Shown here: one piece after another, positions 1 to 64,000 of the stretch
Position numbering within the stretch: the stretch's first letter is position 1
How the letters are laid out: the number at the start of each line of letters is the position of its first letter
Origin: Brachybacterium sp. SGAir0954
GTDB taxonomy: Bacteria > Actinomycetota > Actinomycetes > Actinomycetales > Dermabacteraceae
Length of the DNA: 64,000 bases
Direction of reading: 5' to 3'
Assembly (NCBI RefSeq): GCF_005490785.1
Contig: NZ_CP027295.1
Location: forward strand, 3,224,001-3,288,000
Program-made: the position numbers and the translations under genes
The notes under the pieces: model-generated
The model's database searches: none
Told to the model about the DNA's origin: nothing
Seen by the model: the letters and a program-made list of their open reading frames with translations, nothing else

Positions 1-549
1 CCCTCCGCCCCGGGCAACGGCTCGTACGCACCGCCACCGCGCAAGCGCGGCATGAAGCGGATCGTGTTCGGCGCGCTCGGCATCCTCGCGAACCTCATCG
101 GGCTCGTCGTCATGCCGCTCCTCGCGAGCATCGTGGTCGCCGCGTTCGCCGTGCTGAACGTGGACGCGACGAGCGCGGGCGGCACCACCGCGACGATCGA
201 GACCTCATCCTCCTCGATGATCTTCGTCTACGCTCCCGCGGGGGAGGCCGCCTCCGCCTCGTGCGAGGTGACCGGGAGCGACGTCGAGTGGGACGCGAGC
301 ACCTCGGGGATGCCGGTCACCGTCGACGGCGCCGCGTACGAGAGCGTCGGCACGGTGACGGTGACGAGCTCGCAGCAGGTGGACGTCGCGTGCCAGGGCG
401 TGAGCGACGTGGCCGTGGGCGAGATGGGGTTCGGCAGCACCCTGGTGGGGCTCGTGGTCGGTCTGCTGATCCCGGTGCTGCTGGGCCTGGTCGCGATCGC
501 CCTGCTCATCTGGGGAATCGTGGCGCGCGTGCGCTCCTCGCGACCCTGA
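1..549 (+). CDS. Membrane protein with two transmembrane helices, 5' end outside window
   Basis: The reading frame is open from base 1, so the gene begins upstream. The first visible residues are rich in Pro and Gly and end in a basic RKRG stretch just before the Met at base 52, which looks like a cytoplasmic Pro-rich tail rather than a true start. A first hydrophobic helix follows that Met. Next comes an extracytoplasmic segment of about 90 residues, rich in Thr, Ser and Val, with two cysteines that could pair. A second long hydrophobic helix precedes a short basic C-terminus. No known family is recognised and no catalytic motif is visible. It converges on the GNAT gene with a 6-base gap. 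Confidence 0.6.
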   Translation, partial: PSAPGNGSYAPPPRKRGMKRIVFGALGILANLIGLVVMPLLASIVVAAFAVLNVDATSAGGTTATIETSSSSMIFVYAPAGEAASASCEVTGSDVEWDASTSGMPVTVDGAAYESVGTVTVTSSQQVDVACQGVSDVAVGEMGFGSTLVGLVVGLLIPVLLGLVAIALLIWGIVARVRSSRP

Positions 550-555
550 GCCGAC

Positions 556-1143
556 TCAGGCGATGCCCGGCACGGGCTCGGCCGGGCGCAGCCGCGCCTC
601 GAGCCCCTGCCGCACCGCCGGCCACTCCGAGCGCAGCACCGAGAAGTAGTCGATGTCGGCGACGGTGCCGTCGGCCGCGCGGCGGAACGCCCGCAGCGTG
701 CCCTCGAAGCGGGCGCCGAGCCGGGCGATCGCTCGGTGCGAGCGGGTATTGCGGTGATCGCAGCGCAGCGCGACGCGGCCCACGCCGAGCTCCTCGAAGG
801 CGTGTGTGAACAGCAGCAGCTTCGCGGTGGGGTTCACCTCGGTGCCCCACACGTCCCGGGCGTAGATCGTGCTGCCGATCTCGACGCGCAGTCCCGGCAC
901 GAGCTCGTAGAGGGTCGTGCGGCCCGCGAGTCGGCCGTCCTGCTCCACGGCGAAGGCGAGCTGTGCCGGGGCCGCGATCATGCGCGCGAGATGCTCGGCC
1001 ATGGCCTCGTCGCTCGCCGGCAGCGGGGAGGACATGCCCGCCCAGCTCTCCTCGTCCACGAGCGCGCGGAACGCCGGGGCGTCCTCGACGCGCAGCGGGC
1101 GCAGGTGCACGCCGTCCCGGGCGAGCGTCGTGCTGTGCTCCAT
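556..1143 (-). CDS. GNAT family N-acetyltransferase (RimJ/RimL type)
   Basis: A 195-residue protein resembling the RimJ/RimL branch of GNAT acetyltransferases, which move an acetyl group from acetyl-CoA to an amine. Visible hallmarks are an N-terminal LRPLRVEDAPAF segment, the GSTIYARDVWGTEVNPTAK region typical of this branch, and the late NTRSHRAIARLGARFEG segment that forms the acetyl-CoA site. The start at 1143 is chosen because a GGAAGG ribosome binding site sits just upstream; the frame stays open further but upstream composition is that of an antisense shadow. It lies 25 bases after guaB3 on the same strand, so the two are probably co-transcribed. The substrate cannot be told from sequence. 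Confidence 0.8.
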   Translation of the reverse strand: MEHSTTLARDGVHLRPLRVEDAPAFRALVDEESWAGMSSPLPASDEAMAEHLARMIAAPAQLAFAVEQDGRLAGRTTLYELVPGLRVEIGSTIYARDVWGTEVNPTAKLLLFTHAFEELGVGRVALRCDHRNTRSHRAIARLGARFEGTLRAFRRAADGTVADIDYFSVLRSEWPAVRQGLEARLRPAEPVPGIA

Positions 1144-1168
1144 GCGGCGTTTCCTTCCTCGTGCCGGC

Positions 1169-2281
1169 TCAGGCCGTGGTGACGACCTCGACGCGCTGGA
1201 ACTCCTTGAGCTCGGTGTAGCCGGTGGTGGCCATGGCGTGGCGCAGGGCGCCCACGAGGTTCGTCGTCGCGTCCGCGGAGATCGAGGGGCCGAAGAGGAT
1301 CTGCTCGAGCGGCGCCGCCGTGCCCACCTCGACGCGGTGGCCGCGGGTGAGCGTGGGGTGGTGGGCCTCGCTCCCCCAGTGGTGGCCGCGGCCCGGCGCC
1401 TCCTCGGCGCGGGCGAGCGCCGCACCGACCATGAGGCCGTCGGCGCCGCAGGCGATCGCCTTGACGAGGTCGCCCGAGCGGCCCAGGCCGCCGTCGGCGA
1501 TGACGTGCACGTAGCGGCCGCCGGACTCGTCCATGTAGTCGCGGCGGGCGGCGGCGACGTCCGCCACCGCGCTCGCGAGCGGCACCTGGATGCCGAGGGT
1601 CTCGCGGGTGGTCTGCGAGGCGCCGCCGCCGAAGCCCACGAGGACGCCCGCGGCGCCCGTGCGCATGAGGTGGAGGGCGGCGGTGTAAGTCGCGCAGCCG
1701 CCCACGATGACGGGGACGTCGAGCTCGTAGATGAATCGCTTGAGGTTCAGCGGCTCGCGGTCCGAGGAGACGTGCTCCGCGGAGACGGTGGTGCCGCGGA
1801 TGAAGAAGAGGTCCACGCCCGCGTCCACGACCGTCTTCCAGTGCTCCTGCGTGCGCTGCGGGGACAGCGAGCCGGCCGCCGTGACGCCCGCGTCGCGCAG
1901 CTGCGCGATCCGGTCGCGGATCAGCTCACCCTTCACGGGCTCGCTGTAGATCTCACGCATGACCTGCACGGACTCGGCCTCGGAGGCGGTCGCGATGCGC
2001 TCGTACTGGGGGGTCGGGTCCTCGTAGCGGGTCCAGAGGCCCTCGAGGTCCAGCACGCCCAGTCCGCCCAGGCGCCCCAGCTCGATCGCGACCTCGGGGG
2101 ACATGATCGAGTCCATGGGGGCGGCGAAGATGGGGATGTCGAAATGGTACGCGTCCACCTGCCAGGCGGTCGAGACGTCCTCGGGGTCACGGGTGCGCCG
2201 GGAGGGGACCACCGCCACGTCGTCGAAGCTGTAGCTGCGGCGCCCGCGCTTGTTCCGGCCGATCTCGATCTCGTTCATCAC
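1169..2281 (-). CDS. guaB3: GuaB3 family IMP dehydrogenase-related protein
   Basis: A 370-residue protein with the TIM-barrel fold of the IMP dehydrogenase/GMP reductase superfamily but without CBS domains. Visible motifs include FAAPMDSIMSPEVA near residue 60, VIADGGLGRSGDLVKAIACGAD, and the late RGHHWG segment typical of actinobacterial GuaB3. The flexible loop that carries the catalytic Cys in IMP dehydrogenase (GPGSICTTR in the neighbouring GuaB) reads GGGASQTTR here, with Gln at about residue 223 where Cys is expected. Start is a GTG, six bases after a TAGACT -10 box, giving a leaderless transcript; an ATG follows immediately. The physiological reaction is therefore uncertain. Confidence 0.85.
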   Translation of the reverse strand: MMNEIEIGRNKRGRRSYSFDDVAVVPSRRTRDPEDVSTAWQVDAYHFDIPIFAAPMDSIMSPEVAIELGRLGGLGVLDLEGLWTRYEDPTPQYERIATASEAESVQVMREIYSEPVKGELIRDRIAQLRDAGVTAAGSLSPQRTQEHWKTVVDAGVDLFFIRGTTVSAEHVSSDREPLNLKRFIYELDVPVIVGGCATYTAALHLMRTGAAGVLVGFGGGASQTTRETLGIQVPLASAVADVAAARRDYMDESGGRYVHVIADGGLGRSGDLVKAIACGADGLMVGAALARAEEAPGRGHHWGSEAHHPTLTRGHRVEVGTAAPLEQILFGPSISADATTNLVGALRHAMATTGYTELKEFQRVEVVTTA

Positions 2282-2287
2282 GCGAGG

Positions 2288-2293
2288 AGTCTA
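2288..2293 (-). promoter_or_regulatory. -10 box for leaderless guaB3
   Basis: TAGACT on the minus strand, exactly six bases before the GTG start. No clear -35 and no Shine-Dalgarno sequence. The spacing places the transcription start at the start codon. Confidence 0.5.
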
Positions 2294-2318
2294 CCGGCGA
2301 CGCGGCCCGGAGCCGGGA

Positions 2319-3038
2319 TCACAGCGGCCAGGTCGTGCTGACGTCGACCGTCTTGCCCTGCTTCTTCATGTAGCCGATGAAGTTCTCCGCCCATTCGCGG
2401 TGCCATTCCATCTCCTGGCGGAACAGCTCCTCGAGGGAGGACTCGCCGAGCCGCGGATGCTTGGCGACCATCGCGCGCAGCACGTCGAGGGTCGAGGAGA
2501 CGTCGACGTCGGCCGTGTGGAGACGGCCGTCCTGCTGCACGCCGTAGACCTCGAGGAGGTCCACGAGCTTGCGCTTGCCCTTGCGGTAGCGGTCCACGCC
2601 GCGGTCGATGACCAGCGGGTCCACGAGCGGGGCGACGTCATGGCCCAGGCGCTCGGCGACCGTCGGCAGCTCGTGGCGGCGCAGCTCGTTCTCGAGGATC
2701 TGCACGTCGAAGGCGCCGTTGAAGGCGACGAGCGGGACGTCCTTCGCGAGGGACTCCGCGATGAGCGCGGCGACCTCCTCGAGGGCGGCGGCCGGCGCCA
2801 TCCCGTGGGAGGCGGCGTGCTCGGTGCTGATGCCGTGGATCGCGGCCGCCTGCTCGGGGATCGGCACACCGGGGTCGATCAGCCAGGTCGCGACGGTCTC
2901 GTTCTCCCGGCCCTGCCCCACCGAGTGGACGAGCGCGACGGTGACGATGCGGTCCTCGCTCGTCGAGGTGCCGGTGGTCTCGGTGTCGAAGCCGAGCAGG
3001 GGCCGGTCGATCCAGCGGGAGGCGGTGTCCGTCGTCAT
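2319..3038 (-). CDS. DEDDh 3'-5' exonuclease (DnaQ/epsilon-like)
   Basis: A 239-residue protein of the DnaQ-like exonuclease superfamily. Exo I is FDTETTG near residue 18, giving the first Asp and Glu. Exo II is AFNGAFD near residue 110. Exo III contains HTADVDVSSTLDVL, supplying the His and last Asp of the DEDDh set. The family removes 3' nucleotides from DNA or RNA using two metal ions. No BRCT, helicase or GIY-YIG domain is fused, unlike longer DnaQ-like proteins, so it is a stand-alone exonuclease and not the main replicative epsilon subunit by context. It lies 37 bases upstream of guaB3. Its start fits a leaderless -10 box. Confidence 0.85.
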   Translation of the reverse strand: MTTDTASRWIDRPLLGFDTETTGTSTSEDRIVTVALVHSVGQGRENETVATWLIDPGVPIPEQAAAIHGISTEHAASHGMAPAAALEEVAALIAESLAKDVPLVAFNGAFDVQILENELRRHELPTVAERLGHDVAPLVDPLVIDRGVDRYRKGKRKLVDLLEVYGVQQDGRLHTADVDVSSTLDVLRAMVAKHPRLGESSLEELFRQEMEWHREWAENFIGYMKKQGKTVDVSTTWPL

Positions 3039-3044
3039 GCCCCC

Positions 3045-3050
3045 AGCCTA
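3045..3050 (-). promoter_or_regulatory. -10 box for leaderless exonuclease gene
   Basis: TAGGCT on the minus strand, six bases before the ATG at 3038. No Shine-Dalgarno sequence lies in the short spacer. Confidence 0.5.
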
Positions 3051-3158
3051 GGCACCGGCACCGACCGTCCACCCCCGCGCCGGCCGGGGCGGTGGACGGC
3101 GCGGCGCTGGGGAGGAATGATCACGGGACGCCCGACCCCGCTCCCCGAGGAGATCCCG

Positions 3159-3584
3159 ATGCCCGCGCCCACCCCGTACCTCCACCTTTCCGGCACCGCG
3201 CGCGAGGCGCTCGAGCTCTACCAGCGGGTGTTCGGCGGGGAGCTGGTGCTCGCGACCTACGAGGACTTCTCGCGCACCGACGGGCCGGCGCACGCGATCG
3301 CCCACGGCGAGCTGCGCGGCTCGGTGGACGTGTGCGCCTCGGACGCGACGGAGCGGGACGAGGTGTTCGCCTCCCGCGGGCTCATGATGGCGCTCCTGGG
3401 GAGGGCGGAGCCGACGACGCTGCGCACCTGGTTCGCGGCGCTCTCCGAGGGCGGCGAGGTGGTCGACCCGCTGCAGCGTCGCCCCTGGGGCGCCTCCGAC
3501 GGGCAGGTGCGGGACCGCTTCGGCGTGCTCTGGCTGATCGGCTACGAGCACACCGAGGCGGATCCCGCCCAGCGGGCGGAGTGA
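3159..3584 (+). CDS. VOC family (PhnB-like) protein
   Basis: A 141-residue protein of the vicinal oxygen chelate/glyoxalase fold, closest in style to the PhnB group: the N-terminal PYLHLSGTAREALELYQRVF and the C-terminal WGASDGQVRDRFGVLWLIGY are characteristic. Members bind small molecules and often a metal, but many in this subgroup have no proven reaction. The start at 3159 is chosen for the GAGGAGA ribosome binding site; the frame is open far upstream as an antisense shadow. It is the only plus-strand gene among minus-strand neighbours and converges on guaB with an 18-base gap. Confidence 0.8.
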   Translation: MPAPTPYLHLSGTAREALELYQRVFGGELVLATYEDFSRTDGPAHAIAHGELRGSVDVCASDATERDEVFASRGLMMALLGRAEPTTLRTWFAALSEGGEVVDPLQRRPWGASDGQVRDRFGVLWLIGYEHTEADPAQRAE

Positions 3585-3602
3585 CTCAGCGGAGAGGTCC
3601 GC

Positions 3603-5114
<1,512 letters not shown>

Positions 5115-5199
5115 CTCGGGGCGTCCCGGGGGGCGGCAGGCCGTGAGACGTGGGACCGGCCACGTCGACCCCGGCGCAGCGACCGACGGCCGACGGGGG

Positions 5200-6024
5200 T
5201 CAGGGGCGCGGGTCCCCCTCGCGCGGCGGCTCCTTGCCGCCGATCACCCGGCGCACGCGGTCGAACTCGGCGCCGAAGGCGGCCTCGTCCTCCTCGTACT
5301 CGGGCCGCCAGGGCATGCCGAGCCGAGCGGCGAGCTCACGGTGGGCGGCGCCGCGGCGGCTGCGGCGCGCGAGGGCGGCGAGCACACGGCGCGACGGGGC
5401 GGGCCGCAGACCGGCCGCGGCCTGCAGCACGCGCAGCCCGTCGAAGGACTCCTCGTCCCAGGCGACCTCGGGCAGGATCCAGCGCTCGGGCTCCTCGCCG
5501 CCGCGGTCCACGCCGATGAGACCGGTGCTGCCGCGCTCCGCCTCGCCGACGGCGTAGACCACCTGCGCGAGCGGCGCGGTCCCGGCGGTGCGCAGCCCGC
5601 GGCGCAGGGTGAGCGTGCGGGCGTCCTCGTCGAGCAGGGCCACCTTGTGGGTGGCGAGGATCGGGACCAGGGCCCACAGCGCGAAGAGGATCCACAGCAC
5701 GATCGCGCCGACCAGCAGCTGGAGCGCTCCGTGGCCGAGGGCTCGGGTGAGCAGGTCGTCGAGGCCCGCGGCGGCGCGGCCCTGCTGCCACTGGGCGATG
5801 CCGGTCGCGGCGAAGGGGCACAGGAGCAGGGCGATGATCGGGAGACCCACGAGGGCGAGCGGGCGCCAGCGCGCGATCGCGGTGGGGCCCACGACGACGG
5901 CGCCGGAGCGGGTGCGCCGGGGCGCGGGAGGCGCGGCGACGGGCCCGTCGGGCGACCCCGCGGGCCCGTCGGGCATCCCCGGGGCCTCCTCGCGGGGTCC
6001 CTCCGCGGGCGCGCTCTCGTTCAT
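5200..6024 (-). CDS. Membrane protein of unknown function
   Basis: A 274-residue protein. The first 45 residues are rich in Pro, Gly and Ala. Two hydrophobic helices follow (LVGLPIIALLLCPFAATGIA and LQLLVGAIVLWILFALWALVPIL), then a soluble region of about 160 residues, basic in its middle and acidic toward the end. The segment HKVALLDEDARTLTLRRGL resembles the start of bacterial PH-like membrane proteins, but the match is weak. Its ATG overlaps the stop of the pseudouridine synthase gene (ATGA, 6021-6024), so it is translationally coupled and is the last gene of a three-gene unit. Function is not recognised. Confidence 0.7.
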   Translation of the reverse strand: MNESAPAEGPREEAPGMPDGPAGSPDGPVAAPPAPRRTRSGAVVVGPTAIARWRPLALVGLPIIALLLCPFAATGIAQWQQGRAAAGLDDLLTRALGHGALQLLVGAIVLWILFALWALVPILATHKVALLDEDARTLTLRRGLRTAGTAPLAQVVYAVGEAERGSTGLIGVDRGGEEPERWILPEVAWDEESFDGLRVLQAAAGLRPAPSRRVLAALARRSRRGAAHRELAARLGMPWRPEYEEDEAAFGAEFDRVRRVIGGKEPPREGDPRP

Positions 6025-7028
6025 CGTGCCAGCGTACGGGGGCCCGGCCCGAGGGTCCGTGTGCTCGTGACGTGACGCGCCTCCCCCGTGACCGGGTCGG
6101 TGAAGGCGAGGCCGCGGGCGAGCAGCTGGAGGGCTCCGCCGCCTGCCGTGCGAGCGGCCTCCGCGGGGCTCGGGTAGAGGTCCTCCCCCACGATCGGGGC
6201 GCCGCGGGAGGAGAGCTGGGCGCGCAGCTGGTGGGTGCGGCCGGTGAGCGGGACGAGCCGCAGCAGGAGCGTGCCGTCGGCCTCGACGTCGAGCACCTCG
6301 AGCTCGGTGGAGGAGTTCGGCTCCCCGGGCAGCACCCGGGTGGTGAGCTCCCCGTGGTGCTTCTCGAGCCGGTCCTCGAGCAGCGCCCGCTCCCCCACCG
6401 CCTTCGGCAGCGTCGATCCCTCCGCGGGTCGCACCCGGGCGAGGTACTCCTTGCGCACGGCGCGCGCGGCGAAGAGCTGCTGGTAGGCGGAGCGCTCCTC
6501 GGCGCGGATGCCGAGCGCGATGACGCCGGCGGTGCGCCGGTCCAGCCGGTGCAGGGGGCTCAGCTCCGCGATGCCGGTCTCGCGGCGCAGGCGCACGAGC
6601 AGGCTCGAGCGGACGTGCGCCCCACGGGGCATGGTGGCCATGTCGTGGGGCTTGTCCACCACGAGCAGATGCGCGTCGTGCAGCAGCACGGGGATCCGCG
6701 CCGGAGGCACCTCCTCCGCGGCGAGCTCGCGGTGGAACCACAACTCCTCCCCCGGGTGCACGGCGTCCTCGGCGGCCCAGGGCGTGCCGTCGGTGCGCAC
6801 GACCTCGCCGGCCCGGAACCGGTCCGCGAGCGAGGTCGCCGCGGGCGCCGCGAGCGGCGGGAAGCGGTGGAGCAGGGCGGCGAGAGCGGTGGTGGGTCCG
6901 TCCCAGGCGGGAGGGACGCTCCAGCGCACGGGGTCCAGGCCGTCCCGCTGCGGGAGCGGGGCGGGAGGCCGCCGCGCCCGCCGACGGGCCGCACGGCCGG
7001 GCCGGGGCCCGGGGCCGGATGCGCTCAC
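6021..7028 (-). CDS. RluA family RNA pseudouridine synthase
   Basis: A 335-residue protein that converts uridine to pseudouridine in RNA. Motif II, with the catalytic Asp, reads ELSPLHRLDRRTAGV; the following VRKEYLARV and LTGRTHQLRAQL segments are typical of RluA, RluC and RluD. The N-terminal 100 residues resemble an S4-like or linker segment (VRTDG...VHPGEELWFHREL). The start is the GTG at 7028, which overlaps the stop of the upstream membrane protein gene as GTGA; the frame runs on upstream only as a shadow of that gene. The target RNA site is unknown. Confidence 0.88.
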   Translation of the reverse strand: MSASGPGPRPGRAARRRARRPPAPLPQRDGLDPVRWSVPPAWDGPTTALAALLHRFPPLAAPAATSLADRFRAGEVVRTDGTPWAAEDAVHPGEELWFHRELAAEEVPPARIPVLLHDAHLLVVDKPHDMATMPRGAHVRSSLLVRLRRETGIAELSPLHRLDRRTAGVIALGIRAEERSAYQQLFAARAVRKEYLARVRPAEGSTLPKAVGERALLEDRLEKHHGELTTRVLPGEPNSSTELEVLDVEADGTLLLRLVPLTGRTHQLRAQLSSRGAPIVGEDLYPSPAEAARTAGGGALQLLARGLAFTDPVTGEARHVTSTRTLGPGPRTLAR

Positions 7029-7762
7029 AGTCCCCAGACGACGAAGGTGAGCACGTTGTGGCCCACGTAGAACAGGGCCAGCAGGGCCAGGCAGAGGTTC
7101 GGGTGACGGTCCAGCACGGTGAGCGCCTGGGGCGCCCGCGCCCGCAGCTCGGTGAAGGCGAGCACCTCGATGTCCTCGACCTCGACGCCGGCGGCGCGGG
7201 CCCGCTCGAGAGTGATCCGCTGGGCGCGGTGGCCGAACATGCGGCTGGAGACCGCGAGCATCCGCCGGCCCTGCGCGTCGAGGAGGTAGATCCCGTCGTA
7301 CGCGGTCTCGGGCACGTCGAGGAGCTCGACGGGGGTCAGGCCGCGGTCGATCTCGCGGATCGCGAGCACCTTGGCGACCTCGTCCCAGCCGGCGGCGCTG
7401 TCGCGGCGCACGAGGCCGTGCAGGCGGAAGCCGTGCTCGTCCACCTCGAGCCACGAGGAGACCACGCGCACCACACCCAGCACGGTCGCCGCGAGCACGG
7501 CGACCCAGAGCAGCAGCGGGAGCGTGAACAGGAGGTCGTGGCCGAGGGCGGGGTCGTGCCACAGCCGCTGCCCGATGAGGCTCACGATGACGAGGAACTC
7601 GAGGACCACGCCGAAGACGACGCCGGCGAGAAGGGCCGCACCGATCACGATCGCCGGCGGGGAGAAGGTCCGGGTGGGCAGGGACTCCTCGTCGACACGG
7701 GGGCCTCCGGCCACGGAACCGCCTCCTGCCACGCAACGATCGGACACATCGGACCTGCACAT
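7025..7762 (-). CDS. Membrane protein of unknown function
   Basis: A 245-residue protein with two N-terminal hydrophobic helices (about residues 35-65 and 78-100), a soluble central region and a final hydrophobic stretch (LALLALFYVGHNVLTFVVWGL). The part from SSWLEVDEHGFRLHGLVRR onward looks like a PH-like domain anchored to the membrane. The ATG at 7762 has a strong GGGAGGGG ribosome binding site, which decides the start over an internal GTG. It is the first gene of a coupled unit with the pseudouridine synthase (overlap 7025-7028) and the next membrane protein. Confidence 0.7.
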   Translation of the reverse strand: MCRSDVSDRCVAGGGSVAGGPRVDEESLPTRTFSPPAIVIGAALLAGVVFGVVLEFLVIVSLIGQRLWHDPALGHDLLFTLPLLLWVAVLAATVLGVVRVVSSWLEVDEHGFRLHGLVRRDSAAGWDEVAKVLAIREIDRGLTPVELLDVPETAYDGIYLLDAQGRRMLAVSSRMFGHRAQRITLERARAAGVEVEDIEVLAFTELRARAPQALTVLDRHPNLCLALLALFYVGHNVLTFVVWGL

Positions 7763-7849
7763 ACTAGGTCCCCTCCCTGACGGCGGGGACGCACCGCCAC
7801 GGTCCGGGCGGTCGGGTCGCTGCCGGGCGGCCCGTCCCGACGCGCAGCA

Positions 7850-7885
7850 GGACGGCCGGTCGATCCGAGGATCGACCGGCCGTCC
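7850..7885 (-). terminator. Stem-loop downstream of groEL
   Basis: A perfect 16-bp inverted repeat with a 4-base loop (CGAG), 17 bases past the groEL stop. It lacks a long T-run, as is usual in very GC-rich actinobacteria. Confidence 0.75.
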
Positions 7886-7902
7886 CGGTGGGGCGAGGGG
7901 GC

Positions 7903-9492
<1,590 letters not shown>

Positions 9493-9789
9493 TCAGGCCT
9501 CGATGATCGCGAGGATGTCGCGGGCGCCCAGCACGAGGAACTCCTCGTTGCCGTACTTGAGCTCGGTGCCGCCGTACTTGGAGAAGACGACCTTGTCGCC
9601 GACCTTGACGTCGACCGGGATGCGGGCACCCTTGTCGTCGAAGCGGCCCTCGCCGACGGCGACGACCTCGCCCTCCTGGGGCTTCTCCTTCGCGGTGTCC
9701 GGGATGACCAGGCCGGAGGCCGTGGTCTGCTCGGCCTCGAGCGGCTTGACGACGACGCGATCCTCGAGGGGCTTGATGGAGACCGACAT
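9493..9789 (-). CDS. groS: Co-chaperonin GroES (Hsp10)
   Basis: A 98-residue GroES, the heptameric lid of Gro[29 protein letters not shown] at the N-terminus includes the mobile loop, and the C-terminal [23 protein letters not shown] is classic. The start at 9789 is set by an AAGGAG site; the frame remains open upstream without meaning. About 110 bases upstream lie two CIRCE operators around the promoter, so expression should be repressed by HrcA and induced by heat shock. Confidence 0.97.
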
Positions 9790-9899
9790 GCGGCTCACTC
9801 CTTCATAGAAGAATGGACTCTGCTGAGTTCTGGGCGGAGGGACCCGGTGTCCTGGACGTCGTCGCGGTGCCGACCGGGACGGGACCCTCACGGCAGCCT

Positions 9900-9926
9900 C
9901 TGGCACTCTCGGCCTTCGACTGCCAA
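9900..9926. promoter_or_regulatory. CIRCE-like operator, proximal copy
   Basis: Left arm CTGGCACTC, nine-base spacer, right arm GACTGCCAA. Each arm matches the CIRCE consensus (TTAGCACTC-N9-GAGTGCTAA) at 7 of 9 positions with the exact N9 spacing. It lies downstream of the -10 box of groES. Confidence 0.6.
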
Positions 9927-9933
9927 CGGGACC

Positions 9934-9962
9934 ACTCTAGGACCGTCCTGGCACTCATGCAA
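9934..9962 (-). promoter_or_regulatory. groES-groEL promoter
   Basis: Minus-strand -10 TAGAGT (9934-9939) and -35 TTGCAT (9957-9962) separated by 17 bases. The -35 falls in the spacer of the distal CIRCE and the -10 lies between the two operators, so bound HrcA would block it. Confidence 0.5.
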
Positions 9963-9974
9963 GACGAGTGCTAA
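9948..9974. promoter_or_regulatory. CIRCE operator, distal copy (HrcA site)
   Basis: Left arm CTGGCACTC (7 of 9 matches), nine-base spacer, right arm GAGTGCTAA (9 of 9). HrcA is the known repressor of this element. Its start is 48 bases from the start of the proximal copy. Confidence 0.85.
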
Positions 9975-10157
9975 CGGCCGGACGTCCGCCCCCGGCGAAC
10001 TCTCCTGCGCCCCAGGTCACACACTTATTGTGAATCTGGCAACTGGACATGACGGAACCCGTGACGGCCCGTCCGCGCCCGCGTACAACAAGAGGGACAC
10101 GGCCGCACCGGAGACCCCGGGCGGCCCGCACGAGGACCGATCCACCAGGAGACCCCC

Positions 10158-10331
10158 ATGACCTTCCTCCGCAGCCTCTCCACCGCCCTCGGCCGCATGG
10201 CCGACCGCATGCAGGGCCAGGACGTCGAGCGGCACAACGCCGTCGTCGGCAACCGCATGGGCGGCGACGTCGCCGCCGTCACCCAGGCCCGCACCTCCCA
10301 GGGCGTGAGCCCCCTCGGCCTGGGCCGCTGA
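10158..10331 (+). CDS. Small protein of unknown function, 57 residues
   Basis: A short open frame with an AGGAG site seven bases before its ATG. The product is polar and Met- and Arg-containing (begins MTFLRSLSTALGRMADRMQG, ends VSPLGLGR) with no membrane helix or signal peptide; the first 20 residues could form an amphipathic helix. The strong ribosome binding site and the isolated position between groES and the phosphoesterase gene support a real gene. The stretch 9975-10157 ahead of it holds no other gene, only an inverted repeat at 10017-10033. Confidence 0.55.
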   Translation: MTFLRSLSTALGRMADRMQGQDVERHNAVVGNRMGGDVAAVTQARTSQGVSPLGLGR

Positions 10332-10346
10332 CCGCCGGGCGCGGGC

Positions 10347-11201
10347 TCAGCGCCCCGCGGCCTCCGCGATCGCCCGCACCTCCGCCGGCCCGAACAGGTA
10401 GACCGGCACGGTGACGTCCCCGAGCGTGTCCCCCGCGCTCGGGAGCACCGAGGTGACGACCCGCGGGGCGCCCTCCCCGAGCTCGACGAGGCTCGCCCCG
10501 CTCAGCGCGAGCGCCCGCTCGCTCTCCCCCGCCCCCAGCGGGTCCACCACGTTCGTGACCCCGGGGGCGACGTGCACCGGCACCCCGCCGATGCTGCCGC
10601 TCATCTCGTGGTGGTAGTGCCCCGCGAGCACGATCCGCACATCGCTCCCCGCGAGCACCTCTGCGAGCTCCTCCAGCGGCTCGAGGTCGAGGCTGCGCAG
10701 CAGCGGGGTCGCCGCGACGAGCGGCGGGTGGTGGATCGCGAGCACGGTCCCGCCCGCCGCGGGCTCCGCGAGCACCTCGCGCAGCCAGTCCAGCTGCTCC
10801 CCCGTCAGCTCCCCGTAGCCCGCACCCGGCCGGCTCGAGTCGAGCACCACGACGCGGCCGCCGCCCGCGAGCTCGTGCACCCGGTCCTGCACCTCCGTGC
10901 CCCGCGCCCCCGGACCCCGTACCGCCGCGTAGGCCGCGCTCACGTCGTGGTTGCCCATCGTCACCACGAGCGGCGCGCCGAGCCGCTCCGCGACGGGGTC
11001 GAGGATCGCGTGCAGGCGCCGATAGGACTCCTCCGTGCCGTCCTCGGAGGCGTCCCCCGTGTGCACCACCGCGTCCACGGGACCGATCGCGCCGAGCGCC
11101 CCGAGCAGGCCCTCGAGGGCAGCGCCGGTGTCGATGCGGTCGTAGTGGCGGGCGGCGGGGTCGCCGTAGAGGTGGGTGTCCGTGATCTGGAGGATGCGCA
11201 T
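10347..11201 (-). CDS. Metallophosphoesterase, CpdA-like 3',5'-cyclic nucleotide phosphodiesterase
   Basis: A 284-residue calcineurin-like phosphoesterase. All metal-binding blocks are visible: ITDTHL (residues 6-11), VHTGDASEDG, TMGNHD, AIHHPP and LAGHYHHE. The order and spacing resemble CpdA, which hydrolyses cAMP, and class III cyclic nucleotide phosphodiesterases. The real substrate could be another phosphodiester or phosphomonoester. It stands alone; the start follows a -10 box by six bases, so the mRNA is likely leaderless. Confidence 0.82.
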   Translation of the reverse strand: MRILQITDTHLYGDPAARHYDRIDTGAALEGLLGALGAIGPVDAVVHTGDASEDGTEESYRRLHAILDPVAERLGAPLVVTMGNHDVSAAYAAVRGPGARGTEVQDRVHELAGGGRVVVLDSSRPGAGYGELTGEQLDWLREVLAEPAAGGTVLAIHHPPLVAATPLLRSLDLEPLEELAEVLAGSDVRIVLAGHYHHEMSGSIGGVPVHVAPGVTNVVDPLGAGESERALALSGASLVELGEGAPRVVTSVLPSAGDTLGDVTVPVYLFGPAEVRAIAEAAGR

Positions 11202-11207
11202 GCGGGC

Positions 11208-11213
11208 ACCGTA
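11208..11213 (-). promoter_or_regulatory. -10 box for leaderless phosphoesterase gene
   Basis: TACGGT on the minus strand, six bases before the ATG at 11201. Confidence 0.5.
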
Positions 11214-11268
11214 GCGAGCGGGGGTGTCCCGTGGGTGAACGGGAGCCCCTCACCCGCGCGCGGTCGTC

Positions 11269-11727
11269 CTATCCGAGCGCCCCGACCCACTCGTCGGTGC
11301 CGTCGGTGAACCGCTGATGCTTCCAGATCGGCACCTGGGCCTTGACCTCGTCCACGAGCGCGTCGCACGCCGCGAAGGCCGCCTTGCGGTGCGGGGCGGC
11401 GACCGCGGCGACGAGCGCGCTGTCCCCGATCGCGAGCGGTCCGTGACGGTGCGCCACCGCGAGGCGCACGTCCGGGAAGCGCTCCGCGATCCCGTGCGCC
11501 ACCTGCGCGAGGACCTCCTGGGCCGACGGATGCGCCGTGTACGTGAGTGCCGTGACGCCCCTGCCCTCGTCGTGGTCGCGGACCACGCCGTCGAAGGTGA
11601 CCACGGCGCCGCAGCGCGGATCGGCGACCGCCTCGACCATCGCGGCGACCTCGATGACCGCGGTCGTCACCCCGGCGTGCCGGAGACGCTCCGCCGCCTC
11701 ACCCATCGCGGGATCGTCGGCGCTCAC
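11269..11727 (-). CDS. moaE: Molybdopterin synthase catalytic subunit MoaE
   Basis: A 152-residue MoaE, the large subunit that with MoaD inserts the dithiolene sulfurs into cyclic pyranopterin monophosphate. Hallmarks are GAVVTFDGVVRDHDEG, YTAHPSAQE, VAHRHGPLAIGDSAL and the C-terminal active-site segment KAQVPIWKHQRFTDGTDEWVG with its conserved lysines. The start is a GTG that overlaps the stop of the upstream moaB/mogA gene (GTGA, 11724-11727). Last gene of the minus-strand operon moeA-moaC-moaB-moaE; its partner MoaD is encoded at 15253 on the opposite strand. Confidence 0.92.
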   Translation of the reverse strand: MSADDPAMGEAAERLRHAGVTTAVIEVAAMVEAVADPRCGAVVTFDGVVRDHDEGRGVTALTYTAHPSAQEVLAQVAHGIAERFPDVRLAVAHRHGPLAIGDSALVAAVAAPHRKAAFAACDALVDEVKAQVPIWKHQRFTDGTDEWVGALG

Positions 11728-12272
11728 TCGTGACCCGCCCCGTCGCGCTGCTCGAGCAGGTGGTCGAGGATCGGGTCGAGCACGGCGATGCCGTCCTTCA
11801 CACCGCCGCGGGAGCCCGGCAGGTTCACGACGAAGCAGCGGCCGGCCATGCCGGCGAGACCGCGGCTGAGCAGCGCCGCGGGTGAGGCGGCCTCCCCGCG
11901 CCGACGCACCGCCTCGAGCACGCCCGGCATCTCCCGCTCGATGAGGGGCGCCGTCTGCTCGGGCGTCACGTCCGCGGGGCCGATGCCGGTGCCGCCGGTC
12001 GTGACGACCACGTCGGCCCCCGTGTCGAGTCCGCGACGGATCGCGGCGCCGACCTCGGGGCCGTCGGCCACGACCTCGCGGACGACGGGTTCCAGCCCCC
12101 TGCCCTCGAGCCAGGAGACGAGCAGCGGTCCGGTGCGGTCCTCGTAGGTGCCGTCCGCCGCGCGGGTCGAGGCGACGACCACGTGCGCCCTGCCGCGCAG
12201 GGCGGGCGGCGGCGCGTCCTCGTCGCGGGCGGAGCAGTCGGCGTCGCTGCGCCGTGCGGGCATCTCCTTCAT
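11724..12272 (-). CDS. MoaB/MogA family molybdopterin adenylyltransferase
   Basis: A 182-residue protein of the MoaB/MogA fold, which activates molybdopterin by adenylylation before metal insertion. The pterin-binding signature TTGGTGIGPADVTPEQT is at about residue 95, and the NLPGSRGGVKDGI segment follows near residue 155. The start at 12272 has a GAGGAGG site and forms an ATGA overlap with the moaC stop. The first 25 residues are polar and not conserved. MoaB and MogA cannot be separated safely on sequence alone; the gene partners with MoeA in this operon. Confidence 0.88.
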   Translation of the reverse strand: MKEMPARRSDADCSARDEDAPPPALRGRAHVVVASTRAADGTYEDRTGPLLVSWLEGRGLEPVVREVVADGPEVGAAIRRGLDTGADVVVTTGGTGIGPADVTPEQTAPLIEREMPGVLEAVRRRGEAASPAALLSRGLAGMAGRCFVVNLPGSRGGVKDGIAVLDPILDHLLEQRDGAGHE

Positions 12273-12760
12273 CGGTCCTCCTCGCGCTGCCAGTCGCCGC
12301 TGCGGCCGCCGGACTTCGCGAGCACCCGGATCCCCTCGATGCTCGCCTCCCGGTCCACGGCCTTGATCATGTCGTAGAGGGTCAGGGCGGTCACGCTCAC
12401 CGCGGTGAGCGCCTCCATCTCCACCCCGGTGACGCCCGTGGTGCGCACCCGGGCGGTGATCTCGAGGGCATCCTCCCCCGCGGGGGCCACGTCCACGGTG
12501 ACGCCGGAGATCGGCAGCGGGTGGCACAGCGGCACGAGGTCGCTCGTGCGCTTCGCGCCCATGATCCCGGCGATGCGGGCTACGGGCACCGCCTCGCCCT
12601 TGGGGAGGTCCCCGGCGAGGATCCGCTCGCGCACGTCCGGCCGCGTGCGCAGGAGCCCGCGGGCGGTGGCCTCGCGGGAGGTGACGGGCTTGTCGGTGAC
12701 GTCGACCATGTGGGCGGAGCCGTCCGCGCGCACATGGGAGAGGCCGTCGGGTCGGGTCAT
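12269..12760 (-). CDS. moaC: Cyclic pyranopterin monophosphate synthase MoaC
   Basis: A 163-residue MoaC that, after MoaA, rearranges the 3',8-cyclo intermediate of GTP into cyclic pyranopterin monophosphate. Clear signatures are AHMVDVTDKPVTSREATA, KRTSDLVPLCHPLPIS (active-site segment, residues about 70-85) and VEMEALTAVSVTALTLYDM. Its start overlaps the moeA stop by one base (TGATG), and its end overlaps the next gene by four, so the operon is tightly coupled. Confidence 0.95.
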   Translation of the reverse strand: MTRPDGLSHVRADGSAHMVDVTDKPVTSREATARGLLRTRPDVRERILAGDLPKGEAVPVARIAGIMGAKRTSDLVPLCHPLPISGVTVDVAPAGEDALEITARVRTTGVTGVEMEALTAVSVTALTLYDMIKAVDREASIEGIRVLAKSGGRSGDWQREEDR

Positions 12761-14034
12761 CAGGAGCCTTCCGTGAGCAGGATCGTCTCGACGAGGTCGC
12801 CGTCGTGGAGGAGGTCGGTGCCGACCGGCACGGCGACGAGGGCGTCCGCGGCGGCGAGCGCGGCGACGAGGTGGGAGCCGGGGCCGCCCACGAGCCGCAC
12901 CTGGCCCGAGGGGAGCACGCGCGCCCGCCGGTGCTGGAGCAGGTGAGCGGGAGAGGGCTCGGGACGGGCGGGGTCCTCGAGCCGCAGCGGCAGCCGCAGC
13001 CGCCGGCGGGGCGGGGCGCCGAGTGCCGGTCGCAGGATCAGCTCGCAGCTGAGCAGCGCGGAGACGGGGTTGCCGGGCAGGGCGATCCAGGGCACACGGC
13101 GCCCCTCGTGGAGCAGGGTGCCGATGCCCTGGGGCCCGCCCGGCTGGAGGGCGAGGGTCGGGAAGGCGAGCGAGACCTCAGGGTGCTCGGCGGCCATCCG
13201 CACCACCTCGCGGGCGCCCTGGCTCACGCCGCCGCTCGTGACGATGAGGTCCGCATCGGTGCTCTCGAGCTCCGCGTGGAGGCGCTCGAGCAGGAGGGCC
13301 GGGTCGTCCGGCACGGCGGCCGTGCCGACGACCTCGGCGCCGGCCTCGGCGAGCGCGGCGGCGAGACCGGGCCCGTTCGCGTCATGGGTGCGCCCGGGGC
13401 CGGGGTCGCCGCCCGCGGGGGCGACCTCGCTGCCGGTGGAGAGGACGAGCACGCGCGGCGGGATGCGGGCCTCGACCTCGCGGGCGCCGCACGCGGCGAG
13501 GTGGGCGATCCGGCCGGGGGTGAGCACCTGCCCCACGCGCAGGATCGTGTCCCCGCGACGGGTCGCCGAGCCCCGGGGACGCACGAAGCGCCCGGACCCG
13601 GTCCCGAGCGGAGTCAGCACCACGGAGACCGCGTCGCCGTCGGGCCCGTCGGACCCACCCGGCACGAAGCGCCCGGCGGCGCTCTCCTCGACGGGGACCA
13701 CCAGGTCCGCGCCGGCGGGGACGGGGGCGCCGGTCATGATCGCGCGGGCGGTGCCGGGCGCGAGCTCGCCGGGCAGGTCTCCGGCGGCGATCATCGCCCC
13801 GAGCGGCAGGGTGACCTCCTCGCCCGCGGCGGGGAGGTCCGCGGCGCGCACCGCATAGCCGTCCATCTGGGAGACGTCCGCCGCGGGGACGTCGAGCGGG
13901 CTGCGCAGCTCCTGCGCGGCCACGCGTCCCAGGGCCGCGGCGCCCAGCGGCACCGGCAACGCCCCCAGGGTCTCCGCGAGCAGGGCGGTGACGTCCGCCA
14001 CGTGGTCCGCGAGGGGGATGCGGCGCGATGCCAT
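12760..14034 (-). CDS. moeA: Molybdopterin molybdotransferase MoeA
   Basis: A 424-residue MoeA that inserts molybdate into adenylylated molybdopterin. MDGYAVRA, RAIMTGAPVPAGAD and LPGNPVSALL are present. The central loop reads SGGVSQGAREVVR, while most MoeA proteins have an Asp shortly after the Gly-Gly (as in GAYDVVK of the second MoeA in this window); here an Arg-Glu pair occupies that place. The start at 14034 is fixed by an AAGGAGG site. First gene of the minus-strand cofactor operon, divergent from moaA. Confidence 0.93.
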   Translation of the reverse strand: MASRRIPLADHVADVTALLAETLGALPVPLGAAALGRVAAQELRSPLDVPAADVSQMDGYAVRAADLPAAGEEVTLPLGAMIAAGDLPGELAPGTARAIMTGAPVPAGADLVVPVEESAAGRFVPGGSDGPDGDAVSVVLTPLGTGSGRFVRPRGSATRRGDTILRVGQVLTPGRIAHLAACGAREVEARIPPRVLVLSTGSEVAPAGGDPGPGRTHDANGPGLAAALAEAGAEVVGTAAVPDDPALLLERLHAELESTDADLIVTSGGVSQGAREVVRMAAEHPEVSLAFPTLALQPGGPQGIGTLLHEGRRVPWIALPGNPVSALLSCELILRPALGAPPRRRLRLPLRLEDPARPEPSPAHLLQHRRARVLPSGQVRLVGGPGSHLVAALAAADALVAVPVGTDLLHDGDLVETILLTEGS

Positions 14035-14110
14035 GGCGGGGCCTCCTTCTGGGCACCTCCTCACCGATCCGGCGCGGTGAGGGGGCCACCACCGAGGGTA
14101 GCGCCCGGCC

Positions 14111-14116
14111 TATCCT
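14111..14116 (+). promoter_or_regulatory. Putative -10 box of moaA
   Basis: TATCCT with a 42-base leader to the moaA ATG. No convincing -35. It lies in the divergent moeA-moaA spacer. Confidence 0.35.
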
Positions 14117-14158
14117 GGAGGGACGCCCGCCATCCCGCGCCACGGAAGGAGCCGCCGC

Positions 14159-15250
14159 ATGGCCCGCATCGCGCTCGGCATCCCCGTGCCCCGCCGCACC
14201 GATCCCCGGGGCGATCTGCCGGACGTCTCCGACCGCCCCTCCTCCCCCGCCCTCGTGGACCGCTTCGGCCGCGCGGCGACGGACCTGCGGGTCTCGCTCA
14301 CCGACTTCTGCAACCTGCGCTGCAGCTACTGCATGCCGGAGTCCGGGCTCACCTTCCTCAAGCGCGACCAGCTGCTCTCCACGGAGGAGATCGTCCGCCT
14401 GGTGCGGATCGGCGTGGAGGAGCTGGGCGTGGAGCAGGTGCGCTTCACCGGCGGGGAGCCGCTCACCCGCCCGGACCTCGAGGAGATCCTCGCCGGCTGC
14501 GCGGCCCTGCCCGGGCGGCCCGAGCTCTCGCTCACCACGAACGCGATCGGGCTGGACCATCGGGCGGCCGGTCTCGCCGCTGCCGGGCTGGACCGGATCA
14601 ACGTCTCCCTGGACACGGTGGTCTCCGAGACCTTCGAGCGCATCACCCGCCGCCCCCTGCTGCACCGCGTGCTCGAGGGCATCGACGGGGCGCGGGAGGC
14701 CGGGCTCTCCCCGATCAAGATCAACGCGGTGATCCTGCCGGGCGTGAACGACCACGAGCTGCCAAACCTGCTGGCCTGGTGCCTCGAGCGGGACCTGCAG
14801 CTGCGGGTCATCGAGCAGATGCCGCTGGACGCGGACCATGCCTGGGACCGCGGCGCGATGGTCACCGCCGGCAGGGTGCGGGAGATCCTCGAGGACCGCT
14901 TCTCCCTCTCCCCCGCCCCCGTGGCCCGCGAGGGCGCCCCCGCGGAGCTGTTCGACGTCGCCGCCCGGGACGATGGGGAGCACCTGGGCCGCCTCGGGAT
15001 CATCGCCTCGGTCACCGAGCCCTTCTGCGCGGACTGCCGCCGCACCCGGCTCACCGCGGAGGGCAGCGTGCGCACGTGCCTGTTCTCCCGCGAGGAGACG
15101 GACCTGCGCACGGCCCTGCGCTCCGGTGCGACGGACGCGGAGATCGCGGACCTCTGGCGCGCCGCCCACTGGGGCAAGAAGGCCGGGCACGGCATGGACC
15201 GGGCGGACTTCGTGCCGCCCGAGCGGCCCATGAGCGCGATCGGAGGATGA
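14159..15250 (+). CDS. moaA: GTP 3',8-cyclase MoaA (radical SAM)
   Basis: A 363-residue MoaA, the first enzyme of molybdenum cofactor synthesis. The radical SAM cluster motif is C51xxxC55xxC58 (CNLRCSYC). The C-terminal cluster cysteines are in CADCRRTRLTAEGSVRTCLF. The chain ends in the conserved Gly-Gly that is needed for activity in this family. The N-terminal 40 residues are a non-conserved extension; the GGAAGGAG site supports the start used here. It overlaps nothing upstream and runs directly into moaD. Confidence 0.96.
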   Translation: MARIALGIPVPRRTDPRGDLPDVSDRPSSPALVDRFGRAATDLRVSLTDFCNLRCSYCMPESGLTFLKRDQLLSTEEIVRLVRIGVEELGVEQVRFTGGEPLTRPDLEEILAGCAALPGRPELSLTTNAIGLDHRAAGLAAAGLDRINVSLDTVVSETFERITRRPLLHRVLEGIDGAREAGLSPIKINAVILPGVNDHELPNLLAWCLERDLQLRVIEQMPLDADHAWDRGAMVTAGRVREILEDRFSLSPAPVAREGAPAELFDVAARDDGEHLGRLGIIASVTEPFCADCRRTRLTAEGSVRTCLFSREETDLRTALRSGATDAEIADLWRAAHWGKKAGHGMDRADFVPPERPMSAIGG

Positions 15251-15252
15251 GC

Positions 15253-15513
15253 ATGAGCGCAGCAGGGAGCCCGGAGGTCCGGGTGCGGCTGTTCGCCGGG
15301 GCGGCGGCGGCCTACGGGGCCGACGACGCCACCGTGCACGGGGCGACCGTGGAGGCGGCGATCGCGGACCTGCTCGAGGGTGCCTCCGCGGAGGCCCGCA
15401 CCGTGGTGGGCCGTTCGAGCCTGCTCGTGAACGCCGTGGCCTGCACCGATCCCGGGAGGACGCTGGCCGACGGCGACCGGATCGACGTGCTCCCGCCCTT
15501 CGCGGGCGGCTGA
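15253..15513 (+). CDS. moaD: Molybdopterin synthase sulfur carrier subunit MoaD
   Basis: An 86-residue ubiquitin-like protein ending in Gly-Gly (PPFAGG), the site that becomes a thiocarboxylate. Other signatures are RVRLFAGAAAAYG at the N-terminus and LADGDRIDVLPPF before the tail. Two starts are possible: an ATG at 15247 overlapping the moaA stop, or the ATG at 15253. The second is chosen because the GGAGG at 15242-15246 is then six bases away. It works with MoaE and is presumably activated by the MoeB-like protein encoded next to it. Confidence 0.92.
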   Translation: MSAAGSPEVRVRLFAGAAAAYGADDATVHGATVEAAIADLLEGASAEARTVVGRSSLLVNAVACTDPGRTLADGDRIDVLPPFAGG

Positions 15514-15532
15514 TCTCGCCGCTGCGGCCGCG

Positions 15533-16702
15533 TCAGCGCGCGCGGAAGGCGCGCAGGGCCTCGGCCCCGCCGCGCAGGGAGCGCACGCCCACGCCGTGCT
15601 CGGCGAGCACCCGCTGGGCGCTGCCGGAGCGGGTGCCGCCCGCGCACAGCAGCACCGCTCCCTCGAGCGCGGCCCGCGCCTCCCCCGTGAGCGCGAGCAG
15701 CTCCGCGAGCGGCACGTGCTCCGCGCCCGCGACGGCGCCGCGCTCGGCGATCTCCGAGCTCTCGCGCAGGTCGATGACGCGCACGCCGGCGGCGAGCAGG
15801 GCCGGGAGCTCCACGGGCAGCACCTCGGGCGCCGCCGCGGATCCCGCGGGCCCCGACGGACCGGGGAGCGCGCAGGTCACCCGCAGGTCCTCGAGGGCGG
15901 TCACGGGGGCGCGGGAGGGGTCGCGGGCGAGCGGCAGCTCGTCCCACCGCGCCCGCAGCGCGTCGTACAGCGCGAGCCGGCCCTGGAGCGGCTCCCCCAT
16001 CCCGGTGAGCACCTTGACGGCCTCGAGCGCCATGGTCGAGCCGATGACCCCGCACAGCATGCCGAGCACCCCGGCCTCCGCGCAGGACGGCACCTCGCCG
16101 GGTCGCGGGGGCACGGGGTGGAGGTCGCGGTAGGTGGGTCCGCCGGTGTCCGCACGGAACACGGCCACCTGCCCGGAGAAGGCGAGGATCGAGCCCCACA
16201 CGAGCGGGAGGCGGAGGATCTCGCACGCGTCGGAGGCGAGGTAGCGGGTGGGGAAGTTGTCGCTGCCGTCGAGGACGAGGTCGTGCCCGGAGAGGAGGTC
16301 GAGCGCGGTCGCAGGCGTCACCGCGTCCACGACGGCCCGCACCTCGACCTCGGGGTTCTGGAGGGTCAGCCGCTCCGCGGCGACCTCCGCCTTCGCCCGG
16401 CCGACGTCCGCCGCGGAGAACAGCACCTGGCGGTGGAGGTTCGTGAGGTCGACCCGATCGGGGTCCACGACCGTCAGCGAGCCGATGCCGGCGGCGGCGA
16501 GATAGGACAGCAGCGGCGCGCCCAGGCCGCCCGCGCCGATCACGAGCACCCGGGAGGTCGCGAGACGCTCCTGGCCCGCGTCGCCGAGCTCGGGCAGCCG
16601 GCGCTGCCGGGCGTAGCGGGGCCCCAGCGCACCCTGTTCCGACACCAGTCCAGCACTTTTGCCCTGCACGTCCGCCCTCGCTCCGCCATTACCGTCCACC
16701 AT
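15533..16702 (-). CDS. MoeB/ThiF-like adenylyltransferase with C-terminal rhodanese domain
   Basis: A 389-residue E1-like enzyme that should adenylylate the C-terminus of MoaD and, through its rhodanese domain, help load sulfur. RYARQRRLPELG and the nucleotide site GAGGLGAPLLSYLAAAGIG lead the first 70-100 residues; VPSCAEAGVLG is also conserved. The rhodanese domain holds LLCAGGTRSGSAQR with the active Cys. The zinc-binding CxxC pairs normal in MoeB are missing: TYRDLHPVPP and RDPSRAPVT occupy those places. The start is uncertain: ATG 16702 is used, but a GTG at 16711 sits better behind the GGAGG site, and a GTG at 16645 is also possible. Converges on moaD. Confidence 0.85.
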   Translation of the reverse strand: MVDGNGGARADVQGKSAGLVSEQGALGPRYARQRRLPELGDAGQERLATSRVLVIGAGGLGAPLLSYLAAAGIGSLTVVDPDRVDLTNLHRQVLFSAADVGRAKAEVAAERLTLQNPEVEVRAVVDAVTPATALDLLSGHDLVLDGSDNFPTRYLASDACEILRLPLVWGSILAFSGQVAVFRADTGGPTYRDLHPVPPRPGEVPSCAEAGVLGMLCGVIGSTMALEAVKVLTGMGEPLQGRLALYDALRARWDELPLARDPSRAPVTALEDLRVTCALPGPSGPAGSAAAPEVLPVELPALLAAGVRVIDLRESSEIAERGAVAGAEHVPLAELLALTGEARAALEGAVLLCAGGTRSGSAQRVLAEHGVGVRSLRGGAEALRAFRAR

Positions 16703-16797
16703 GTGAGGCACGTCGCTCTCACCTCCGCTTCCGTGACCCTCGATAACGATTCGGCCATGGCCTCTCGATCTGGCACTGAACACCCTGTGACTCGGCA

Positions 16798-16803
16798 TAC
16801 AGT
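16798..16803 (+). promoter_or_regulatory. Putative -10 box of the peptide ABC transporter operon
   Basis: TACAGT in the 275-base spacer between the MoeB-like gene and the first permease. The -35 is poor. The rest of the spacer shows no gene. Confidence 0.25.
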
Positions 16804-16986
16804 CTCCACAACTTACTGACAGGTCCCGCGCCGGAGCGGGAACCACCTTCCGATCCGTGAGGACCCTCTCGTGCTCCACCCCTACTCACCGCCCCCGTCG
16901 GGACGGCTCGCCGATCGCCCCGCGATCGGGTCCAGTGACGTCGACCGCACCATCGGTGGAGCCCGTGCACGACGAGGAGCCGCTGC

Positions 16987-17976
16987 GTGACCAGCTACAT
17001 CCTGCGACGCTTCGTCAACTACGCCATCCTCACGGCGCTCGCGACGGTGTTCGTCTACATCGCCGCGTCCACGTTCTTCTATCCTCGGCGCCGGTACCTG
17101 GGGCGCAACCCCCCGATCCCCGAGGACTCTATCGACAGCATCCTCACCGGGTACGGCATCAACGACAAGGACCCGGTCCTCCTGCGGACCTGGTGGTGGA
17201 TCGAGCGCATCGTCACGAACCCGCTGCCGGACAAGCTCGGGCACGACCTCGGCAACAACGCGGTCATCGCCGAGATCTTCTCCCGGGCCGGCGTGAGCCT
17301 GCGGCTGCTGCTCGTGGGCGCGATCATCGCGGCGTTCCTCGGGGTGTTCTTCGGCGTCTGGGGCGCGGTGCGCCAGTACAAGGCCTCGGACCAGATCGTC
17401 TCCTACACGTCGTTCATCCTCATCTCGACCCCCACCTTCGTGGGCGGCGTGATCCTGCAGATCCTCGCGACGAACTTCAACAACGCCACCGGTCACCAGC
17501 TGATCCGCTTCACGGGCGCCTACACCCCCGGCATCACGGGCTTCTGGCCGCAGCTCATGGACAAGGGCGTGCACCTGCTGCTGCCCACCATCGCGCTCGC
17601 GCTGTTCGGCGCCGCCGGCTACTCGCGCTACCAGCGCGCGGTCATGCTCGACGTGCTCGGCAGCGACTTCATCCGCACGGCCCGCGCCAAGGGTGCGACC
17701 CGCACCCACGCCCTCGTCAAGCACGGCGTGCGCGTGGCCCTCATCCCCATGTCCACCTACTTCGCGTACAACTTCGGCACGCTCGTCTCCGGCTCCGCCT
17801 TCCTCGAGATCATCTTCTCGTGGGCCGGCATGGGCCAGTACGGGATCATGGCGGTCCAGCAGTCCGACGTGAACGCCCTCGCGGGCACCGTCTGCTTCAC
17901 CGCGATCCTGCTGCTGATCAGCTCCACGCTCTCCGAAGTCCTCTACGCGGCGCTCGACCCGAGAGTGAGGGTCTGA
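16987..17976 (+). CDS. Dipeptide/oligopeptide ABC transporter permease (DppB/OppB type)
   Basis: A 329-residue inner-membrane permease of a peptide or nickel-type importer. It begins with the typical YILRRFVNYAILTALATVFVYI helix, has about six hydrophobic segments, and carries the cytoplasmic coupling loop DFIRTARAKGATRTHALVKH that contacts the ATPase. The ASTFFYPRR insert after the first helix is a feature of an actinobacterial subgroup. The start is a GTG with a GAGGAG-like site. First gene of a four-gene operon. Confidence 0.92.
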   Translation: MTSYILRRFVNYAILTALATVFVYIAASTFFYPRRRYLGRNPPIPEDSIDSILTGYGINDKDPVLLRTWWWIERIVTNPLPDKLGHDLGNNAVIAEIFSRAGVSLRLLLVGAIIAAFLGVFFGVWGAVRQYKASDQIVSYTSFILISTPTFVGGVILQILATNFNNATGHQLIRFTGAYTPGITGFWPQLMDKGVHLLLPTIALALFGAAGYSRYQRAVMLDVLGSDFIRTARAKGATRTHALVKHGVRVALIPMSTYFAYNFGTLVSGSAFLEIIFSWAGMGQYGIMAVQQSDVNALAGTVCFTAILLLISSTLSEVLYAALDPRVRV

Positions 17977-17979
17977 CCC

Positions 17980-18960
17980 ATGTCGATGACTCCGACCCCT
18001 CCCACCGACCAGGCCGTCGACCTCCCCACGGATCTCGAGCCCACCGCCTCCCTCGCGGAGGAGGCCGGCGTGGGCGCCGGCTCCGCGGCCCAGAAGGCCT
18101 ACCGTCCCGTCTCCCGCGGCCGCCTCGTCTGGCGCCGCCTGCGGCGCAAGCCGAACTTCTGGATCGGCGCCGTCATCCTCGCGCTGATCATCCTCTTCGC
18201 CCTGTTCGGCGACCTGCTGAACATCTACGAGCTGGGTGAGCAGGACCCGTACAGCTTCAACGCGAAGCCCAGTGGGCAGCACTTCTTCGGCACCGACGCG
18301 ATCGGCGTGGACCTCTACGCCTCGATGACGGAGGCGCTGCGCAAGTCCCTGCTGATCGGCTTCCTCGCCGCGCCTCTCGCGACCGTGCTCGCCGCCTTCA
18401 TCGGCTCCCTCGCCGGCTACCTCGGCGGCTTCGTGGAGACGGCGACCAACTGGGTCATCAACCTGCTGCTCGTGCTGCCGGTGTTCTACGTCCTCATGAT
18501 CATCTCGCCGCTGCTGTCCTCGATGAGCTGGGTGATCCTGGTCGTCGCGATCGGCCTGTTCGGCTGGATGATCATGGCCCAGATCGTCAAGAACCAGACG
18601 AAGTCCCTCAAGGAGAGGGAGTACGTCAAGGCGGCCCGCTACATGGGGGTCGGCACGCTGACCATCCTGCGCCGCCACATCATCCCCAACGTCGCCTCGC
18701 TGCTGATCATCGACGCCACCCTCGGCGTCGCCTCCGCGATCCTCGCGGAGACCTCGCTGTCCTACTTCGGCCTGGGCATCCAGGCGCCGGACGTCTCCCT
18801 CGGGACGCTCCTTCAGGACGGCACGAGCGCCGCCGTCTCCCGGCCGTGGCTGTTCCTGATCCCCGCCGGCTTCCTCGTCACGCTCCTCACGGCCGTCGCC
18901 CTGATCGGCGACGGACTGCGCGACGCGATCGATCCCACCAGTGAGGTGAACCGTGCCTGA
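17980..18960 (+). CDS. Dipeptide/oligopeptide ABC transporter permease (DppC/OppC type)
   Basis: A 326-residue second permease. An unstructured acidic N-terminus of about 45 residues precedes the GRLVWRRLRRKPNFWIGAVIL segment typical of DppC. Six hydrophobic helices follow, with the coupling loop REYVKAARYMGVGTLTILRRH and the C-terminal LIGDGLRDAIDP, which is near-invariant in this family. It begins three bases after the first permease stop and its end overlaps the ATPase gene by eight bases. Confidence 0.93.
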   Translation: MSMTPTPPTDQAVDLPTDLEPTASLAEEAGVGAGSAAQKAYRPVSRGRLVWRRLRRKPNFWIGAVILALIILFALFGDLLNIYELGEQDPYSFNAKPSGQHFFGTDAIGVDLYASMTEALRKSLLIGFLAAPLATVLAAFIGSLAGYLGGFVETATNWVINLLLVLPVFYVLMIISPLLSSMSWVILVVAIGLFGWMIMAQIVKNQTKSLKEREYVKAARYMGVGTLTILRRHIIPNVASLLIIDATLGVASAILAETSLSYFGLGIQAPDVSLGTLLQDGTSAAVSRPWLFLIPAGFLVTLLTAVALIGDGLRDAIDPTSEVNRA

Positions 18961-21052
18961 GCCCCTTCTCGAGGTCAAGGACCTGACCGTCTCCTTCCCG
19001 AACGCGAGCGGCGACGTCCGCGCGGTGCGCGGCGTCGACTACTCGGTAGCCGAGGGCGAGTTCCTCGGCATCGTCGGCGAGTCCGGCTCCGGCAAGTCCG
19101 TCTCCTCGCTCGCCGTCATGGGCCTGCTGCCCTCCTCCGCACGGATCACCGGGGACATCACTTTCCGGGGGCAGTCGCTGCTGGGGATGGGCGACAAGCA
19201 GCTCTCCCGGCTGCGCGGCCGCGAGATGGCGATGATCTTCCAGGACCCCCTCTCCGCGCTCACCCCCGTCTACACGGTGGGCCAGCAGATCGAGGAGGCC
19301 CTGACCCTGCACAACAGGGGGATCAGCGGGGACCTCGCCCACAAGCGGGCCGTGGAGCTGCTGAAGATCGTCGGCATCCCCGCCGCGGAGCGCCGGGTGA
19401 AGGCGTTCCCCCACGAGTTCTCCGGCGGCATGCGCCAGCGCGCGATGATCGCGATCGCCATGGCGAACGATCCCTCGCTGATCATCGCCGACGAGCCCAC
19501 GACCGCCCTGGACGTGACGATCCAGGCGCAGATCCTCGAGGTCCTCCAGAAGGCCAAGGAGGTCACGGGCGCCTCGGTCGTGCTCATCACGCACGACCTC
19601 GGCGTGGTCGCCGGCAACGTGGACCGGGTCGCCGTCATGTACGCGGGCAAGCTCGTCGAGACGGGCCCCGTGGACGAGATCTTCTCCGCCCCCCGCATGC
19701 CGTACACGATGGGCCTGCTGCGCTCGGTGCCGAACATGCTCACCGCCGGCAGCAGCCGGCTCGTGCCCCTCGAGGGGCGCCCGCCGAACCTCGCGAAGCT
19801 CCCCCAGGGCTGCCCGTTCGCGGCCCGCTGCCCCGCCGCGCAGGATCGCTGCCGCGAGGCGGAGCCCGAGCTGCTCGTCACCGACGGCACCGGCCGCCAG
19901 GTCGCCTGCCATCGCGCGGACGAGATCGCCGCGGGCACGCTGCGGGCGGTGGACATCTTCCCCCGGCCCCCGTTCCACGAGCGCGAGGTGCTCGAGGACC
20001 GCGTCACCGAGCCGGTGGTCTCCGCGAAGGGCCTGGTCAAGCACTTCCCGCTGTACAAGGGCGCCGTGTTCCGGCGCGCCGTGGGCACGGTCAAGGCCGT
20101 GGACGGCGTGGACTTCGAGGTCCTGCCCGGCCAGACCCTCGGCCTCGTCGGCGAGTCCGGCTCCGGGAAGTCGACGACGAGCCTCGAGCTCATGGAGCTC
20201 ACCGCGCCGCAGGCGGGCAGCCTCCACGTCGCCGGTCACGACGTCTCGAAGCTCAGCAAGGCGGACCGCCTCGCGATGCGCAAGGACGTGCAGATCGTCT
20301 TCCAGGACCCGATGGCCGCGGTGGACCCTCGGCTCCCGGTGGGCGACATCGTCGCCGAGCCGCTGACGGTCCACAAGGTCCCGCGCGCCGAGCGCCAGCG
20401 CAAGGTCGCCGAGATGCTCGAGCTCGTGGGCCTGGACCCCGAGATGGCGGACCGCTACCCGCACGAGTTCTCCGGCGGCCAGCGCCAGCGCATCGGCATC
20501 GCCCGCGCGCTCATCACCGAGCCCAAGGTGCTCGTGCTCGACGAGCCGGTCTCCGCGCTGGACGTGTCGGTGCAGGCGGGCGTCGTCAACCTGCTCGAGG
20601 ACCTGCGGGACAAGCTGGGCCTGTCCTACCTGTTCGTCGCCCACGACCTGGCGATCGTCCGCGAGATCGCGGACACGATCGCCGTCATGTACCTGGGGCG
20701 CATCGTCGAGTACGGCCCGGTCGCGGAGGTCTACGCCTCGCCGCGCCACCCGTACACGCGGGCGCTCATGAGCGCGGTGCCGGTCCCGGATCCCGAGGTC
20801 GAGCGCACGCGCCGCCGGATCATCCTCGCCGGCGACCAGCCCAGCCCGGCGGAGGACATCGCCGGCTGCAACTTCGCCTCCCGGTGCCCGCTGATCTCGC
20901 TCCTCCCCGAGGGCAAGCAGCAGCGGTGCCGCGGCGAGGACCCGGTCCCCGTGCTCCACGGGGGTTCACGGGTGGCCTGCCACCACGTGGACTCCATCTC
21001 CCGGCTCGACACCGTCGACGCCGCCTCCCAGTCGTCCGTGACCAGCGCCTGA
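18953..21052 (+). CDS. Peptide ABC transporter ATPase with two fused nucleotide-binding domains (DppD-DppF)
   Basis: A 699-residue fusion of the two ATPases that are separate in most Dpp/Opp systems. Domain 1 (residues about 5-330) has GESGSGKS, signature FSGGMRQR and LIIADEPTTALD, and ends in the CPFAARCPAAQDRCREAEP cysteine motif. Domain 2 (about 350-690) has GESGSGKS, FSGGQRQR, VLVLDEPVSALDVS, and a similar C-terminal CNFASRCPL motif. Both sites look catalytically complete. It should power uptake through the two permeases upstream. Confidence 0.95.
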   Translation: MPEPLLEVKDLTVSFPNASGDVRAVRGVDYSVAEGEFLGIVGESGSGKSVSSLAVMGLLPSSARITGDITFRGQSLLGMGDKQLSRLRGREMAMIFQDPLSALTPVYTVGQQIEEALTLHNRGISGDLAHKRAVELLKIVGIPAAERRVKAFPHEFSGGMRQRAMIAIAMANDPSLIIADEPTTALDVTIQAQILEVLQKAKEVTGASVVLITHDLGVVAGNVDRVAVMYAGKLVETGPVDEIFSAPRMPYTMGLLRSVPNMLTAGSSRLVPLEGRPPNLAKLPQGCPFAARCPAAQDRCREAEPELLVTDGTGRQVACHRADEIAAGTLRAVDIFPRPPFHEREVLEDRVTEPVVSAKGLVKHFPLYKGAVFRRAVGTVKAVDGVDFEVLPGQTLGLVGESGSGKSTTSLELMELTAPQAGSLHVAGHDVSKLSKADRLAMRKDVQIVFQDPMAAVDPRLPVGDIVAEPLTVHKVPRAERQRKVAEMLELVGLDPEMADRYPHEFSGGQRQRIGIARALITEPKVLVLDEPVSALDVSVQAGVVNLLEDLRDKLGLSYLFVAHDLAIVREIADTIAVMYLGRIVEYGPVAEVYASPRHPYTRALMSAVPVPDPEVERTRRRIILAGDQPSPAEDIAGCNFASRCPLISLLPEGKQQRCRGEDPVPVLHGGSRVACHHVDSISRLDTVDAASQSSVTSA

Positions 21053-21084
21053 CGCAGCATCCCACCCAGGAAGAGAGAAACACC

Positions 21085-22800
21085 ATGAAGATCACGAGCA
21101 CCCGCCGTCTGTTCCTCGCCGGCACCGGCGTCGTCGGCAGCGCCGCCGCGCTCGCCGCCTGCGGCCAGCAGTCCGCCGAGGAGCAGGCCTCGAAGGCCGC
21201 CGAGGAGAACTCCTCCGCCGCGGAGGAGGCGGCCGCGCTACCCAGCACCGCCTGGGAGCGTCTAGACTACGACCAGGTGCCGGACGGCGGCTCGCTGAAG
21301 CTCGCCGTGTCCCAGCTGCCCAACAACTGGAACTACAACCACGCCGACGGCCTCCTCGCCGACCTCAGCGACATCCGCGGCCCGCTCGGCGCCGGCGCGG
21401 AGATCACCTACTCCGAGTCCGGCGAGAAGACCCTGAACCCGGACTACATCGCGAAGGCCGAGCTCACGAGCGAGGACCCGCAGACGGTCACCTTCTCCTA
21501 CAACCCCAAGGGCGTGTGGGACGACGGCTCCCCGATCGTGGTCGAGGACCTCATCTCGCAGTGGAAGGCGAACTCGGGCGAGAACGAGGACTACCAGATC
21601 GGCTCCACGGTGGGCTGGGACCAGATCACGTCGATCACCCAGACCGATGACGAGTACACCGGTGAGATCGTCTTCTCCGAGCCCTTCATCGACTGGATCA
21701 CCGTGGTGCACCCGGACGTCCCGAAGAAGGTCTCGGAGTCCGCGAAGGCGTGGAACGAGTCCTACGTCTCGACCCCGACCCCCTCCAAGGGCCCCTTCAC
21801 CGTGGACTCCGTGGACACCACCGGCGGCGTCGTGAACATCAAGCGCAACGACAAGTGGTGGGGCCGCGCCCCCAAGCTCGAGACGATCACCTTCTCGGTG
21901 GTGGACCAGACCACGCAGCCGCAGTCCTTCGCGAACGGCGAGATCGACCTCCTCGACATCGCGAACGGTGACGTGCTCTCCCAGGCGAAGACCCGCTCCG
22001 ATGCGGAGATCCAGTCCACGAACGGCCTCACCTGGACGCACCTGACCATGAACGTCAAGGGCGCCGACGGCAAGCTCGAGGACGTCAAGGTCCGCGAGGC
22101 GATCGCCCGCGCGATCGACCGCGACGCGATCGGCCGCGCCGTGGTGGGCCCGCTCGAGGCCCCGATCCAGCTGGTCGACAACTTCGTGTACATGCCCGGC
22201 CAGGACGGCTACGAGGACTCCTTCGGGGGTCTGAAGTACGACGCCGAGGCCGCGGGCAAGCTGCTCGACGAGGCCGGCTGGGCGCTCGACGGCGACAAGC
22301 GGAAGAAGGACGGCAAGACCTTCGACCTCTCGATCATCATCCCGGCGGACACCAAGTCGAACTCCGACCGCGCCCGCCAGGTGCAGACCAACCTCAACGC
22401 GGTGGGTCTGAACGTCGAGCTGCAGACGGTCCCCTCCGACGCGTACTTCGACGACTACATCAACCCGAAGACCTTCGACATGGTGACCTTCTCGTGGGTG
22501 GGCTCGCAGTTCCCGGAGTCCTCCTCCGTGAACCTCGTGTACCCGCTGGACTCCCAGCAGAACTACACGAACTTCGCGGACGACCGCCTGGGCGATCTGG
22601 ACAAGCAGATCAAGGCCGCTTTCGACCTCGACGAGCGCCACAAGGTCGCCAACGAGATCTCGAAGGTCATCGCCGAGTCCTTCGTGCTCATTCCCTTCTA
22701 CGCGACGCCGAACATCGTGGGCGTGAAGAAGGGCGTCGTGAACACCGGCGCGTCCCAGTTCGAGAACACCGACTGGACCCAGGTGGGTATCAAGGCCTGA
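21085..22800 (+). CDS. Peptide ABC transporter substrate-binding lipoprotein (family 5), Tat-type signal
   Basis: A 571-residue extracytoplasmic solute-binding protein of family 5. The signal peptide carries a twin arginine (STRRLFLAG) and ends in a lipobox LAAC with the lipidated Cys at residue 26, followed by a Ser/Glu/Ala-rich linker. The mature part shows the family pattern (VTFSYNPKGVWDDGSPIVVEDL, VREAIARAIDRDAIGRAV, AGKLLDEAGW). The start at 21085 is chosen for the signal peptide and an AGGAAG site; the frame upstream is a shadow of the ATPase. Last gene of the importer operon; ligand unknown. Its stop codon is inside the first 56-bp repeat. Confidence 0.95.
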   Translation: MKITSTRRLFLAGTGVVGSAAALAACGQQSAEEQASKAAEENSSAAEEAAALPSTAWERLDYDQVPDGGSLKLAVSQLPNNWNYNHADGLLADLSDIRGPLGAGAEITYSESGEKTLNPDYIAKAELTSEDPQTVTFSYNPKGVWDDGSPIVVEDLISQWKANSGENEDYQIGSTVGWDQITSITQTDDEYTGEIVFSEPFIDWITVVHPDVPKKVSESAKAWNESYVSTPTPSKGPFTVDSVDTTGGVVNIKRNDKWWGRAPKLETITFSVVDQTTQPQSFANGEIDLLDIANGDVLSQAKTRSDAEIQSTNGLTWTHLTMNVKGADGKLEDVKVREAIARAIDRDAIGRAVVGPLEAPIQLVDNFVYMPGQDGYEDSFGGLKYDAEAAGKLLDEAGWALDGDKRKKDGKTFDLSIIIPADTKSNSDRARQVQTNLNAVGLNVELQTVPSDAYFDDYINPKTFDMVTFSWVGSQFPESSSVNLVYPLDSQQNYTNFADDRLGDLDKQIKAAFDLDERHKVANEISKVIAESFVLIPFYATPNIVGVKKGVVNTGASQFENTDWTQVGIKA

Positions 22801-22930
22801 TCGACGTACTGCGAGGAACGAGCGGTAGGAGATCAGGCAGGAGAAGCAGAGCCTGATCGACGTACTGCGAGGAACGAGCGGTAGGAGATCAGGCAGGAGA
22901 AGCAGAGCCTGAGCGTCGTACCGCGAACGA
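22795..22930 (+). repeat. Two identical 56-bp tandem repeats plus a degenerate third copy
   Basis: Copy 1 spans 22795-22850 and copy 2 spans 22851-22906; they are identical. A shortened, diverged third copy begins at 22907. The unit begins GCCTGATCGACG, so the first copy includes the stop codon of the binding-protein gene. Each full unit can fold: CCTGATC pairs with GATCAGG (22796-22802 with 22831-22837) around an inner stem TACTGC/GCGGTA. The repeat lies between the stop and the terminator, so it is transcribed as a 3' untranslated element. Confidence 0.9.
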
Positions 22931-22964
22931 GGGCCCGGTCACCGCACCTGCGGTGGCCGGGCCC
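22931..22964 (+). terminator. Stem-loop terminator of the peptide transporter operon
   Basis: GGGCCCGGTCACCGCA pairs with TGCGGTGGCCGGGCCC, 16 bp with one G-U and a two-base loop. It lies 12 bases before the end of a convergent gene and may act on both strands. Confidence 0.85.
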
Positions 22965-22976
22965 TTCGCTGTGCGC

Positions 22977-23594
22977 TCAGAGCACCGCGCGGAGCACGAC
23001 GAGCAGGAGCGTCACTGCGAGCACGGCGATGACGGGCACGTTCCAGCGGGTGCGGGCGCGGCCGGTGCCGACCTCCGCCTCGTGGTGCTCCTGCCAGGCC
23101 TCGACGCGGTCCACGACGATCGCGCTGCGCGAGTCGCGCTGGTCCTTGCGCAGGCGCTCCTCGGGTCCCATGCGCACGCGGGGGCCGCCGTCGGCCGCGG
23201 CCTCGCGGCGGCGCAGCGGGTTGTCGCGGCGCAGGCCGGGGGCGTTCCAGGCGGTGAGGGTCTGCTCGGTGCCGTCGGCCGTGATCGCGTCGACGCGGAG
23301 CATGGCGCCGAGGCGCACCTCGCGGATCGCGGTGAAGGGCAGCATGTGGGTGCGCCACACGTTGCGGATCTCGAGGCTCTCGCGGTGCAGCACCACCCTC
23401 GGCGCCCACAGGAGCGCCCAGACGACGGCGAGGAGCAGCAGCAGCCCGGGCAGCAGCAGCGCACCGGTGAGCCCGGCGCGCAGCACCGCATCGAGGGCGA
23501 GCAGCGCCGCGGCGACGGCCACGACGATCGTGATCACCTCCGCGCTGCGGGGGCGCAGAATCAGCGGTGCGGCGGGATCGGGCGCGGCGGGCAT
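22977..23594 (-). CDS. Membrane protein with PH-like domain
   Basis: A 205-residue protein with two N-terminal hydrophobic helices (VITIVVAVAAALLALDAVL and GALLLPGLLLLLAVVWALLW), a PH-like stretch (VVLHRESLEIRNVWRTHMLPFTAIREVRLG), a charged linker and a C-terminal helix (VPVIAVLAVTLLLVVLRAVL). This is the layout of small actinobacterial membrane PH proteins of unknown role. Start 23594 is preferred because a -10 box lies six bases upstream; an in-frame start at 23624 has only a weak ribosome binding site. Confidence 0.7.
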   Translation of the reverse strand: MPAAPDPAAPLILRPRSAEVITIVVAVAAALLALDAVLRAGLTGALLLPGLLLLLAVVWALLWAPRVVLHRESLEIRNVWRTHMLPFTAIREVRLGAMLRVDAITADGTEQTLTAWNAPGLRRDNPLRRREAAADGGPRVRMGPEERLRKDQRDSRSAIVVDRVEAWQEHHEAEVGTGRARTRWNVPVIAVLAVTLLLVVLRAVL

Positions 23595-23600
23595 GGACCC

Positions 23601-23606
23601 ACGGTA
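23601..23606 (-). promoter_or_regulatory. -10 box for leaderless PH-domain gene
   Basis: TACCGT on the minus strand, six bases before the ATG at 23594. Confidence 0.45.
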
Positions 23607-23631
23607 GTGGAACCGCCCGCCCATGACCTGC

Positions 23632-24915
23632 TCAGAGATCGAGGACGAGCACGCTCTCCCCCGGAGCCGCCGTGGCAGGGAGCGACCCGTCGAGCAGCAC
23701 GAGCGCGTCCGCCCGGCCGTAGGGGGCGAGCCGCCGTCCGGGGAGCGTGTCCACGCTCTCGCCCCCGTCGGCCCCGCGGCGCAGCCTCCCGGCGACGACG
23801 GTGAGCCCCGGGCGGCGCACCGCGAAGGAGCCCTCCCCCACGAGCACGCGGCGCGGCGCGGAGGCGGGCCCCGGCAGCAGCGGCCGCACGAAGAGGTGGT
23901 AGCCCACGAGCGCGCCGACGGGGGTGCCGGGCAGGTGCACGACGGGCGTGCCGTGGTCGGCCCCGTCGGCAGGTGGCAGGGTCCCGTGCCCCTGCGGCCC
24001 GCCGGGCCTCAGGGCGAGGTGCGCGAAGCGGGAGGTGCCGTCACCGCCCGGGCCCAGCAGCGACTTCACCACGTCGTAGGCGCCGTGGCCGATCCCGCCG
24101 GTCGTCACGACGAGGTCCGCGTCCCGGGCGGCGTCCGCGAGCACCGCGCGGAGCCGGGCGGGGTCGTCGGGGCCGCGGAGCACCCGCGGGATCGCCCCGT
24201 GGGTCACGAGCGCGGCGGCGAGCATCGTCCCGTCGGACTCGCGGACGGTCCCGGGGACGGCCGGGCCGGCGCCCGTGAGCTCGTCCCCGGTGACGACGAT
24301 GCCCACCCGCGGCGGCGCGTGCACCTCGAGGTCGGTCACGCCGAGGGCGGCGGCGAGCCCGATGAGGGCGGCGCCCACCCGGGTCCCGGCGGGGGCGAGC
24401 TCCTCGCCGCGGGTGACCTCCTCCCCGGGACCGCGCACGTGCTTGCGCGGGGGCAGGGGCGAGGCGAGGGTGATCCGCACGGCGGCGGGGACGGGGCCGG
24501 CGGGATCCGCGTCGGTGTCCTCGACGGGGACGACGGCGTCCGCCCCGGGCGGCAGCGGGGCGCCCGTCATGATGCGGGCGGCGGTGCCGGGCGGCAGCGG
24601 TGCGGGGTGACCGGGCCGGGCGGGGAGGTCCGCGACGACGGGGAGCACGGTCGCGCCGGGGGCGGTGAGCTCGGCGCGGCGCACGGCGAAGCCGTCCATC
24701 GCGGAGAGGTCCTGGGCGGGGAGCGCCTCGGGGCTGGTCAGGGGCGCGGCGAGCACCCGGCCGGCCACCTCCGCGAGCGGGACGAGGGAGGTGCGCGGCA
24801 GCGGGCCGGCCGACGGGCCGCGATCGCTGTGGTGCGACGTGTCGTGACGCCCGGCGCCGTGCGCCTGCACGATCTCGTCGCGCCACTGCCACGGATCGCC
24901 GCGGTGCTCACCCAT
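23632..24915 (-). CDS. Second MoeA-like molybdopterin molybdotransferase
   Basis: A 427-residue MoeA paralogue, distant from the one at 12760. MDGFAVRRAEL, RIMTGAPLPPGAD and the motif TTGGIGHGAYDVVK are visible, and the usual LPGNPVSA segment is LPGTPVGA, with Thr replacing Asn. The first 30 residues are His- and Asp-rich and not conserved. The start at 24915 has a strong GAGGAGGAG site. It is isolated, 7 kb from the cofactor cluster. Two MoeA proteins in one genome are known elsewhere; roles may be split by metal or target enzyme, but nothing here shows which. Confidence 0.88.
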   Translation of the reverse strand: MGEHRGDPWQWRDEIVQAHGAGRHDTSHHSDRGPSAGPLPRTSLVPLAEVAGRVLAAPLTSPEALPAQDLSAMDGFAVRRAELTAPGATVLPVVADLPARPGHPAPLPPGTAARIMTGAPLPPGADAVVPVEDTDADPAGPVPAAVRITLASPLPPRKHVRGPGEEVTRGEELAPAGTRVGAALIGLAAALGVTDLEVHAPPRVGIVVTGDELTGAGPAVPGTVRESDGTMLAAALVTHGAIPRVLRGPDDPARLRAVLADAARDADLVVTTGGIGHGAYDVVKSLLGPGGDGTSRFAHLALRPGGPQGHGTLPPADGADHGTPVVHLPGTPVGALVGYHLFVRPLLPGPASAPRRVLVGEGSFAVRRPGLTVVAGRLRRGADGGESVDTLPGRRLAPYGRADALVLLDGSLPATAAPGESVLVLDL

Positions 24916-25023
24916 GCTGCTCCTCCTCGGCCTGCGGCTCCGTGCTCGGTGGCATCGTCCCATCACGGTCCGTTCCCATGGTGCACCCTGCCACCTCCCC
25001 GTCTCCCGGTGCATCATGGAGCC

Positions 25024-26010
25024 ATGCGTGAGATCCGTTTCGACAGCTTCGGCGGCCCCGAGGTCCTGACGCTCCACACCGACGCCCCGCAGCCCGTGGC
25101 GGGCCCGGGCGAGGTGCTCGTGGAGGTCGCCTACGTGGGCCTGAACCCTCTGGACTACAAGATCCGCGACGGCTCCTCCGGTCGTTCGAAGGATCTCGTG
25201 CTCCCCGCGGGGACGGGCCGCGAGATGGCGGGCGTGGTGCTCTCCGCCGGTCCCGACCTCGACGAGGCGGAGCTCGAGGCGCGTGGCGTCGCCCCCGGCA
25301 CCCGGGTGTTCGGCATGCGCGCCGGCGCGGACCAGCGCGGCACGGCGGCGGAGGTCATCGCGATCGCGGCGGACGATCTCGCCCCGATCCCGGACGAGGT
25401 CACCGCCGAGGAGCTCCCGCGCTGGGCGGGCCTCGCCCTCGTGGGCCTCACGGCGATCGCCGTGGTGCGCGACAGCGCCCGGATCGCCGAGGGCGAGACG
25501 GTGCTCGTGCACGGGGGCGCGGGCGGCGTCGGACAGCTGCTGATCCCCATGGCCCTCGAGGCAGGCGCCGCCCAGGTGTGGGCCACGGGCCGCGCGGCGA
25601 ACGCGGAGCGGATCCGCGAGCTGGGCGCGACCCCGATCGCGTACGACGACGCCGACTGGCGCGCCGAGATCGACGAGGCGACGGGCGGCCGCGGCGTGGA
25701 CGTCGTGCTGGACACGCACTACTTCACCACCTTCGTGCCGAGCCTGGACCATCTCGCCCCGGGCGGGCGGATCGTCACCCTCCCCACCCTCGCGGACACC
25801 TCCCCCGCGACCGAGCGCGGCATCGAGGTGCACGTGCCGCAGCTCGTGCCCGGCCGCGACCGCCTCGACCACCTCGTGCAGGGCCTGCGCTCGGGCGCCT
25901 ACCCGCTCGAGGCCTCCACCGTGCTGCCGCTCGGCGAGATCGCCCGCGCGCACCGCCTGCTCGCGGAGGGTCACACGCGCGGGAAGCTCGTGCTGGACGC
26001 GCACGCCTGA
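25024..26010 (+). CDS. NADP-dependent alcohol dehydrogenase/quinone oxidoreductase family (zinc-free MDR)
   Basis: A 328-residue medium-chain dehydrogenase/reductase of the quinone oxidoreductase type. FGGPEVLTLH, GEVLVEVAYVGLNPLDYKIRDG and GTGREMAGVV mark the catalytic domain; the Rossmann motif is VLVHGGAGGVGQLLIPMALEAGA. No zinc-binding Cys/His cluster is present. The start at 25024 is preceded by GGAG; the frame is open far upstream only as an antisense shadow. The substrate is unknown. Confidence 0.88.
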   Translation: MREIRFDSFGGPEVLTLHTDAPQPVAGPGEVLVEVAYVGLNPLDYKIRDGSSGRSKDLVLPAGTGREMAGVVLSAGPDLDEAELEARGVAPGTRVFGMRAGADQRGTAAEVIAIAADDLAPIPDEVTAEELPRWAGLALVGLTAIAVVRDSARIAEGETVLVHGGAGGVGQLLIPMALEAGAAQVWATGRAANAERIRELGATPIAYDDADWRAEIDEATGGRGVDVVLDTHYFTTFVPSLDHLAPGGRIVTLPTLADTSPATERGIEVHVPQLVPGRDRLDHLVQGLRSGAYPLEASTVLPLGEIARAHRLLAEGHTRGKLVLDAHA

Positions 26011-26037
26011 ACGGCCGCGCCGGCGCGTCGCCGCCGG

Positions 26038-26043
26038 TAGGGT
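26038..26043 (+). promoter_or_regulatory. -10 box for the methyltransferase/MoxR operon
   Basis: TAGGGT, seven bases before the ATG at 26051, which fits a leaderless transcript for the six-gene operon. Confidence 0.45.
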
Positions 26044-26050
26044 GTCGGGT

Positions 26051-27325
26051 ATGCCCTCCGCCCCTGCCGACGACGCCGCGCGGGCGATCGAGCCCCTGCT
26101 GCACCCCCAGGGCTGGGCGCTGCTGAACTCCCTCCCGCCCTACCGGGAGCAGGACGTGCTCTCCCGCTCGAGCTCCCTGCGCGAGGCGGGTCACTCCCCG
26201 GAGCTCGTCTCCGCCGCCCTCACCCAGTCACGCCTGCGCGCCCGCGGCGAGGAGAAGTTCGGCGAGTTCGCGCGCTCCATGCTGTTCACCGAGCACGGCC
26301 TCGAGCAGGCGACCCGCCTGCCGGTCGCGGCCCTGCACGCGGAGCGCTTCCAGCGCGCCGGGGTCTCCGCCGTGGCGGATCTGGGCTGCGGGATCGGCGG
26401 GGACGCGATGGCCCTCGCGGGCCTCGGCCTCGACGTGCGCGCCGTGGACCGGGACCCGCTCACGGTGGCCGTCGCGACCGTCAACCTGCGCCCCTTCCCC
26501 TCCGCGGCCGTGCACCTGGGCAGCGCGGAGGACCACGACCCCGCGCTGACCGACGGCATCTGGCTGGATCCCGCCCGCCGCGCTCCCGCGCGCGGTTCGG
26601 CGCGCGGCGCCCGCCGGCTCCACGACCCCGAGGAGTACGAGCCGCCGCTGTCCTTCGTGCTCGACCTCGCCCGCCGGCTCGGGGAGCGCGGCGGTGCCGC
26701 GCCCGGGACGCTCGGCGCGCTCGGCGCGAAGCTCGGCCCGGCCGTGGACCGCTCCGCGCTGCCCGAGGAGGTCGAGGTCCAGTGGCTGTCCCTGCACGGG
26801 AGCGTGCTCGAGGCGGTGCTGTGGTGCGGCCCCCTCGCGCGCGAGGGGGTCCGGTCCTCCGCCCTGGTCATCGGCCGTGAGGGGGCGCACCGGCTGGACC
26901 TGCGCGCGGACGCCCCCGGCGACCCGGTGCCCGGTGCGCTCGGCGACCACCTCTACGAGCCCGACGGCGCCGTCATCCGCGCCGGTCTGCTCGGCGCCCT
27001 CGCCGAGCGGCTCGGGGCGCGCACCCTCGACCCGACGATCGCCTATCTCACCGCGGACCGCCGCGTCGACTCGCCCCTCGCCCGCGGCTACGCCGTCCGC
27101 GACGTCATGCCCTTCTCGATCAAGGCCCTCACGGGCTACCTGCGGGAGCACCGGATCGGGGTGCTCGAGATCAAGAAGCGGGGCACCGCCGTCGAGCCCG
27201 AGGAGCTGCGCCGCAGGCTGCGTCCCCGCCGCTTCGGCGACGAGGCCGCGACGCTCGTGCTCACCCGGATCGCCGGGGAGCAGTCGGTGATCGTCGCGTC
27301 ACCGCACGGGAGCACGAGGGCATGA
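26051..27325 (+). CDS. Class I SAM-dependent methyltransferase with THUMP-like C-terminal domain
   Basis: A 424-residue protein. The methyltransferase core has VADLGCGIGGDAMALAGLG (SAM motif I, about residue 110), VRAVDRDPLTVAVA and an active-site-like WLDPARR. The C-terminal 80 residues (YAVRDVMPFSIKALTGYLREH, IGVLEIKKRGTAV) form the THUMP-like domain described for this actinobacterial family. RNA is the likely substrate but this is inference. ATG 26051 is preferred to GTG 26042 because of the -10 spacing. Its stop overlaps the DUF4129 start (ATGA). Confidence 0.85.
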   Translation: MPSAPADDAARAIEPLLHPQGWALLNSLPPYREQDVLSRSSSLREAGHSPELVSAALTQSRLRARGEEKFGEFARSMLFTEHGLEQATRLPVAALHAERFQRAGVSAVADLGCGIGGDAMALAGLGLDVRAVDRDPLTVAVATVNLRPFPSAAVHLGSAEDHDPALTDGIWLDPARRAPARGSARGARRLHDPEEYEPPLSFVLDLARRLGERGGAAPGTLGALGAKLGPAVDRSALPEEVEVQWLSLHGSVLEAVLWCGPLAREGVRSSALVIGREGAHRLDLRADAPGDPVPGALGDHLYEPDGAVIRAGLLGALAERLGARTLDPTIAYLTADRRVDSPLARGYAVRDVMPFSIKALTGYLREHRIGVLEIKKRGTAVEPEELRRRLRPRRFGDEAATLVLTRIAGEQSVIVASPHGSTRA

Positions 27326-28026
27326 CCGCCCCGGGCAGGGCCCCACGCCGCCGCGCGCTCGCGCCGCTGCTGGTCCTGCTCGGCGTGCTCGCCCTGGCGA
27401 TGCTCGCCCTGGGCGCCGGGGCGGATCGCGGCACGATCGCCCTGTTCGACGGGCAGAAGCGCACCGCTCCCCCGCCGCCGGCCGAGGGCCAGGCCTATGA
27501 GGAGCCCGAATGGGCGACGGAGGACCAGCCCACGATCCCCCCGCCGATGGACCCGATGTCCCGGGAGTCCTTCGTGCGGATCCTCGTGGTGCTCGGCGTG
27601 ATCGCCGCGGCCCTCGTGGCCCTCGTCGCCTATCGCATGTGGCGCCTCGCCCCGGAGCGGCTGCGCGGCGCCGGCGAGGTGGAGGACGAGGAGGGCTTCA
27701 CGACGGAGCAGGCCCGGGACGCGCTCGCCGAGGCCCGCCGCTCGCTCTCCACCGTCGTCTCCGCGCACGACGCGGTGATCGCCGCCTGGCTCGCCCTCGA
27801 GCGGGCGATCGGCCGGGCCGGGGTGAGCCGTGCTCCCTCGCAGACGACCCTCGAGTACGTCGTGGCGGTGCTCGGCGCGCTCGCGCTCGACGCCGCCGCC
27901 CTCGACGAGCTCGCCGGACTGTACCGGCGCGCCCTGTTCGACCCGCACCCGCTCGTCGAGGCGGACCGCGACCGCGCCCTGCTGCTGCTCGAGCGGCTCG
28001 AGTCGCAGCTGCAGGAGGCGCCGTGA
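27322..28026 (+). CDS. DUF4129 domain membrane protein
   Basis: A 234-residue protein with an N-terminal signal-anchor helix, a Pro-rich extracytoplasmic segment of about 60 residues, a second helix (VRILVVLGVIAAALVALVAYRMW) and a cytoplasmic C-terminal DUF4129 domain. The domain pattern is clear: AIAAWLALERAIGRAGVSR, SQTTLEYVV and LYRRALFDPHPL. DUF4129 proteins accompany MoxR ATPases and DUF58 proteins; their biochemical role is not established. Overlaps both neighbours by four bases. Confidence 0.88.
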   Translation: MTAPGRAPRRRALAPLLVLLGVLALAMLALGAGADRGTIALFDGQKRTAPPPPAEGQAYEEPEWATEDQPTIPPPMDPMSRESFVRILVVLGVIAAALVALVAYRMWRLAPERLRGAGEVEDEEGFTTEQARDALAEARRSLSTVVSAHDAVIAAWLALERAIGRAGVSRAPSQTTLEYVVAVLGALALDAAALDELAGLYRRALFDPHPLVEADRDRALLLLERLESQLQEAP

Positions 28027-28493
28027 ACGGGCGCGGCACGGGTCTCGCGGTGCGGCTGCTGATCGGCGCCGCGACCGCGCTCGTCGTCGTGCTCGTGTGC
28101 TCCCTGTTCGACCTGCAGCTCGCGCTCCCGCTGCCGCTCGCGCTCGGCCTCGCGGCCGGGGCGATCGCCTGGTGGGTGCATGTCGGCGTGGACCATGCCG
28201 ACCAGCTGCACTCCCCGCCGCTGGACCTCGACGTCGACTACGCCCTGCCCCATGCGCAGGACCAGCGGGTGCGGCGGCTCGAGGAGACGATCCACGGCGC
28301 CGGCCCGCGCCGCCGGATGACGACCGGCGCGCTCGTGCGGGAGCTCGAGGGCCTCGCCGCGGCGCGCGGCGTGCACCTGGACCTGCCGCGCCGCAGCGGG
28401 CCCGACGGCCCCGAGGCCGTGCCCGTGGACCGGGCCGCCCTGCACCGCCACCTGAGACAGCTCGCCGCCGCCGACGAGGAGAGGCTCCCATGA
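28023..28493 (+). CDS. Small membrane protein in MoxR operon
   Basis: A 156-residue protein. Two hydrophobic segments near the N-terminus (LLIGAATALVVVLVCSLFDL and LPLPLALGLAAGAIAWWVHV) are followed by a charged soluble region rich in Arg, Asp and His. It starts with GTG overlapping the DUF4129 stop (GTGA, 28023-28026). No family is recognised; the place between DUF4129 and MoxR suggests an accessory part of the same complex. Confidence 0.7.
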   Translation: MNGRGTGLAVRLLIGAATALVVVLVCSLFDLQLALPLPLALGLAAGAIAWWVHVGVDHADQLHSPPLDLDVDYALPHAQDQRVRRLEETIHGAGPRRRMTTGALVRELEGLAAARGVHLDLPRRSGPDGPEAVPVDRAALHRHLRQLAAADEERLP

Positions 28494-29548
28494 CCCACAC
28501 CCCGCAGCACCCCGCCCCCACGGCCGGAGCGAGGACGCCCCCGCCGTCGGACGTACCCGCCGCGAGCCGCGCGGCGGCCCGTGTGCTCGATGCCGTCGAG
28601 GGCGCGGTCGTGGGCAAGCGCACCGCCCTCGAGCTCGTGCTCGCCGGGGTCCTCGCGGGCGGTCACGTGCTGCTCGAGGACCTCCCGGGGCTCGGCAAGA
28701 CCCTCGCCGCGCGCTCCTTCGCGCAGGCGCTCGGGCTGCCCTTCACGCGCGCCCAGTTCACACCGGACCTGCTGCCCGCCGATCTCACCGGCGCCGAGGT
28801 GTTCGACCAGCGCACGGGGGAGTTCGTGTTCCGGCCCGGTCCCGTCTTCACGGGCCTCCTGCTCGCCGACGAGATCAACCGGACCCCGCCGAAGACCCAG
28901 TCCGCGCTGCTCGAGGCGATGCAGGAGCGGCAGGTCTCGGTCGAGGGGACGACCCGCCCGCTGCCCCGCCCCTTCCACGTGCTCGCGACCGCGAACCCCG
29001 TCGAGCACGAGGGCACGTACCCGCTCCCCGAGGCCCAGCTGGACCGCTTCCTGCTGCGGCTCTCCTTCGGCTACCCGACGCCCGAGGAGGAGTGGGACGT
29101 CGTCTCCCGTCGCCTCGTGCGGCGCCAGGAGGAGCAGTCCGTCCCCCAGGTGCTCGACGGCGAGGGCCTGCTCGCCGTGCAGGCCGCCGTGGAGACGGTG
29201 CACGTGGCCGACGCCGTGGGCCGGTACGCGGTCGAGCTGGTGGGCCGCACCCGCGAGCACGCGCACGCCCTCGTGGGCGCCTCGCCCCGCGGCACCCTCG
29301 CGCTCATCACGTGCGCGCGGGCGCTCGCGGTGATCCGCGGCCGCGACTACGTGGTCCCCGAGGACGTCAAGGCCCTCGCCCACCCGGCGCTCGACCACCG
29401 CGTGACCGTCAAGCCCGAGCTGTGGCTGCAGAACGCGACCGGTGCGGGCGTGGTCTCCGCGGTGCTCGAGCAGGTCCCCGTCCCCGCCGCGGAGCAGCCC
29501 TCGGCGACGCCCGGCCCCGTCGGCGAGCAGGCCGGCGGCGCCGGATGA
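28490..29548 (+). CDS. MoxR family AAA+ ATPase
   Basis: A 352-residue MoxR-type ATPase. Walker A is HVLLEDLPGLGKTLAARSF, Walker B is GLLLADEINRTPPKTQSALLEAM, and the sensor/arginine segment AQLDRFLLRLSFGYP follows. The C-terminal lid domain has SPRGTLALITCARALAVIRGRDYVVPEDV. MoxR proteins act as chaperone-like ATPases with VWA or DUF58 partners. The first 35 residues are Pro/Thr-rich. It starts in an ATGA overlap and its stop overlaps the DUF58 gene. Confidence 0.94.
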   Translation: MTHTPQHPAPTAGARTPPPSDVPAASRAAARVLDAVEGAVVGKRTALELVLAGVLAGGHVLLEDLPGLGKTLAARSFAQALGLPFTRAQFTPDLLPADLTGAEVFDQRTGEFVFRPGPVFTGLLLADEINRTPPKTQSALLEAMQERQVSVEGTTRPLPRPFHVLATANPVEHEGTYPLPEAQLDRFLLRLSFGYPTPEEEWDVVSRRLVRRQEEQSVPQVLDGEGLLAVQAAVETVHVADAVGRYAVELVGRTREHAHALVGASPRGTLALITCARALAVIRGRDYVVPEDVKALAHPALDHRVTVKPELWLQNATGAGVVSAVLEQVPVPAAEQPSATPGPVGEQAGGAG

Positions 29549-30879
29549 CCTCCTCCCCCGCTCCCCCGTCGACGACCCGGCGCCTGCGCGACCGGCCGTC
29601 GGCCGCGCTCGTGCGCGCCGGGGCCGTGGGCGGCGGCGGGGCGCTGCTCGCGGTGCTCGTGGGGCGCCCGCTCGTGCTCCTCGTCGTCGTGCCGCTGCTC
29701 GTGTGGGCGTTCGTCGCGTTGCTCCGCCGCGACCCCGAGGGCGTGCCCTCCGCACGGGTCGCGGCGTCGCGGCGGATCGTCGAGGAGGGCTCGAGCGTCG
29801 CGGTGGACGTGCGCACGGGGCCGGGGGTGCTCACCGCGGTGACCGTGCCGCTCACCCGCCACAGCGATCTCACGCCGCCGCACGGCTCCCTCGCGGGGGA
29901 CGGCGCGGTGCGGATCGCGGTGCGCGCCCGGCGCTGGGGCCGGATCGCGGTGGGCCCGCTGCACGTCCTCGCCTCCGATCCCCTCGGCGCCTCGCGCGCG
30001 CAGGTCGAGGTCGCCCCCGTGCGCGTGCAGGTGCTGCCGGACGCCTCGGTGCTCGAGGCTCCCGTCGAGGTGCCCACACCGATCGGCGTGAGCGGGGTGC
30101 ACCTCTCCCGCCGGCGCGGGGACGGCACGGCCCTCGCGGAGGTGCGGGCCTTCCGCCCGGGCGACCGCCTGCATCGCGTGAACTGGCGGGTCACGAGCCG
30201 CACCGGCACCCTGCACACTAATGCGACCTTCACCGAGCAGGACACGGACGTGCTCATCGTGACGGACACGATCGCGGACGTCCTGCCCGCGCCCTGGGCG
30301 GGACCGGACGCGCCCAGCAGCCTCGACGTGACCGTGCGGGCCACGGCCGCCGTGGCCCGCCACTACCTGAGCGCCGGAGACCGGGTGGGCGTGTTCGACG
30401 TGGGCCATCTGCTGGGCCCCGTGCGCCCGGGGACCGGGCCGCGGCAGCTGCGCGTGCTCACCGACGCCCTCTCGCGCGCCGCCCGTGACACGGGTGCCCC
30501 GAAGCCCGCGCGGCGCCTGCGCTCGGTGCGGCCGGGCACGCTCGTGGTGGTCTGCTCCCCGCTGCTCGCCGTGCCCGCGATCGAGCAGATCGGGGTGCTC
30601 GTCGCGCACGGGGCGGACGTCGTCGTCGTGGACACCCTGCCCGCGAGCGTGGGCGACACCTCGGTGCTCCAGGGCCGGCCGCTCGCCGTGGACGGCCGCG
30701 CGAGCGAGCGCTTCTGGGCGGAGGCCTGGGCGCTGCGGCGCCTGCAGCGGGAGGAGACCGTGCGCGAGCTGCGGGAGTCCGGGGTGTCGGTCACGCCCTG
30801 GGAGGGGCCGAGCTCGCTCGCTCCCGTGCTGCTCTCGCTCACCGCCGCCCGCACCGCGCCGCGACGGAGGCGGTCCTGA
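29545..30879 (+). CDS. DUF58 domain membrane protein
   Basis: A 444-residue protein with two N-terminal helices and a large soluble part. The DUF58 core is visible as RAFRPGDRLHRVNWRVTSRTG at about residue 200, followed by a VWA-like fold region starting DTDVLIVTDT. It is the usual partner of the MoxR ATPase encoded just upstream, with which it overlaps by four bases. The C-terminus is strongly basic. Confidence 0.9.
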   Translation: MTSSPAPPSTTRRLRDRPSAALVRAGAVGGGGALLAVLVGRPLVLLVVVPLLVWAFVALLRRDPEGVPSARVAASRRIVEEGSSVAVDVRTGPGVLTAVTVPLTRHSDLTPPHGSLAGDGAVRIAVRARRWGRIAVGPLHVLASDPLGASRAQVEVAPVRVQVLPDASVLEAPVEVPTPIGVSGVHLSRRRGDGTALAEVRAFRPGDRLHRVNWRVTSRTGTLHTNATFTEQDTDVLIVTDTIADVLPAPWAGPDAPSSLDVTVRATAAVARHYLSAGDRVGVFDVGHLLGPVRPGTGPRQLRVLTDALSRAARDTGAPKPARRLRSVRPGTLVVVCSPLLAVPAIEQIGVLVAHGADVVVVDTLPASVGDTSVLQGRPLAVDGRASERFWAEAWALRRLQREETVRELRESGVSVTPWEGPSSLAPVLLSLTAARTAPRRRRS

Positions 30880-31433
30880 TGCGGTGGATCCAGCGGTTCG
30901 TCGACCCGCTCGCCCGGGGACTGCTCCTGCTGCGCACGGTGAGCCCCGAGCAGGCGGGGCTGCGCCTGCTCGGCCTCGCCGCGACGGTGGCCGCGCTGCT
31001 GCTCACGATGCCCGGTGGCCTGTTCTCGGGGCTCGGCCCGGCGCTGCTGTCCCTCGCCGCGATCGCGGGGCTGATCGCCTCGACCCTCGCCCCGGACTCC
31101 GACCTCGGACTGCTCGCCCCCGCCGCCGTGGTGCTCGCGCTGGTGCCGCAGGCGGAGCTGACCGTGGGCCGGGCCGTGCTCGTGGCGCTGTGCCTGCTCG
31201 CGGCGCACTGCGCGTGGGCGCTCGCGGCGACGATCCCGCTGCACAGCCGCCTCACCCGCGCCGCGTGGGCGCTCACGGGGCGTGCGCACCTGGTGGTCCT
31301 CGTGGCCTCCGCGGCGGGGGCCCTCCTCGTGCTGCTCGTCTCCCGGGTGGACCTCGGCCCCTGGATGCTGGTCCCCGCGGTGCTCGCGCTCGCCGCACTC
31401 ACGGTCGTGGTGCTCCCCCGCCGGGAGCGCTGA
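30879..31433 (+). CDS. Polytopic membrane protein, last gene of MoxR operon
   Basis: A 184-residue protein made almost entirely of hydrophobic segments, about five to six helices, with a short basic end (LPRRER). Its ATG overlaps the DUF58 stop by one base (TGATG). No domain is recognised. A transglutaminase-like gene, often found in MoxR operons, is absent; this gene occupies the end of the unit. Confidence 0.75.
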   Translation: MRWIQRFVDPLARGLLLLRTVSPEQAGLRLLGLAATVAALLLTMPGGLFSGLGPALLSLAAIAGLIASTLAPDSDLGLLAPAAVVLALVPQAELTVGRAVLVALCLLAAHCAWALAATIPLHSRLTRAAWALTGRAHLVVLVASAAGALLVLLVSRVDLGPWMLVPAVLALAALTVVVLPRRER

Positions 31434-31531
31434 GGCGGGTCCCGTCGGCCCCACGGCCCTCCCGGTACGCCCTGGGCGGATCCCCGTGTTCCGTGCGCGA
31501 CCTCCGCTTCCACCGCCGTGCGCGGGAGGTC

Positions 31532-31537
31532 TAGCGT
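31532..31537 (+). promoter_or_regulatory. -10 box for msrA
   Basis: TAGCGT, seven bases before the ATG at 31545. A GGGAGGT eight bases further upstream could alternatively serve a GTG start at 31536. Confidence 0.4.
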
Positions 31538-31544
31538 GGTCGGC

Positions 31545-32240
31545 ATGTGGCAGATGATGGACCTCCTGTACGGGCACAAGAAGCAGATGATCTCGCGCGA
31601 GGAGGCCCTCCCGGGGCGTCCCGGCTACGCCTATCCCCTGGTGCGCGAGCACGCGGTGCTCGGCACGGACATGCTCGGCCCCGACGCGCCGACGGACCCG
31701 GCCCCCTGGCCGGCGGGCTCCGAGGAGATCGTCCTCGCGGGCGGCTGCTTCTGGGGCGTGGAGCGCATCGCCTGGGAGGTGCCGGGCGTCCACACGACCT
31801 CCGCCGGCTATGCGGGCGGCTTCACCGCGCATCCCACCTACGAGGAGGTGTTCTCCGCACGGACGGGTCACGCCGAGGCCGTGCGGGTGGTCTACACGGG
31901 CGGCGAGGAGACCCTCCGCGCCCTGCTCACCGCCTTCTGGGAGCAGCACGACCCGACGACGGCGAACCGTCAGGGCAACGACGTGGGCACCGAGTACCGC
32001 AGCGCCGTCTACTGGACCTCCGAGGCCCAGGGCCGCGTGGTGCGGGACAGCGCCGAGCGCTACCAGCGCGATCTGGACGCGGCGGGCCGTGGCGCGATCA
32101 CGACAGAGCTCGCCCCGCTCGCGGAGGCCGGCGACGGCCGCTACTACACGGCGGAGCCCGAGCACCAGCAGTACCTCGCGAAGAACCCCGGCGGGTACTG
32201 CAACCACGGGTTCAACGGCGTGGCCTGCTCGATCGGCTGA
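31545..32240 (+). CDS. msrA: Peptide-methionine (S)-S-oxide reductase MsrA
   Basis: A 231-residue MsrA that repairs oxidised methionine. The catalytic motif GGCFWG has its Cys at about residue 68. VPGVHTTSAGYAGG, the AFWEQHDPTTANRQGNDVGTEYRS block and the final GGYCNHGFNGVACSIG with two candidate resolving cysteines are all present. It belongs to the longer MsrA type with a 60-residue N-terminal extension. Start 31545 fits a leaderless mRNA; a GTG at 31536 is an alternative. Confidence 0.95.
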   Translation: MWQMMDLLYGHKKQMISREEALPGRPGYAYPLVREHAVLGTDMLGPDAPTDPAPWPAGSEEIVLAGGCFWGVERIAWEVPGVHTTSAGYAGGFTAHPTYEEVFSARTGHAEAVRVVYTGGEETLRALLTAFWEQHDPTTANRQGNDVGTEYRSAVYWTSEAQGRVVRDSAERYQRDLDAAGRGAITTELAPLAEAGDGRYYTAEPEHQQYLAKNPGGYCNHGFNGVACSIG

Positions 32241-32284
32241 GCCCGCGGCGCGGGCCCGACCCGGATCCGTGCCGGATGCACGAC

Positions 32285-32313
32285 GGGCGGCGACCCCGAG
32301 GGGATCGCCGCCC
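32285..32313. terminator. Bidirectional stem-loop between msrA and the protease gene
   Basis: GGGCGGCGA pairs with TCGCCGCCC, with an inner CCCC/GGGG and a one-base bulge. It lies in the 100-base gap between two convergent genes. Confidence 0.65.
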
Positions 32314-32340
32314 GATCGTCATCGGTGCGCGCTCAGCGCG

Positions 32341-35067
32341 TCAGTGCGCCCCGGGCTTGCCGGGCGTCGGGTTCGCGATGGTGAACCGGGGGGACGTGTA
32401 GGTCTCCCAGTCCGAGGGGTCCGAGGCGTCGCCGAGCGGCTTGAGCACCCGCAGCTCGAGCAGGTAGTCGCCGTTCTTGACCGACTTGGACTTCTCGTTC
32501 TTCAGCGCGTAGCTGCCGTCCCAGGCCCAGACCTCGGGGGACGCGGTGCGACCGAGGTGGTCCTCCGCGGCGACGTGGCCGACGGACGGGTTCACGATCT
32601 TCAGCTTCCCGTTCTTCTTCACCTCGTAGGCACGGACCTCGAAGCGCTCCGCCGGGTAGGCGAGGGAGTACGCGAGGTAGGGGACATCGCCGTCCTGCAT
32701 CGTGTACGTGTGGCCGCCGTCGGGATCGAGGTTCACGCTGCCCTCGCCGTCGGAGACGCCGAGCGCAGGCAGGCCGGCGCCGGCGTCGTCGAGCACGGTG
32801 AGCGCCTGGTAGTCGCCGGAGAGACCCGCGAAGGGGACCACGAGGTCCTCGTCGGTGCCGGTCAGCGTCACCCAGCCGCCGTAGATGATGCCGTCCTCGC
32901 CGAAGTCCTCGCCGAGGGTCACCTCGACGTCGGCGCTGCCGTGGGCGGGGACGGTGACGGTGCTCGCGGAGGGCTCCGCGATCCCCTCGGCGGCGTAGAA
33001 CTCCGGGTCCGAGGTCGGGGCGCCGGTGGCGACGCCGTGGCGGACGCCGACGTCGTAGGTGCGGTCCTCGTCGGCGGCGTTCGCGACCGTGATGGTCACG
33101 GTGCGGGGGCCGTCCTCGCCCTCACCGAGGGAGATCGACGGCTCCGCGACACTGGTCGTCGTATGCGCGGCGGAGACGAGGTCGAGCAGGCCCGCGCCCT
33201 GGCGGTGGACGGGCTCGAGGTAGCCCTGGTCCGGGACGAGGGACCAGGTCAGCGGGTCGGCGGTGTTCATCATCGCGGACTTGACCTGCGCCGGGGTGAG
33301 CTCCGGGGACTTCTCGAGCAGCAGCGCGGCGGCGCCCGCGACGTGCGGAGCGGCCATCGAGGTGCCGGACATGGAGCCGTGTCCGCCCTCCTCGAGCGGG
33401 AGCGTGGACCAGATGGAGCCGCCGGGGGCGGCGATGTCGGGCTTGAGCTCCAGCTCCGCGGTCAGGCCGTAGGAGGAGAAGTCGGAGACGAGGCCAGCGG
33501 TCTCGTTCTCGAGCACCGTGGTGCCCTCCTGCCAGGCCCAGGTGACCGGGCCGGCGGCGAGTGCCTCCTGGAGGGCGAGGCCGTCCGCCTGCGAGGCCAT
33601 GACCACGGGGATCGTGAGGGCGGGGTCGCCCTCGACCGTCGGCGAGAGGGAGCCGGGGGCGTTGTTGTGGAGGATCACGGCGTCGTAGCCGGCGGACTCG
33701 CCGGCGAGCGCCTTCTCGCGGAAGCTGCAGGTGCCGCGCGAGACGAGCAGCGCCTGGCCCTCGCCCGTCGCCGCGGGGACGGCGGCGGGGTCGCAGGCGA
33801 GCGCGGCGTCGGTGCCGGCCTCGCCCGCCGCGACGAGCGTGAGCTCACCGGAGGTGGGCGGGGCGACGGCGCCCTCGGCGGCCGCGTAGCCGCGGTCGGC
33901 ACCGGCGGCGGTCGCGAAGGGCGAGCGGCGGTGGGTGCTGTCCACGGAGGCGACGGTGATCGCGTCGGAGGCCACGCCCGGGGCGCCGCTCGAGAAGGTG
34001 CCGGAGGTGCCGGAGTTGCCGGCGGAGATCACGACGGTCGTGCCGGAGGCGACGAGGGAGTCGGCGAGCTGCGCCGTCGGGTAGTCCTGCCAGGTCATGA
34101 ACGAGGCGCCGAGGGACATGTTGACCACGTCGGCGCCGTCGGCCCGAGCCTGCTCCATCGCCGCGAGGATCACGTCGGTGTCGCTCGTGCCGTCGCAGCC
34201 GAAGATCCGGTACGCGAGGAGGTCCGCCTCGGGGGCCACCCCGGTGACCTCGCCGTCGGCGCCGATGATGCCGGCGACGTGCGTGCCGTGGCCGCCGCAG
34301 TCGTCGGGGTACGCATCGGGCTGCGGGGTGCTGCCCGCGGTGGAGGAGTCGTAGTCGTCGCCCACGTAGTCGTAGCCGCCGATCACGCGATCGCCGGGGA
34401 AGTCGGCGGTCTCGTCGTCCGTCCCGGCGCCGCCGAGGTCGGGGTTGTTGTAGTCGATGCCGGAGTCGATGACGGCGACCTTCACGCCGTCGCCGGTGAG
34501 GCCGTCGACCTGCTGGAGCGTGTCCGCCCCGGTCATCGCGTTGCCGTACTCGTCCTCGGGGGCGGCGTCGGCGGGCCGCGGGGCCTCGACGGCGAGCACC
34601 GGGAAGACGGCCTCGACGCCGGGGACCTGGCGGAGGGCGGCGACGTCGGCGTCGTCCATGGAGACCGACATGCCGTTCCAGCCGCCCGTGAAGGAGCGCT
34701 GCACGGTGAAGGGGACCGCGGCGGCCTCCGCCGAGTCCTCGACCTTCTTCTGGGTGGTGCGGTTGGCGCCCGCGCTGCCGCCCTGGAGGGCGGGGTCGCC
34801 GGAGACCTGCACGAGCCAGCGGCCGGGGATCGCCTCGGCGGCGCCGTCGAGGAGGTCGTCCTGGACGGGGACGCCGACGCCGAGCTCGGAGGCGGAGCCG
34901 AGGGGGTCGAGGTCCGCGGGGGCGGCGAGGGCGGCGGGGGCGGTGAGCAGCCCGGCGACGAGGGCGGCCCCGGCGGTCCCGGCGAGGAGCCCGCGGGCCC
35001 GCGGGAGGTGCCGGCGCGGGGCCGACGGCGGCGAGGAAGGAGAGGGCGGCGTGGATCTGACGGACAT
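32341..35067 (-). CDS. Secreted S8 family serine protease (subtilisin-like) with PA domain
   Basis: A 908-residue subtilase. A signal peptide ends near residue 50 (LLTAPAALAAPAD). An inhibitor I9-like propeptide follows (PGRWLVQVSG, KKVEDSAEAAAVPFTVQRSF). The triad is D201 (VIDSGIDYNNPDL), H260 (GGHGTHVAG) and S570 (GTSMAAPHVAG). The long gap between His and Ser holds a protease-associated domain with CSFREKALAGESAGYDAVILHN. After residue 620 come Fn3-like beta domains and an uncharacterised tail. No LPXTG anchor or membrane helix is seen, so it is probably released. The start at 35067 has GGAGG upstream. Confidence 0.93.
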   Translation of the reverse strand: MSVRSTPPSPSSPPSAPRRHLPRARGLLAGTAGAALVAGLLTAPAALAAPADLDPLGSASELGVGVPVQDDLLDGAAEAIPGRWLVQVSGDPALQGGSAGANRTTQKKVEDSAEAAAVPFTVQRSFTGGWNGMSVSMDDADVAALRQVPGVEAVFPVLAVEAPRPADAAPEDEYGNAMTGADTLQQVDGLTGDGVKVAVIDSGIDYNNPDLGGAGTDDETADFPGDRVIGGYDYVGDDYDSSTAGSTPQPDAYPDDCGGHGTHVAGIIGADGEVTGVAPEADLLAYRIFGCDGTSDTDVILAAMEQARADGADVVNMSLGASFMTWQDYPTAQLADSLVASGTTVVISAGNSGTSGTFSSGAPGVASDAITVASVDSTHRRSPFATAAGADRGYAAAEGAVAPPTSGELTLVAAGEAGTDAALACDPAAVPAATGEGQALLVSRGTCSFREKALAGESAGYDAVILHNNAPGSLSPTVEGDPALTIPVVMASQADGLALQEALAAGPVTWAWQEGTTVLENETAGLVSDFSSYGLTAELELKPDIAAPGGSIWSTLPLEEGGHGSMSGTSMAAPHVAGAAALLLEKSPELTPAQVKSAMMNTADPLTWSLVPDQGYLEPVHRQGAGLLDLVSAAHTTTSVAEPSISLGEGEDGPRTVTITVANAADEDRTYDVGVRHGVATGAPTSDPEFYAAEGIAEPSASTVTVPAHGSADVEVTLGEDFGEDGIIYGGWVTLTGTDEDLVVPFAGLSGDYQALTVLDDAGAGLPALGVSDGEGSVNLDPDGGHTYTMQDGDVPYLAYSLAYPAERFEVRAYEVKKNGKLKIVNPSVGHVAAEDHLGRTASPEVWAWDGSYALKNEKSKSVKNGDYLLELRVLKPLGDASDPSDWETYTSPRFTIANPTPGKPGAH

Positions 35068-35233
35068 CGAGGAGGACCTCCGGGGTGGGGACGGGCGGTG
35101 CGCCGCGCTCGCGCGCCTCCGGGACCGTTCCCGGGGCGCACCGCTGGCGGCATTCGACCATGTGCGCCGCGTCACGGGGCCGGAATCGCCCCGGAGACGC
35201 AAACCGTTATTCGGCCGTGACCGGGACGACACG

Positions 35234-35254
35234 GTGACGTTCCGATCACGTCAC
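35234..35254. promoter_or_regulatory. Perfect inverted repeat, candidate operator
   Basis: GTGACGT, seven bases, ACGTCAC, in the spacer between the protease and the AspT-like transporter. Further GTGAC/GTCAC half-sites lie at 35171-35175, 35217-35221 and 35270-35274. The protein that would bind is unknown. Confidence 0.5.
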
Positions 35255-35287
35255 GCTCTGACCTGCGGAGTCACGGTCCCCGCGTTC

Positions 35288-35293
35288 TAGGCT
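35288..35293 (+). promoter_or_regulatory. -10 box for leaderless AspT-like transporter gene
   Basis: TAGGCT, six bases before the ATG at 35300. Confidence 0.5.
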
Positions 35294-35299
35294 CGTCGC

Positions 35300-36889
35300 A
35301 TGCTGGACTTCCTCGCCGCCTCCCCGCTGCTCGTCCTGCTCCTCGTCATGGCGGCGGGCTCGGCCCTCGGATCGGTGCGGCTGGGGCCTGTGCGCTTCGG
35401 TGCGGCGGGCGCGCTGTTCGTGGGGCTCGCCGTGGGCGCGCTCGATCCGCGCCTGGGCGAGGGGCTCGCACTGCTGCAGGCGCTCGGCCTCGCCCTGTTC
35501 GTCTACACGACGGGCCTCGCCGCGGGCGCGACCGTCTTCCGGGACCTGCGCACCCAGACCCGGCTCGTGCTCGGGGCGACCGTGCTGCTCGTGCTCGTGG
35601 GCGCCGCGAGCCTCGGTGCGGCGCGGCTGCTGGGACTGGACACGGGCGCGATCGGCGGCATGTTCGCCGGCATGACCACCGCCTCCCCCGCGCTCGACAC
35701 GGCGACCGCGGCGACCGGCGGCTCCCCGCAGCCGGCGATCGGCTTCGCGATCGGGTACCCCGTCGGCGTCGTCGTCTCCCTGCTCGTGCTCTCCGCCGTC
35801 GCGCACCGTCCGCTGCGGGGGCACCGGGACCCGGCGCCGTCCTCCGCGGCGGGCCTGCTCACCGTGACCGTCGAGGTCGAGCGGGCGATGACGGTGCGGG
35901 AGATCCCCGGCATCGCCGCGACGACGGGCCTCGCGGGAGGCCAGGTGCGCATGTCCTACCTGCTGCGCGGCGGCGCCGTGCGCGTCGCCCGGCCGGAGGA
36001 CTCGCTCGAGGTGGGCGACCGCCTGCTGCTCGTCGGCGTGCCGGAGGCCGTGCGGCTCGCCGCGGAGGCCCTGGGGCACGTGGTCCCCGAGCACCTCGCG
36101 GACGACCGCTCCGTCGTCGACTACCGCCGCTGGGTGGTCTCCGACCCGCAGATCGCCGGGCGCACCGTCGCCCAGCTGCGGATCCCCTCGCGGTTCGGCG
36201 GGATCATCACCCGGGTGCGCCGCGGGGACCGGGACCTGCTCGCCGTGCCGGACATGCCGCTGCACCTCGGCGACCGGGTGCGGGTGGTCGTGCCGCGCGA
36301 GCGGATGGGCGAGATCTCCGCCCTGTTCGGGGACAGCGAGCAGCGCATCACCGAGGTGGACTGGACGAGCGCGGGCCTCGGCATCGCCCTCGGCGTGCTC
36401 GCGGGGCTCGTCGCGGTCCCGCTCGGCGGCGGGGCCTCCGTCGCGCTCGGCGCGGCCGCCGGTCCGCTCGTCGTGGGCCTCGTGCTGGGCCGGATCGAGC
36501 GGACGGGCCGGCTCGTGTGGACGATGCCGAGCGCCGCGAACCTCACGATCCGGCAGCTGGGGCTCGTGCTCTTCCTCGCCTGCGTGGGCCTCGCGAGCGG
36601 CCACTCCTTCGCGGCGACCGCCTTCAGCCTCACGGGCCTGCAGATCGCCCTGCTCGCCGCGGTGCTCACGGCCGCGTCGGTGCTCGCCCTGCGGGAGCTG
36701 GGCCGGCGGCTCGGCATGTCCACTCCGCGCACGCTCGGCGCGATGGCCGGCTTCGTGGGCCAGCCGGTGCTGCTGGGCCACGTCCAGTCGCTCACGGACG
36801 ACGAGCGCGCGGAGACCGGCTACTCCGCCCTCTTCGCCGTCGGCATGGTCGTGAAGATCCTGGTGGTGCAGGCGATCGTGCTCCTGTGA
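35300..36889 (+). CDS. AspT/YidE/YbjL family transporter with two RCK_C domains
   Basis: A 529-residue membrane protein of the aspartate:alanine exchanger family. Two blocks of about five helices (residues 1-170 and 350-529) flank two TrkA-C/RCK_C regulatory domains: VEVERAMTVREIPG...LEVGDRLLLVG and VVSDPQIAGRTVAQL...LGDRVRVVVP. Family motifs GAIGGMFAGMTTASPAL and GAMAGFVGQPVLLGH are present. Most members have unknown substrates; AspT itself exchanges aspartate and alanine. It has no Shine-Dalgarno site. Confidence 0.9.
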   Translation: MLDFLAASPLLVLLLVMAAGSALGSVRLGPVRFGAAGALFVGLAVGALDPRLGEGLALLQALGLALFVYTTGLAAGATVFRDLRTQTRLVLGATVLLVLVGAASLGAARLLGLDTGAIGGMFAGMTTASPALDTATAATGGSPQPAIGFAIGYPVGVVVSLLVLSAVAHRPLRGHRDPAPSSAAGLLTVTVEVERAMTVREIPGIAATTGLAGGQVRMSYLLRGGAVRVARPEDSLEVGDRLLLVGVPEAVRLAAEALGHVVPEHLADDRSVVDYRRWVVSDPQIAGRTVAQLRIPSRFGGIITRVRRGDRDLLAVPDMPLHLGDRVRVVVPRERMGEISALFGDSEQRITEVDWTSAGLGIALGVLAGLVAVPLGGGASVALGAAAGPLVVGLVLGRIERTGRLVWTMPSAANLTIRQLGLVLFLACVGLASGHSFAATAFSLTGLQIALLAAVLTAASVLALRELGRRLGMSTPRTLGAMAGFVGQPVLLGHVQSLTDDERAETGYSALFAVGMVVKILVVQAIVLL

Positions 36890-36920
36890 GCCGGCCCGGG
36901 GCCCGCCGTCCCGCTCCCGC

Positions 36921-36926
36921 TACGCT
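36921..36926 (+). promoter_or_regulatory. -10 box for leaderless DUF2079 gene
   Basis: TACGCT, six bases before the GTG at 36933. Confidence 0.5.
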
Positions 36927-36932
36927 CGTGCC

Positions 36933-38390
36933 GTGACCCTCGCCGCCGACCCGCCCCGCCCCGTCGCCGCCGCCGGTCCCCGCCCGGTGCGGAGCCTGCT
37001 CACGGCGCGGGTGCTCGTGCCGCCGCTGATCGCCCTGATCGCGGCGCTCGGCTACGGGCTGCTCGGCGTGCAGCAGTGGCGCTCGCTCGACGCGCCGTCC
37101 TGGGACCTGGGGATCTTCACCCAGCTCGCGAAGGACTACGGCACGTTCTCCGCCCCGATCGTGCCGATCAAGGGGGACGGCGCGAACCTGCTGGGCGACC
37201 ACTTCCATCCGATCCTCGTGCTGCTCGCCCCCGTGTGGTGGGTGTGGCCCTCGGGCGCGGCGCTGCTGTGGACGCAGGCGCTGCTGCTGGGCGGCTCCGC
37301 GATCCCTCTCGCACGGCTCGCGATCGACCGCCTGGGCACGCTCCCCGGCACCCTCGTGGGCCTCGCCTACGCGCTGTCCTGGGGGCTGCAGGCCGCGGCG
37401 GCCGTGCAGTTCCACGAGATCGCCTTCGGGGTGCCGCTGCTGGCCCTGTCCCTCACGGCCCTGCTGCGCGGGCGGGTGCGGGCGGCGGCGCTGTGGGGCG
37501 GGGCGCTCGTCCTGGTCAAGGAGGACCTGGGGCTCACGGTGCTGATGCTGGGGCTCGTCATCGCCTGGCGGTCGCACACGGAGGAGCGGTCACGCGCCGA
37601 GGGACGGCACTGGGGCCTGGGCCTCGCCGCCTGGGGGCTCGCCTGGTTCGTGCTCTCGACCTTCGTCATCCTGCCGCTGCTGAACGTGGCCGGGCGCTAC
37701 GACTACACGGGCAACCTCGGGTCCGTCTTCGACGTGTTCACCCCCGCCTCGAAGTGGCAGGTGGTCCTCATGCTGCTCGCGCTGGCGGGGATGGTGGGGC
37801 TGCGCTCCCCGCTCCTGGTGCTCGTGCTGCCCACGCTCGCCTGGCGCTTCACCGGCACGGTCGAGTTCTACTGGGACTGGACCTGGCACTACAGCGCGAT
37901 CCTCATGCCGGTCATGATCGCGGCGCTGCTCGACGCGCTCGGCGACCGCCGCACGGGCCGCGCGGGCGACTGGACGGGGACCTCTGCGGCCCGGCCCGGC
38001 GCCGTGGTGCGCGGCCTCGCGATCGGTGTGTCCCTCGCGGTGACGGCGACCCTGGGCGGGGCACTGCCGCTCGTGGACGTGCTGCGTCCCTCCGCCTGGC
38101 AGGAGAGCCCGCGGCTCCCCGCGGCCGAGCGCGCCCTGGACGCGCTGCCCGAGGGCACCGTCGTCGCCTCCGACATCACCCTGCTCGCCCGTGCGGTCCC
38201 GGACCACGACGTGCAGTGGGTGCACGGGCCGAACCAGCGGGTCCCGCAGTGCGTGCTCGTCGACGAGCAGGCCTTCTCCTGGAGCGGCGCCCCGCCCTCC
38301 GACGTCGCCGCCTGGGCGCACGAGCAGTACGGGTCGACCTACTCCGTGACCTCGGACGACGGCGGCTTCGTGGTGGCCTGCCGCTCCTGA
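36933..38390 (+). CDS. DUF2079 domain polytopic membrane protein
   Basis: A 485-residue protein with about nine to ten hydrophobic helices. The DUF2079 pattern is visible: SWDLGIFTQLAKDYG after the first helix, LGDHFHPILVLLAPVWWV, VQFHEIAFGVPLLAL and ALVLVKEDLGLTVLMLGL. The layout resembles GT-C type glycosyltransferases, and the D and H residues in the first loop may be functional, but no activity is proven for the family. The start is a GTG without a ribosome binding site. Confidence 0.88.
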   Translation: MTLAADPPRPVAAAGPRPVRSLLTARVLVPPLIALIAALGYGLLGVQQWRSLDAPSWDLGIFTQLAKDYGTFSAPIVPIKGDGANLLGDHFHPILVLLAPVWWVWPSGAALLWTQALLLGGSAIPLARLAIDRLGTLPGTLVGLAYALSWGLQAAAAVQFHEIAFGVPLLALSLTALLRGRVRAAALWGGALVLVKEDLGLTVLMLGLVIAWRSHTEERSRAEGRHWGLGLAAWGLAWFVLSTFVILPLLNVAGRYDYTGNLGSVFDVFTPASKWQVVLMLLALAGMVGLRSPLLVLVLPTLAWRFTGTVEFYWDWTWHYSAILMPVMIAALLDALGDRRTGRAGDWTGTSAARPGAVVRGLAIGVSLAVTATLGGALPLVDVLRPSAWQESPRLPAAERALDALPEGTVVASDITLLARAVPDHDVQWVHGPNQRVPQCVLVDEQAFSWSGAPPSDVAAWAHEQYGSTYSVTSDDGGFVVACRS

Positions 38391-38409
38391 GCGCCGGACG
38401 GGGCGGGGC

Positions 38410-39255
38410 TCAGCCCTCCGCGCCCGTCCCGGCGCCCGTCCTCGCGGCGGGATCGGTGACCGGCGAGGCGGAGCCGGAGGACGTCCCCTCGCCCGGCTCC
38501 CCCGGATCGGCGGTCCCCTCCGACGGCGTCCCCTCGCCCGGGGTGCCGCCGGTCGGCGTGCCGTCATCGGGATCGGGCACCGTGGGGTCCGGCGTCGTGG
38601 GCTCGGGATCGGCGGGGTCGGAGGGCGAGGGGCTCGCGGGCTCCTCCGACTCCGACGGGGTGCTCGACCCGCCGGTGCCGCTGCCGCCGGAGCCGCCCTG
38701 GCCACCGGAGCCGCCCTTCCCACCGGACGACCCCGTCCCGCCCGAGGAGGATCCGCCGCTCGACCCCGACCCCGACCCCGACCCCGAGGATCCGTGGTCC
38801 CCGCCGGTGCCGCGCGTCGAGCTGCCTCGCGTCGAGGACGTGGTCGCCGACTCGACGGGGGTGGGGTCCTCGGCCGCGGTCTCCCGGGCGGTGGGCTCCT
38901 CGACCGCGGGCGCGTCCGTCGTCGGCGCCTCGGTCACGGGCGCCTCCGTCGTGGGCGCCTCGGTCGTGGGCTGCTCGGTCGTCGGCTGCTCCATGGTCGG
39001 GGGTGCGACCGTCGGCTCCTCCGAGGCGGATGGCGAGGCGCTCGGCGACGCGGAGGGCGGCGTCGAGGCCACGGCGCTGCCGGCGCCGTCCTGTGCGGAG
39101 GATCCGCCGAGGGCGCCGAGCGGTCCCATGCCGGCGAGTCCGAGACCCGTCAGCCCGCCCACGAGGACGAGGCACGAGGCGGCCGCGAGCACGGGCGTGC
39201 GGCGGCGCGGCGGCAGGGGGAGGGAGCTGCGGATCCCGGTGGCTCGACGGCGCAT
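38410..39255 (-). CDS. Exported low-complexity protein rich in Ser, Thr, Gly and Pro
   Basis: A 281-residue protein. A basic N-terminus and one hydrophobic helix (PVLAAASCLVLVGGLTGLGLAG) form a signal or anchor. The rest is low complexity: a PTTEAP-type repeat block, a Ser/Gly block (GSGSGSGSSGG and GGSGGQGGSGG), then Pro/Asp/Glu/Thr-rich sequence. No folded domain is visible. It could be a cell-wall spacer or a heavily O-glycosylated surface protein. Start 39255 follows a -10 box by six bases; a GTG at 39291 is possible. Converges on the DUF2079 gene. Confidence 0.6.
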   Translation of the reverse strand: MRRRATGIRSSLPLPPRRRTPVLAAASCLVLVGGLTGLGLAGMGPLGALGGSSAQDGAGSAVASTPPSASPSASPSASEEPTVAPPTMEQPTTEQPTTEAPTTEAPVTEAPTTDAPAVEEPTARETAAEDPTPVESATTSSTRGSSTRGTGGDHGSSGSGSGSGSSGGSSSGGTGSSGGKGGSGGQGGSGGSGTGGSSTPSESEEPASPSPSDPADPEPTTPDPTVPDPDDGTPTGGTPGEGTPSEGTADPGEPGEGTSSGSASPVTDPAARTGAGTGAEG

Positions 39256-39261
39256 GCGCAC

Positions 39262-39267
39262 AGGGTA
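39262..39267 (-). promoter_or_regulatory. -10 box for leaderless Ser/Thr-rich protein gene
   Basis: TACCCT on the minus strand, six bases before the ATG at 39255. Confidence 0.45.
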
Positions 39268-39332
39268 TCGGGAGATTCCGAACCCCGACACCAGGGTCCG
39301 TGCAGGTCACGCCGGTGCGGTCCGGCGCGGTC

Positions 39333-40700
39333 TCAGAGCTTCACGGAGCGGCTGCGCCGGGCCGTCGGATCCACCGCCGCCTCGTGCCGCCGCGTGCGCG
39401 CGGACTCCACGCGCAGGCGCCACGGCGAGTACCGCTCCGCGGCGAGCGCGAGCCGGAGGCCGCCCGCGAGGGTCTGGTCCGCGGGAGTCGCGGGGAGCGC
39501 CGCGAGCGACCGGGTGAGGCGGGGCAGCTCCATCTGCGCCCCGCTCACGGCCCAGCGGGCGGCGACCTGCGCGAGCGGCGTGCGCGACTCGAGCAGCACG
39601 TGGCCCGCGCCCGGCACCTCGAGCATCGCCGCCTCCGGCATCGCCGCGGCGAGCGCACGCGAGAGGTGCGGGGGCCGCACGAGGTCCCGCTCCCCCGCGA
39701 GCACGAGCGTCGGCGTCGTGATCCCCGCGGCGAGGCGGGGCATGTCCCAGGGCTCCCCGGCGAAGGGCGGGACCCCGTGGCCCTGCGAGGCGGCGAGGCC
39801 CAGCGGGTCCAGCGGGCCGCCGTCGGCATGGTGCCCGTATCCGAGCTCGGTGTGCGCGATCGGGGCGACGAGGTCGTGCTCGTCGACGTACGGGGTGGAC
39901 TGCAGCCAGTCCTGGGCGAGCACCTGGCGCACGCTGCTCCAGGTGAGGCGGCCGCGGCCGAGTGCGAGGAGGTCCACGAGGTCGCGCACCGCGGCGGGCC
40001 CGCCGTGCTCGTGCACCGCGAGCACCACCGCTCCCGCGTGCCGGCCCTCCACCTGCCCCTCCTCCACGAGCCGCCGCAGCACCGACGCCGTGGAGGAGGT
40101 CGCCGGGACCGTCCCGTCCCAGTAGGCGGCGCGCAGCGCGTCCCGGCCCGCGGCCTCGTCGTCCGGGGTGATGAGCGGGGAGTCCAGCACCAGGGAGGCC
40201 ACGCGCTCCGGATGGTGCGCGGCGAGGGCGAGCGCGAGATGGCCGCCGTAGCCGGCGCCGTAGACGGCCGCCTCCGGCACGTGCGCGTGGTCGAGGACGG
40301 CGACGAGATCCGCGAGCACCTCCGTCAGGCGCATGCCGTGGCGCGGCAGGTCGCGGCCCGCGCCGTCCTGCCGCGAGAGCCCCACCCCGCGGTGCTCCAT
40401 CATGATGACGTCCATGCCGCGGTCGCTGAGGGTGCGGCGCAGGCGGTCGTAGGGCAGCACCGAGGCGCGGCCGGGCCCGTCGGGGATCAGCAGCAGCGGC
40501 ACCTGCGGGGCGGCGACCCCGGCGCGGCGCGCAGCCTCGAGGTCCTGCGGCCGCGGATGGCGCGGCGTGCGCCGGGCGTACCGCAGCGGGAACAGCCGCG
40601 GGTCCTTCCCCGAGATCTCCCGCAGCACCGTCATGACGTCCCCGCGCAGCAGCAGCAGGTCGTCCTGCGCGGAGCGCTCGAAGAGGTCGACGGACCTCAC
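39333..40700 (-). CDS. Alpha/beta hydrolase-fold protein (S33-like) lacking the nucleophile
   Basis: A 455-residue protein with the layout of prolyl aminopeptidase-type (S33) hydrolases: VPLLLIPDGPGRAS, MMEHRGVGLSRQ (oxyanion region), acid segment LVLAGERDLVRPP and base segment PGAGHVLLES. The nucleophile elbow, normally G-x-S-x-G, reads YGAGYGGH, so Gly150 stands where Ser is required; the codon is GGC. It is therefore likely inactive as a peptidase or has another role. The start is a GTG overlapping the prolyl oligopeptidase stop (GTGA), so the two are coupled. Confidence 0.8.
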   Translation of the reverse strand: MRSVDLFERSAQDDLLLLRGDVMTVLREISGKDPRLFPLRYARRTPRHPRPQDLEAARRAGVAAPQVPLLLIPDGPGRASVLPYDRLRRTLSDRGMDVIMMEHRGVGLSRQDGAGRDLPRHGMRLTEVLADLVAVLDHAHVPEAAVYGAGYGGHLALALAAHHPERVASLVLDSPLITPDDEAAGRDALRAAYWDGTVPATSSTASVLRRLVEEGQVEGRHAGAVVLAVHEHGGPAAVRDLVDLLALGRGRLTWSSVRQVLAQDWLQSTPYVDEHDLVAPIAHTELGYGHHADGGPLDPLGLAASQGHGVPPFAGEPWDMPRLAAGITTPTLVLAGERDLVRPPHLSRALAAAMPEAAMLEVPGAGHVLLESRTPLAQVAARWAVSGAQMELPRLTRSLAALPATPADQTLAGGLRLALAAERYSPWRLRVESARTRRHEAAVDPTARRSRSVKL

Positions 40701-42859
40701 GCGGTGCGCTCGTCCCGCCCGATCGTGCTCCACAGAAAGCTGTAGAGCAGGGCGTTCATCCGTGCGGCCTGCTCGTTCGTGGCCGCGCCGCCGTGTCCTC
40801 CCTCGATGTTCTCGAAGGAGCGGACGTCCGCCCCGAGGGACTCGAGCGCCGCCGTGAGCTTGCGCGCGTGCCCGGGGTGCACGCGGTCGTCCCGGGTCGA
40901 GGTGAGCACGAAGGACGGCGGGTAGTCGACCCCCTCCGCGAGCAGGTGGTACGGGCTGAAGGTGCGCACGAACTCCCAGTCCTCGGTGTCCGGGTCGCCG
41001 TACTCGGCCATCCAGGAGGCGCCCGCGAGCAGGTGCGAGTAGCGCTTCATGTCCAGCAGCGGCACCTGGATCACCGCGGCGCCGATCAGCTCGGGGTAGC
41101 GGGTGAGCATGTTGCCGGTGAGCAGCCCGCCGTTGGAGCCGCCGCGCACCGCGAGGTGCTCGCGGTCCGTGACACCGCGCTCCACGAGGTCCTGCGCGAC
41201 GGCGGCGAAGTCCTCGTAGGCGCGGTGGCGGTGCTCGGTGAGCGCCGCCTGGTGCCAGCGGGGGCCGTACTCGCCGCCGCCGCGGATGTTCGCGATGACG
41301 TAGCGGCCGCCGCGCTCGATCCAGGCCTTCCCGATCGGGCCGAGGTAGCTCGGGGTCAGGGAGATCTCGAAGCCGCCGTAGCCGTAGAGCAGGGTGGGCA
41401 CGGGGGTGCCGGCCTCGGCGGCCTCCTCGGCGCCGCGCGGCGAGATCTCGAAGTACGGCACGCGGGTGCCGTCCTCGCTCGTCGTGAAGTGCTGGGTGAC
41501 GTCCATGCCCTCCGCGTCGAAGCGGGCCGGGGCGCGCTTGATCGTCTCGAGCTCGCCGGGGGCGCCGCCATGGGGCACCTCGGAGAGGTCGCCGAGCAGC
41601 AGGGTCGTGGGCTCCACGAAGTCGGTGACGGTGAGCCAGACGCGGTCGTCCTCGTCCGCGTCGAAGGCGGCGACGCCGAGCGCTCCGCGCAGCTCGGGGT
41701 AGAGGTCCTGGCTGACCCACGCGCCGTCCTCGTCGCGGTGGTGGACCTCGAGCCGGTGCACGACGTCCTCGAGGATCGAGAGCACGATCGTGCTGCGGGT
41801 GATGGTCATGCCGTCGAGGGAGGTGGAGTCCGTGGGCTCGAAGAGCAGGTGGAGGTCCGGCTCCCCGTCGAGGAAGGAGGCGAAGTCGCCGACCACGAGG
41901 GAGCCGGCGGGGAACACCTGCTCCCCCACGGTCCAGTCGCTGCGCGGGGAGAAGACGCCGAGGTCGCGGTGGGCGTTCGCCTCGAGGTCCCGCGGCACGT
42001 CGATCGTCGTGAGCCGCACGCCGTCCTCGGTCCCGATCCCCTCGACGAGGTGGAGGGTCTGGTCGTAGAACGCGTGGGCCTGCAGCACCCAGTCGCGCTC
42101 CCAGCCGGGGGTGGAGTCGTGGGAGGCGAAGGCCGCGAGGTCGGACTCCGCGGCCTCGAGCACGAGCTCCGCCTCGGCGAGCGGGGTGCCGCGGCGCCAG
42201 ATCCGCGCCTGCCGGGCGTACCCGGAGCTCGTGAGCGTGCCCTCGCCGAAGTCCGTGCAGGCCCACACGGTGTCCTCGTCGATCCAGGCGAGGCTGCCCT
42301 TCGCCTCGGGGCGCTCGAAGCCGCCCTCGGCGGCGGGCACGAAGGTGAGGGTCTCGAGGTCGAACTCGCGGGTCGTGTCCGCGTCGGAGCCGCCGTGGGA
42401 GAGGTCCACGAGGGCGCGCCGGTACGGCTGCCCGGGGGCGGGACGCAGCAGGCGGGCGCCGTGCCACACCCAGTCCTCGCCCTCGGCCTCGTTGAGCGCG
42501 TCGACGTCGATCAGCACCTCCCATTCGGGCTCCTCGGTGCGGTAGGACTCGAGCGTCGTGCGGCGCCACAGGCCGCGCTCGTGCTCGGCGTCGGTCCACA
42601 CGTTGTAGAGGTAGCCGCCACGGTGGGTGACGCCGGGGATGCGGTCGCTCGCGTCGAGGATCTCGAGGATCTCCCGCTGGAGGGTCGCGGCGAGCGGCGC
42701 GCCGTCCGGGCCGGTGACCGCGTCGAGCTCCGCCTCGGCGCGCGCGTTGTGCTCGCGCACCCAGTCCAGGGCCTTCTCGCCGGTGACGTCCTCGAGCCAC
42801 AGGTGCGGGTCGGAGGAGCCGTCCGGCGCGGGCAGGGACGGGGTGGGGGTGGTGCTCAT
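40697..42859 (-). CDS. Prolyl oligopeptidase family serine peptidase (S9A)
   Basis: A 720-residue cytoplasmic peptidase with no signal sequence. The N-terminal seven-bladed propeller covers about residues 75-430; SDPHLWLEDVTGEKALDWVREHN leads in. The catalytic domain holds Ser575 in GGSNGG, an Asp in STRDDRVHP and His in EGGHGG. IRGGGEYGPRWHQAALTEHR is a signature of the family. Expected to cut short peptides after Pro. A CAGGAG site supports the start, which overlaps the upstream gene stop (ATGA). Confidence 0.94.
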   Translation of the reverse strand: MSTTPTPSLPAPDGSSDPHLWLEDVTGEKALDWVREHNARAEAELDAVTGPDGAPLAATLQREILEILDASDRIPGVTHRGGYLYNVWTDAEHERGLWRRTTLESYRTEEPEWEVLIDVDALNEAEGEDWVWHGARLLRPAPGQPYRRALVDLSHGGSDADTTREFDLETLTFVPAAEGGFERPEAKGSLAWIDEDTVWACTDFGEGTLTSSGYARQARIWRRGTPLAEAELVLEAAESDLAAFASHDSTPGWERDWVLQAHAFYDQTLHLVEGIGTEDGVRLTTIDVPRDLEANAHRDLGVFSPRSDWTVGEQVFPAGSLVVGDFASFLDGEPDLHLLFEPTDSTSLDGMTITRSTIVLSILEDVVHRLEVHHRDEDGAWVSQDLYPELRGALGVAAFDADEDDRVWLTVTDFVEPTTLLLGDLSEVPHGGAPGELETIKRAPARFDAEGMDVTQHFTTSEDGTRVPYFEISPRGAEEAAEAGTPVPTLLYGYGGFEISLTPSYLGPIGKAWIERGGRYVIANIRGGGEYGPRWHQAALTEHRHRAYEDFAAVAQDLVERGVTDREHLAVRGGSNGGLLTGNMLTRYPELIGAAVIQVPLLDMKRYSHLLAGASWMAEYGDPDTEDWEFVRTFSPYHLLAEGVDYPPSFVLTSTRDDRVHPGHARKLTAALESLGADVRSFENIEGGHGGAATNEQAARMNALLYSFLWSTIGRDERTA

Positions 42860-43467
42860 CGCTGCTCCTGCGTGGTGTCCGTGGTGGTGTCGAGGCTGTC
42901 GGTGAAGTCGGTGAGGGTCTGCTTCCAGGCGGCCTTCCAGGCCTCACGCTGGTCGGCGTCCTCCATACCCTTGTGGGCGACGGCGAGGGTGCAGCGGGGG
43001 CGGCCGCCCTGCTCGTCCTTGGCGCAGATGCTGATCGAGGCGCGCGACCCGTCGAGCCCGGAGGCGCGCCAGTATCGCCAGCGCGCGGTCTCGCTGATCG
43101 CGGGCTCCTCGAGCCGGAGGTCCTCGCGGCGCTCGGGGGTCATGAAGGCGCTCCACGCGGCGAGCACCGCGTCCCTGTCCCCGGGGACGGTGCGGGAGGC
43201 GGAGACGGCGAAGTCGCCCTCGCAGGTCTGCCCCACGACGCGCAGCCCCACGGCCTGCTCGTAGGCGACGGTCACGCCCTGCGCCCACCACTCCTCGACG
43301 CCGTGGCGGTCCACGAGCAGCCGGGCGATCTCCCGGTGGCCCAGCTCGCGCGCGCCGGCGGCGTCCAGGCGCGCGGTCCACTCGGCGAGCGGGGTGCCGG
43401 TGGCGCGCTCGATCGCGGCGGCCTGGGCGTGCTCCTGCGGGGGGATCGTGACGGGGAGGTCCTGCAT
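42856..43467 (-). CDS. DUF4287/AHSA1-like protein
   Basis: A 203-residue protein. The N-terminal 75 residues (IERATGTPLAEW, ARELGHREIARLLVDRHGVEEWWAQGVTVAYEQ) resemble a helical module often placed before SRPBCC or AHSA1 domains in actinobacteria. The C-terminal half has an AHSA1-like ending (SRASISICAKDEQG, TLAVAHKGMEDADQREAWKAAWKQTLTDF). The function is unknown; the fold suggests ligand or client binding. First gene of a coupled operon with the prolyl oligopeptidase and the altered hydrolase. Confidence 0.7.
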   Translation of the reverse strand: MQDLPVTIPPQEHAQAAAIERATGTPLAEWTARLDAAGARELGHREIARLLVDRHGVEEWWAQGVTVAYEQAVGLRVVGQTCEGDFAVSASRTVPGDRDAVLAAWSAFMTPERREDLRLEEPAISETARWRYWRASGLDGSRASISICAKDEQGGRPRCTLAVAHKGMEDADQREAWKAAWKQTLTDFTDSLDTTTDTTQEQR

Positions 43468-43473
43468 GGGGCC

Positions 43474-43479
43474 AGACTA
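43474..43479 (-). promoter_or_regulatory. -10 box for the peptidase operon
   Basis: TAGTCT on the minus strand, six bases before the ATG at 43467; leaderless. Confidence 0.5.
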
Positions 43480-43529
43480 CGGTCCCGCCCGTGTCCCCGG
43501 TCACGGGGAGCCGTGGAACACTCGAGGTC

Positions 43530-44762
43530 ATGTCCTCCCTCCCCCGCCGCCGTGCCCTCGCCCTCGCGCTCTCCCTGCCGCCCGCCCTCGCCGCGTGCAC
43601 CGCGGGCGGCGGCTCCGACGGAACCGCCGACGGCGGGACGTCCGACGGGGGCGTCTCCGACGGCTCCGCGTCCGACGGCGGCGGCGCCTCGGACGGCGCG
43701 GCCACCACGGAGCCCACGGCCCCCGCCCCGCCGAGCGCCGCGGAGCTGCTGCTCGAGGACCTCTCCGAGGACGACCTCGCCGCCCAGCTCGTCATGGTGG
43801 GCGTGCGCACGGGCACCTCGATCGACCCGGAGCTGCTCGAGGAGCATCCCGTGGGCGGCTTCTTCCTGCTCGGCGTGTGGGAGTCCGCCGACGCCGTGGA
43901 CGAGGTCGTCGACGCCGCCCTCGACGGCGGCCGCGAGGACCTCCCCCCGCTGCTCGCCGTGGACCAGGAGGGCGGGCAGGTGCGCATGCTGCGCGGGAGC
44001 GCCGCCCGTCGCACCTCCTCCGCCGCCCGGCTCGGCGAGGAGGGGGCGGCGGCGGTCACGGAGGCCTACACGAGCATCGGCGAGGACCTCGCCGCGCGCC
44101 GCATCCCGCTGGCCCTCTCCCCCGTCGCGGACGTCGTCGACCCCGAGCTCGGCGAGGACAACGGGCCCGTCGGCGCGCTGGACCGCGGCTTCGGCACGGA
44201 CCCGGAGCAGGTGGGCGCGTGCGTGCGCGCGGCCGTCGAGGCGCTCGACGCGCAGGGGGTGGGCGCCTCCCTCAAGCACTTCCCGGGCCTGGGCCGGGTG
44301 CGGGAGAACACCGACTTCTCCGCCGAGGGCATCGAGGACACCACCACGAGCGCGGAGGACCAGTTCCTCGACTCCTTCGCGGAGGGCATCGCGGCCGGCG
44401 CGGACGCCGTCATGCTCGCCTCCGCCGTCTACCCGCGGATCGACCCGGACAACGCCGCGATGTTCTCCTCCGCCGTGGTGACGGACCTGCTGCGGGGGAC
44501 CCTCGGCTTCGACGGCCTCGTGGTCACCGACGACATCGGCGCCGCGAAGGCCGTCGCGGACGTCCCCGTCGCGGAGCGCGCGACCCGCCTGCTGGCCGCG
44601 GGCGGCGACGTCGTCCTCACCGCGGACCCGTCGATCGCCGCCGAGCTCGCGGAGGCGATCGCCGCCTGGGCGCAGGAGTCGCCCGAGCAGGCGGCCCGGG
44701 TGCGGGAGGCAGCGGGACGGATGCTCGCGCTCAAGGAGAAGCGGGGGCTGCTCGGCTCCTGA
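43530..44762 (+). CDS. GH3 family lipoprotein (NagZ-like beta-N-acetylglucosaminidase candidate)
   Basis: A 410-residue lipoprotein. The signal peptide has RRR and a lipobox LAAC with Cys23, followed by a Gly/Ser/Asp-rich linker to residue 65. The catalytic domain is glycoside hydrolase family 3: LLAVDQEGGQVRMLRG, LKHFPGLGRVRENTDFS and, with the nucleophile Asp, FDGLVVTDDIGAAKAV. The KHFPGLGRV form without the DSH motif of cytoplasmic NagZ is found in secreted actinobacterial members. Likely substrate is a peptidoglycan-derived glycan, by family inference. The start at 43530 follows a GAGGTC site. Confidence 0.88.
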   Translation: MSSLPRRRALALALSLPPALAACTAGGGSDGTADGGTSDGGVSDGSASDGGGASDGAATTEPTAPAPPSAAELLLEDLSEDDLAAQLVMVGVRTGTSIDPELLEEHPVGGFFLLGVWESADAVDEVVDAALDGGREDLPPLLAVDQEGGQVRMLRGSAARRTSSAARLGEEGAAAVTEAYTSIGEDLAARRIPLALSPVADVVDPELGEDNGPVGALDRGFGTDPEQVGACVRAAVEALDAQGVGASLKHFPGLGRVRENTDFSAEGIEDTTTSAEDQFLDSFAEGIAAGADAVMLASAVYPRIDPDNAAMFSSAVVTDLLRGTLGFDGLVVTDDIGAAKAVADVPVAERATRLLAAGGDVVLTADPSIAAELAEAIAAWAQESPEQAARVREAAGRMLALKEKRGLLGS

Positions 44763-44781
44763 TCGCCCGCGCCGCCCGGGG

Positions 44782-45660
44782 TCAGCTCTTGTCGAGGGTG
44801 ATGAGGTGGTTCAGCGGCCGGCGCACCTGCGCGGAGCGGGTGATCTCCCAGTCCGCGGCGTGCGCGGTCGCGCTCGCGACGAACTCGCGGGCGGTCGCGA
44901 TGATGGTCGCGAGGTCGTCGTCCTCGCCCTCCTCGCCGATCTCCTCGAGCTCCCCGGCCCGGTCGAAGTCCGCGATCCGTGCGAGCTGCGCGGCGATCGC
45001 GGCCGAGTAGGTCGCCCCCGCGCCGGCGACGTGCCGGCCCGCCTCGCGCTCGGCGCGCAGCAGGTCCGTGCCGCCGGGATGGACCACGACGTCGACGGCG
45101 TCGTCCTCCGCGGGCAGCAGCCCGCCGCTCATGACGACGGCCTGCGGGCCGAGCGCCTGCAGGGCGAGGGCCTGCTCGCGCATCTCCTCGATCGTCGTCG
45201 CCTGCGGGCGGCCCAGCAGCTGCGCCGCCTCGGCGAGGTTCGGGGTGAGCACGGTCGCGAGCGGCACGAGCTCCGATCGGAGCGCATCGGCCCCCTCGGC
45301 GGAGATCAGCGGGGCGCTGTCGGAGGCGATCATCACCGGGTCCAGCACGATCGGCCCGAACCGGTCGCGGTGCGTGCGCACGGCGTCCGCGACCGTCTGG
45401 ACGATCGCGGCGGTGCCGAGCGCACCGATCTTCAGGACGTCCACGTGGAGGTCGCGGACCACCTCGTCGATCTGGGTGCGCACGACGTCCGGCGGCAGCG
45501 GGTGCGTGCCGCGCGGTCCGTGTCCGGCCACGGAGGTGACGAGCGTGATCGCGCTGGCCCCGTAGACGCCGAGGGCGGTGAAGGTCTTGAGGTCCGCCTG
45601 GACGCCGGCGGCGCCGGCGGCGTCGGACCCGGCGACGGTGAGGACGAGGGGCGGGCGCAT
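44782..45660 (-). CDS. ThiD/PdxK-like kinase with altered anion-hole motif
   Basis: A 292-residue ribokinase-fold protein like ThiD, which phosphorylates hydroxymethylpyrimidine (phosphate). VLTVAGSDAAGAAGVQADLKTF and LDPVMIASDS are typical. The C-terminal HGTGC motif, with the active-site Cys in ThiD and related pyridoxal kinases, is replaced by AGAGA, giving Ala216. An acidic stretch (ELEEIGEEGEDDDL) follows. No other thiamine gene is next to it. The start at 45660 has a GGAGAA site. Activity is uncertain because of the motif change. Confidence 0.8.
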   Translation of the reverse strand: MRPPLVLTVAGSDAAGAAGVQADLKTFTALGVYGASAITLVTSVAGHGPRGTHPLPPDVVRTQIDEVVRDLHVDVLKIGALGTAAIVQTVADAVRTHRDRFGPIVLDPVMIASDSAPLISAEGADALRSELVPLATVLTPNLAEAAQLLGRPQATTIEEMREQALALQALGPQAVVMSGGLLPAEDDAVDVVVHPGGTDLLRAEREAGRHVAGAGATYSAAIAAQLARIADFDRAGELEEIGEEGEDDDLATIIATAREFVASATAHAADWEITRSAQVRRPLNHLITLDKS

Positions 45661-45688
45661 GGGGTTCTCCGTTCGTTCGCTGGCGGGG

Positions 45689-45694
45689 AGTCTA
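45689..45694 (-). promoter_or_regulatory. Putative -10 box of the ThiD-like gene
   Basis: TAGACT on the minus strand with a 28-base leader that contains the ribosome binding site. Confidence 0.35.
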
Positions 45695-45812
45695 GCGGCG
45701 GGTCCTGGTGACCCGATGGGCGTGCGCTCGCCGTGCACCGCGCGCGCCCGTGCGAGAATCGCCCCCGGGCGGCACGATCGGGACCGCCGGACCAGGGGTG
45801 AGGGGAGGCGGG

Positions 45813-46733
45813 ATGTCGCCGACGCAGGATCAGGGCACCGGCACGGGCTCCGCCTCCGGGCTGCCCGACTTCGTCGGGTCGGGCCCCGACGGGCTCCCCG
45901 ACTACGAGCACGGCGGCGACGATCCCGTCGGCCCCACCGAGGGCGCGCGGCGCCGCACCCTCGTGCTCGTGCTCTCCGTGATCGGCTCCGCGCTCGTGCT
46001 GCTCGCCGTGGGGACGCTCGTGCTGTCCCAGACCGTGTTCCGCGGCCTCGACGACGAGGAGCGCACCGTCGCCTCCTCGACCGCGTCGCGCAGCGCCGAG
46101 GGCCACGAGGAGTACGTCCCCAACGAGGAGGACCCGTCCCTCGCCCCGCCGCCCCCGATCTTCACCCAGGCGCCCACCACGGACTGCACGATGCCGGAGT
46201 ACGCGCCGGCCGCCGCCGCCGATCCGGGGACGGTGCGCGGGGGGAACCTCCAATACACGCCCCCCGAGGGCTGGGACTACCCGTGGAGCGAGAGCTCGCT
46301 GCCCTACATGTCCGAGGTCGGCTCCCAGGGCCGCAACGTCGAGGGCTCCTGGTACAGCGTCGTCAACCTCGGCAAGGTCGAGTTCACCGAGGACGAGGGC
46401 GGCTACCCCGGCCTCGAGCAGGCCGCCGTGACGATCTTCCAGTGCTACGCGACGACCTCCGGCGTGCTCGTGGGCTTCGGGGAGAACCCCGAGGTCACCG
46501 ACCACCGCTCCGAGCCGACGACGGTGGACGGCCAGCCGGCGTGGATCGTGCAGGCCACCTACCACTTCGAGGACCAGGACCAGTTCAGCAGCACGAGCGC
46601 CTCGATCGTCACCTCGATCGTGGTGGAGACCCCGGACGGTCCCAGCGCCCTCGCCTCCGACGTCGCCGCCGACCACCCCGACCACGTCCAGAACCTCGAG
46701 GACATCATCGCGAGCCTCGAGGTCGTCGACTGA
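45813..46733 (+). CDS. Membrane-anchored protein of unknown function, paralogue A
   Basis: A 306-residue protein with a polar N-terminus of about 45 residues (Gly, Asp, Pro), one transmembrane helix (LVLVLSVIGSALVLLAVGTLVL), and an extracytoplasmic domain of about 200 residues. Conserved blocks shared with the next gene are RGGNLQYTPPEGWD, VEGSWYSVVNLGKVEF and AAVTIFQC, plus two cysteines that could pair. The start at 45813 has GGGGAGGCGGG ahead. Topology is type II with the C-terminus outside. No known domain is recognised. Confidence 0.75.
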   Translation: MSPTQDQGTGTGSASGLPDFVGSGPDGLPDYEHGGDDPVGPTEGARRRTLVLVLSVIGSALVLLAVGTLVLSQTVFRGLDDEERTVASSTASRSAEGHEEYVPNEEDPSLAPPPPIFTQAPTTDCTMPEYAPAAAADPGTVRGGNLQYTPPEGWDYPWSESSLPYMSEVGSQGRNVEGSWYSVVNLGKVEFTEDEGGYPGLEQAAVTIFQCYATTSGVLVGFGENPEVTDHRSEPTTVDGQPAWIVQATYHFEDQDQFSSTSASIVTSIVVETPDGPSALASDVAADHPDHVQNLEDIIASLEVVD

Positions 46734-46769
46734 CGACCCGCCCCACCGGACCGCCCTTCAGGAGCATCG

Positions 46770-47576
46770 ATGCACACCGGACCGAGCACCACGACGAGCC
46801 CCGGCACCGGGCCCCAGCGACCCGGCGGCGGTCGCGGCATGCCGCTGCTCATCGGCGGCCTCGCCTTCGCGATCGTGTTCCTGCTGATCGTCGGGGCGAC
46901 CGTCGGCTACCTCGTGCTGCGTCCCGGCTCCGGTGGCGGCGACCCGACGGCGAGCGCGACGGCGACCACCGAGTCGGCGAGCGCGAGCACCGAGCAGACC
47001 ACGGAGGCGACCAGCGCCGCGGAGGAGGAGCGGTGCTGGTCCCCCGACCAGACCCGCAGCTCGAAGAATCCCTCGGGCAAGCTGCGTGGCGGCGGCCTCG
47101 AGATGATCCCCCCGAAGGGCTTCGACGACCGCACCGACACCACCCAGGCGAACTTCGTGACCGACGCGTCCCGGGCAGCGGCGAAGGTCGAGGGCACCTG
47201 GTACTCCACCGTCGCGGTCGGCAAGGTCGAGTGGCAGCCGGGGGTCGAGTACCCCGGGGACCGCGACGCCGCGGAGCGCATCTTCGCGTGCCTCGTCTCC
47301 AACAGCGCCATCTGGGACGGCACCTCGGGACGCTCCGTGCAGGACCAGGTGACCGAGCCGGTGACCGTGGCGGGCATGTCCGGCTACCGCACCACCGGGG
47401 TGCTGCACTTCGGCCAAGACAAGCTCGAGAAGACCGACGGCACGCGGATCATGGTCGCCGTCATCAGCACGCCCGAGGGTCCCTCCGCCTTCATCTCCGA
47501 CGTCGCCGTCGGCGTCACCGAGCACGAGGAGGCGCAGAACACCGCTTACGACTCCCTCACCGGCCTCTCCGGCTGA
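46770..47576 (+). CDS. Membrane-anchored protein of unknown function, paralogue B
   Basis: A 268-residue protein with the same plan as paralogue A, 36 bases upstream: short Pro/Gly-rich N-terminus, one helix (LLIGGLAFAIVFLLIVGATVGYLVL), a Thr/Ser/Glu linker, and an external domain with RGGGLEMIPPKGFDD, VEGTWYSTVAVGKVEW and AAERIFAC. Its stop is one base from the stop of the convergent cardiolipin synthase gene. The pair is probably a tandem duplication. Confidence 0.75.
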   Translation: MHTGPSTTTSPGTGPQRPGGGRGMPLLIGGLAFAIVFLLIVGATVGYLVLRPGSGGGDPTASATATTESASASTEQTTEATSAAEEERCWSPDQTRSSKNPSGKLRGGGLEMIPPKGFDDRTDTTQANFVTDASRAAAKVEGTWYSTVAVGKVEWQPGVEYPGDRDAAERIFACLVSNSAIWDGTSGRSVQDQVTEPVTVAGMSGYRTTGVLHFGQDKLEKTDGTRIMVAVISTPEGPSAFISDVAVGVTEHEEAQNTAYDSLTGLSG

Positions 47577-47577
47577 T

Positions 47578-49065
47578 TCAGACCACCGAGGAGGCGAGCC
47601 GGCACAGGTTGTCCAGCAGCATCATGGGTGCCGGCCGCTTCGTCCACTCCTCGAGGGTCAGCTCCCGGCTGCGGGAGCGGTAGACGTCCTCCACCTCGCG
47701 CATGCGCTCCATGAAGTCGGAGCCGCCCACCATCATCGAGCTCTCCATGTCCAGCAGGAACGAGCGGATGTCCATGTTGGAGGAGCCGATCACGCTCACC
47801 GAGTCGTCGATCGTCACGTGCTTGGCGTGGAGGATCGTGGGCGCCCGGTAGAGGTGGATCCGCACCCCCGCCTCGAGCAGCGCCGTGTAGTACGAGCGCT
47901 GGGCATGGAAGACGAGGAACTGGTCCCCGATCTCGGAGACGAACAGCTCGACCTCGACGCCGCGCTTCGCGGCCGTCGTGAGGGCGGCCAGCATCGACTC
48001 GTCCGGGACGAAGTACGGGCTCACGGCGCAGATGCGGTGGCGCGCGGAGTAGAAGAGCTGGTTGAACAGCAGCAGGTTGTTCTCGAGCACGAAGCCCGGC
48101 CCGCTCGGCACGAGCTGGCACTCGTAGGTGCCGGAGGTGTCCGGCGCCTGGCGCACGAGCTCCTCGTCCTCGAGCACCTCGTCGGACTCGAAGTACCAGT
48201 CGATGCCGAAGAGCAGGTTGAGCTCCGAGACGATCGGCCCGCGCAGCCGGGCCATGGTCTCCTGCCAGTGCAGGCCTCGGCGGATGTTCGCGGGCTTGTC
48301 GTAGTGGGAGGCGATGAGGTTCTGGCTGCCCATCCAGCCGCGTGCGCCGTCGATGACGAGGAGCTTGCGGTGGTTGCGCAGGTCCGGCCGCTGGAAGGCG
48401 CCGTCGCGGAAGGGGCGCATGGGCATCATCGGGAAGTGGGCGATGCCGTGGGCGTCGAGGAAGCGGCGCATGGCCTTGTACTCGCGGCGGTGGCTCACCG
48501 AGCCCCAGTGGTCGTAGAGCACGCGCACGGTGACGCCGCGGTCGGCGACCTCCCCGAGGGCGCCGAAGAAGTCGGCGGTGACCTCGTCGAGCCCCATCGT
48601 GTAGAAGAGCACGTGGACGTCCTCGCGGGCGGTGCGGATGTCCGCGGCCATGCGGGCGAGGGAGGTCTCGTAGTCGATCTCGAGCTCCACGTCGTTGTTG
48701 CCGACGAGCGGGAACGCGCCGAGCTCGCGGTTCAGGCGCACGGCGGACTGCAGCCAGCTGGGACTGTCCTCGTCGAGCTCGCTGTCCGGGATGCCCTGGG
48801 CCCGCACCCGCATGAGGCGGTTGACCTGCTGCTGCTTCTCGCGGCGGGCGCGGGGCAGCTGGGCCTTGCCGAGCATGAGGTACAGCGGGAAGCCCACGAT
48901 CGGCAGCACCATGATCGCGAGCAGCCAGGCGAGCGCGGAGCCGGGGCGCCGGTTGCGGGGCACCACCACGAGCGCTGCGAGGCGCAGGACGATGTCGACG
49001 ACGAGCAGGGCGTAGGTGCCCACGACGACGCCGTGCTCGGTGATCCACTGCCAGAGACCCTGCAC
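47578..49065 (-). CDS. cls: Cardiolipin synthase (phospholipase D superfamily)
   Basis: A 495-residue membrane enzyme that joins phospholipids into cardiolipin. Two N-terminal helices precede the two HKD motifs: HRKLLVIDGARGWMGSQN at about residue 235 and HAKHVTIDDSVSVIGSSN at about residue 415. GIPDSELDEDSPSW and the C-terminal end are family-like. The frame could begin at a GTG at 49080, but GTG 49065 sits five bases after an AGGGAG and is preferred. Converges with paralogue B with a one-base gap. Confidence 0.93.
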   Translation of the reverse strand: MQGLWQWITEHGVVVGTYALLVVDIVLRLAALVVVPRNRRPGSALAWLLAIMVLPIVGFPLYLMLGKAQLPRARREKQQQVNRLMRVRAQGIPDSELDEDSPSWLQSAVRLNRELGAFPLVGNNDVELEIDYETSLARMAADIRTAREDVHVLFYTMGLDEVTADFFGALGEVADRGVTVRVLYDHWGSVSHRREYKAMRRFLDAHGIAHFPMMPMRPFRDGAFQRPDLRNHRKLLVIDGARGWMGSQNLIASHYDKPANIRRGLHWQETMARLRGPIVSELNLLFGIDWYFESDEVLEDEELVRQAPDTSGTYECQLVPSGPGFVLENNLLLFNQLFYSARHRICAVSPYFVPDESMLAALTTAAKRGVEVELFVSEIGDQFLVFHAQRSYYTALLEAGVRIHLYRAPTILHAKHVTIDDSVSVIGSSNMDIRSFLLDMESSMMVGGSDFMERMREVEDVYRSRSRELTLEEWTKRPAPMMLLDNLCRLASSVV

Positions 49066-49140
49066 CGGCACTCCCTTCACGACGGAGCGGCGGGCCCCCG
49101 GTTCCGGGGACCCGCCGCTCAGCCTACGGAATGCGCGGGC

Positions 49141-50070
49141 TCAGTCGTTGCCGCGCAGGATCGCGAGGATGCGCAGGATCTCGATGTAGAGCCACACGAG
49201 GGTCGCGGCGAGACCGAAGGCGCAGCGCCAGGCGTACTTCCGGGCGACGCCCGCGTTGGCGGCGCGCTGGACGTCCTCGAAATCCATGACGAGCGAGTAG
49301 GAGGCCATGCACACGGCGAGGCCGCCGATGACGAGGCCGAGCACGCCGTCGCGGAGGCTCTGCCCGGTGAAGAGCAGGTAGCCGATGTTCACGAGACCGA
49401 AGAGCAGGTACGCGATCATCGCGACCGCGAAGATCTTCGTGAGCGTGGGCGAGGTGCGCAGGATGCCCGCGCGGAAGAGGAGCAGCACGGTGACCGCGAC
49501 GGCGAGGGTGCCGACCACGGCCTGCAGCGCGATGCCGGGGTAGTAGTACTCCATGGTCCCGGAGATGCCGCCCAGCAGGAGGCCCTCCGCCGCGGCGTAG
49601 AGCAGCACGAGGATCGCGGAGGGCTCGCGCTTGAAGGCGTTGACGAGGCCGAGCACGAGGCCGCCGATCGCGCCGATCGCGGTCGCGACGCCGGTGATCG
49701 CGAGGCCCGCCTGCGCCCCGGCGGTGCCGCCGGTCGCGCTCAGGAGCGCCGGGGTGATCGCGACGACGAAGCCGATGACGACGATGACGCCGAGGGTCGC
49801 GGTGATCGCGTTCAGGGCGTCCCGCATGGTCATCCGGCCGGTGTCGTGGCCGGTCGCGGAGGGGCGGGCGTAGATCGCCTCGAGGTCCTCCTGCTGCCCG
49901 CCGCCGAACTGCGGGGCCTGGGAGGCCTGCGGGCCGAAGCCGGAGGACCACTGGGTGCGGGAGTCGGGCTGGGCGTAGGCGCTCTGCTGCGAGGACTGGC
50001 CGAACTGCGGCGCGGAGGACGCGTTCCGCACGGCCTTGTCCTGGCCGAGGATGATGTTGTGGCGTGCCAT
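49141..50070 (-). CDS. Bax inhibitor-1/YccA family membrane protein
   Basis: A 309-residue protein. A cytoplasmic N-terminus of about 80 residues, rich in Gln, Ser and Ala, precedes seven helices. RMTMRDALNAITATLGVIVVIGF, GGISGTMEYYYPGIALQAVVGT and SLVMDFEDVQRAANAGVARKYAWRCAFG are typical of the actinobacterial YccA group, including the conserved Asp pair near the end. The family is related to TMBIM calcium-leak proteins. The start at 50070 is supported by GAGGAG ten bases upstream. Confidence 0.9.
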   Translation of the reverse strand: MARHNIILGQDKAVRNASSAPQFGQSSQQSAYAQPDSRTQWSSGFGPQASQAPQFGGGQQEDLEAIYARPSATGHDTGRMTMRDALNAITATLGVIVVIGFVVAITPALLSATGGTAGAQAGLAITGVATAIGAIGGLVLGLVNAFKREPSAILVLLYAAAEGLLLGGISGTMEYYYPGIALQAVVGTLAVAVTVLLLFRAGILRTSPTLTKIFAVAMIAYLLFGLVNIGYLLFTGQSLRDGVLGLVIGGLAVCMASYSLVMDFEDVQRAANAGVARKYAWRCAFGLAATLVWLYIEILRILAILRGND

Positions 50071-50226
50071 GGGCGAGGGCTCCTCAGATGGACGTCGTGG
50101 CGGGCCGGTGCCGGTCGCGAGGTGCCGTTCTCCAGCGTCCCGACAATGCCGACGCGCCCACTGTATCGGGCATTCCCGCACCGTGGCTGGGTGCGGGCTC
50201 CGCCCGGAGCGAACCCCCGAGGGGTC

Positions 50227-51576
50227 TCAGGCGTCGACGGTGACCGCGGGGATCGAGCCGGTCACGGGCAGCTCGTTCTCGCGGAGGGTCCGGAGGGTGC
50301 GGCGGGCGCGCACCCGGAGCGCGACGAGCGTCCCGGAGACCATGACGAAGCCGAGCACGGAGAGCACGATCGAGACGACCATCGGCGCCTGGTAGCCGAA
50401 GCCCGCCGCGATGACCGCACCGCCGAGCGCGGCGCCGAGGGCGTTGGCGACGTTGAACGCGGCGTGGTTCAGGGAGGCGCCGAGCACCTCGGAGCGGCGG
50501 GCCACGCGGATCAGCCAGGTCTGCATGGCGGGGTTCAGCACGGAGTTCGTGAGGTTCACGAGGAAGAAGCCCACGATCAGCGCGGTGAGCGAGGTGTGCG
50601 CGACGAGGAACAGGCCCACGAGCGAGGCGATGTAGAGCGGGAAGCCGATGAGCAGCGTCTTCTCGAGGGAGCGGTCCGTGCCGGCACCGCCCACGAGGTT
50701 GCCGATGGTCATGCCGAGGCCCGCGGCGACGAGCACCCACGGCACGGCGGCCGCGGGGGCGCCGGTGACGCGCGTGGTGATGTCCGCGATGTAGCTGAAG
50801 ACGGCGAAGGCGCCCGCGAAGCCGATCGCGGCGATGCCGATGATGATCCAGAGCTGGAGGCGGCGCAGGGCGGCGAGCTCGTCGACCATGCGTCGGCCCT
50901 CGACCCTGGCCTCGCGCGGGACGGTGCGCAGGAGCGCGACGACGGTGAGCACGAAGACGAGGGTCAGCAGCAGGTACACGGCACGCCAGCCGAGGGCCTG
51001 GCCGACGGCGGTGAGCACGGGGACGCCCGCGAGGTTCGCGACGGTGAGGCCGGAGAGCGCGAAGGCGACGCCCTTGCCCTGGTTGCCGGGGCCCATGAGG
51101 GAGGCGGCGAGCAGGGAGGCGACGCCGAAATAGGCGCCGTGCGGGATGCCGGCGAGGAAGCGCGCGGCGACGGTGAGCTCGAAGGTCGGCATGATGCCGG
51201 AGAGCAGGGTGCCCACGGCGAGGGCGCCCGCCATGGCGACGATCATCGAGGTGCGGCTCCAGCGCACGGAGAGCAGGGCCAGCACGGGGGCGCCGACGAC
51301 GACGCCGAGGGCGTAGGCGGAGATGGCGACGCCGGCGTGGGCGATGCCGCGCTCGGGGTCGGTGGCCATGAGGCCGGGGAGGAGGGAGTCCGCGATCCCG
51401 GGCAGCAGGCCCATGGAGACGAACTCGGAGCCGCCGATCCCGAAGCCGCCGAGGGCGATCGCGAGGAGCGCGAGGCGGCGGCGGGCGGGGGTGAGGGCGG
51501 CGTGGACGCCGGTCCGGGTGCTGGGCTCGGCGGATCGGGTGACGGCGGTGCCGGTCTGGTCGTCGATGGTGGTCAT
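50227..51576 (-). CDS. MFS transporter (AraJ/YdhP-like exporter)
   Basis: A 449-residue protein with 12 predicted helices. FGIGGSEFVSMGLLPGIADSL in helix 1 is characteristic of the sugar-efflux/AraJ-type drug:H+ antiporter group, and RFLAGIPHGAYFGVASLLAASL of helix 4 is a strong family marker. The central loop follows residue 205. The substrate is unknown: drugs, nucleosides or sugars are possible. It is divergent from a ROK regulator, whose likely operator lies within this gene's promoter. Confidence 0.9.
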   Translation of the reverse strand: MTTIDDQTGTAVTRSAEPSTRTGVHAALTPARRRLALLAIALGGFGIGGSEFVSMGLLPGIADSLLPGLMATDPERGIAHAGVAISAYALGVVVGAPVLALLSVRWSRTSMIVAMAGALAVGTLLSGIMPTFELTVAARFLAGIPHGAYFGVASLLAASLMGPGNQGKGVAFALSGLTVANLAGVPVLTAVGQALGWRAVYLLLTLVFVLTVVALLRTVPREARVEGRRMVDELAALRRLQLWIIIGIAAIGFAGAFAVFSYIADITTRVTGAPAAAVPWVLVAAGLGMTIGNLVGGAGTDRSLEKTLLIGFPLYIASLVGLFLVAHTSLTALIVGFFLVNLTNSVLNPAMQTWLIRVARRSEVLGASLNHAAFNVANALGAALGGAVIAAGFGYQAPMVVSIVLSVLGFVMVSGTLVALRVRARRTLRTLRENELPVTGSIPAVTVDA

Positions 51577-51634
51577 GAGGCGTTCGACCTTTGCGGGGAG
51601 TGCGTTCAGGGACGGGCTCCATCGACCCGGCACC

Positions 51635-51665
51635 AGAATAAGCAAACGCTGTTGCGACACGTCAA
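51635..51665 (-). promoter_or_regulatory. MFS promoter with embedded operator candidate
   Basis: Minus-strand -35 TTGACG (51660-51665) and -10 TATTCT (51635-51640), 19 bases apart. Between them lies the imperfect inverted repeat GCAAACGCTGTTGC (51642-51655). Likely target of the divergently encoded ROK repressor. Confidence 0.45.
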
Positions 51666-51728
51666 GGGGTCGGGGCGGAACTCCCGGGCGGACCTGACCC
51701 AGATCACGTCCCGTGCGACGATGGCGCG

Positions 51729-52820
51729 ATGGGATCCCCGGGCGCTCTCGACCGCGTGGCGGGCGCGCACGATGCCGCCGTGCTCGCCGTCGCACGCCGC
51801 GGCGAGCCCGTCTCCCGCGCCGAGCTCGCCGCCGCGCTGCAGGTCACGCCCCAGGCCATCTCCAAGATCCTGGGCCGCCTCATGGGCCGCGGCCTGGTCG
51901 CGGAGGCCGGCACCGTGATCGCCGGCCCCGGCAAGCCCACGACCCTGTACCGCATGGAGCCCGGCTCCCGCCGCGCGATCGGACTGCACCTGACCCGCTC
52001 CCGCCTGCACGGCGTCGTCGCCGACCTCTCCGGCGAGATCATCGCCCGCCGCGAGCTCGAGATCGGCCGGCTGCAGCCCGTCCCCGAGCTCGTCGCGACC
52101 CTCGCCGCCCAGGCGCGCGAGCTCGCCGGGCACGGCGACGGGGAGCTCGTCGGCGTGGGCCTCGGCATGCCCGGCCCGGTCGACGCGGCCGACGGCGTCT
52201 ACCGCGGCACCTCCTGGCCCGATCCCTGGCGCGGCGCCCCGCTGCGGGCGCTGCTCGCCGCGGAGCTCGACCTCCCCGTGCTGCTGGACCACGACTCGCG
52301 CGCCGCCCTCGTGGGCGAGACCTGGTCCCAGCCCGGACTGCTGCGCGACGCCGCCCTGCTGCTCGTCGAGGACGGCCTCGGCGCGGCGCTCTGCCTCGAC
52401 GGGCGGATCGTGCGCGGCGCCCACTCCCACGCCGGCGAGGTGGGCCACACGGTCGTGCGCCTCGACGGCGAGCCGTGCACCTGCGGTCGCCGCGGCTGCG
52501 CGCAGGCCGAGCACCAGGCCGCCCTCGCCGCGGGCGACGACGCGCTCGCCGCCCGGATCATCGCGAGCATCGTGCTGGATCTCGTGCGGCTCGTGGACGT
52601 GGACCGGATCGTGCTCGGCGGCCGCACCGTCCACGCGCATCACGGCCGCACGATGGACGCGATCCGCGAGGTGCTCGAGGCGGGGCTGCACGGGGAGCCC
52701 TGGCAGCACGTGGAGGTCATGCTCTCCACGCGGGGCACCGACCTCATCGCGGTGGGCGCCGCGTGCGAGGTGCTCGAGCACGAGTACGGGATCCCGCAGG
52801 CGCTCGTCGGCGCCGGCTGA
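51729..52820 (+). CDS. ROK family transcriptional regulator
   Basis: A 363-residue repressor. An N-terminal winged helix (VSRAELAAALQVTPQAISKILGRLMGRGLV) is followed by a ROK sugar-kinase-like domain with IGLHLTRSRLHGVVADLSG and the zinc signature C250-T-C252-G-x-x-G-C257. The DHDSRAAL segment matches the ROK sugar-site region but the kinase ATP site looks weak. It probably senses a sugar and controls the divergent exporter. A GACGAT six bases before the ATG may be its -10 box. Confidence 0.9.
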   Translation: MGSPGALDRVAGAHDAAVLAVARRGEPVSRAELAAALQVTPQAISKILGRLMGRGLVAEAGTVIAGPGKPTTLYRMEPGSRRAIGLHLTRSRLHGVVADLSGEIIARRELEIGRLQPVPELVATLAAQARELAGHGDGELVGVGLGMPGPVDAADGVYRGTSWPDPWRGAPLRALLAAELDLPVLLDHDSRAALVGETWSQPGLLRDAALLLVEDGLGAALCLDGRIVRGAHSHAGEVGHTVVRLDGEPCTCGRRGCAQAEHQAALAAGDDALAARIIASIVLDLVRLVDVDRIVLGGRTVHAHHGRTMDAIREVLEAGLHGEPWQHVEVMLSTRGTDLIAVGAACEVLEHEYGIPQALVGAG

Positions 52821-52847
52821 TCCGCGCGCCGTCGCGACGCGGGGCGC

Positions 52848-53579
52848 TCAGGCGCGGGCGCCGAAGATCGCCGAGCCGACGCGGACGATCGTCGCGCCCT
52901 CCTCGACGGCGATCTCGAGGTCCCCGCTCATCCCCATGGACAGCTCCGGCAGCGCCGGGGCGCCGGGGCGGGCGGCGAGGGCGTCCCGCAGCTCCCGCAG
53001 CGACCGCAGCGAGGCCCGCACCTGCGACTCCTCGCTCGTGTTCGCGCCGATCGTCATGAGCCCCACGGGGTGCAGCCAGTCGCTCGACCCGAGCCGGTCC
53101 ACGACCGGGGCGAGCGCCTCGAGGCTCGGCGCGTACCCACCCTTGGACTCCTCGCCGGAGGTGTTGACCTGCACGAGCACGTCCCGCGAGGTGCCGGCGA
53201 GCTCGGCGCGGCGCTCGAGGGCGTCGACGATGTCGTCGCGGTCCGCGCTGTGGACGAGCTCCGCGAAGGCGATGACGTCCCGTGCCTTGTTCGTCTGCAG
53301 GCGGCCGATGAAGTGCCGCGGCACGCCGTTGCCCGCGAGCAGCGGGTCCGCGTGCTTCGCGATCTCCTGGGCGCGGTTCTCCCCCACGGCGAGGCGCCGG
53401 CCCCGCTCGCGGACGAGCGCGACCGCCTCGGCGACCTCCGCCGGGGTGCGGGTCTTCGTCGCGAGCAGCAGGGTGATCGCCGACGCGTCCCGCCCGCTGC
53501 GCTCCGCGGCGGCGTCGATCCGCCCGAGCACCGCGTCGAGGCGCTCGGCGAGAGAGGGGGCAGGCGGGGAGGTGCTCAT
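52848..53579 (-). CDS. YggS family pyridoxal phosphate homeostasis protein
   Basis: A 243-residue protein of the YggS/PROSC family, a PLP-binding single-domain barrel involved in vitamin B6 balance. ITLLLATKTRTPAEVAEAV holds the PLP lysine (about residue 38). GENRAQEIAKHADPLL, HFIGRLQTNKA, VHSADR, LVQVNTSGEESKGG and LSMGMSGDLEIAVEEGATIVRVGSAIFG are all diagnostic. A CGGAG site supports the start. In many actinobacteria yggS is near cell-division genes; here it is not. Confidence 0.95.
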   Translation of the reverse strand: MSTSPPAPSLAERLDAVLGRIDAAAERSGRDASAITLLLATKTRTPAEVAEAVALVRERGRRLAVGENRAQEIAKHADPLLAGNGVPRHFIGRLQTNKARDVIAFAELVHSADRDDIVDALERRAELAGTSRDVLVQVNTSGEESKGGYAPSLEALAPVVDRLGSSDWLHPVGLMTIGANTSEESQVRASLRSLRELRDALAARPGAPALPELSMGMSGDLEIAVEEGATIVRVGSAIFGARA

Positions 53580-53623
53580 GGCTCCGTCCGGGACGAGGTG
53601 CAGGACCGCACCAGGGTACGAGG

Positions 53624-53697
53624 TGCCCCCAGCGGGGTTCGAACCCGCACTGCGCCGCTTTTAAGGCGGCTGCCTCTGCCGGTTGGGCTATGGGGGC
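53624..53697 (-). tRNA. tRNA with UAA anticodon (reads UUA) and a short variable loop
   Basis: A 74-base cloverleaf. The acceptor stem GCCCCCA/TGGGGGC is perfect, the anticodon stem is GCCGC/GCGGC with loop CTTAAAA, giving anticodon UAA, and the T arm is GCGGG-TTCGAAC-CCCGC. The D stem pairs in three of four positions. The discriminator is A; CCA is not encoded. UAA should read the Leu codon UUA, but tRNA-Leu is normally class II with a long variable arm; here the variable loop is only GCAGT. Amino acid identity is therefore uncertain. Confidence 0.85.
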
Positions 53698-53709
53698 GAG
53701 GCTCCAGCC

Positions 53710-53715
53710 TATGCT
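53710..53715 (+). promoter_or_regulatory. -10 box for helicase-associated gene
   Basis: TATGCT, nine bases before the ATG at 53725, giving a transcript with a leader of only a few bases. Confidence 0.4.
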
Positions 53716-53724
53716 GGGGTGATC

Positions 53725-55890
53725 ATGACCGCTGCGATCCGGTCCCTCGCGGACTCCCTGCGAAGGTTCGGCGACGACCGCCTCGAGGCCCTGCTCGTCG
53801 CCCGGCCGGACCTCGCCTCGCCGGTGCCCCACGGGATCGGCCCGCTCGCCGCCCGCGCCGCGGGGCCCACCTCCGCCCGCCGCGCGCTCCAGGCGCTCAC
53901 GCTCCCCGAGCTGCACCTCGTCGAGGCGCTCGCCGTGCTCGAGGACGGCGCCTCCCCCGGGGCGCTCGCGGCCGCCGTCTCCGCCGAGCCGGCCGCCATC
54001 GGCCCCGCCCTCGAGCGCCTCACGACCCTCGCCCTGCTGTGGGGCGAGGACGCCCTGCACCTCGTGCGACCGCTGCGCGAGGGCCTGCGCTCCCCCGCCG
54101 GCCTCGCCCCCGCCGATCCGTCGGACCCGGATTCCGAGCAGGCGCAGGCGCTGCTGGACCGCGCCCGGGCCGACGGCGTGCCCGCACCGGTGCTCGACGC
54201 GCTCGCCTGGGGCCCGGCCGAGGTCACCGGGGACGGCGCGCTCGCCCGCACCCTCGAGGCCTCCGGTTTCCTGCGCCGCGAGGAGTCCGGGCTCGTCATC
54301 CCGCGGGCGGTGCATCTCGCCCTGCGGGGCGGCCGGGTGCGCCGCGCCTTCTCCCCGCTGCAGCCGGCGCCGGAGGGGCCCGAGGTCACCGAGCGGATCC
54401 CCGGCAGCCGGGCCGCGCAGGCCGTCGAGCGGGCCTTCGAGGCGCTGCGCCTGCTGGGCACCGTGCGCGGCTTCGACGAGGACCCGCCGGGGGTGCTGCG
54501 TCGCGGTGGGATCCCGCAGCGGGACCTGCGCCGGCTCGCCGAGCGCGCGGGCACCACCGTGCTCGCGTATGCGACCGTGCTGCAGAGCGGCTGGCAGGCG
54601 GGACTGCTGGGCCACGACGGCCAGGAGTGGCAGGCCACCCGGGACTGGGACGCCTTCCGCGAGCGGGCCGCCGAGCAGCGCTGGGCCGAGCTCGTGCTCG
54701 CCTGGGCGCACGGCCGTCACCTCGCCACGATCGTCGGCACCCCCGATCCCTCCGGGGCGACCCGCTCCCTGCTCTCCGACCTCACCCGCCGCGACGGCGC
54801 CCGCACGCGTCGCGGCAGCGCCCTGCGCGCCCTGCGGGCCGCCCCCGGGGTCGCCGCGACCGCCGAGTCCCTCGCCGCGAACCTCGCCTGGGCGTTCCCG
54901 CTGGTCCCCGCCGCGATCCTTCAGGAGGAGGCCGAGGCGGTGCTCGCCGAGGGCGAGGTGCTCGGCGTGATCGACGACGGCGCGCTCACCGTGCTCGGCG
55001 ACGCCCTCGCACTCGCCCTCGACGACGACGTCACCGCGGCCGACGCTCGCCTCGCCGCCGCCCTCCACGAGGCCTCCCCTCCCCCGGTCGACGAGATACT
55101 GCTCGACGCGGACCTCACCGCCGTCATCCCCGGCCGCCCGTCGGAGCGCCTGCTGCCGCTGCTGGACTGGGCGACGACCGTCTCCCGCGGCGGCGCGCTC
55201 ACGCTGCGCTTCGAGGCGGCCTCGCTGCGCCGCGCCCTCGCCGCAGGCCGGGACCCCGAGGACCTCCTCGCCCTGCTGACGGCGACCTCACGCACCCCGG
55301 TGCCGCAGGCGCTCGAGTACCTCGTGCGGGACGAGCAGCGTCGCCACGGGCGGGTGTGCGTCTCGCGCGCCTCGACCGTGCTCACCGCCCCCGCGGAGGT
55401 GCTGGACCTGCTGCAGGCCGCCCCGGAGGCGGCAGCCCTGACCCTGCACCGGATCGCGCCGACGGTCGCCGTGACGCTCTCCGACGCGGGCTTCGCCCTG
55501 CAGGTCGCCCGGAAGGCGGGGCTCTCCCCTGCGGCCGTCGGCCCCGACGGCCGCGCCGGCGGGCCCGAGCTCACGCACGCGCTGACCGTCGGCGGCGTGG
55601 ACACGGACCTCGTCACGGTGGACGGCCCCGAGCTGCGGCTCCCCGCGGCGGAGGCCGTGGCCCGGCTGCGCGCGGCGGAGGACGGCGAGGGCGACCTCTC
55701 CGTCACGGACCGGCTGCTCGAGGCGATCTCGCAGGGCGCCGAGCTGGACCTCGGCATCGTCGACGGCCGCGGCGGGGTCGTGGTGCGCCGGGCGCTGCCG
55801 GTCTCCCTCGACGGCGGGCGGCTGCGGGCGCGGGAGCCGGGCAAGCCCGAGGAGTTCACCGTGCTCGTGCACCGGGTGACGCTCGGCTGA
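53725..55890 (+). CDS. Helicase-associated domain protein (partner of XPB)
   Basis: A 721-residue soluble protein resembling the actinobacterial helicase C-terminal-domain-associated family that is usually encoded beside the XPB helicase. It is largely helical, with winged-helix-like segments (LADSLRRFGDDRLEALLVARPDL at the start, and PQRDLRRLAERAGTTV), and a more conserved C-terminal region (ILLDADLTAVIPGRPSERLLPLLDWA, ALTLRFEAASLRRALAAGRDPEDLLALL, PQALEYLVRDEQRRHGRVCV). No ATPase motif. Probably acts with the XPB-like protein at 59047, 3 kb away. Confidence 0.8.
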   Translation: MTAAIRSLADSLRRFGDDRLEALLVARPDLASPVPHGIGPLAARAAGPTSARRALQALTLPELHLVEALAVLEDGASPGALAAAVSAEPAAIGPALERLTTLALLWGEDALHLVRPLREGLRSPAGLAPADPSDPDSEQAQALLDRARADGVPAPVLDALAWGPAEVTGDGALARTLEASGFLRREESGLVIPRAVHLALRGGRVRRAFSPLQPAPEGPEVTERIPGSRAAQAVERAFEALRLLGTVRGFDEDPPGVLRRGGIPQRDLRRLAERAGTTVLAYATVLQSGWQAGLLGHDGQEWQATRDWDAFRERAAEQRWAELVLAWAHGRHLATIVGTPDPSGATRSLLSDLTRRDGARTRRGSALRALRAAPGVAATAESLAANLAWAFPLVPAAILQEEAEAVLAEGEVLGVIDDGALTVLGDALALALDDDVTAADARLAAALHEASPPPVDEILLDADLTAVIPGRPSERLLPLLDWATTVSRGGALTLRFEAASLRRALAAGRDPEDLLALLTATSRTPVPQALEYLVRDEQRRHGRVCVSRASTVLTAPAEVLDLLQAAPEAAALTLHRIAPTVAVTLSDAGFALQVARKAGLSPAAVGPDGRAGGPELTHALTVGGVDTDLVTVDGPELRLPAAEAVARLRAAEDGEGDLSVTDRLLEAISQGAELDLGIVDGRGGVVVRRALPVSLDGGRLRAREPGKPEEFTVLVHRVTLG

Positions 55891-55951
55891 GCTCCCATCG
55901 CCGGTGACCGTCCGGTAGTCGAAAGAGCCACGTCCTCCCTGGCCAGCGACA

Positions 55952-55977
55952 CGCCATGGGGACTCCTCCCCATGGCG
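55952..55977 (+). terminator. Stem-loop after the helicase-associated gene
   Basis: A perfect 11-bp inverted repeat (CGCCATGGGGA with TCCCCATGGCG) with a four-base loop, about 60 bases after the stop. Confidence 0.65.
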
Positions 55978-55997
55978 CTCCCGGGGGTTCCCCAGGT

Positions 55998-56003
55998 TAC
56001 GAT
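55998..56003 (+). promoter_or_regulatory. Putative -10 box of the small membrane protein gene
   Basis: TACGAT with a leader of about 90 bases to the ATG at 56095. The rest of the 204-base spacer shows no gene. Confidence 0.3.
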
Positions 56004-56094
56004 CCTCCCTGCAGGTCGACGACGCAGCCGTGTCGCGACCGTCCCCGAGCGCAGCAGCGCCCCGGGGCTGATCACGAGGAAGAGGGGACTCCCC

Positions 56095-56370
56095 ATGACT
56101 GCTCCCGGGATGGGACTCGACAGCGAGCGCATCAAGAAGAACGCGCTCATCGCCATGATCGTCGGCTTCGTCTGCGGCGGCGTGCTGCCCGGCGTGCTGG
56201 GCCTGCTCGGTTACCTGAAGGCCGACCAGGAGCCGGCGACCGCGAAGAAGTTCACCAAGTGGGCCTGGATCGTCTTCGCCATCTGCTGGGTCCTGGCGAT
56301 CATCCTCATCATCATCTACGTCGTGGTGATCGTCGCCGCCGTCAACAGCGGCGACTACACGACCTACTGA
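56095..56370 (+). CDS. Small two-helix membrane protein
   Basis: A 91-residue protein with two hydrophobic helices (ALIAMIVGFVCGGVLPGVLG and WAWIVFAICWVLAIILIIIY) separated by a charged loop (YLKADQEPATAKKFTKW). The layout resembles CD225/dispanin-like or DUF4190 small proteins, but the match is not decisive. ATG 56095 follows a GGAAGAGGGGA stretch. A strong terminator follows. Confidence 0.7.
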   Translation: MTAPGMGLDSERIKKNALIAMIVGFVCGGVLPGVLGLLGYLKADQEPATAKKFTKWAWIVFAICWVLAIILIIIYVVVIVAAVNSGDYTTY

Positions 56371-56402
56371 GCACCACCGCCCGGGCACAGCGGCCCGGAC
56401 GC

Positions 56403-56438
56403 ACGGAAGGCCCGGACCTCACGGTCCGGGCCTTCCGT
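56403..56438. terminator. Bidirectional terminator between the small membrane protein gene and gnd
   Basis: A perfect 16-bp stem (ACGGAAGGCCCGGACC with its complement) and loop TCAC between two convergent genes. Confidence 0.85.
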
Positions 56439-56468
56439 CGTCAGCAGGGCCTCAGCCCTGCGTCAGGT

Positions 56469-57929
56469 TCAGTCCTGCTTGGACTCGCGACGATCCTCGG
56501 ACCACTCCACGTGGAAGGTGCCCTCGGTGTCGACGCGCTGGTAGGTGTGCGCGCCGAAGTAGTCGCGCTGCGCCTGGACCAGGGCGGCCGGGAGACGCTC
56601 CGCGCGGACCGCGTCGTAGTAGGACAGGGTCGAGGAGAACACCGGGACCGGGAAGCCGGAGGCGGCGGCGTAGGCCACCACGCGGCGCCAGGCCGGGACG
56701 CACTTGGCGATCTCGGCGGTGAAGTACTCGTCCGCGAGCAGGAGCGCGAGCTCCGGGTTGCGGTCGTACGCCTCGGTGATGCGGTTGAGGAACTTCGCGC
56801 GGATGATGCAGCCGCCGCGCCAGATCTTCGCCATGTCGCCCAGGTTGATGTCCCAGCCGAACTCCTTGGCGCCGGCCGCGATCTCGTCGAAGCCCTGCGA
56901 GTAGGAGACCAGCTTCGCGGCGTAGAGCGCCTTCTGGAGGTCGTCGACGAACTGCGCCTCGTCGGCGATCTCGAGCTGCTGGGTCTCCGCCGGGAGGACC
57001 GCACGGGCGGCCTCGCGCTGCGCGGTGCCGCCGGAGGTGGAGCGCGCAAAGGTGGCCTCGGCGATGCCGGTGACCGGCACGCCCAGGGAGAGCGCGGTCT
57101 GCACGGTCCAGGCGCCGGTGCCCTTCTGGGCGGCCTGGTCGAGGATGACGTCCACGAACGGCTTGCCGGAGGTGGCGTCCTGGTGGTGGAGCACCTCTGC
57201 GGTGATCTCGATGAGGAAGGACTCGAGGTCGCCCTTGTTCCACTCGGCGAAGACGTCACCGATCTCGGAGGCGCCCTTGCCGAGCGCCTTGGACATGAGG
57301 TCGTAGGCCTCGGAGATGACCTGCATGTCGGCGTACTCGATGCCGTTGTGGACCATCTTCACGAAGTGGCCCGCGCCGTCCGCGCCCACGTGGGTGCAGC
57401 AGGGGGCGCCGTCGACGTGCGCGGAGATCTTCTCGAACATCGGGCCGAGGCGGTCGTAGGACTCCTTGGTGCCGCCGGGCATGATCGAGGGGCCGTTGAG
57501 GGCGCCCTCCTCGCCGCCGGAGACGCCGGAGCCCACGAAGTGCAGGCCCTTCTCGCGCAGGGCGGACTCGCGACGGATCGTGTCGGTGTACAGGGCGTTG
57601 CCCGCGTCCACGATGATGTCGCCCTCGTCCATGAGCTCGGCGAGCTCGTCGATGACGGCGTCCGTCGGGCCGCCGGCCTTGACCATGATGATCGCGACGC
57701 GCGGCTTCTGCAGGGAGGCGACGAACTCGGCGGCGGACTCCGAGGGGTAGAACTCGCCCTCGGTGCCGTAGGAGTCGATGACCTTCTCGGTCTTGCCGAC
57801 GGAGCGGTTGTGGATCGCGACCTTGAAGCCGTTGCGGGCGAAGTTGCGGGCCAGGTTGGAGCCCATCACCGCCATTCCGGTGACACCGATGTCGGCGACA
57901 TCAGCGGGGGACGGAGCGAAGCTTGCCAT
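56469..57929 (-). CDS. gnd: 6-phosphogluconate dehydrogenase, decarboxylating
   Basis: A 486-residue enzyme of the oxidative pentose phosphate pathway: oxidises 6-phosphogluconate to ribulose 5-phosphate, making NADPH. IGVTGMAVMGSNLARN is the nucleotide motif, HNRSVGKTEKV suggests NADP preference, GSGVSGGEEGALNGPSIMPGG and GHFVKMVHNGIEY (catalytic Lys) are the active-site markers. Length is that of the long GndA type. GAGGAG supports the start at 57929. It lies between the two helicase-related genes without obvious link to them. Confidence 0.97.
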   Translation of the reverse strand: MASFAPSPADVADIGVTGMAVMGSNLARNFARNGFKVAIHNRSVGKTEKVIDSYGTEGEFYPSESAAEFVASLQKPRVAIIMVKAGGPTDAVIDELAELMDEGDIIVDAGNALYTDTIRRESALREKGLHFVGSGVSGGEEGALNGPSIMPGGTKESYDRLGPMFEKISAHVDGAPCCTHVGADGAGHFVKMVHNGIEYADMQVISEAYDLMSKALGKGASEIGDVFAEWNKGDLESFLIEITAEVLHHQDATSGKPFVDVILDQAAQKGTGAWTVQTALSLGVPVTGIAEATFARSTSGGTAQREAARAVLPAETQQLEIADEAQFVDDLQKALYAAKLVSYSQGFDEIAAGAKEFGWDINLGDMAKIWRGGCIIRAKFLNRITEAYDRNPELALLLADEYFTAEIAKCVPAWRRVVAYAAASGFPVPVFSSTLSYYDAVRAERLPAALVQAQRDYFGAHTYQRVDTEGTFHVEWSEDRRESKQD

Positions 57930-58017
57930 GGGATCTCCTCGGATCGGTGGGTGTGAACCGGGGAGGGTCGCCGCGTCCGCGGTGCGTCGCGCGCCCCGCC
58001 CCGGGGCATCGCAGACC

Positions 58018-58023
58018 ATTCTA
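58018..58023 (-). promoter_or_regulatory. Putative -10 box of gnd
   Basis: TAGAAT on the minus strand, about 90 bases before the gnd start. Confidence 0.4.
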
Positions 58024-58184
58024 GGGACCTCGGCGGTCCTGTGTCGGAGCGTGCCACCGCTTGCGCCGCGCGCGGGGCCGTCACCGAGGCTCTTCCTGCG
58101 CCGACGGCGTGGGGAACCGGCCGTGGCCGGGGGTCCGCCGGTGTCGCCGCTCACAATCCGACGCCCTCCGAGGGGAGACCCACC

Positions 58185-58946
58185 ATGTCCACCGTCCCGC
58201 CGCCTCCCGGCGCGCCGCAGCAGCAGCCCGTCCCGCAGGCTCCCGGGCCCCGCCCCGGGACGGATCTCGGCGCGGACCTCGGCGCCGCCCTCGCCTTCGC
58301 CGGCCGCTCCCTGCTGCGCAACCCCGCCGCGTTCCTCGTCGCGGGCGCCGTCTACGGGCTGCTGACCCTGATCGTGGTGGGCGCCTCGATCGCCGGGCTC
58401 GCCGTCTACATGGTCAACGCGATGCCCTCGGATCCGTACGCGGAGCCCGAGCTCGGGATGTTCGTCGCCGCCTACGCGATCATGTTCGGGATCCTGCTGC
58501 TCCTCGTGCCGATCATGCTGCTGTGGGAGTCCGGCACCGGCCGCGCCGGCGAGCTGATCCTCGAGGGCGGCCGCCCGAGCATCGGCCAGGCCCTCGTGGG
58601 CCCGGGCCGGATCATGCTCACCGCGCTGCTCATGGGTGTGATCGTCACGATCGGCACGTTCCTGCTCTACCTGCCGGGCCTCGTCGCCTCGATCGCCTTC
58701 TTCTACGCGATCCCGGCCGCCGCCCGCGGCGCCTCCCCCGTCGAGGCGCTCAAGCAGAGCGTGCGGCTGGTCCGCGCGAACCTCGTCACCACGATCGTCG
58801 CGTGGCTCGTGCTCTCCGTGATCGGCTCCGTCGCCGGGTCGCTGATCATCACGGTCATCGCGCTCGTCCCCTTCACGATCCTCTTCCAGCTGGGGATGTT
58901 CGAGCGCCTGAGCGGCCGGGAGCTCCCGGACCTGCGCAGCGCCTGA
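58185..58946 (+). CDS. Polytopic membrane protein (DUF975/glycerophosphodiesterase-domain-like)
   Basis: A 253-residue protein: a Pro/Gln-rich N-terminus of about 30 residues, then five to six helices with a central amphipathic stretch (RAGELILEGGRPSIGQALV) and a characteristic AARGASPVEALKQSVRLVRANLV segment. This recalls membrane domains of DUF975 and of glycerophosphoryl diester phosphodiesterase-type proteins, which have no known catalysis. The start at 58185 has GAGGGGAGA upstream. Confidence 0.7.
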   Translation: MSTVPPPPGAPQQQPVPQAPGPRPGTDLGADLGAALAFAGRSLLRNPAAFLVAGAVYGLLTLIVVGASIAGLAVYMVNAMPSDPYAEPELGMFVAAYAIMFGILLLLVPIMLLWESGTGRAGELILEGGRPSIGQALVGPGRIMLTALLMGVIVTIGTFLLYLPGLVASIAFFYAIPAAARGASPVEALKQSVRLVRANLVTTIVAWLVLSVIGSVAGSLIITVIALVPFTILFQLGMFERLSGRELPDLRSA

Positions 58947-58982
58947 GGACTCACCTCGGCCGGTCCCGTCGGCCGATCCCGG

Positions 58983-59002
58983 GGCGCCCCGAGAGGGGCG
59001 CC
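58983..59002 (+). terminator. Stem-loop before the XPB helicase gene
   Basis: A perfect 8-bp stem GGCGCCCC/GGGGCGCC with loop GAGA in the 100-base gap after the membrane protein gene. Confidence 0.6.
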
Positions 59003-59034
59003 ACGTGAGGGGGCCGTCGGCCTCCTGCCCGGCG

Positions 59035-59040
59035 TAGCCT
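59035..59040 (+). promoter_or_regulatory. -10 box for leaderless XPB helicase gene
   Basis: TAGCCT, six bases before the ATG at 59047. Confidence 0.5.
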
Positions 59041-59046
59041 GGCGGG

Positions 59047-60711
59047 ATGACCGACGGCCCCCTCATCGTCCAGAGCGACAAGTCCCTGCTGCTCGAGGTC
59101 GCCCACGAGCGCGCGGCCGCGGCGCGCGCGGCGATCGCCCCGTTCGCGGAGCTCGAGCGCGCCCCCGAGCACGTGCACACCTACCGGATCACCGACCTGG
59201 GCCTGTGGAACGCGCGCGCCGCCGGGTACGACGCCGAGTCCGTCGTCGCCGCGCTCGTGGACCACTCCCGCTACCCGGTGCCGCATGCGCTGCTGCTCGA
59301 CGTCGCGGACACCATGGACCGCTACGGCCGCCTCCGCCTCGAGGCCGATCCGCACCACGGCCTCGTGCTGCGCACCACGGACCGCCCCGTGCTCGAGGAG
59401 GTGCTGCGCTCCAAGCGGGTCCAGGGCATGGTCGGCGCCCGGATCGACGAGGACACCTCCGCCGTGCACCCCTCCGAGCGGGGCGCCCTGAAGCAGGCGC
59501 TGCTGAAGCTCGGCTGGCCCGCGGAGGACCACGCCGGCTACGTCGACGGCGAGGCGCACCCGATCGCCCTCGCGGAGGACGGCTGGTCGCTGCGCCCCTA
59601 CCAGCAGGAGGCCGTGGACGGCTTCCGCCACGGCGGCAGCGGCGTGGTCGTCCTGCCCTGCGGCGCGGGCAAGACGATCGTGGGCGCGGGGGCGATGGCC
59701 GCGATGGGCCGCACCACCCTGATCCTCGTGACGAACACCGTCTCCGCCCGCCAGTGGCGCGACGAGCTGCTGCGCCGCACCTCCCTCACCGAGGAGGAGA
59801 TCGGCGAGTACTCCGGCGCGAGCAAGGAGATCCGTCCCGTCACGATCGCCACCTACCAGGTGCTCACGATGAAGCGGAAGGGCGTGCACCCGCACCTCGA
59901 GCTCATGAGCGCCCGCGACTGGGGTCTGATCCTGTACGACGAGGTGCACCTGCTGCCCGCGCCCGTGTTCCGGATGACCGCGGATCTCCAGGCCCGGCGC
60001 CGGCTGGGGCTCACCGCGACCCTCGTGCGGGAGGACGGCCGCGAGGGCGAGGTGTTCTCGCTGATCGGCCCCAAGCGCTACGACGCCCCGTGGAAGGACA
60101 TCGAGGCGCAGGGCTACATCGCCCCCGCGGACTGCACCGAGGTGCGGGTCGCGATGCCCGCGGAGGACCGCATGGCCTACGCGATGGCGGAGCCGGAGGA
60201 CCGTCCCCGCCTGGGCGCCGCGCACCCCGCGAAGATCCCGGTCGTCGAGCGGCTGGCGGCCCGGCATCCCGGGGAGCCGCTGCTCGTGATCGGCCAGTAC
60301 CTCGACCAGCTCGAGGAGATCGCCGCGCACCTGGGCTCGGAGCTCATCACGGGGCAGACGAACGTGCGCCGGCGCCAGGAGCTGTTCGCCGCGTTCCGCA
60401 GCGGCGAGATCGACCGCCTGGTCGTCTCGAAGGTCGCGAACTTCTCCGTGGACCTCCCGGAGGCCTCGGTCGCGATCCAGGTGAGCGGTGCGTTCGGCTC
60501 GCGGCAGGAGGAGGCCCAGCGGCTGGGGCGCCTGCTGCGCCCCAAGGGCGACGGCCGCACCGCGCACTTCTACACCGTGGTCATGCGGGACACGCAGGAC
60601 CAGGACTTCGCCGCGCACCGTCAGCGCTTCCTCGCCGAGCAGGGCTACGCGTACACGATCGTGGACGGCGAGGACCTCGCCGCCCCCGAGCGTGCGGCCG
60701 ACGCCGGCTGA
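59047..60711 (+). CDS. XPB/ERCC3-like DNA repair helicase
   Basis: A 554-residue superfamily 2 helicase like bacterial XPB, a 3'-5' DNA helicase. An N-terminal XPB-specific domain of about 170 residues (DKSLLLEVAHERA, TYRITDLGLWNARAAG) precedes the core. Walker A is LPCGAGKTIVGAG with Lys209, the DEAD-box equivalent is DEVH (Asp298), motif III is LGLTATLVREDGREGEVFSLIGPKRYD, and motif VI is QEEAQRLGRLLRPK. Lacks the nuclease fusions of some relatives. The 721-residue helicase-associated protein at 53725 is the probable partner. Confidence 0.94.
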   Translation: MTDGPLIVQSDKSLLLEVAHERAAAARAAIAPFAELERAPEHVHTYRITDLGLWNARAAGYDAESVVAALVDHSRYPVPHALLLDVADTMDRYGRLRLEADPHHGLVLRTTDRPVLEEVLRSKRVQGMVGARIDEDTSAVHPSERGALKQALLKLGWPAEDHAGYVDGEAHPIALAEDGWSLRPYQQEAVDGFRHGGSGVVVLPCGAGKTIVGAGAMAAMGRTTLILVTNTVSARQWRDELLRRTSLTEEEIGEYSGASKEIRPVTIATYQVLTMKRKGVHPHLELMSARDWGLILYDEVHLLPAPVFRMTADLQARRRLGLTATLVREDGREGEVFSLIGPKRYDAPWKDIEAQGYIAPADCTEVRVAMPAEDRMAYAMAEPEDRPRLGAAHPAKIPVVERLAARHPGEPLLVIGQYLDQLEEIAAHLGSELITGQTNVRRRQELFAAFRSGEIDRLVVSKVANFSVDLPEASVAIQVSGAFGSRQEEAQRLGRLLRPKGDGRTAHFYTVVMRDTQDQDFAAHRQRFLAEQGYAYTIVDGEDLAAPERAADAG

Positions 60712-60748
60712 CCCCGCCCCACCTGCCCGCCCGCGACCGGGGGCGGGG
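60712..60748 (+). terminator. Stem-loop after the XPB helicase gene
   Basis: CCCCGCCCC pairs with GGGGCGGGG across a 19-base loop, directly after the stop codon and just before the next -10 box. Confidence 0.5.
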
Positions 60749-60749
60749 A

Positions 60750-60755
60750 TACAGT
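60750..60755 (+). promoter_or_regulatory. Putative -10 box of the LapA-like gene
   Basis: TACAGT, about 50 bases before the ATG at 60805. Confidence 0.35.
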
Positions 60756-60804
60756 GGCGCCAGATCGCATCCCTTCCCCCGCACCCATTCCCCAGGAGCG
60801 AGCC

Positions 60805-61260
60805 ATGAGCACCGGACCCGAGAGCACCGACCATCCCGTCGCGCGTGATCCCCAGCCGATCGATCCCACCCCGACCGCGGGCACCGAGCCCGTCTCCCGG
60901 CCCGCGGAGCCGGCGCCCGCGCCGCGCCGCCGTGCGGAGACCTCCGAGCAGCCCCGCACCCCGGAGATCGAGGACGTCAAGACCGGCGGCGGCAAGACCG
61001 CCGGCATCTGGATCGCGCTGATCCTCGGCGCCGTGGTGCTCATCCTGCTGCTGATCTTCGTGATCCAGAACAACGTCAAGGCGACCTTCGAGTACTTCGG
61101 CGCGCAGTTCGATCTCCCGCTCGGCGTGGCGATGCTGCTCGCGGCGATCGCAGGCGCGCTGGTCATGGCGCTCGTGGGCTCCGTGCGGATCTTCCAGCTG
61201 AGCTGGACCATCCGCAAGCTCCGCAAGACCCAGACCAAGATCCAGAACGCCGTCCGCTGA
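60805..61260 (+). CDS. LapA/DUF1049 family membrane protein
   Basis: A 151-residue protein. A Pro/Thr/Glu-rich N-terminus of about 65 residues is followed by two helices (IWIALILGAVVLILLLIFVIQN and LPLGVAMLLAAIAGALVMALVG) and a short basic tail. The FVIQNNVKATFEYFGAQFDLPLG segment is the LapA hallmark. In other bacteria LapA-like proteins are linked to lipopolysaccharide or envelope assembly, but actinobacterial members are uncharacterised. CAGGAG supports the start. Confidence 0.85.
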   Translation: MSTGPESTDHPVARDPQPIDPTPTAGTEPVSRPAEPAPAPRRRAETSEQPRTPEIEDVKTGGGKTAGIWIALILGAVVLILLLIFVIQNNVKATFEYFGAQFDLPLGVAMLLAAIAGALVMALVGSVRIFQLSWTIRKLRKTQTKIQNAVR

Positions 61261-61305
61261 TCCGTCCAGCGGACGTCCAACCGATTCCCAGGCTGAGGGA
61301 GGACG

Positions 61306-62031
61306 GTGGGCGCCATGAACACCGCTGACCAGGAGTACGAGGCCCGACTGCTCGTCGTCGACGACGAGCCCAACATCCGCGACCTGCTCGCCACGTCGCT
61401 GCGCTTCGCGGGCTTCGAGGTGTTCACGGCGTCCACCGGCAACGAGGCGATCCGTGAGGCCACCGAGCACCAGCCGGATCTCGTCGTGCTCGACGTGATG
61501 CTCCCGGACATGGACGGCTTCACCGTCACCCGCCGCCTGCGCGACCGCGGCGAGGAGTACCCGATCCTCTTCCTCACCGCGCGCGACGAGACGCAGGACA
61601 AGGTCAACGGCCTCACCGTCGGCGGCGACGACTACGTCACCAAGCCCTTCAGCCTCGAGGAGGTCGTGGCCCGCATCCGGGCGGTGCTGCGCCGCACCCA
61701 CGGCGCCGCGGAGGGCGCGGTCGAGAGCGCCCTCGTGGTGGGCGACCTGCGCCTGGACGAGGACTCCCACGAGGTCTACCGCGGCGACGTCGCGATCGAC
61801 CTCTCCCCCACCGAGTTCAAGCTCCTGCGCTACCTCATGCTCAACGCCGGGCGCGTGGTCTCCAAGACCCAGATCCTCGACCACGTGTGGGACTACGACT
61901 GGTCCGGCGAGGTCGGCATCGTCGAGTCCTACATCTCCTACCTGCGCCGCAAGGTCGACGTGGTGGGCGACCCGATGATCCACACCAAGCGCGGCATCGG
62001 CTACGTGCTCCGCGCGGCCGAGTCCCGCTGA
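61306..62031 (+). CDS. OmpR/PhoB family response regulator
   Basis: A 241-residue two-domain regulator. The receiver domain has the acidic pair in VVDDEPN, phosphoacceptor Asp63 in VVLDVMLPDMDG, and Lys in DDYVTKPFSLEE. The winged-helix DNA-binding domain has the OmpR signature DLSPTEFKLLRYLMLNAGRVVSKTQILDHVWDYD and ends SYLRRKVDVVGDPMIHTKRGIGYVLR. It is very like the actinobacterial TcrA/MprA type. GTG 61306 is used; ATG 61315 is an alternative, as the GGGAGG lies 3 and 12 bases away respectively. Pairs with the kinase downstream. Confidence 0.94.
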   Translation: MGAMNTADQEYEARLLVVDDEPNIRDLLATSLRFAGFEVFTASTGNEAIREATEHQPDLVVLDVMLPDMDGFTVTRRLRDRGEEYPILFLTARDETQDKVNGLTVGGDDYVTKPFSLEEVVARIRAVLRRTHGAAEGAVESALVVGDLRLDEDSHEVYRGDVAIDLSPTEFKLLRYLMLNAGRVVSKTQILDHVWDYDWSGEVGIVESYISYLRRKVDVVGDPMIHTKRGIGYVLRAAESR

Positions 62032-62050
62032 CCCGCTCCCCGCAGCTCCC

Positions 62051-63631
62051 GTGGCCCTCCCGACCCTCCGAGCGCAGCGACCCGTGTCCCTCTGGACGCG
62101 GATCGTCGCGCTCATCTCCCTGCTGCTCGTGGCGGGCACGGTCATCACGGGCAGCCTCTCGCTGTTCCTCCTGAACCGGACCCTGATCCAGTCGGTCGAC
62201 TCGAACCTGCACTCCGGCATGGGCGAGATGCTCTCCCTCGCGCAGAAGGAGATCTCCGAGGACGATCCGTCCGCGCGCTCCGGGTACATCCCCGTTGAGT
62301 ACGCGGTGGAGATCCGCAACGAGCAGGGCGAGTCGATCGTCCACGAGGTCTTCCTCTACAACGACGACGACGTCACGGTCACCTTCCCGCAGCTCACGGA
62401 CCAGCAGATCCTGGACCGCGGCGGGAAGCCGTTCACCGTGCTGGACTCCGCCGAGAACCGCTGGCGGGTCGCGGCGATGGTCAACACGGGGCCCGACGGC
62501 GGCACCGTCTACGTGGCGCTGCCGCTCACGGGCGTGGACCGCACCATGCACGAGATGGCCCTGATCATCGTGCTCGTGGGGACCCTCGTGGTGCTCGCGG
62601 GCATGGGGCTCGGCGGCTACATGGCGCACCGCTCCCTCGAGCCGCTGCAGGACGTCGAGGCGACCGCCTCCCAGATCGCCGGCGGCGACCTCTCGCGCCG
62701 TGTGCCCGTCACCGACACGAGCCTCGAGGTGCACGCCCTCGCGATCTCCCTGAACGAGATGCTCGTGCGCATCGAGCAGGCCTTCGCCGCGCAGTCGGAC
62801 TCGGAGGAGCACGCGACGCGCAACGAGGCGAAGATGCGCCGCTTCGTGGGGGACGCCTCCCACGAGCTGCGCACCCCGCTCGCGGCGATCCGCGGCTTCG
62901 GCGAGCTGTACCGGATGGGCGCCCTGCGCTCGGACGAGGACGTCGCCCAGGCGATGCGCCGCATCGAGGACGAGGCCCGCCGCATGGGCTCCCTCGTGGA
63001 GAACCTGCTGCGCCTGGCCCGGCTCGACGAGAACCCGACGCTGGACCTCGCCCCCGTGGACCTCTCCGACGCGCTCTTCGACGCCGCCCAGGACCTCCGG
63101 GCGCTGGACCCGAGCCGCCAGGTCATGGTCGTGAACCTCGCCGGGGTGCCGCTGCCGGTCTCCCCGCACCAGAGCGTGGGCGTGCTCGGCGACGAGGCGT
63201 CCCTGCGCCAGGTGATCCTCAACCTCGTGGGCAACGCGAACCGGCACACGCCCAAGGGCTCCCCCGTGGAGATCGCGGCGGGCACCACGACCCGCGGCAC
63301 CGTGCGGCTCGAGCTGCGCGACCACGGCGACGGCATCGAGGCGGACCAGCGGGAGAAGGTCTTCGAGCGCTTCTACCGCACCGACTCCTCGCGGGTGCGC
63401 ATCGCGTCCCAGGGCGGCGGCGCGGGGCTCGGCCTCTCGATCGCGGCGACGATCGTGCAGCAGCACGGCGGCACGATCGGGGTCATGGAGACCGCCGGCG
63501 GCGGCGCGACCTTCTGGGTGGAGCTGCAGGCGGCGACCGTGGACGAGGAGCACCTCTCGACCCCGGATCAGGTGCGCCCGCTCACCGACTCCCCGTCCGC
63601 CGACTCCGAGGATCCCGGCCGCGAGTCCTGA
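62051..63631 (+). CDS. Sensor histidine kinase (HAMP, HisKA, HATPase_c)
   Basis: A 526-residue membrane kinase. Two helices (about residues 18-40 and 173-198) bracket an extracellular sensor domain. HAMP follows (HRSLEPLQDVEATASQIAGGDLSRRV). HisKA has His271 in GDASHELRTPLAAIRGF, and the ATP domain has NLVGNANRHTPKG, LRDHGDGIEADQREKVFERFYR and GAGLGLSIAATIVQQHGG. This is the usual TcrY-like plan. The GTG start has no ribosome binding site; a GTG at 62084 is a possible alternative. It forms a pair with the regulator upstream. Confidence 0.92.
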   Translation: MALPTLRAQRPVSLWTRIVALISLLLVAGTVITGSLSLFLLNRTLIQSVDSNLHSGMGEMLSLAQKEISEDDPSARSGYIPVEYAVEIRNEQGESIVHEVFLYNDDDVTVTFPQLTDQQILDRGGKPFTVLDSAENRWRVAAMVNTGPDGGTVYVALPLTGVDRTMHEMALIIVLVGTLVVLAGMGLGGYMAHRSLEPLQDVEATASQIAGGDLSRRVPVTDTSLEVHALAISLNEMLVRIEQAFAAQSDSEEHATRNEAKMRRFVGDASHELRTPLAAIRGFGELYRMGALRSDEDVAQAMRRIEDEARRMGSLVENLLRLARLDENPTLDLAPVDLSDALFDAAQDLRALDPSRQVMVVNLAGVPLPVSPHQSVGVLGDEASLRQVILNLVGNANRHTPKGSPVEIAAGTTTRGTVRLELRDHGDGIEADQREKVFERFYRTDSSRVRIASQGGGAGLGLSIAATIVQQHGGTIGVMETAGGGATFWVELQAATVDEEHLSTPDQVRPLTDSPSADSEDPGRES

Positions 63632-64000
63632 GGCAGGCTCAGCACCTGTCCGGTGAAGCCCGGCGCGCCCCGGTCCCGGGTGTGTGCGTCGAGCAGGGCG
63701 AGCATCTCCTGCGCGGCCTGCCGGCCGGCGGCGTCGTGCGCCTCGACGCGGGGCGCGCCGCCCGGCGCCTCCTGCGAGAGCCGGAACGCGCCGGCCGGTG
63801 CCTGACCTGCCGGGGGCAGCGGATCCGCATGGCCGATCGGACCGAGCACGAGATCCGTCGGCACCATCTCGAGGCCGAGGTCCGCGGCGTGCTCGGCGGT
63901 GCGCCGGGCACGGGCGGCGGCCCGGTCCCGCAGCGGCACGCGCAGCCCCGACCGCAGGAGCGCCCGGGTGAGCTCCCCGGCGCTCACGAAGCGCACGCCG
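63568..64000 (-). CDS. Possible C-terminus of a regulatory or binding protein, start outside window
   Basis: A minus-strand frame of more than 140 codons runs off the right edge. Its composition looks coding, and the last part (GRQAAQEMLALLDAHTRDRG...VLSLPQDS) recalls the end of LacI-type effector domains, but this is weak. Its 3' end overlaps the histidine kinase by 64 bases, which is unusual and may mean the true coding part ends differently. Treat as a candidate only. Confidence 0.35.
   Translation of the reverse strand, partial: GVRFVSAGELTRALLRSGLRVPLRDRAAARARRTAEHAADLGLEMVPTDLVLGPIGHADPLPPAGQAPAGAFRLSQEAPGGAPRVEAHDAAGRQAAQEMLALLDAHTRDRGAPGFTGQVLSLPQDSRPGSSESADGESVSGRT

Follow-up and report, generated by a model that had tools for sequence, protein, structure and literature searches.

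Reciprocal exchange of aspartate and glycine between the oxyanion loop and the nucleophile elbow suggests a rebuilt active site in a hydrolase encoded beside a prolyl oligopeptidase in Brachybacterium

The window, by which we mean the whole 64,000-nucleotide stretch of Brachybacterium sp. SGAir0954 DNA that was analysed, carries three genes that run one into the next on its minus strand:

42856..43467, minus strand: gene 1, 203 aa, described from its translation, Pfam and its predicted fold
40697..42859, minus strand: gene 2 (S9), 720 aa, sharing a 4-bp ATGA overlap with gene 1
39333..40700, minus strand: gene 3 (the hydrolase, HYD), 455 aa, with a GTG start and a 4-bp GTGA overlap with gene 2

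The spacing is -4 bp at both junctions, gene 1/gene 2 and gene 2/gene 3, as had been noted in an earlier reading of the letters alone (the sequence-only reading), whose coordinates and reading frames are correct. That reading also called gene 1 AHSA1-like, a description that stands for the predicted fold of the C-terminal part and falls for the sequence family, where the only signal is a DUF4287-like stretch (residues 16-64) that scores 25.1 bits, below the Pfam cut-off of 27; none of 17 members has a Pfam match to an AHSA1/SRPBCC family at E 0.01. In the predicted structure (mean pLDDT 93.1; 17 sequences), residues 79-200 resemble the AHSA1 protein 3eli (Z 11.3, rmsd 2.3, 101 aligned), and the model matches 3q63 at Z 11.4. 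As modelled, then, the C-terminal part (79-200) has an AHSA1/SRPBCC fold; we claim the fold and not the family. A family-3 glycoside-hydrolase-like gene, recognised by eye at 43491-44762 on the plus strand, starts approximately 25-60 bp from gene 1 and is oriented divergently, so the promoter region that the two share is very short. A large subtilisin-like protease at 32341-35232 on the minus strand was likewise identified by eye, on the strength of a GTSMAAPHVAG motif.

Gene 2 is a predicted S9 prolyl-oligopeptidase-type peptidase with intact catalytic motifs. It matches PF00326 (E 5.5e-40) together with PF02897, which indicates a beta-propeller and a catalytic domain, its best solved relative is 4hvt (E 1.4e-94), and Ser575, Asp657/658 and His689 are present in 34/34 orthologues; its original identification as a prolyl oligopeptidase is borne out.

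Gene 3 is an S33-like alpha/beta-hydrolase of the proline-iminopeptidase type, in an Asp74/Gly150 form. Its Pfam matches are PF00561 (Abhydrolase_1, E 3.9e-21) and PF12146 (Hydrolase_4, S33, E 1.3e-15), and its predicted model (mean pLDDT 91.9; 79 sequences) finds tricorn factor F1, 1mtz, at the top of the solved-fold matches listed (Z 23.5, rmsd 4.2, 269 aligned). The closest solved folds among the matches listed are enzymes, where entries within 1 Z of each other count as tied. Four codons define what has become of the active site; the counts refer to the proteins of the genus:

40479..40481, minus strand: codon 74 (GAC, Asp), within PDGPG; in GGPG, the motif of the oxyanion loop, this position is the first Gly
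40251..40253, minus strand: codon 150 (GGC, Gly), in the nucleophile elbow G-A-G-Y-G-G
39684..39686, minus strand: codon 339 (Asp), catalytic acid position, Asp in 32/34 and Asn in 2/34
39600..39602, minus strand: codon 367 (His), catalytic base position, His in 34/34

Here GGPG is the usual name of the S33 oxyanion-loop motif, of which all 58 Ser-type homologues described below have G74. The two carriers of Asn339 are sister species. The protein has the fold, the sequence family, the histidine and the acid of an active S33 serine aminopeptidase and lacks the elbow serine and the GGPG motif. Asp at the elbow, the mark of an Asp-nucleophile hydrolase, is absent from the window protein (Gly150), and the loss of a conserved catalytic residue, the mark of a pseudoenzyme, is present, in that the serine is gone while base and acid remain. 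The sequence-only reading was right that codon 150 reads GGC in the nucleophile position and that the S33 acid and base, Asp339 and His367, are kept.

The missing serine is a property of the genus. Gene 3 was found in 37 of the 38 Brachybacterium genomes searched, and the elbow serine is lacking from all 37: in 35 of them the protein has Asp74/Gly150, and in two it has the reverse, Gly74/Asp150. An alignment of homologues, which had been proposed as a check on the glycine, thus finds it conserved (35/37) in company with a partner change at position 74. Once 22 duplicate loci were removed, 97 distinct homologues fell into four classes: G74/S150 (58), D74/G150 (35), G74/D150 (2) and G74/G150 (2). 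The combinations D74/S150, D74/D150 and G74/G150 with His were found neither among the 97 homologues nor among the class-level loci. Twenty of 20 class-level relatives, some of them shared with the 97, are G74/S150, as are the first six paralogues fetched (L031-L036; five from genomes of the genus and one from another family), which are 37-42% identical to the query. The pairing of sites 74 and 150 seen among the 97 also holds in G058 and in three genomes of Dermabacter. In these alignments, the loss of Ser150 to Gly is tied to the gain of Asp at Gly74, a partner change absent from the sequence-only reading. His367 is retained wherever position 74 or 150 has a carboxylate and the stretch is readable; the sequence from G059 (L087/L159) ends before His367. 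The frame-broken L041/L098, from an 85%-complete assembly (G022), was excluded from the 34-protein set and from the 97; its fragments do enter the count over 37 genomes. Both its hydrolase and S9 genes are disrupted by apparent frameshifts, and the pieces give Asp74 and Gly150.

The claim that gene 3 has no nucleophilic serine would fail if another serine had taken over the role, and no replacement was found. The residue at position 149 is not constant (V, S, T, C, A); Ser80, Ser109 and Ser174 show the same degree of conservation in the Ser-type relatives; and the Ser-type orthologues L092 and L095 share Ser256. No new invariant active-site serine has been gained in the proteins of the genus. 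The description of gene 3 as a nucleophile-less pseudoenzyme therefore holds as far as the genus-wide absence of Ser150 is concerned, but it is too simple, in that the same proteins have gained Asp74 or carry Asp at 150.

To follow the history of the exchange, we built trees with sites 74 and 150 omitted and, in the family-wide tree, with four near-identical rows left out. The two reversed proteins fall in different clades, L040 with L037/L050 (support 95/68) and L054 inside a clade of 21 rows (99/97). Among 166 columns that are near-invariant in the 34 genus proteins, 74 and 150 are the only ones that deviate in both. The Dermabacter D74/G150 proteins (L093, L094) adjoin the Ser-type proteins L095 (100/98) and L092 (100/100), and a single non-Ser clade of Dermabacter and Brachybacterium, a group picked after inspection of the tree, is rejected (log likelihood lower by 86.7, p-AU 1.15e-14). 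It follows that the Asp/Gly pair either evolved in parallel or gave way to a regained serine. The tree requires a minimum of five changes at site 150, and by hand count parallel loss and regain tie at that number; we favour parallel loss, since regain requires two coordinated reversions. There are at least three lineages without the serine, one of which (L096/L097) lacks the histidine as well. Both reversed proteins (L054 and L040; the same sequences recur as L074 and L091) and the Ser-type Dermabacter L095 come from metagenome-assembled genomes, and the Ser-type Helcobacillus protein L092 comes from an isolate.

Could the exchange be no more than drift? Ser150 might have been lost from a dispensable enzyme and Asp74 might have refilled the cavity, a neutral or steric compensation with no special function. 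In favour of this account, a single base substitution between the most frequent codons (GAC/GGC) is enough for each exchange, and several lineages have lost the serine. It is nevertheless very improbable in our estimation: gene 3 has been kept in all but one of the genomes of the genus, the residues of the pocket are conserved, and dN/dS lies well below 1 in all 13 pairs compared (0.06-0.22; the S9 genes of these pairs give 0.15-0.27). Gene 3 is under purifying selection. These values, with the open reading frames, also rule out reading gene 3 as a pseudogene.

The neighbourhood bears on whether the hydrolase has a partner. Relatives were sought by a contig scan that took the best 80 of 232 matches, and among these the S9 gene adjoins the hydrolase in 29/29 Dermabacteraceae loci and in 0/50 non-family relatives; it stands beside 0/6 paralogues. 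The linkage is family-specific, and it persists in Brachybacterium, Dermabacter, Helcobacillus and the TAE3-ERU lineage. The distance between the two genes is far less constant. Of 34 relatives, 12 have an S9-hydrolase junction that overlaps by 4 or 1 bp and 7 have a gap of 11 to 52 bp; the gap widens to 169-186 bp in 2 and to 634-721 bp in 13. Gene 1 is missing beside 9 of the 34. The overlaps had been taken to imply fixed stoichiometry, and this does not survive the comparison: with overlapping junctions in 12/34 and a gap of 634 bp or more in 13/34, a stoichiometry fixed by translational coupling is rejected, and with it falls the stoichiometric argument for a possible regulatory subunit. 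Also rejected is an obligate three-gene module, since gene 1 may be absent and the S9 gene is kept in two genomes of the same family, G064 and G066, that have no match to gene 3 at E 1e-30. After S9, these genomes (L180, L181) have instead an MFS-type and a LysE-type gene, recognised by eye.

Two accounts of gene 3 draw on these facts. One is that the genes share an operon without any functional link and that the hydrolase works alone, which would be compatible with chemistry at a rebuilt centre. The variable spacing, the long gaps and the absences of gene 1 suit it; the retention of the S9 neighbour across four lineages of the family, and its complete absence beside the 50 non-family relatives among the best 80 of 232 matches, do not, and we think it improbable. 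The other is that a former S33 peptidase, once active together with the S9 enzyme in the way that F1 teams with tricorn, is now a non-catalytic pseudoenzyme whose remaining role is to bind the S9 enzyme or peptides that are its substrates, the Asp-His pair being a structural repair that supplies a salt bridge and makes up the volume of the lost serine. We take this seriously, although on balance we doubt it. The family-specific linkage (29/29 versus 0/50, on the same best 80 of 232 matches) and the purifying selection on gene 3 are what a partner would show. Nonenzymatic alpha/beta-hydrolase proteins exist, the neuroligins and NDRG being examples (PMC7022630). The loss of serine in at least three lineages also speaks for a partner, and the lineage that lost the histidine too fits this account better than retained chemistry. 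On the other side, His367 in 34/34 proteins and one carboxylate in 37/37 genomes of the genus exceed what a scaffold should require, the spacing between the two genes varies, with a long gap in 13/34, and S9 persists without gene 3 in two genera of the family. The proteins without histidine are TAE3-ERU Dermabacteraceae orthologues encoded beside S9 (L096:4983-6296 and L097:4983-6296); both of these G74/G150 homologues have Phe instead of His367, a fuller loss of the triad.

We turn to what the exchange may mean for the active site. In the predicted model, positions 150 and 74 lie at the ends of strands 144-149 and 69-72. In alpha/beta-hydrolases the nucleophile zone is made up of the strand ends of beta5 and beta3 (PMC7034887), so positions 74 and 150 should adjoin. 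Since the side chains at the two positions are mutually exclusive, the pattern suggests one shared slot, to be filled by Ser150, Asp150 or Asp74, and each protein would carry one such side chain alone, at 74 or at 150. The covariation further implies that a carboxylate may lie beside the catalytic His367: the Asp would sit where the Ser that was lost had its side chain, and Asp74-His367-Asp339 would make up an Asp-His-Asp centre such as occurs in epoxide hydrolases or in enzymes with an Asp/Glu-His dyad. A centre of this sort would probably still bind and turn over a ligand, with Asp as the nucleophile or with Asp and His as an acid-base pair, its substrates being small molecules or peptide products met in the pathway that the S9 enzyme serves, and the product of gene 3 would no longer be a serine peptidase. 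In other words, the reciprocal exchange suggests an active site that was rebuilt and not simply switched off. We propose, with a confidence that stops just short of even, that the site is rebuilt around a relocated carboxylate and likely still performs chemistry or binds a specific ligand. Five points weigh against a rebuilt centre: (i) Asp339 is replaced by Asn in the two sister species; (ii) L096 and L097 stand beside S9 with neither a carboxylate at 74 or 150 nor the histidine, and a non-catalytic role is possible for them; (iii) a buried Asp-His salt bridge that stabilises the fold would yield the same covariation; (iv) metagenome-assembled genomes are the source of both reversed proteins and of the Dermabacter protein of Ser type; and (v) by hand count a return to serine is equally parsimonious at site 150.

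Several known systems help to place a rebuilt centre. F1, a small enzyme of family S33, acts alongside tricorn, a large peptidase with a beta-propeller. Its residue G37 presumably sits in the GGPG loop. A G37A mutant of F1 is called inactive in the title of PDB entry 1xqv. F1/proline iminopeptidase (S33; 1mtz, 3nwo) provides the best structural match of gene 3; F1 has a Ser nucleophile, whereas gene 3 has Gly in place of that Ser and Asp in place of the oxyanion-loop Gly. Epoxide hydrolases use a D-D/E-H triad, and some alpha/beta-hydrolases function with a D/E-H dyad and no Ser, as set out in a superfamily survey (PMC11878206). Epoxide hydrolases and haloalkane dehalogenases have a like set of Asp-His-Asp/Glu residues, and the Asp of the reversed orthologues stands exactly at their elbow position; in the window protein the Asp lies on the oxyanion loop and not at the elbow, and an activity of their kind would be putative. 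The carboxy-lyase-type D/E-H dyad enzymes and CGI-58/ABHD5, the latter also a lipase cofactor, work without Ser, but a relocated Asp is not described for them there (PMC11878206). Neuroligin, thyroglobulin and NDRG2/3 have substituted catalytic residues and a retained fold; in NDRG3 the whole triad is gone, whereas gene 3 keeps base and acid and gains a carboxylate (PMC7022630). A parallel comes from another fold. The kinases WNK1 and POMK, apparent pseudoenzymes, have moved an essential catalytic lysine to a neighbouring strand (PMC10211241); activity is proven in those kinases and proposed here.

The most specific form of our proposal is that the nucleophile itself has left the elbow, with Asp74 replacing Ser150 in an active Asp74-His367-Asp339 centre that evolved in the two genera Brachybacterium and Dermabacter in parallel, the Asp having moved between loop and elbow in two more lineages. 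We judge this unlikely. According to the superfamily survey (PMC11878206), the serine never leaves the elbow, and it is the acid that can shift, from beta7 to beta6; the relocation of a carboxylate proposed for gene 3 would depart from that scheme. In our searches of open-licence PMC papers we found no report of an Asp/Gly exchange between oxyanion loop and elbow, nor of an S9/hydrolase operon of this kind. If true, a carboxylate that switches between the elbow and the oxyanion loop, each state being represented among close relatives, would constitute a natural experiment on the rewiring of a triad and on when an enzyme that looks "dead" is in fact alive. The question of Ser-type versus Asp-type is directly testable with the orthologues L095 (Ser-type) and L093 (Asp-type), which are 67% identical.

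The long gaps between S9 and the hydrolase may hold a further clue. The 13 loci concerned (L037, L041, L044, L052-L055, L058, L061-L063, L066 and L067) contain similar plus-strand open frames inside the gap, and the one that was scanned, from L061, encodes a mycothiol-S-transferase (PF04978, 128.8 bits), so that electrophile detoxification could point to the class of substrate.

Follow-up and report, generated by a model that had tools for sequence, protein, structure and literature searches.

What is a bacterial tRNA that carries a leucine anticodon on a body without the long variable arm, and which amino acid does it bring to the ribosome? This question is raised by a 74-nt gene on the minus strand at 53624-53697 of the window, i.e., the 64,000-nucleotide stretch of Brachybacterium sp. 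SGAir0954 DNA analysed here. The preliminary description of the locus had proposed a class I tRNA with a UAA anticodon and a five-base variable loop, and had suggested that it might be diverged, non-standard, or an allo-tRNA, or else a decoy that does not receive leucine. ARAGORN, the Rfam tRNA model, and the sequence itself agree on the first proposal, with the strand being minus. The second does not hold up: the leucine identity elements of the gene, its kinship with class II tRNA-Leu(UAA), and the placement of UUA at leucine positions in relatives all speak against it. Instead, the sequence comparisons presented below make it very probable that the gene encodes a functional elongator tRNA-Leu without the long variable arm, which is the sole reader of UUA and belongs to a class I tRNA-Leu(UUR) family.

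A scan of the window with ARAGORN recovered a single tRNA, tRNA-Leu(taa) on the minus strand, and the Rfam model RF00005 matched 53697-53624 over its full length at 57.4 bits (E = 1.2e-10; gathering score 29), identifying the product as a member of the tRNA family. A class II fold, which the preliminary description had named as an outcome that a covariance scan might give, was not recovered: 53649-53653, where the long arm would be expected, holds 5 nt rather than the 10 or more with a stem that define class II. An antisense match to the Plastid-ycf2 model (37.8 bits, below gathering) was set aside as a mirror of the tRNA. Read 5' to 3' on the minus strand, the gene runs GCCCCCA TA GCC CAACCGGCAGA GGC A GCCGC CTTAAAA and continues GCGGC GCAGT GCGGG TTCGAAC CCCGC TGGGGGC A; CCA is absent from the gene, the next bases being ACCT. 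The geometry of the acceptor and T stems is the normal 7 bp and 5 bp. The D arm (53672-53688) is of the leucine type, with a 3-bp stem GCC/GGC, a C13-A22 mismatch, and an 11-nt loop (CAACCGGCAGA) that holds A14, A15, G18, G19, and A20a. The anticodon UAA (53661-53663) lies in the loop CTTAAAA (53659-53665) and is invariant in the genus alignment, and the variable loop GCAGT ends in U48, the trans-Levitt partner of A15. The T arm GCGGG TTCGAAC CCCGC occupies 53632-53648, and its genus consensus, GCGGGTTCGAGTCCCGC, is identical to the T arm of the class II tRNA-Leu(UAA) at three loci (L087, L088, and L093). The gene closes at 53624 with the discriminator A73, the main leucine identity base.

Conservation of the short loop in relatives, proposed earlier as a sign of function, is seen throughout the genus. 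The tRNA is present as a single copy in 35 of 38 genus genomes, with 83-97% identity in 34 of the 37 others; the three genomes in which no match was found are each split into 410-530 contigs. Compensatory changes in the T stem convert GCGGG/CCCGC to ACGGG/CCCGT and to CCGGG/CCCGG, and C31-G39 of the anticodon stem is replaced by A-T. This genus-wide presence, together with the paired changes in both stems, indicates that the gene is a maintained RNA, neither a chance match nor a relic. A conserved CCAGCATAGGCTG upstream of the tRNA was considered as its promoter and rejected; it was assigned to the divergent gene, whose start it immediately precedes, whereas its spacing from the tRNA is not constant. 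A conserved CAGCCTATGCTGG at 53709-53727 of the window also precedes the tRNA at most loci of the genus; it is directly 5' of the start codon of the divergent gene and resembles the -10 box of a leaderless transcript.

A genome-wide RF00005 search, with all hits typed, yielded 49 tRNAs, among which only this one has a UAA anticodon; the leucine anticodons CAG, GAG, UAG, and CAA are all on class II molecules. The canonical class II tRNA-Leu(UAA) that the preliminary description advised looking for was not found among the 49. A fourth tRNA with a CAU anticodon, starting with CGCTTCG, was also seen (L060; G000:C1:1229809-1229882). The rarity of UUA expected for so GC-rich a genome is evident from a sample made up of the window and ten 20-kb pieces (L077-L086), in which UUA accounts for about 1 in 50,064 codons; these counts skip the first 30% of each ORF, and two TTA codons from crude gene calls lay in probable false 5' extensions. 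The tRNA is, like a bldA-type tRNA, the sole reader of a very rare UUA: the codon is almost unused, yet its reader is conserved. The near-absence of the codon could be taken to mean that the gene is decaying or no longer serves translation, being a relic or having an extra-ribosomal role, and the G73 variants of some family relatives (see below) could be read in the same way. However, the single copy with compensatory stem changes across the genus, the absence of another UUA reader in the genome, and the rare but continued use of UUA in sampled family relatives (0.2-1 per 1000 in G022, G188, and G405) make such a state very improbable.

Returning to a functional tRNA-Leu, its leucine character emerges from the elements by which bacterial tRNA-Leu is recognized, namely A73, A15-U48, G18G19, and A20a, rather than the long arm (PMC9976931). 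The tRNA at 53624-53697 carries all of them. Among 193 unique members of the class I family, the variable loop is 5 nt in 187, T48 is present in 190, A73 in 190, A15-U48 in 189, and A20a in 190. A subset of 105 unique sequences that were not picked by sequence pattern gives a similar picture: all five leucine elements scored are present in 98, A15-U48 in 103, A73 in 102, and the C13-A22 non-pair in 105. By comparison, 110 other class I tRNAs have A15-U48 in 33 and a standard 13-22 pair in 101. The stem pairs are kept in 178-193 of the 193 members, a single position showing as many as five kinds of pair, and the 3-bp D stem itself covaries (GC, TA, CG, and AT at 10-25; CG and TA at 11-24). As in class II tRNA-Leu, members have a 10- or 11-nt D loop, a 3-bp D stem, and a 13-22 mismatch.

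These likenesses extend to kinship. When tRNAs, including the class II tRNA-Leu(UAA) of relatives, were compared position by position, leaving out the anticodon and variable region, class II tRNA-Leu(UAA) was the nearest outside relative of 158 of the 193 members and of this gene (0.78 identity). A plain global alignment had instead put tRNA-Glu(TTC) and tRNA-Arg(TCT) closest within the genome; the D-arm insertion and the gaps in the variable arm made that result misleading, and it is superseded. Bacterial class II tRNA-Leu(UAA), including the Streptomyces bldA type, shares with the present tRNA the anticodon loop, acceptor stem, T arm, and reading of UUA, as well as the 3-bp D stem with a 10-11-nt loop, A15-U48, A20a, and A73. 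It differs in its variable region, an 11-17-nt arm against 5 nt here, and in its D stem, GYG/CRC with G13-A22 against GCC/GGC with C13-A22. The long arm may have been lost or never have been present; judged from these sequences, descent of class I tRNA-Leu(UUR) from class II tRNA-Leu through loss of the arm would be the simplest history.

Since UUA is too rare in the genome itself, its meaning was read from relatives. TTA falls at conserved columns that are Leu in 140 of 140 cases, over 21 genomes expected to use the class I UAA tRNA (the anticodon was read directly for several, the rest being assigned by a model match and no class II match); alignment cells whose own codon is TTA or TTG were excluded as evidence. 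The clearest single case is G524, a single contig of 1.22 Mb with 38 tRNAs, whose UUA and UUG readers are class I only and whose class II tRNA-Leu are limited to GAG and UAG. Its rpoB and leuS contain 64 TTA codons, which coincide with Leu columns in 34 of 34 informative conserved cases. As TTA sits at conserved leucine positions where the class I tRNA is the UUA reader, alignment evidence indicates that UUA is read as leucine.

This bears directly on the proposal of an allo- or reassigned tRNA, in which a class I body would be charged with another amino acid and the meaning of UUA changed in the genus. Such a reassignment would be cheap in a genome that almost never uses the codon. Further, three same-family class I tRNA-Leu(UAA) genes (L067, L068, and L124 of genomes G007, G022, and G188) have G73 in place of A73, a change expected to make leucine identity weaker; two of these three hosts nevertheless use UUA (0, 0.21, and 0.52 per 1000 in the sampled genes, respectively). 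Set against this are the intact identity elements of the present gene, its closest kin being class II tRNA-Leu(UAA), and the consistent leucine columns of the class I relatives, and we regard a reassigned codon as highly unlikely. Known allo-tRNAs include types with 8/4 and 9/3 acceptor/T stems, and the ordinary 7/5 geometry here places the gene outside them.

The reading as a tRNA-Leu also draws on the distribution of the family. A covariance model built from the genus sequences scores family members at 92-106 bits and the next-best group, class II tRNA-Leu(UAA), at 54-64 bits. Matches to this model occur in 390 of the 396 genomes in the order and, at E <= 1e-14, in 201 of the 297 in the class; the retrieved loci, when typed, are mostly class I tRNA-Leu(UAA), with some class I tRNA-Leu(CAA), and several lineages pair class I CAA with class II UAA. 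A strict pattern for class II tRNA-Leu(UAA) found it in 11 of 396 genomes but failed to pick up at least one such gene, in G243; hence, a looser pattern was used for the class. This pattern, which includes a few chance matches (e.g., G448, G632, and G489), matched 69 of 297 genomes, most of which belong to a single large genus, comparable to Streptomyces in size, and to a few further families. About 17 genomes appear on both lists, and in the one checked (G434) the class I tRNA is CAA. Class II tRNA-Leu(UAA) is the minority form in the class, and for UAA most genomes carry only one of the two forms. A scan of named genomes placed class I UAA in Mycobacterium, Nocardia, Gordonia, Rhodococcus, Corynebacterium, Microbacterium, Nocardioides, Streptosporangium, and others, and class I CAA in Bifidobacterium. 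Class I tRNA-Leu(UAA) is the normal UUA tRNA of most actinomycetes, including mycobacteria and microbacteria; its function would be ordinary, and its structure breaks the textbook rule of a long extra arm in all bacterial leucine tRNAs. The comparison with Streptomyces bldA drawn earlier therefore stands for the codon and fails for the implied norm of a long arm, since most of the class uses the class I form.

Beyond the Actinomycetes, the model matches 8 of 151 Chloroflexota genomes, and single class I records are filed under Chloroflexaceae, Planctomycetota, Rokubacteria, Deltaproteobacteria, and Acidobacteria. These outliers could possibly reflect mis-binning or transfer, because they come from metagenome bins and one lies within a tRNA array. 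That array, in a bin filed as Chloroflexaceae (L406), is a dense cluster of about 20 tRNA genes, many of unusual sequence, which includes class I tRNA-Leu(UAA) and (CAA) and may stem from a phage or plasmid. In a bin filed as Acidobacteria (L407 and L413), class I tRNA-Leu(CAA) stands in tandem with a class I tRNA-Leu(CAG), so that here a leucine tRNA with a short loop corresponds to a CUN codon.

How might such a molecule be charged? In the mechanism that we favor, LeuRS would recognize it through A73 and the tertiary core formed by A15-U48, G18G19 with the T loop, and A20a. The charged tRNA would bring leucine to UUA and probably, by wobble, to UUG, as part of a class I tRNA-Leu(UUR) family that spans the actinomycetes and has tRNA-Leu(CAA) among its members. 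For the present copy, we infer transcription, leucylation, and the UUG wobble. Every genome tested encodes LeuRS, and since class II tRNA-Leu continues to decode CUN, a single LeuRS has to handle both structural classes. The enzyme (L317-L345) comes in two lengths in the class, about 820-870 and 930-1050 residues, both found alongside class I tRNA-Leu.

Among the closest known systems, the animal mitochondrial tRNA-Leu(UUR) also lacks the long arm and is recognized via A73 and A14 (PMC9976931). However, that molecule is organellar, whereas the one described here is chromosomal, bacterial, well folded, and accompanied by class II tRNAs for CUN. Within bacteria, Mycobacterium tuberculosis tRNA-Leu-2, -3, and -5 have long variable loops, and all 45 tRNAs of this organism were detected by tRNA-seq (PMC11541572). 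The naming of three long-loop tRNA-Leu implies that the other two, a pair not discussed in that study, are short. Given that all 45 were detected and that mycobacterial relatives carry class I UAA and CAA, these data suggest that the short pair is expressed. The nearest mention in the literature concerns an array of mycobacterial tRNAs in which one tRNA-Leu(UAG) has a short variable loop (PMC6582537); that tRNA has another anticodon and exists beside a normal chromosomal copy, whereas the present gene is the sole isoacceptor. Annotation pipelines already list such genes as tRNA-Leu. A description of the family was not found in the freely accessible full-text literature searched, although an earlier notice may exist, and a review of non-canonical tRNAs yielded nothing on bacterial tRNA-Leu with a short arm. 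According to a 2023 review, tRNA-Leu is long-armed everywhere except in animal mitochondria, a rule that the class I family contradicts.

We therefore think it likely that bacteria possess a standing second structural class of tRNA-Leu, that LeuRS charges both classes against the stated rule, and that the class I tRNA-Leu(UUR) is the normal reader of UUA, and often of UUG, in most Actinomycetes, with sporadic occurrences in contigs filed as Chloroflexota, Acidobacteriota, Planctomycetota, Rokubacteria, and Deltaproteobacteria. The family puts the requirements of LeuRS to a natural test across a whole clade: the long arm had been held dispensable from in vitro work on E. coli, and here evolution itself has dispensed with it, mycobacteria included. 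It also matters for isotype calling, where a leucine anticodon on a class I tRNA can easily lead to a pseudogene or mismatch flag, for toxins and modification enzymes that use the variable arm to discriminate between tRNAs, and for how UUA regulation is read in actinomycetes other than Streptomyces. At L087 and L089-L092, class II tRNA-Leu(UAA) is adjoined by a 93-nt UAU (Ile) tRNA with a long variable arm, which is kept in several species of one genus.
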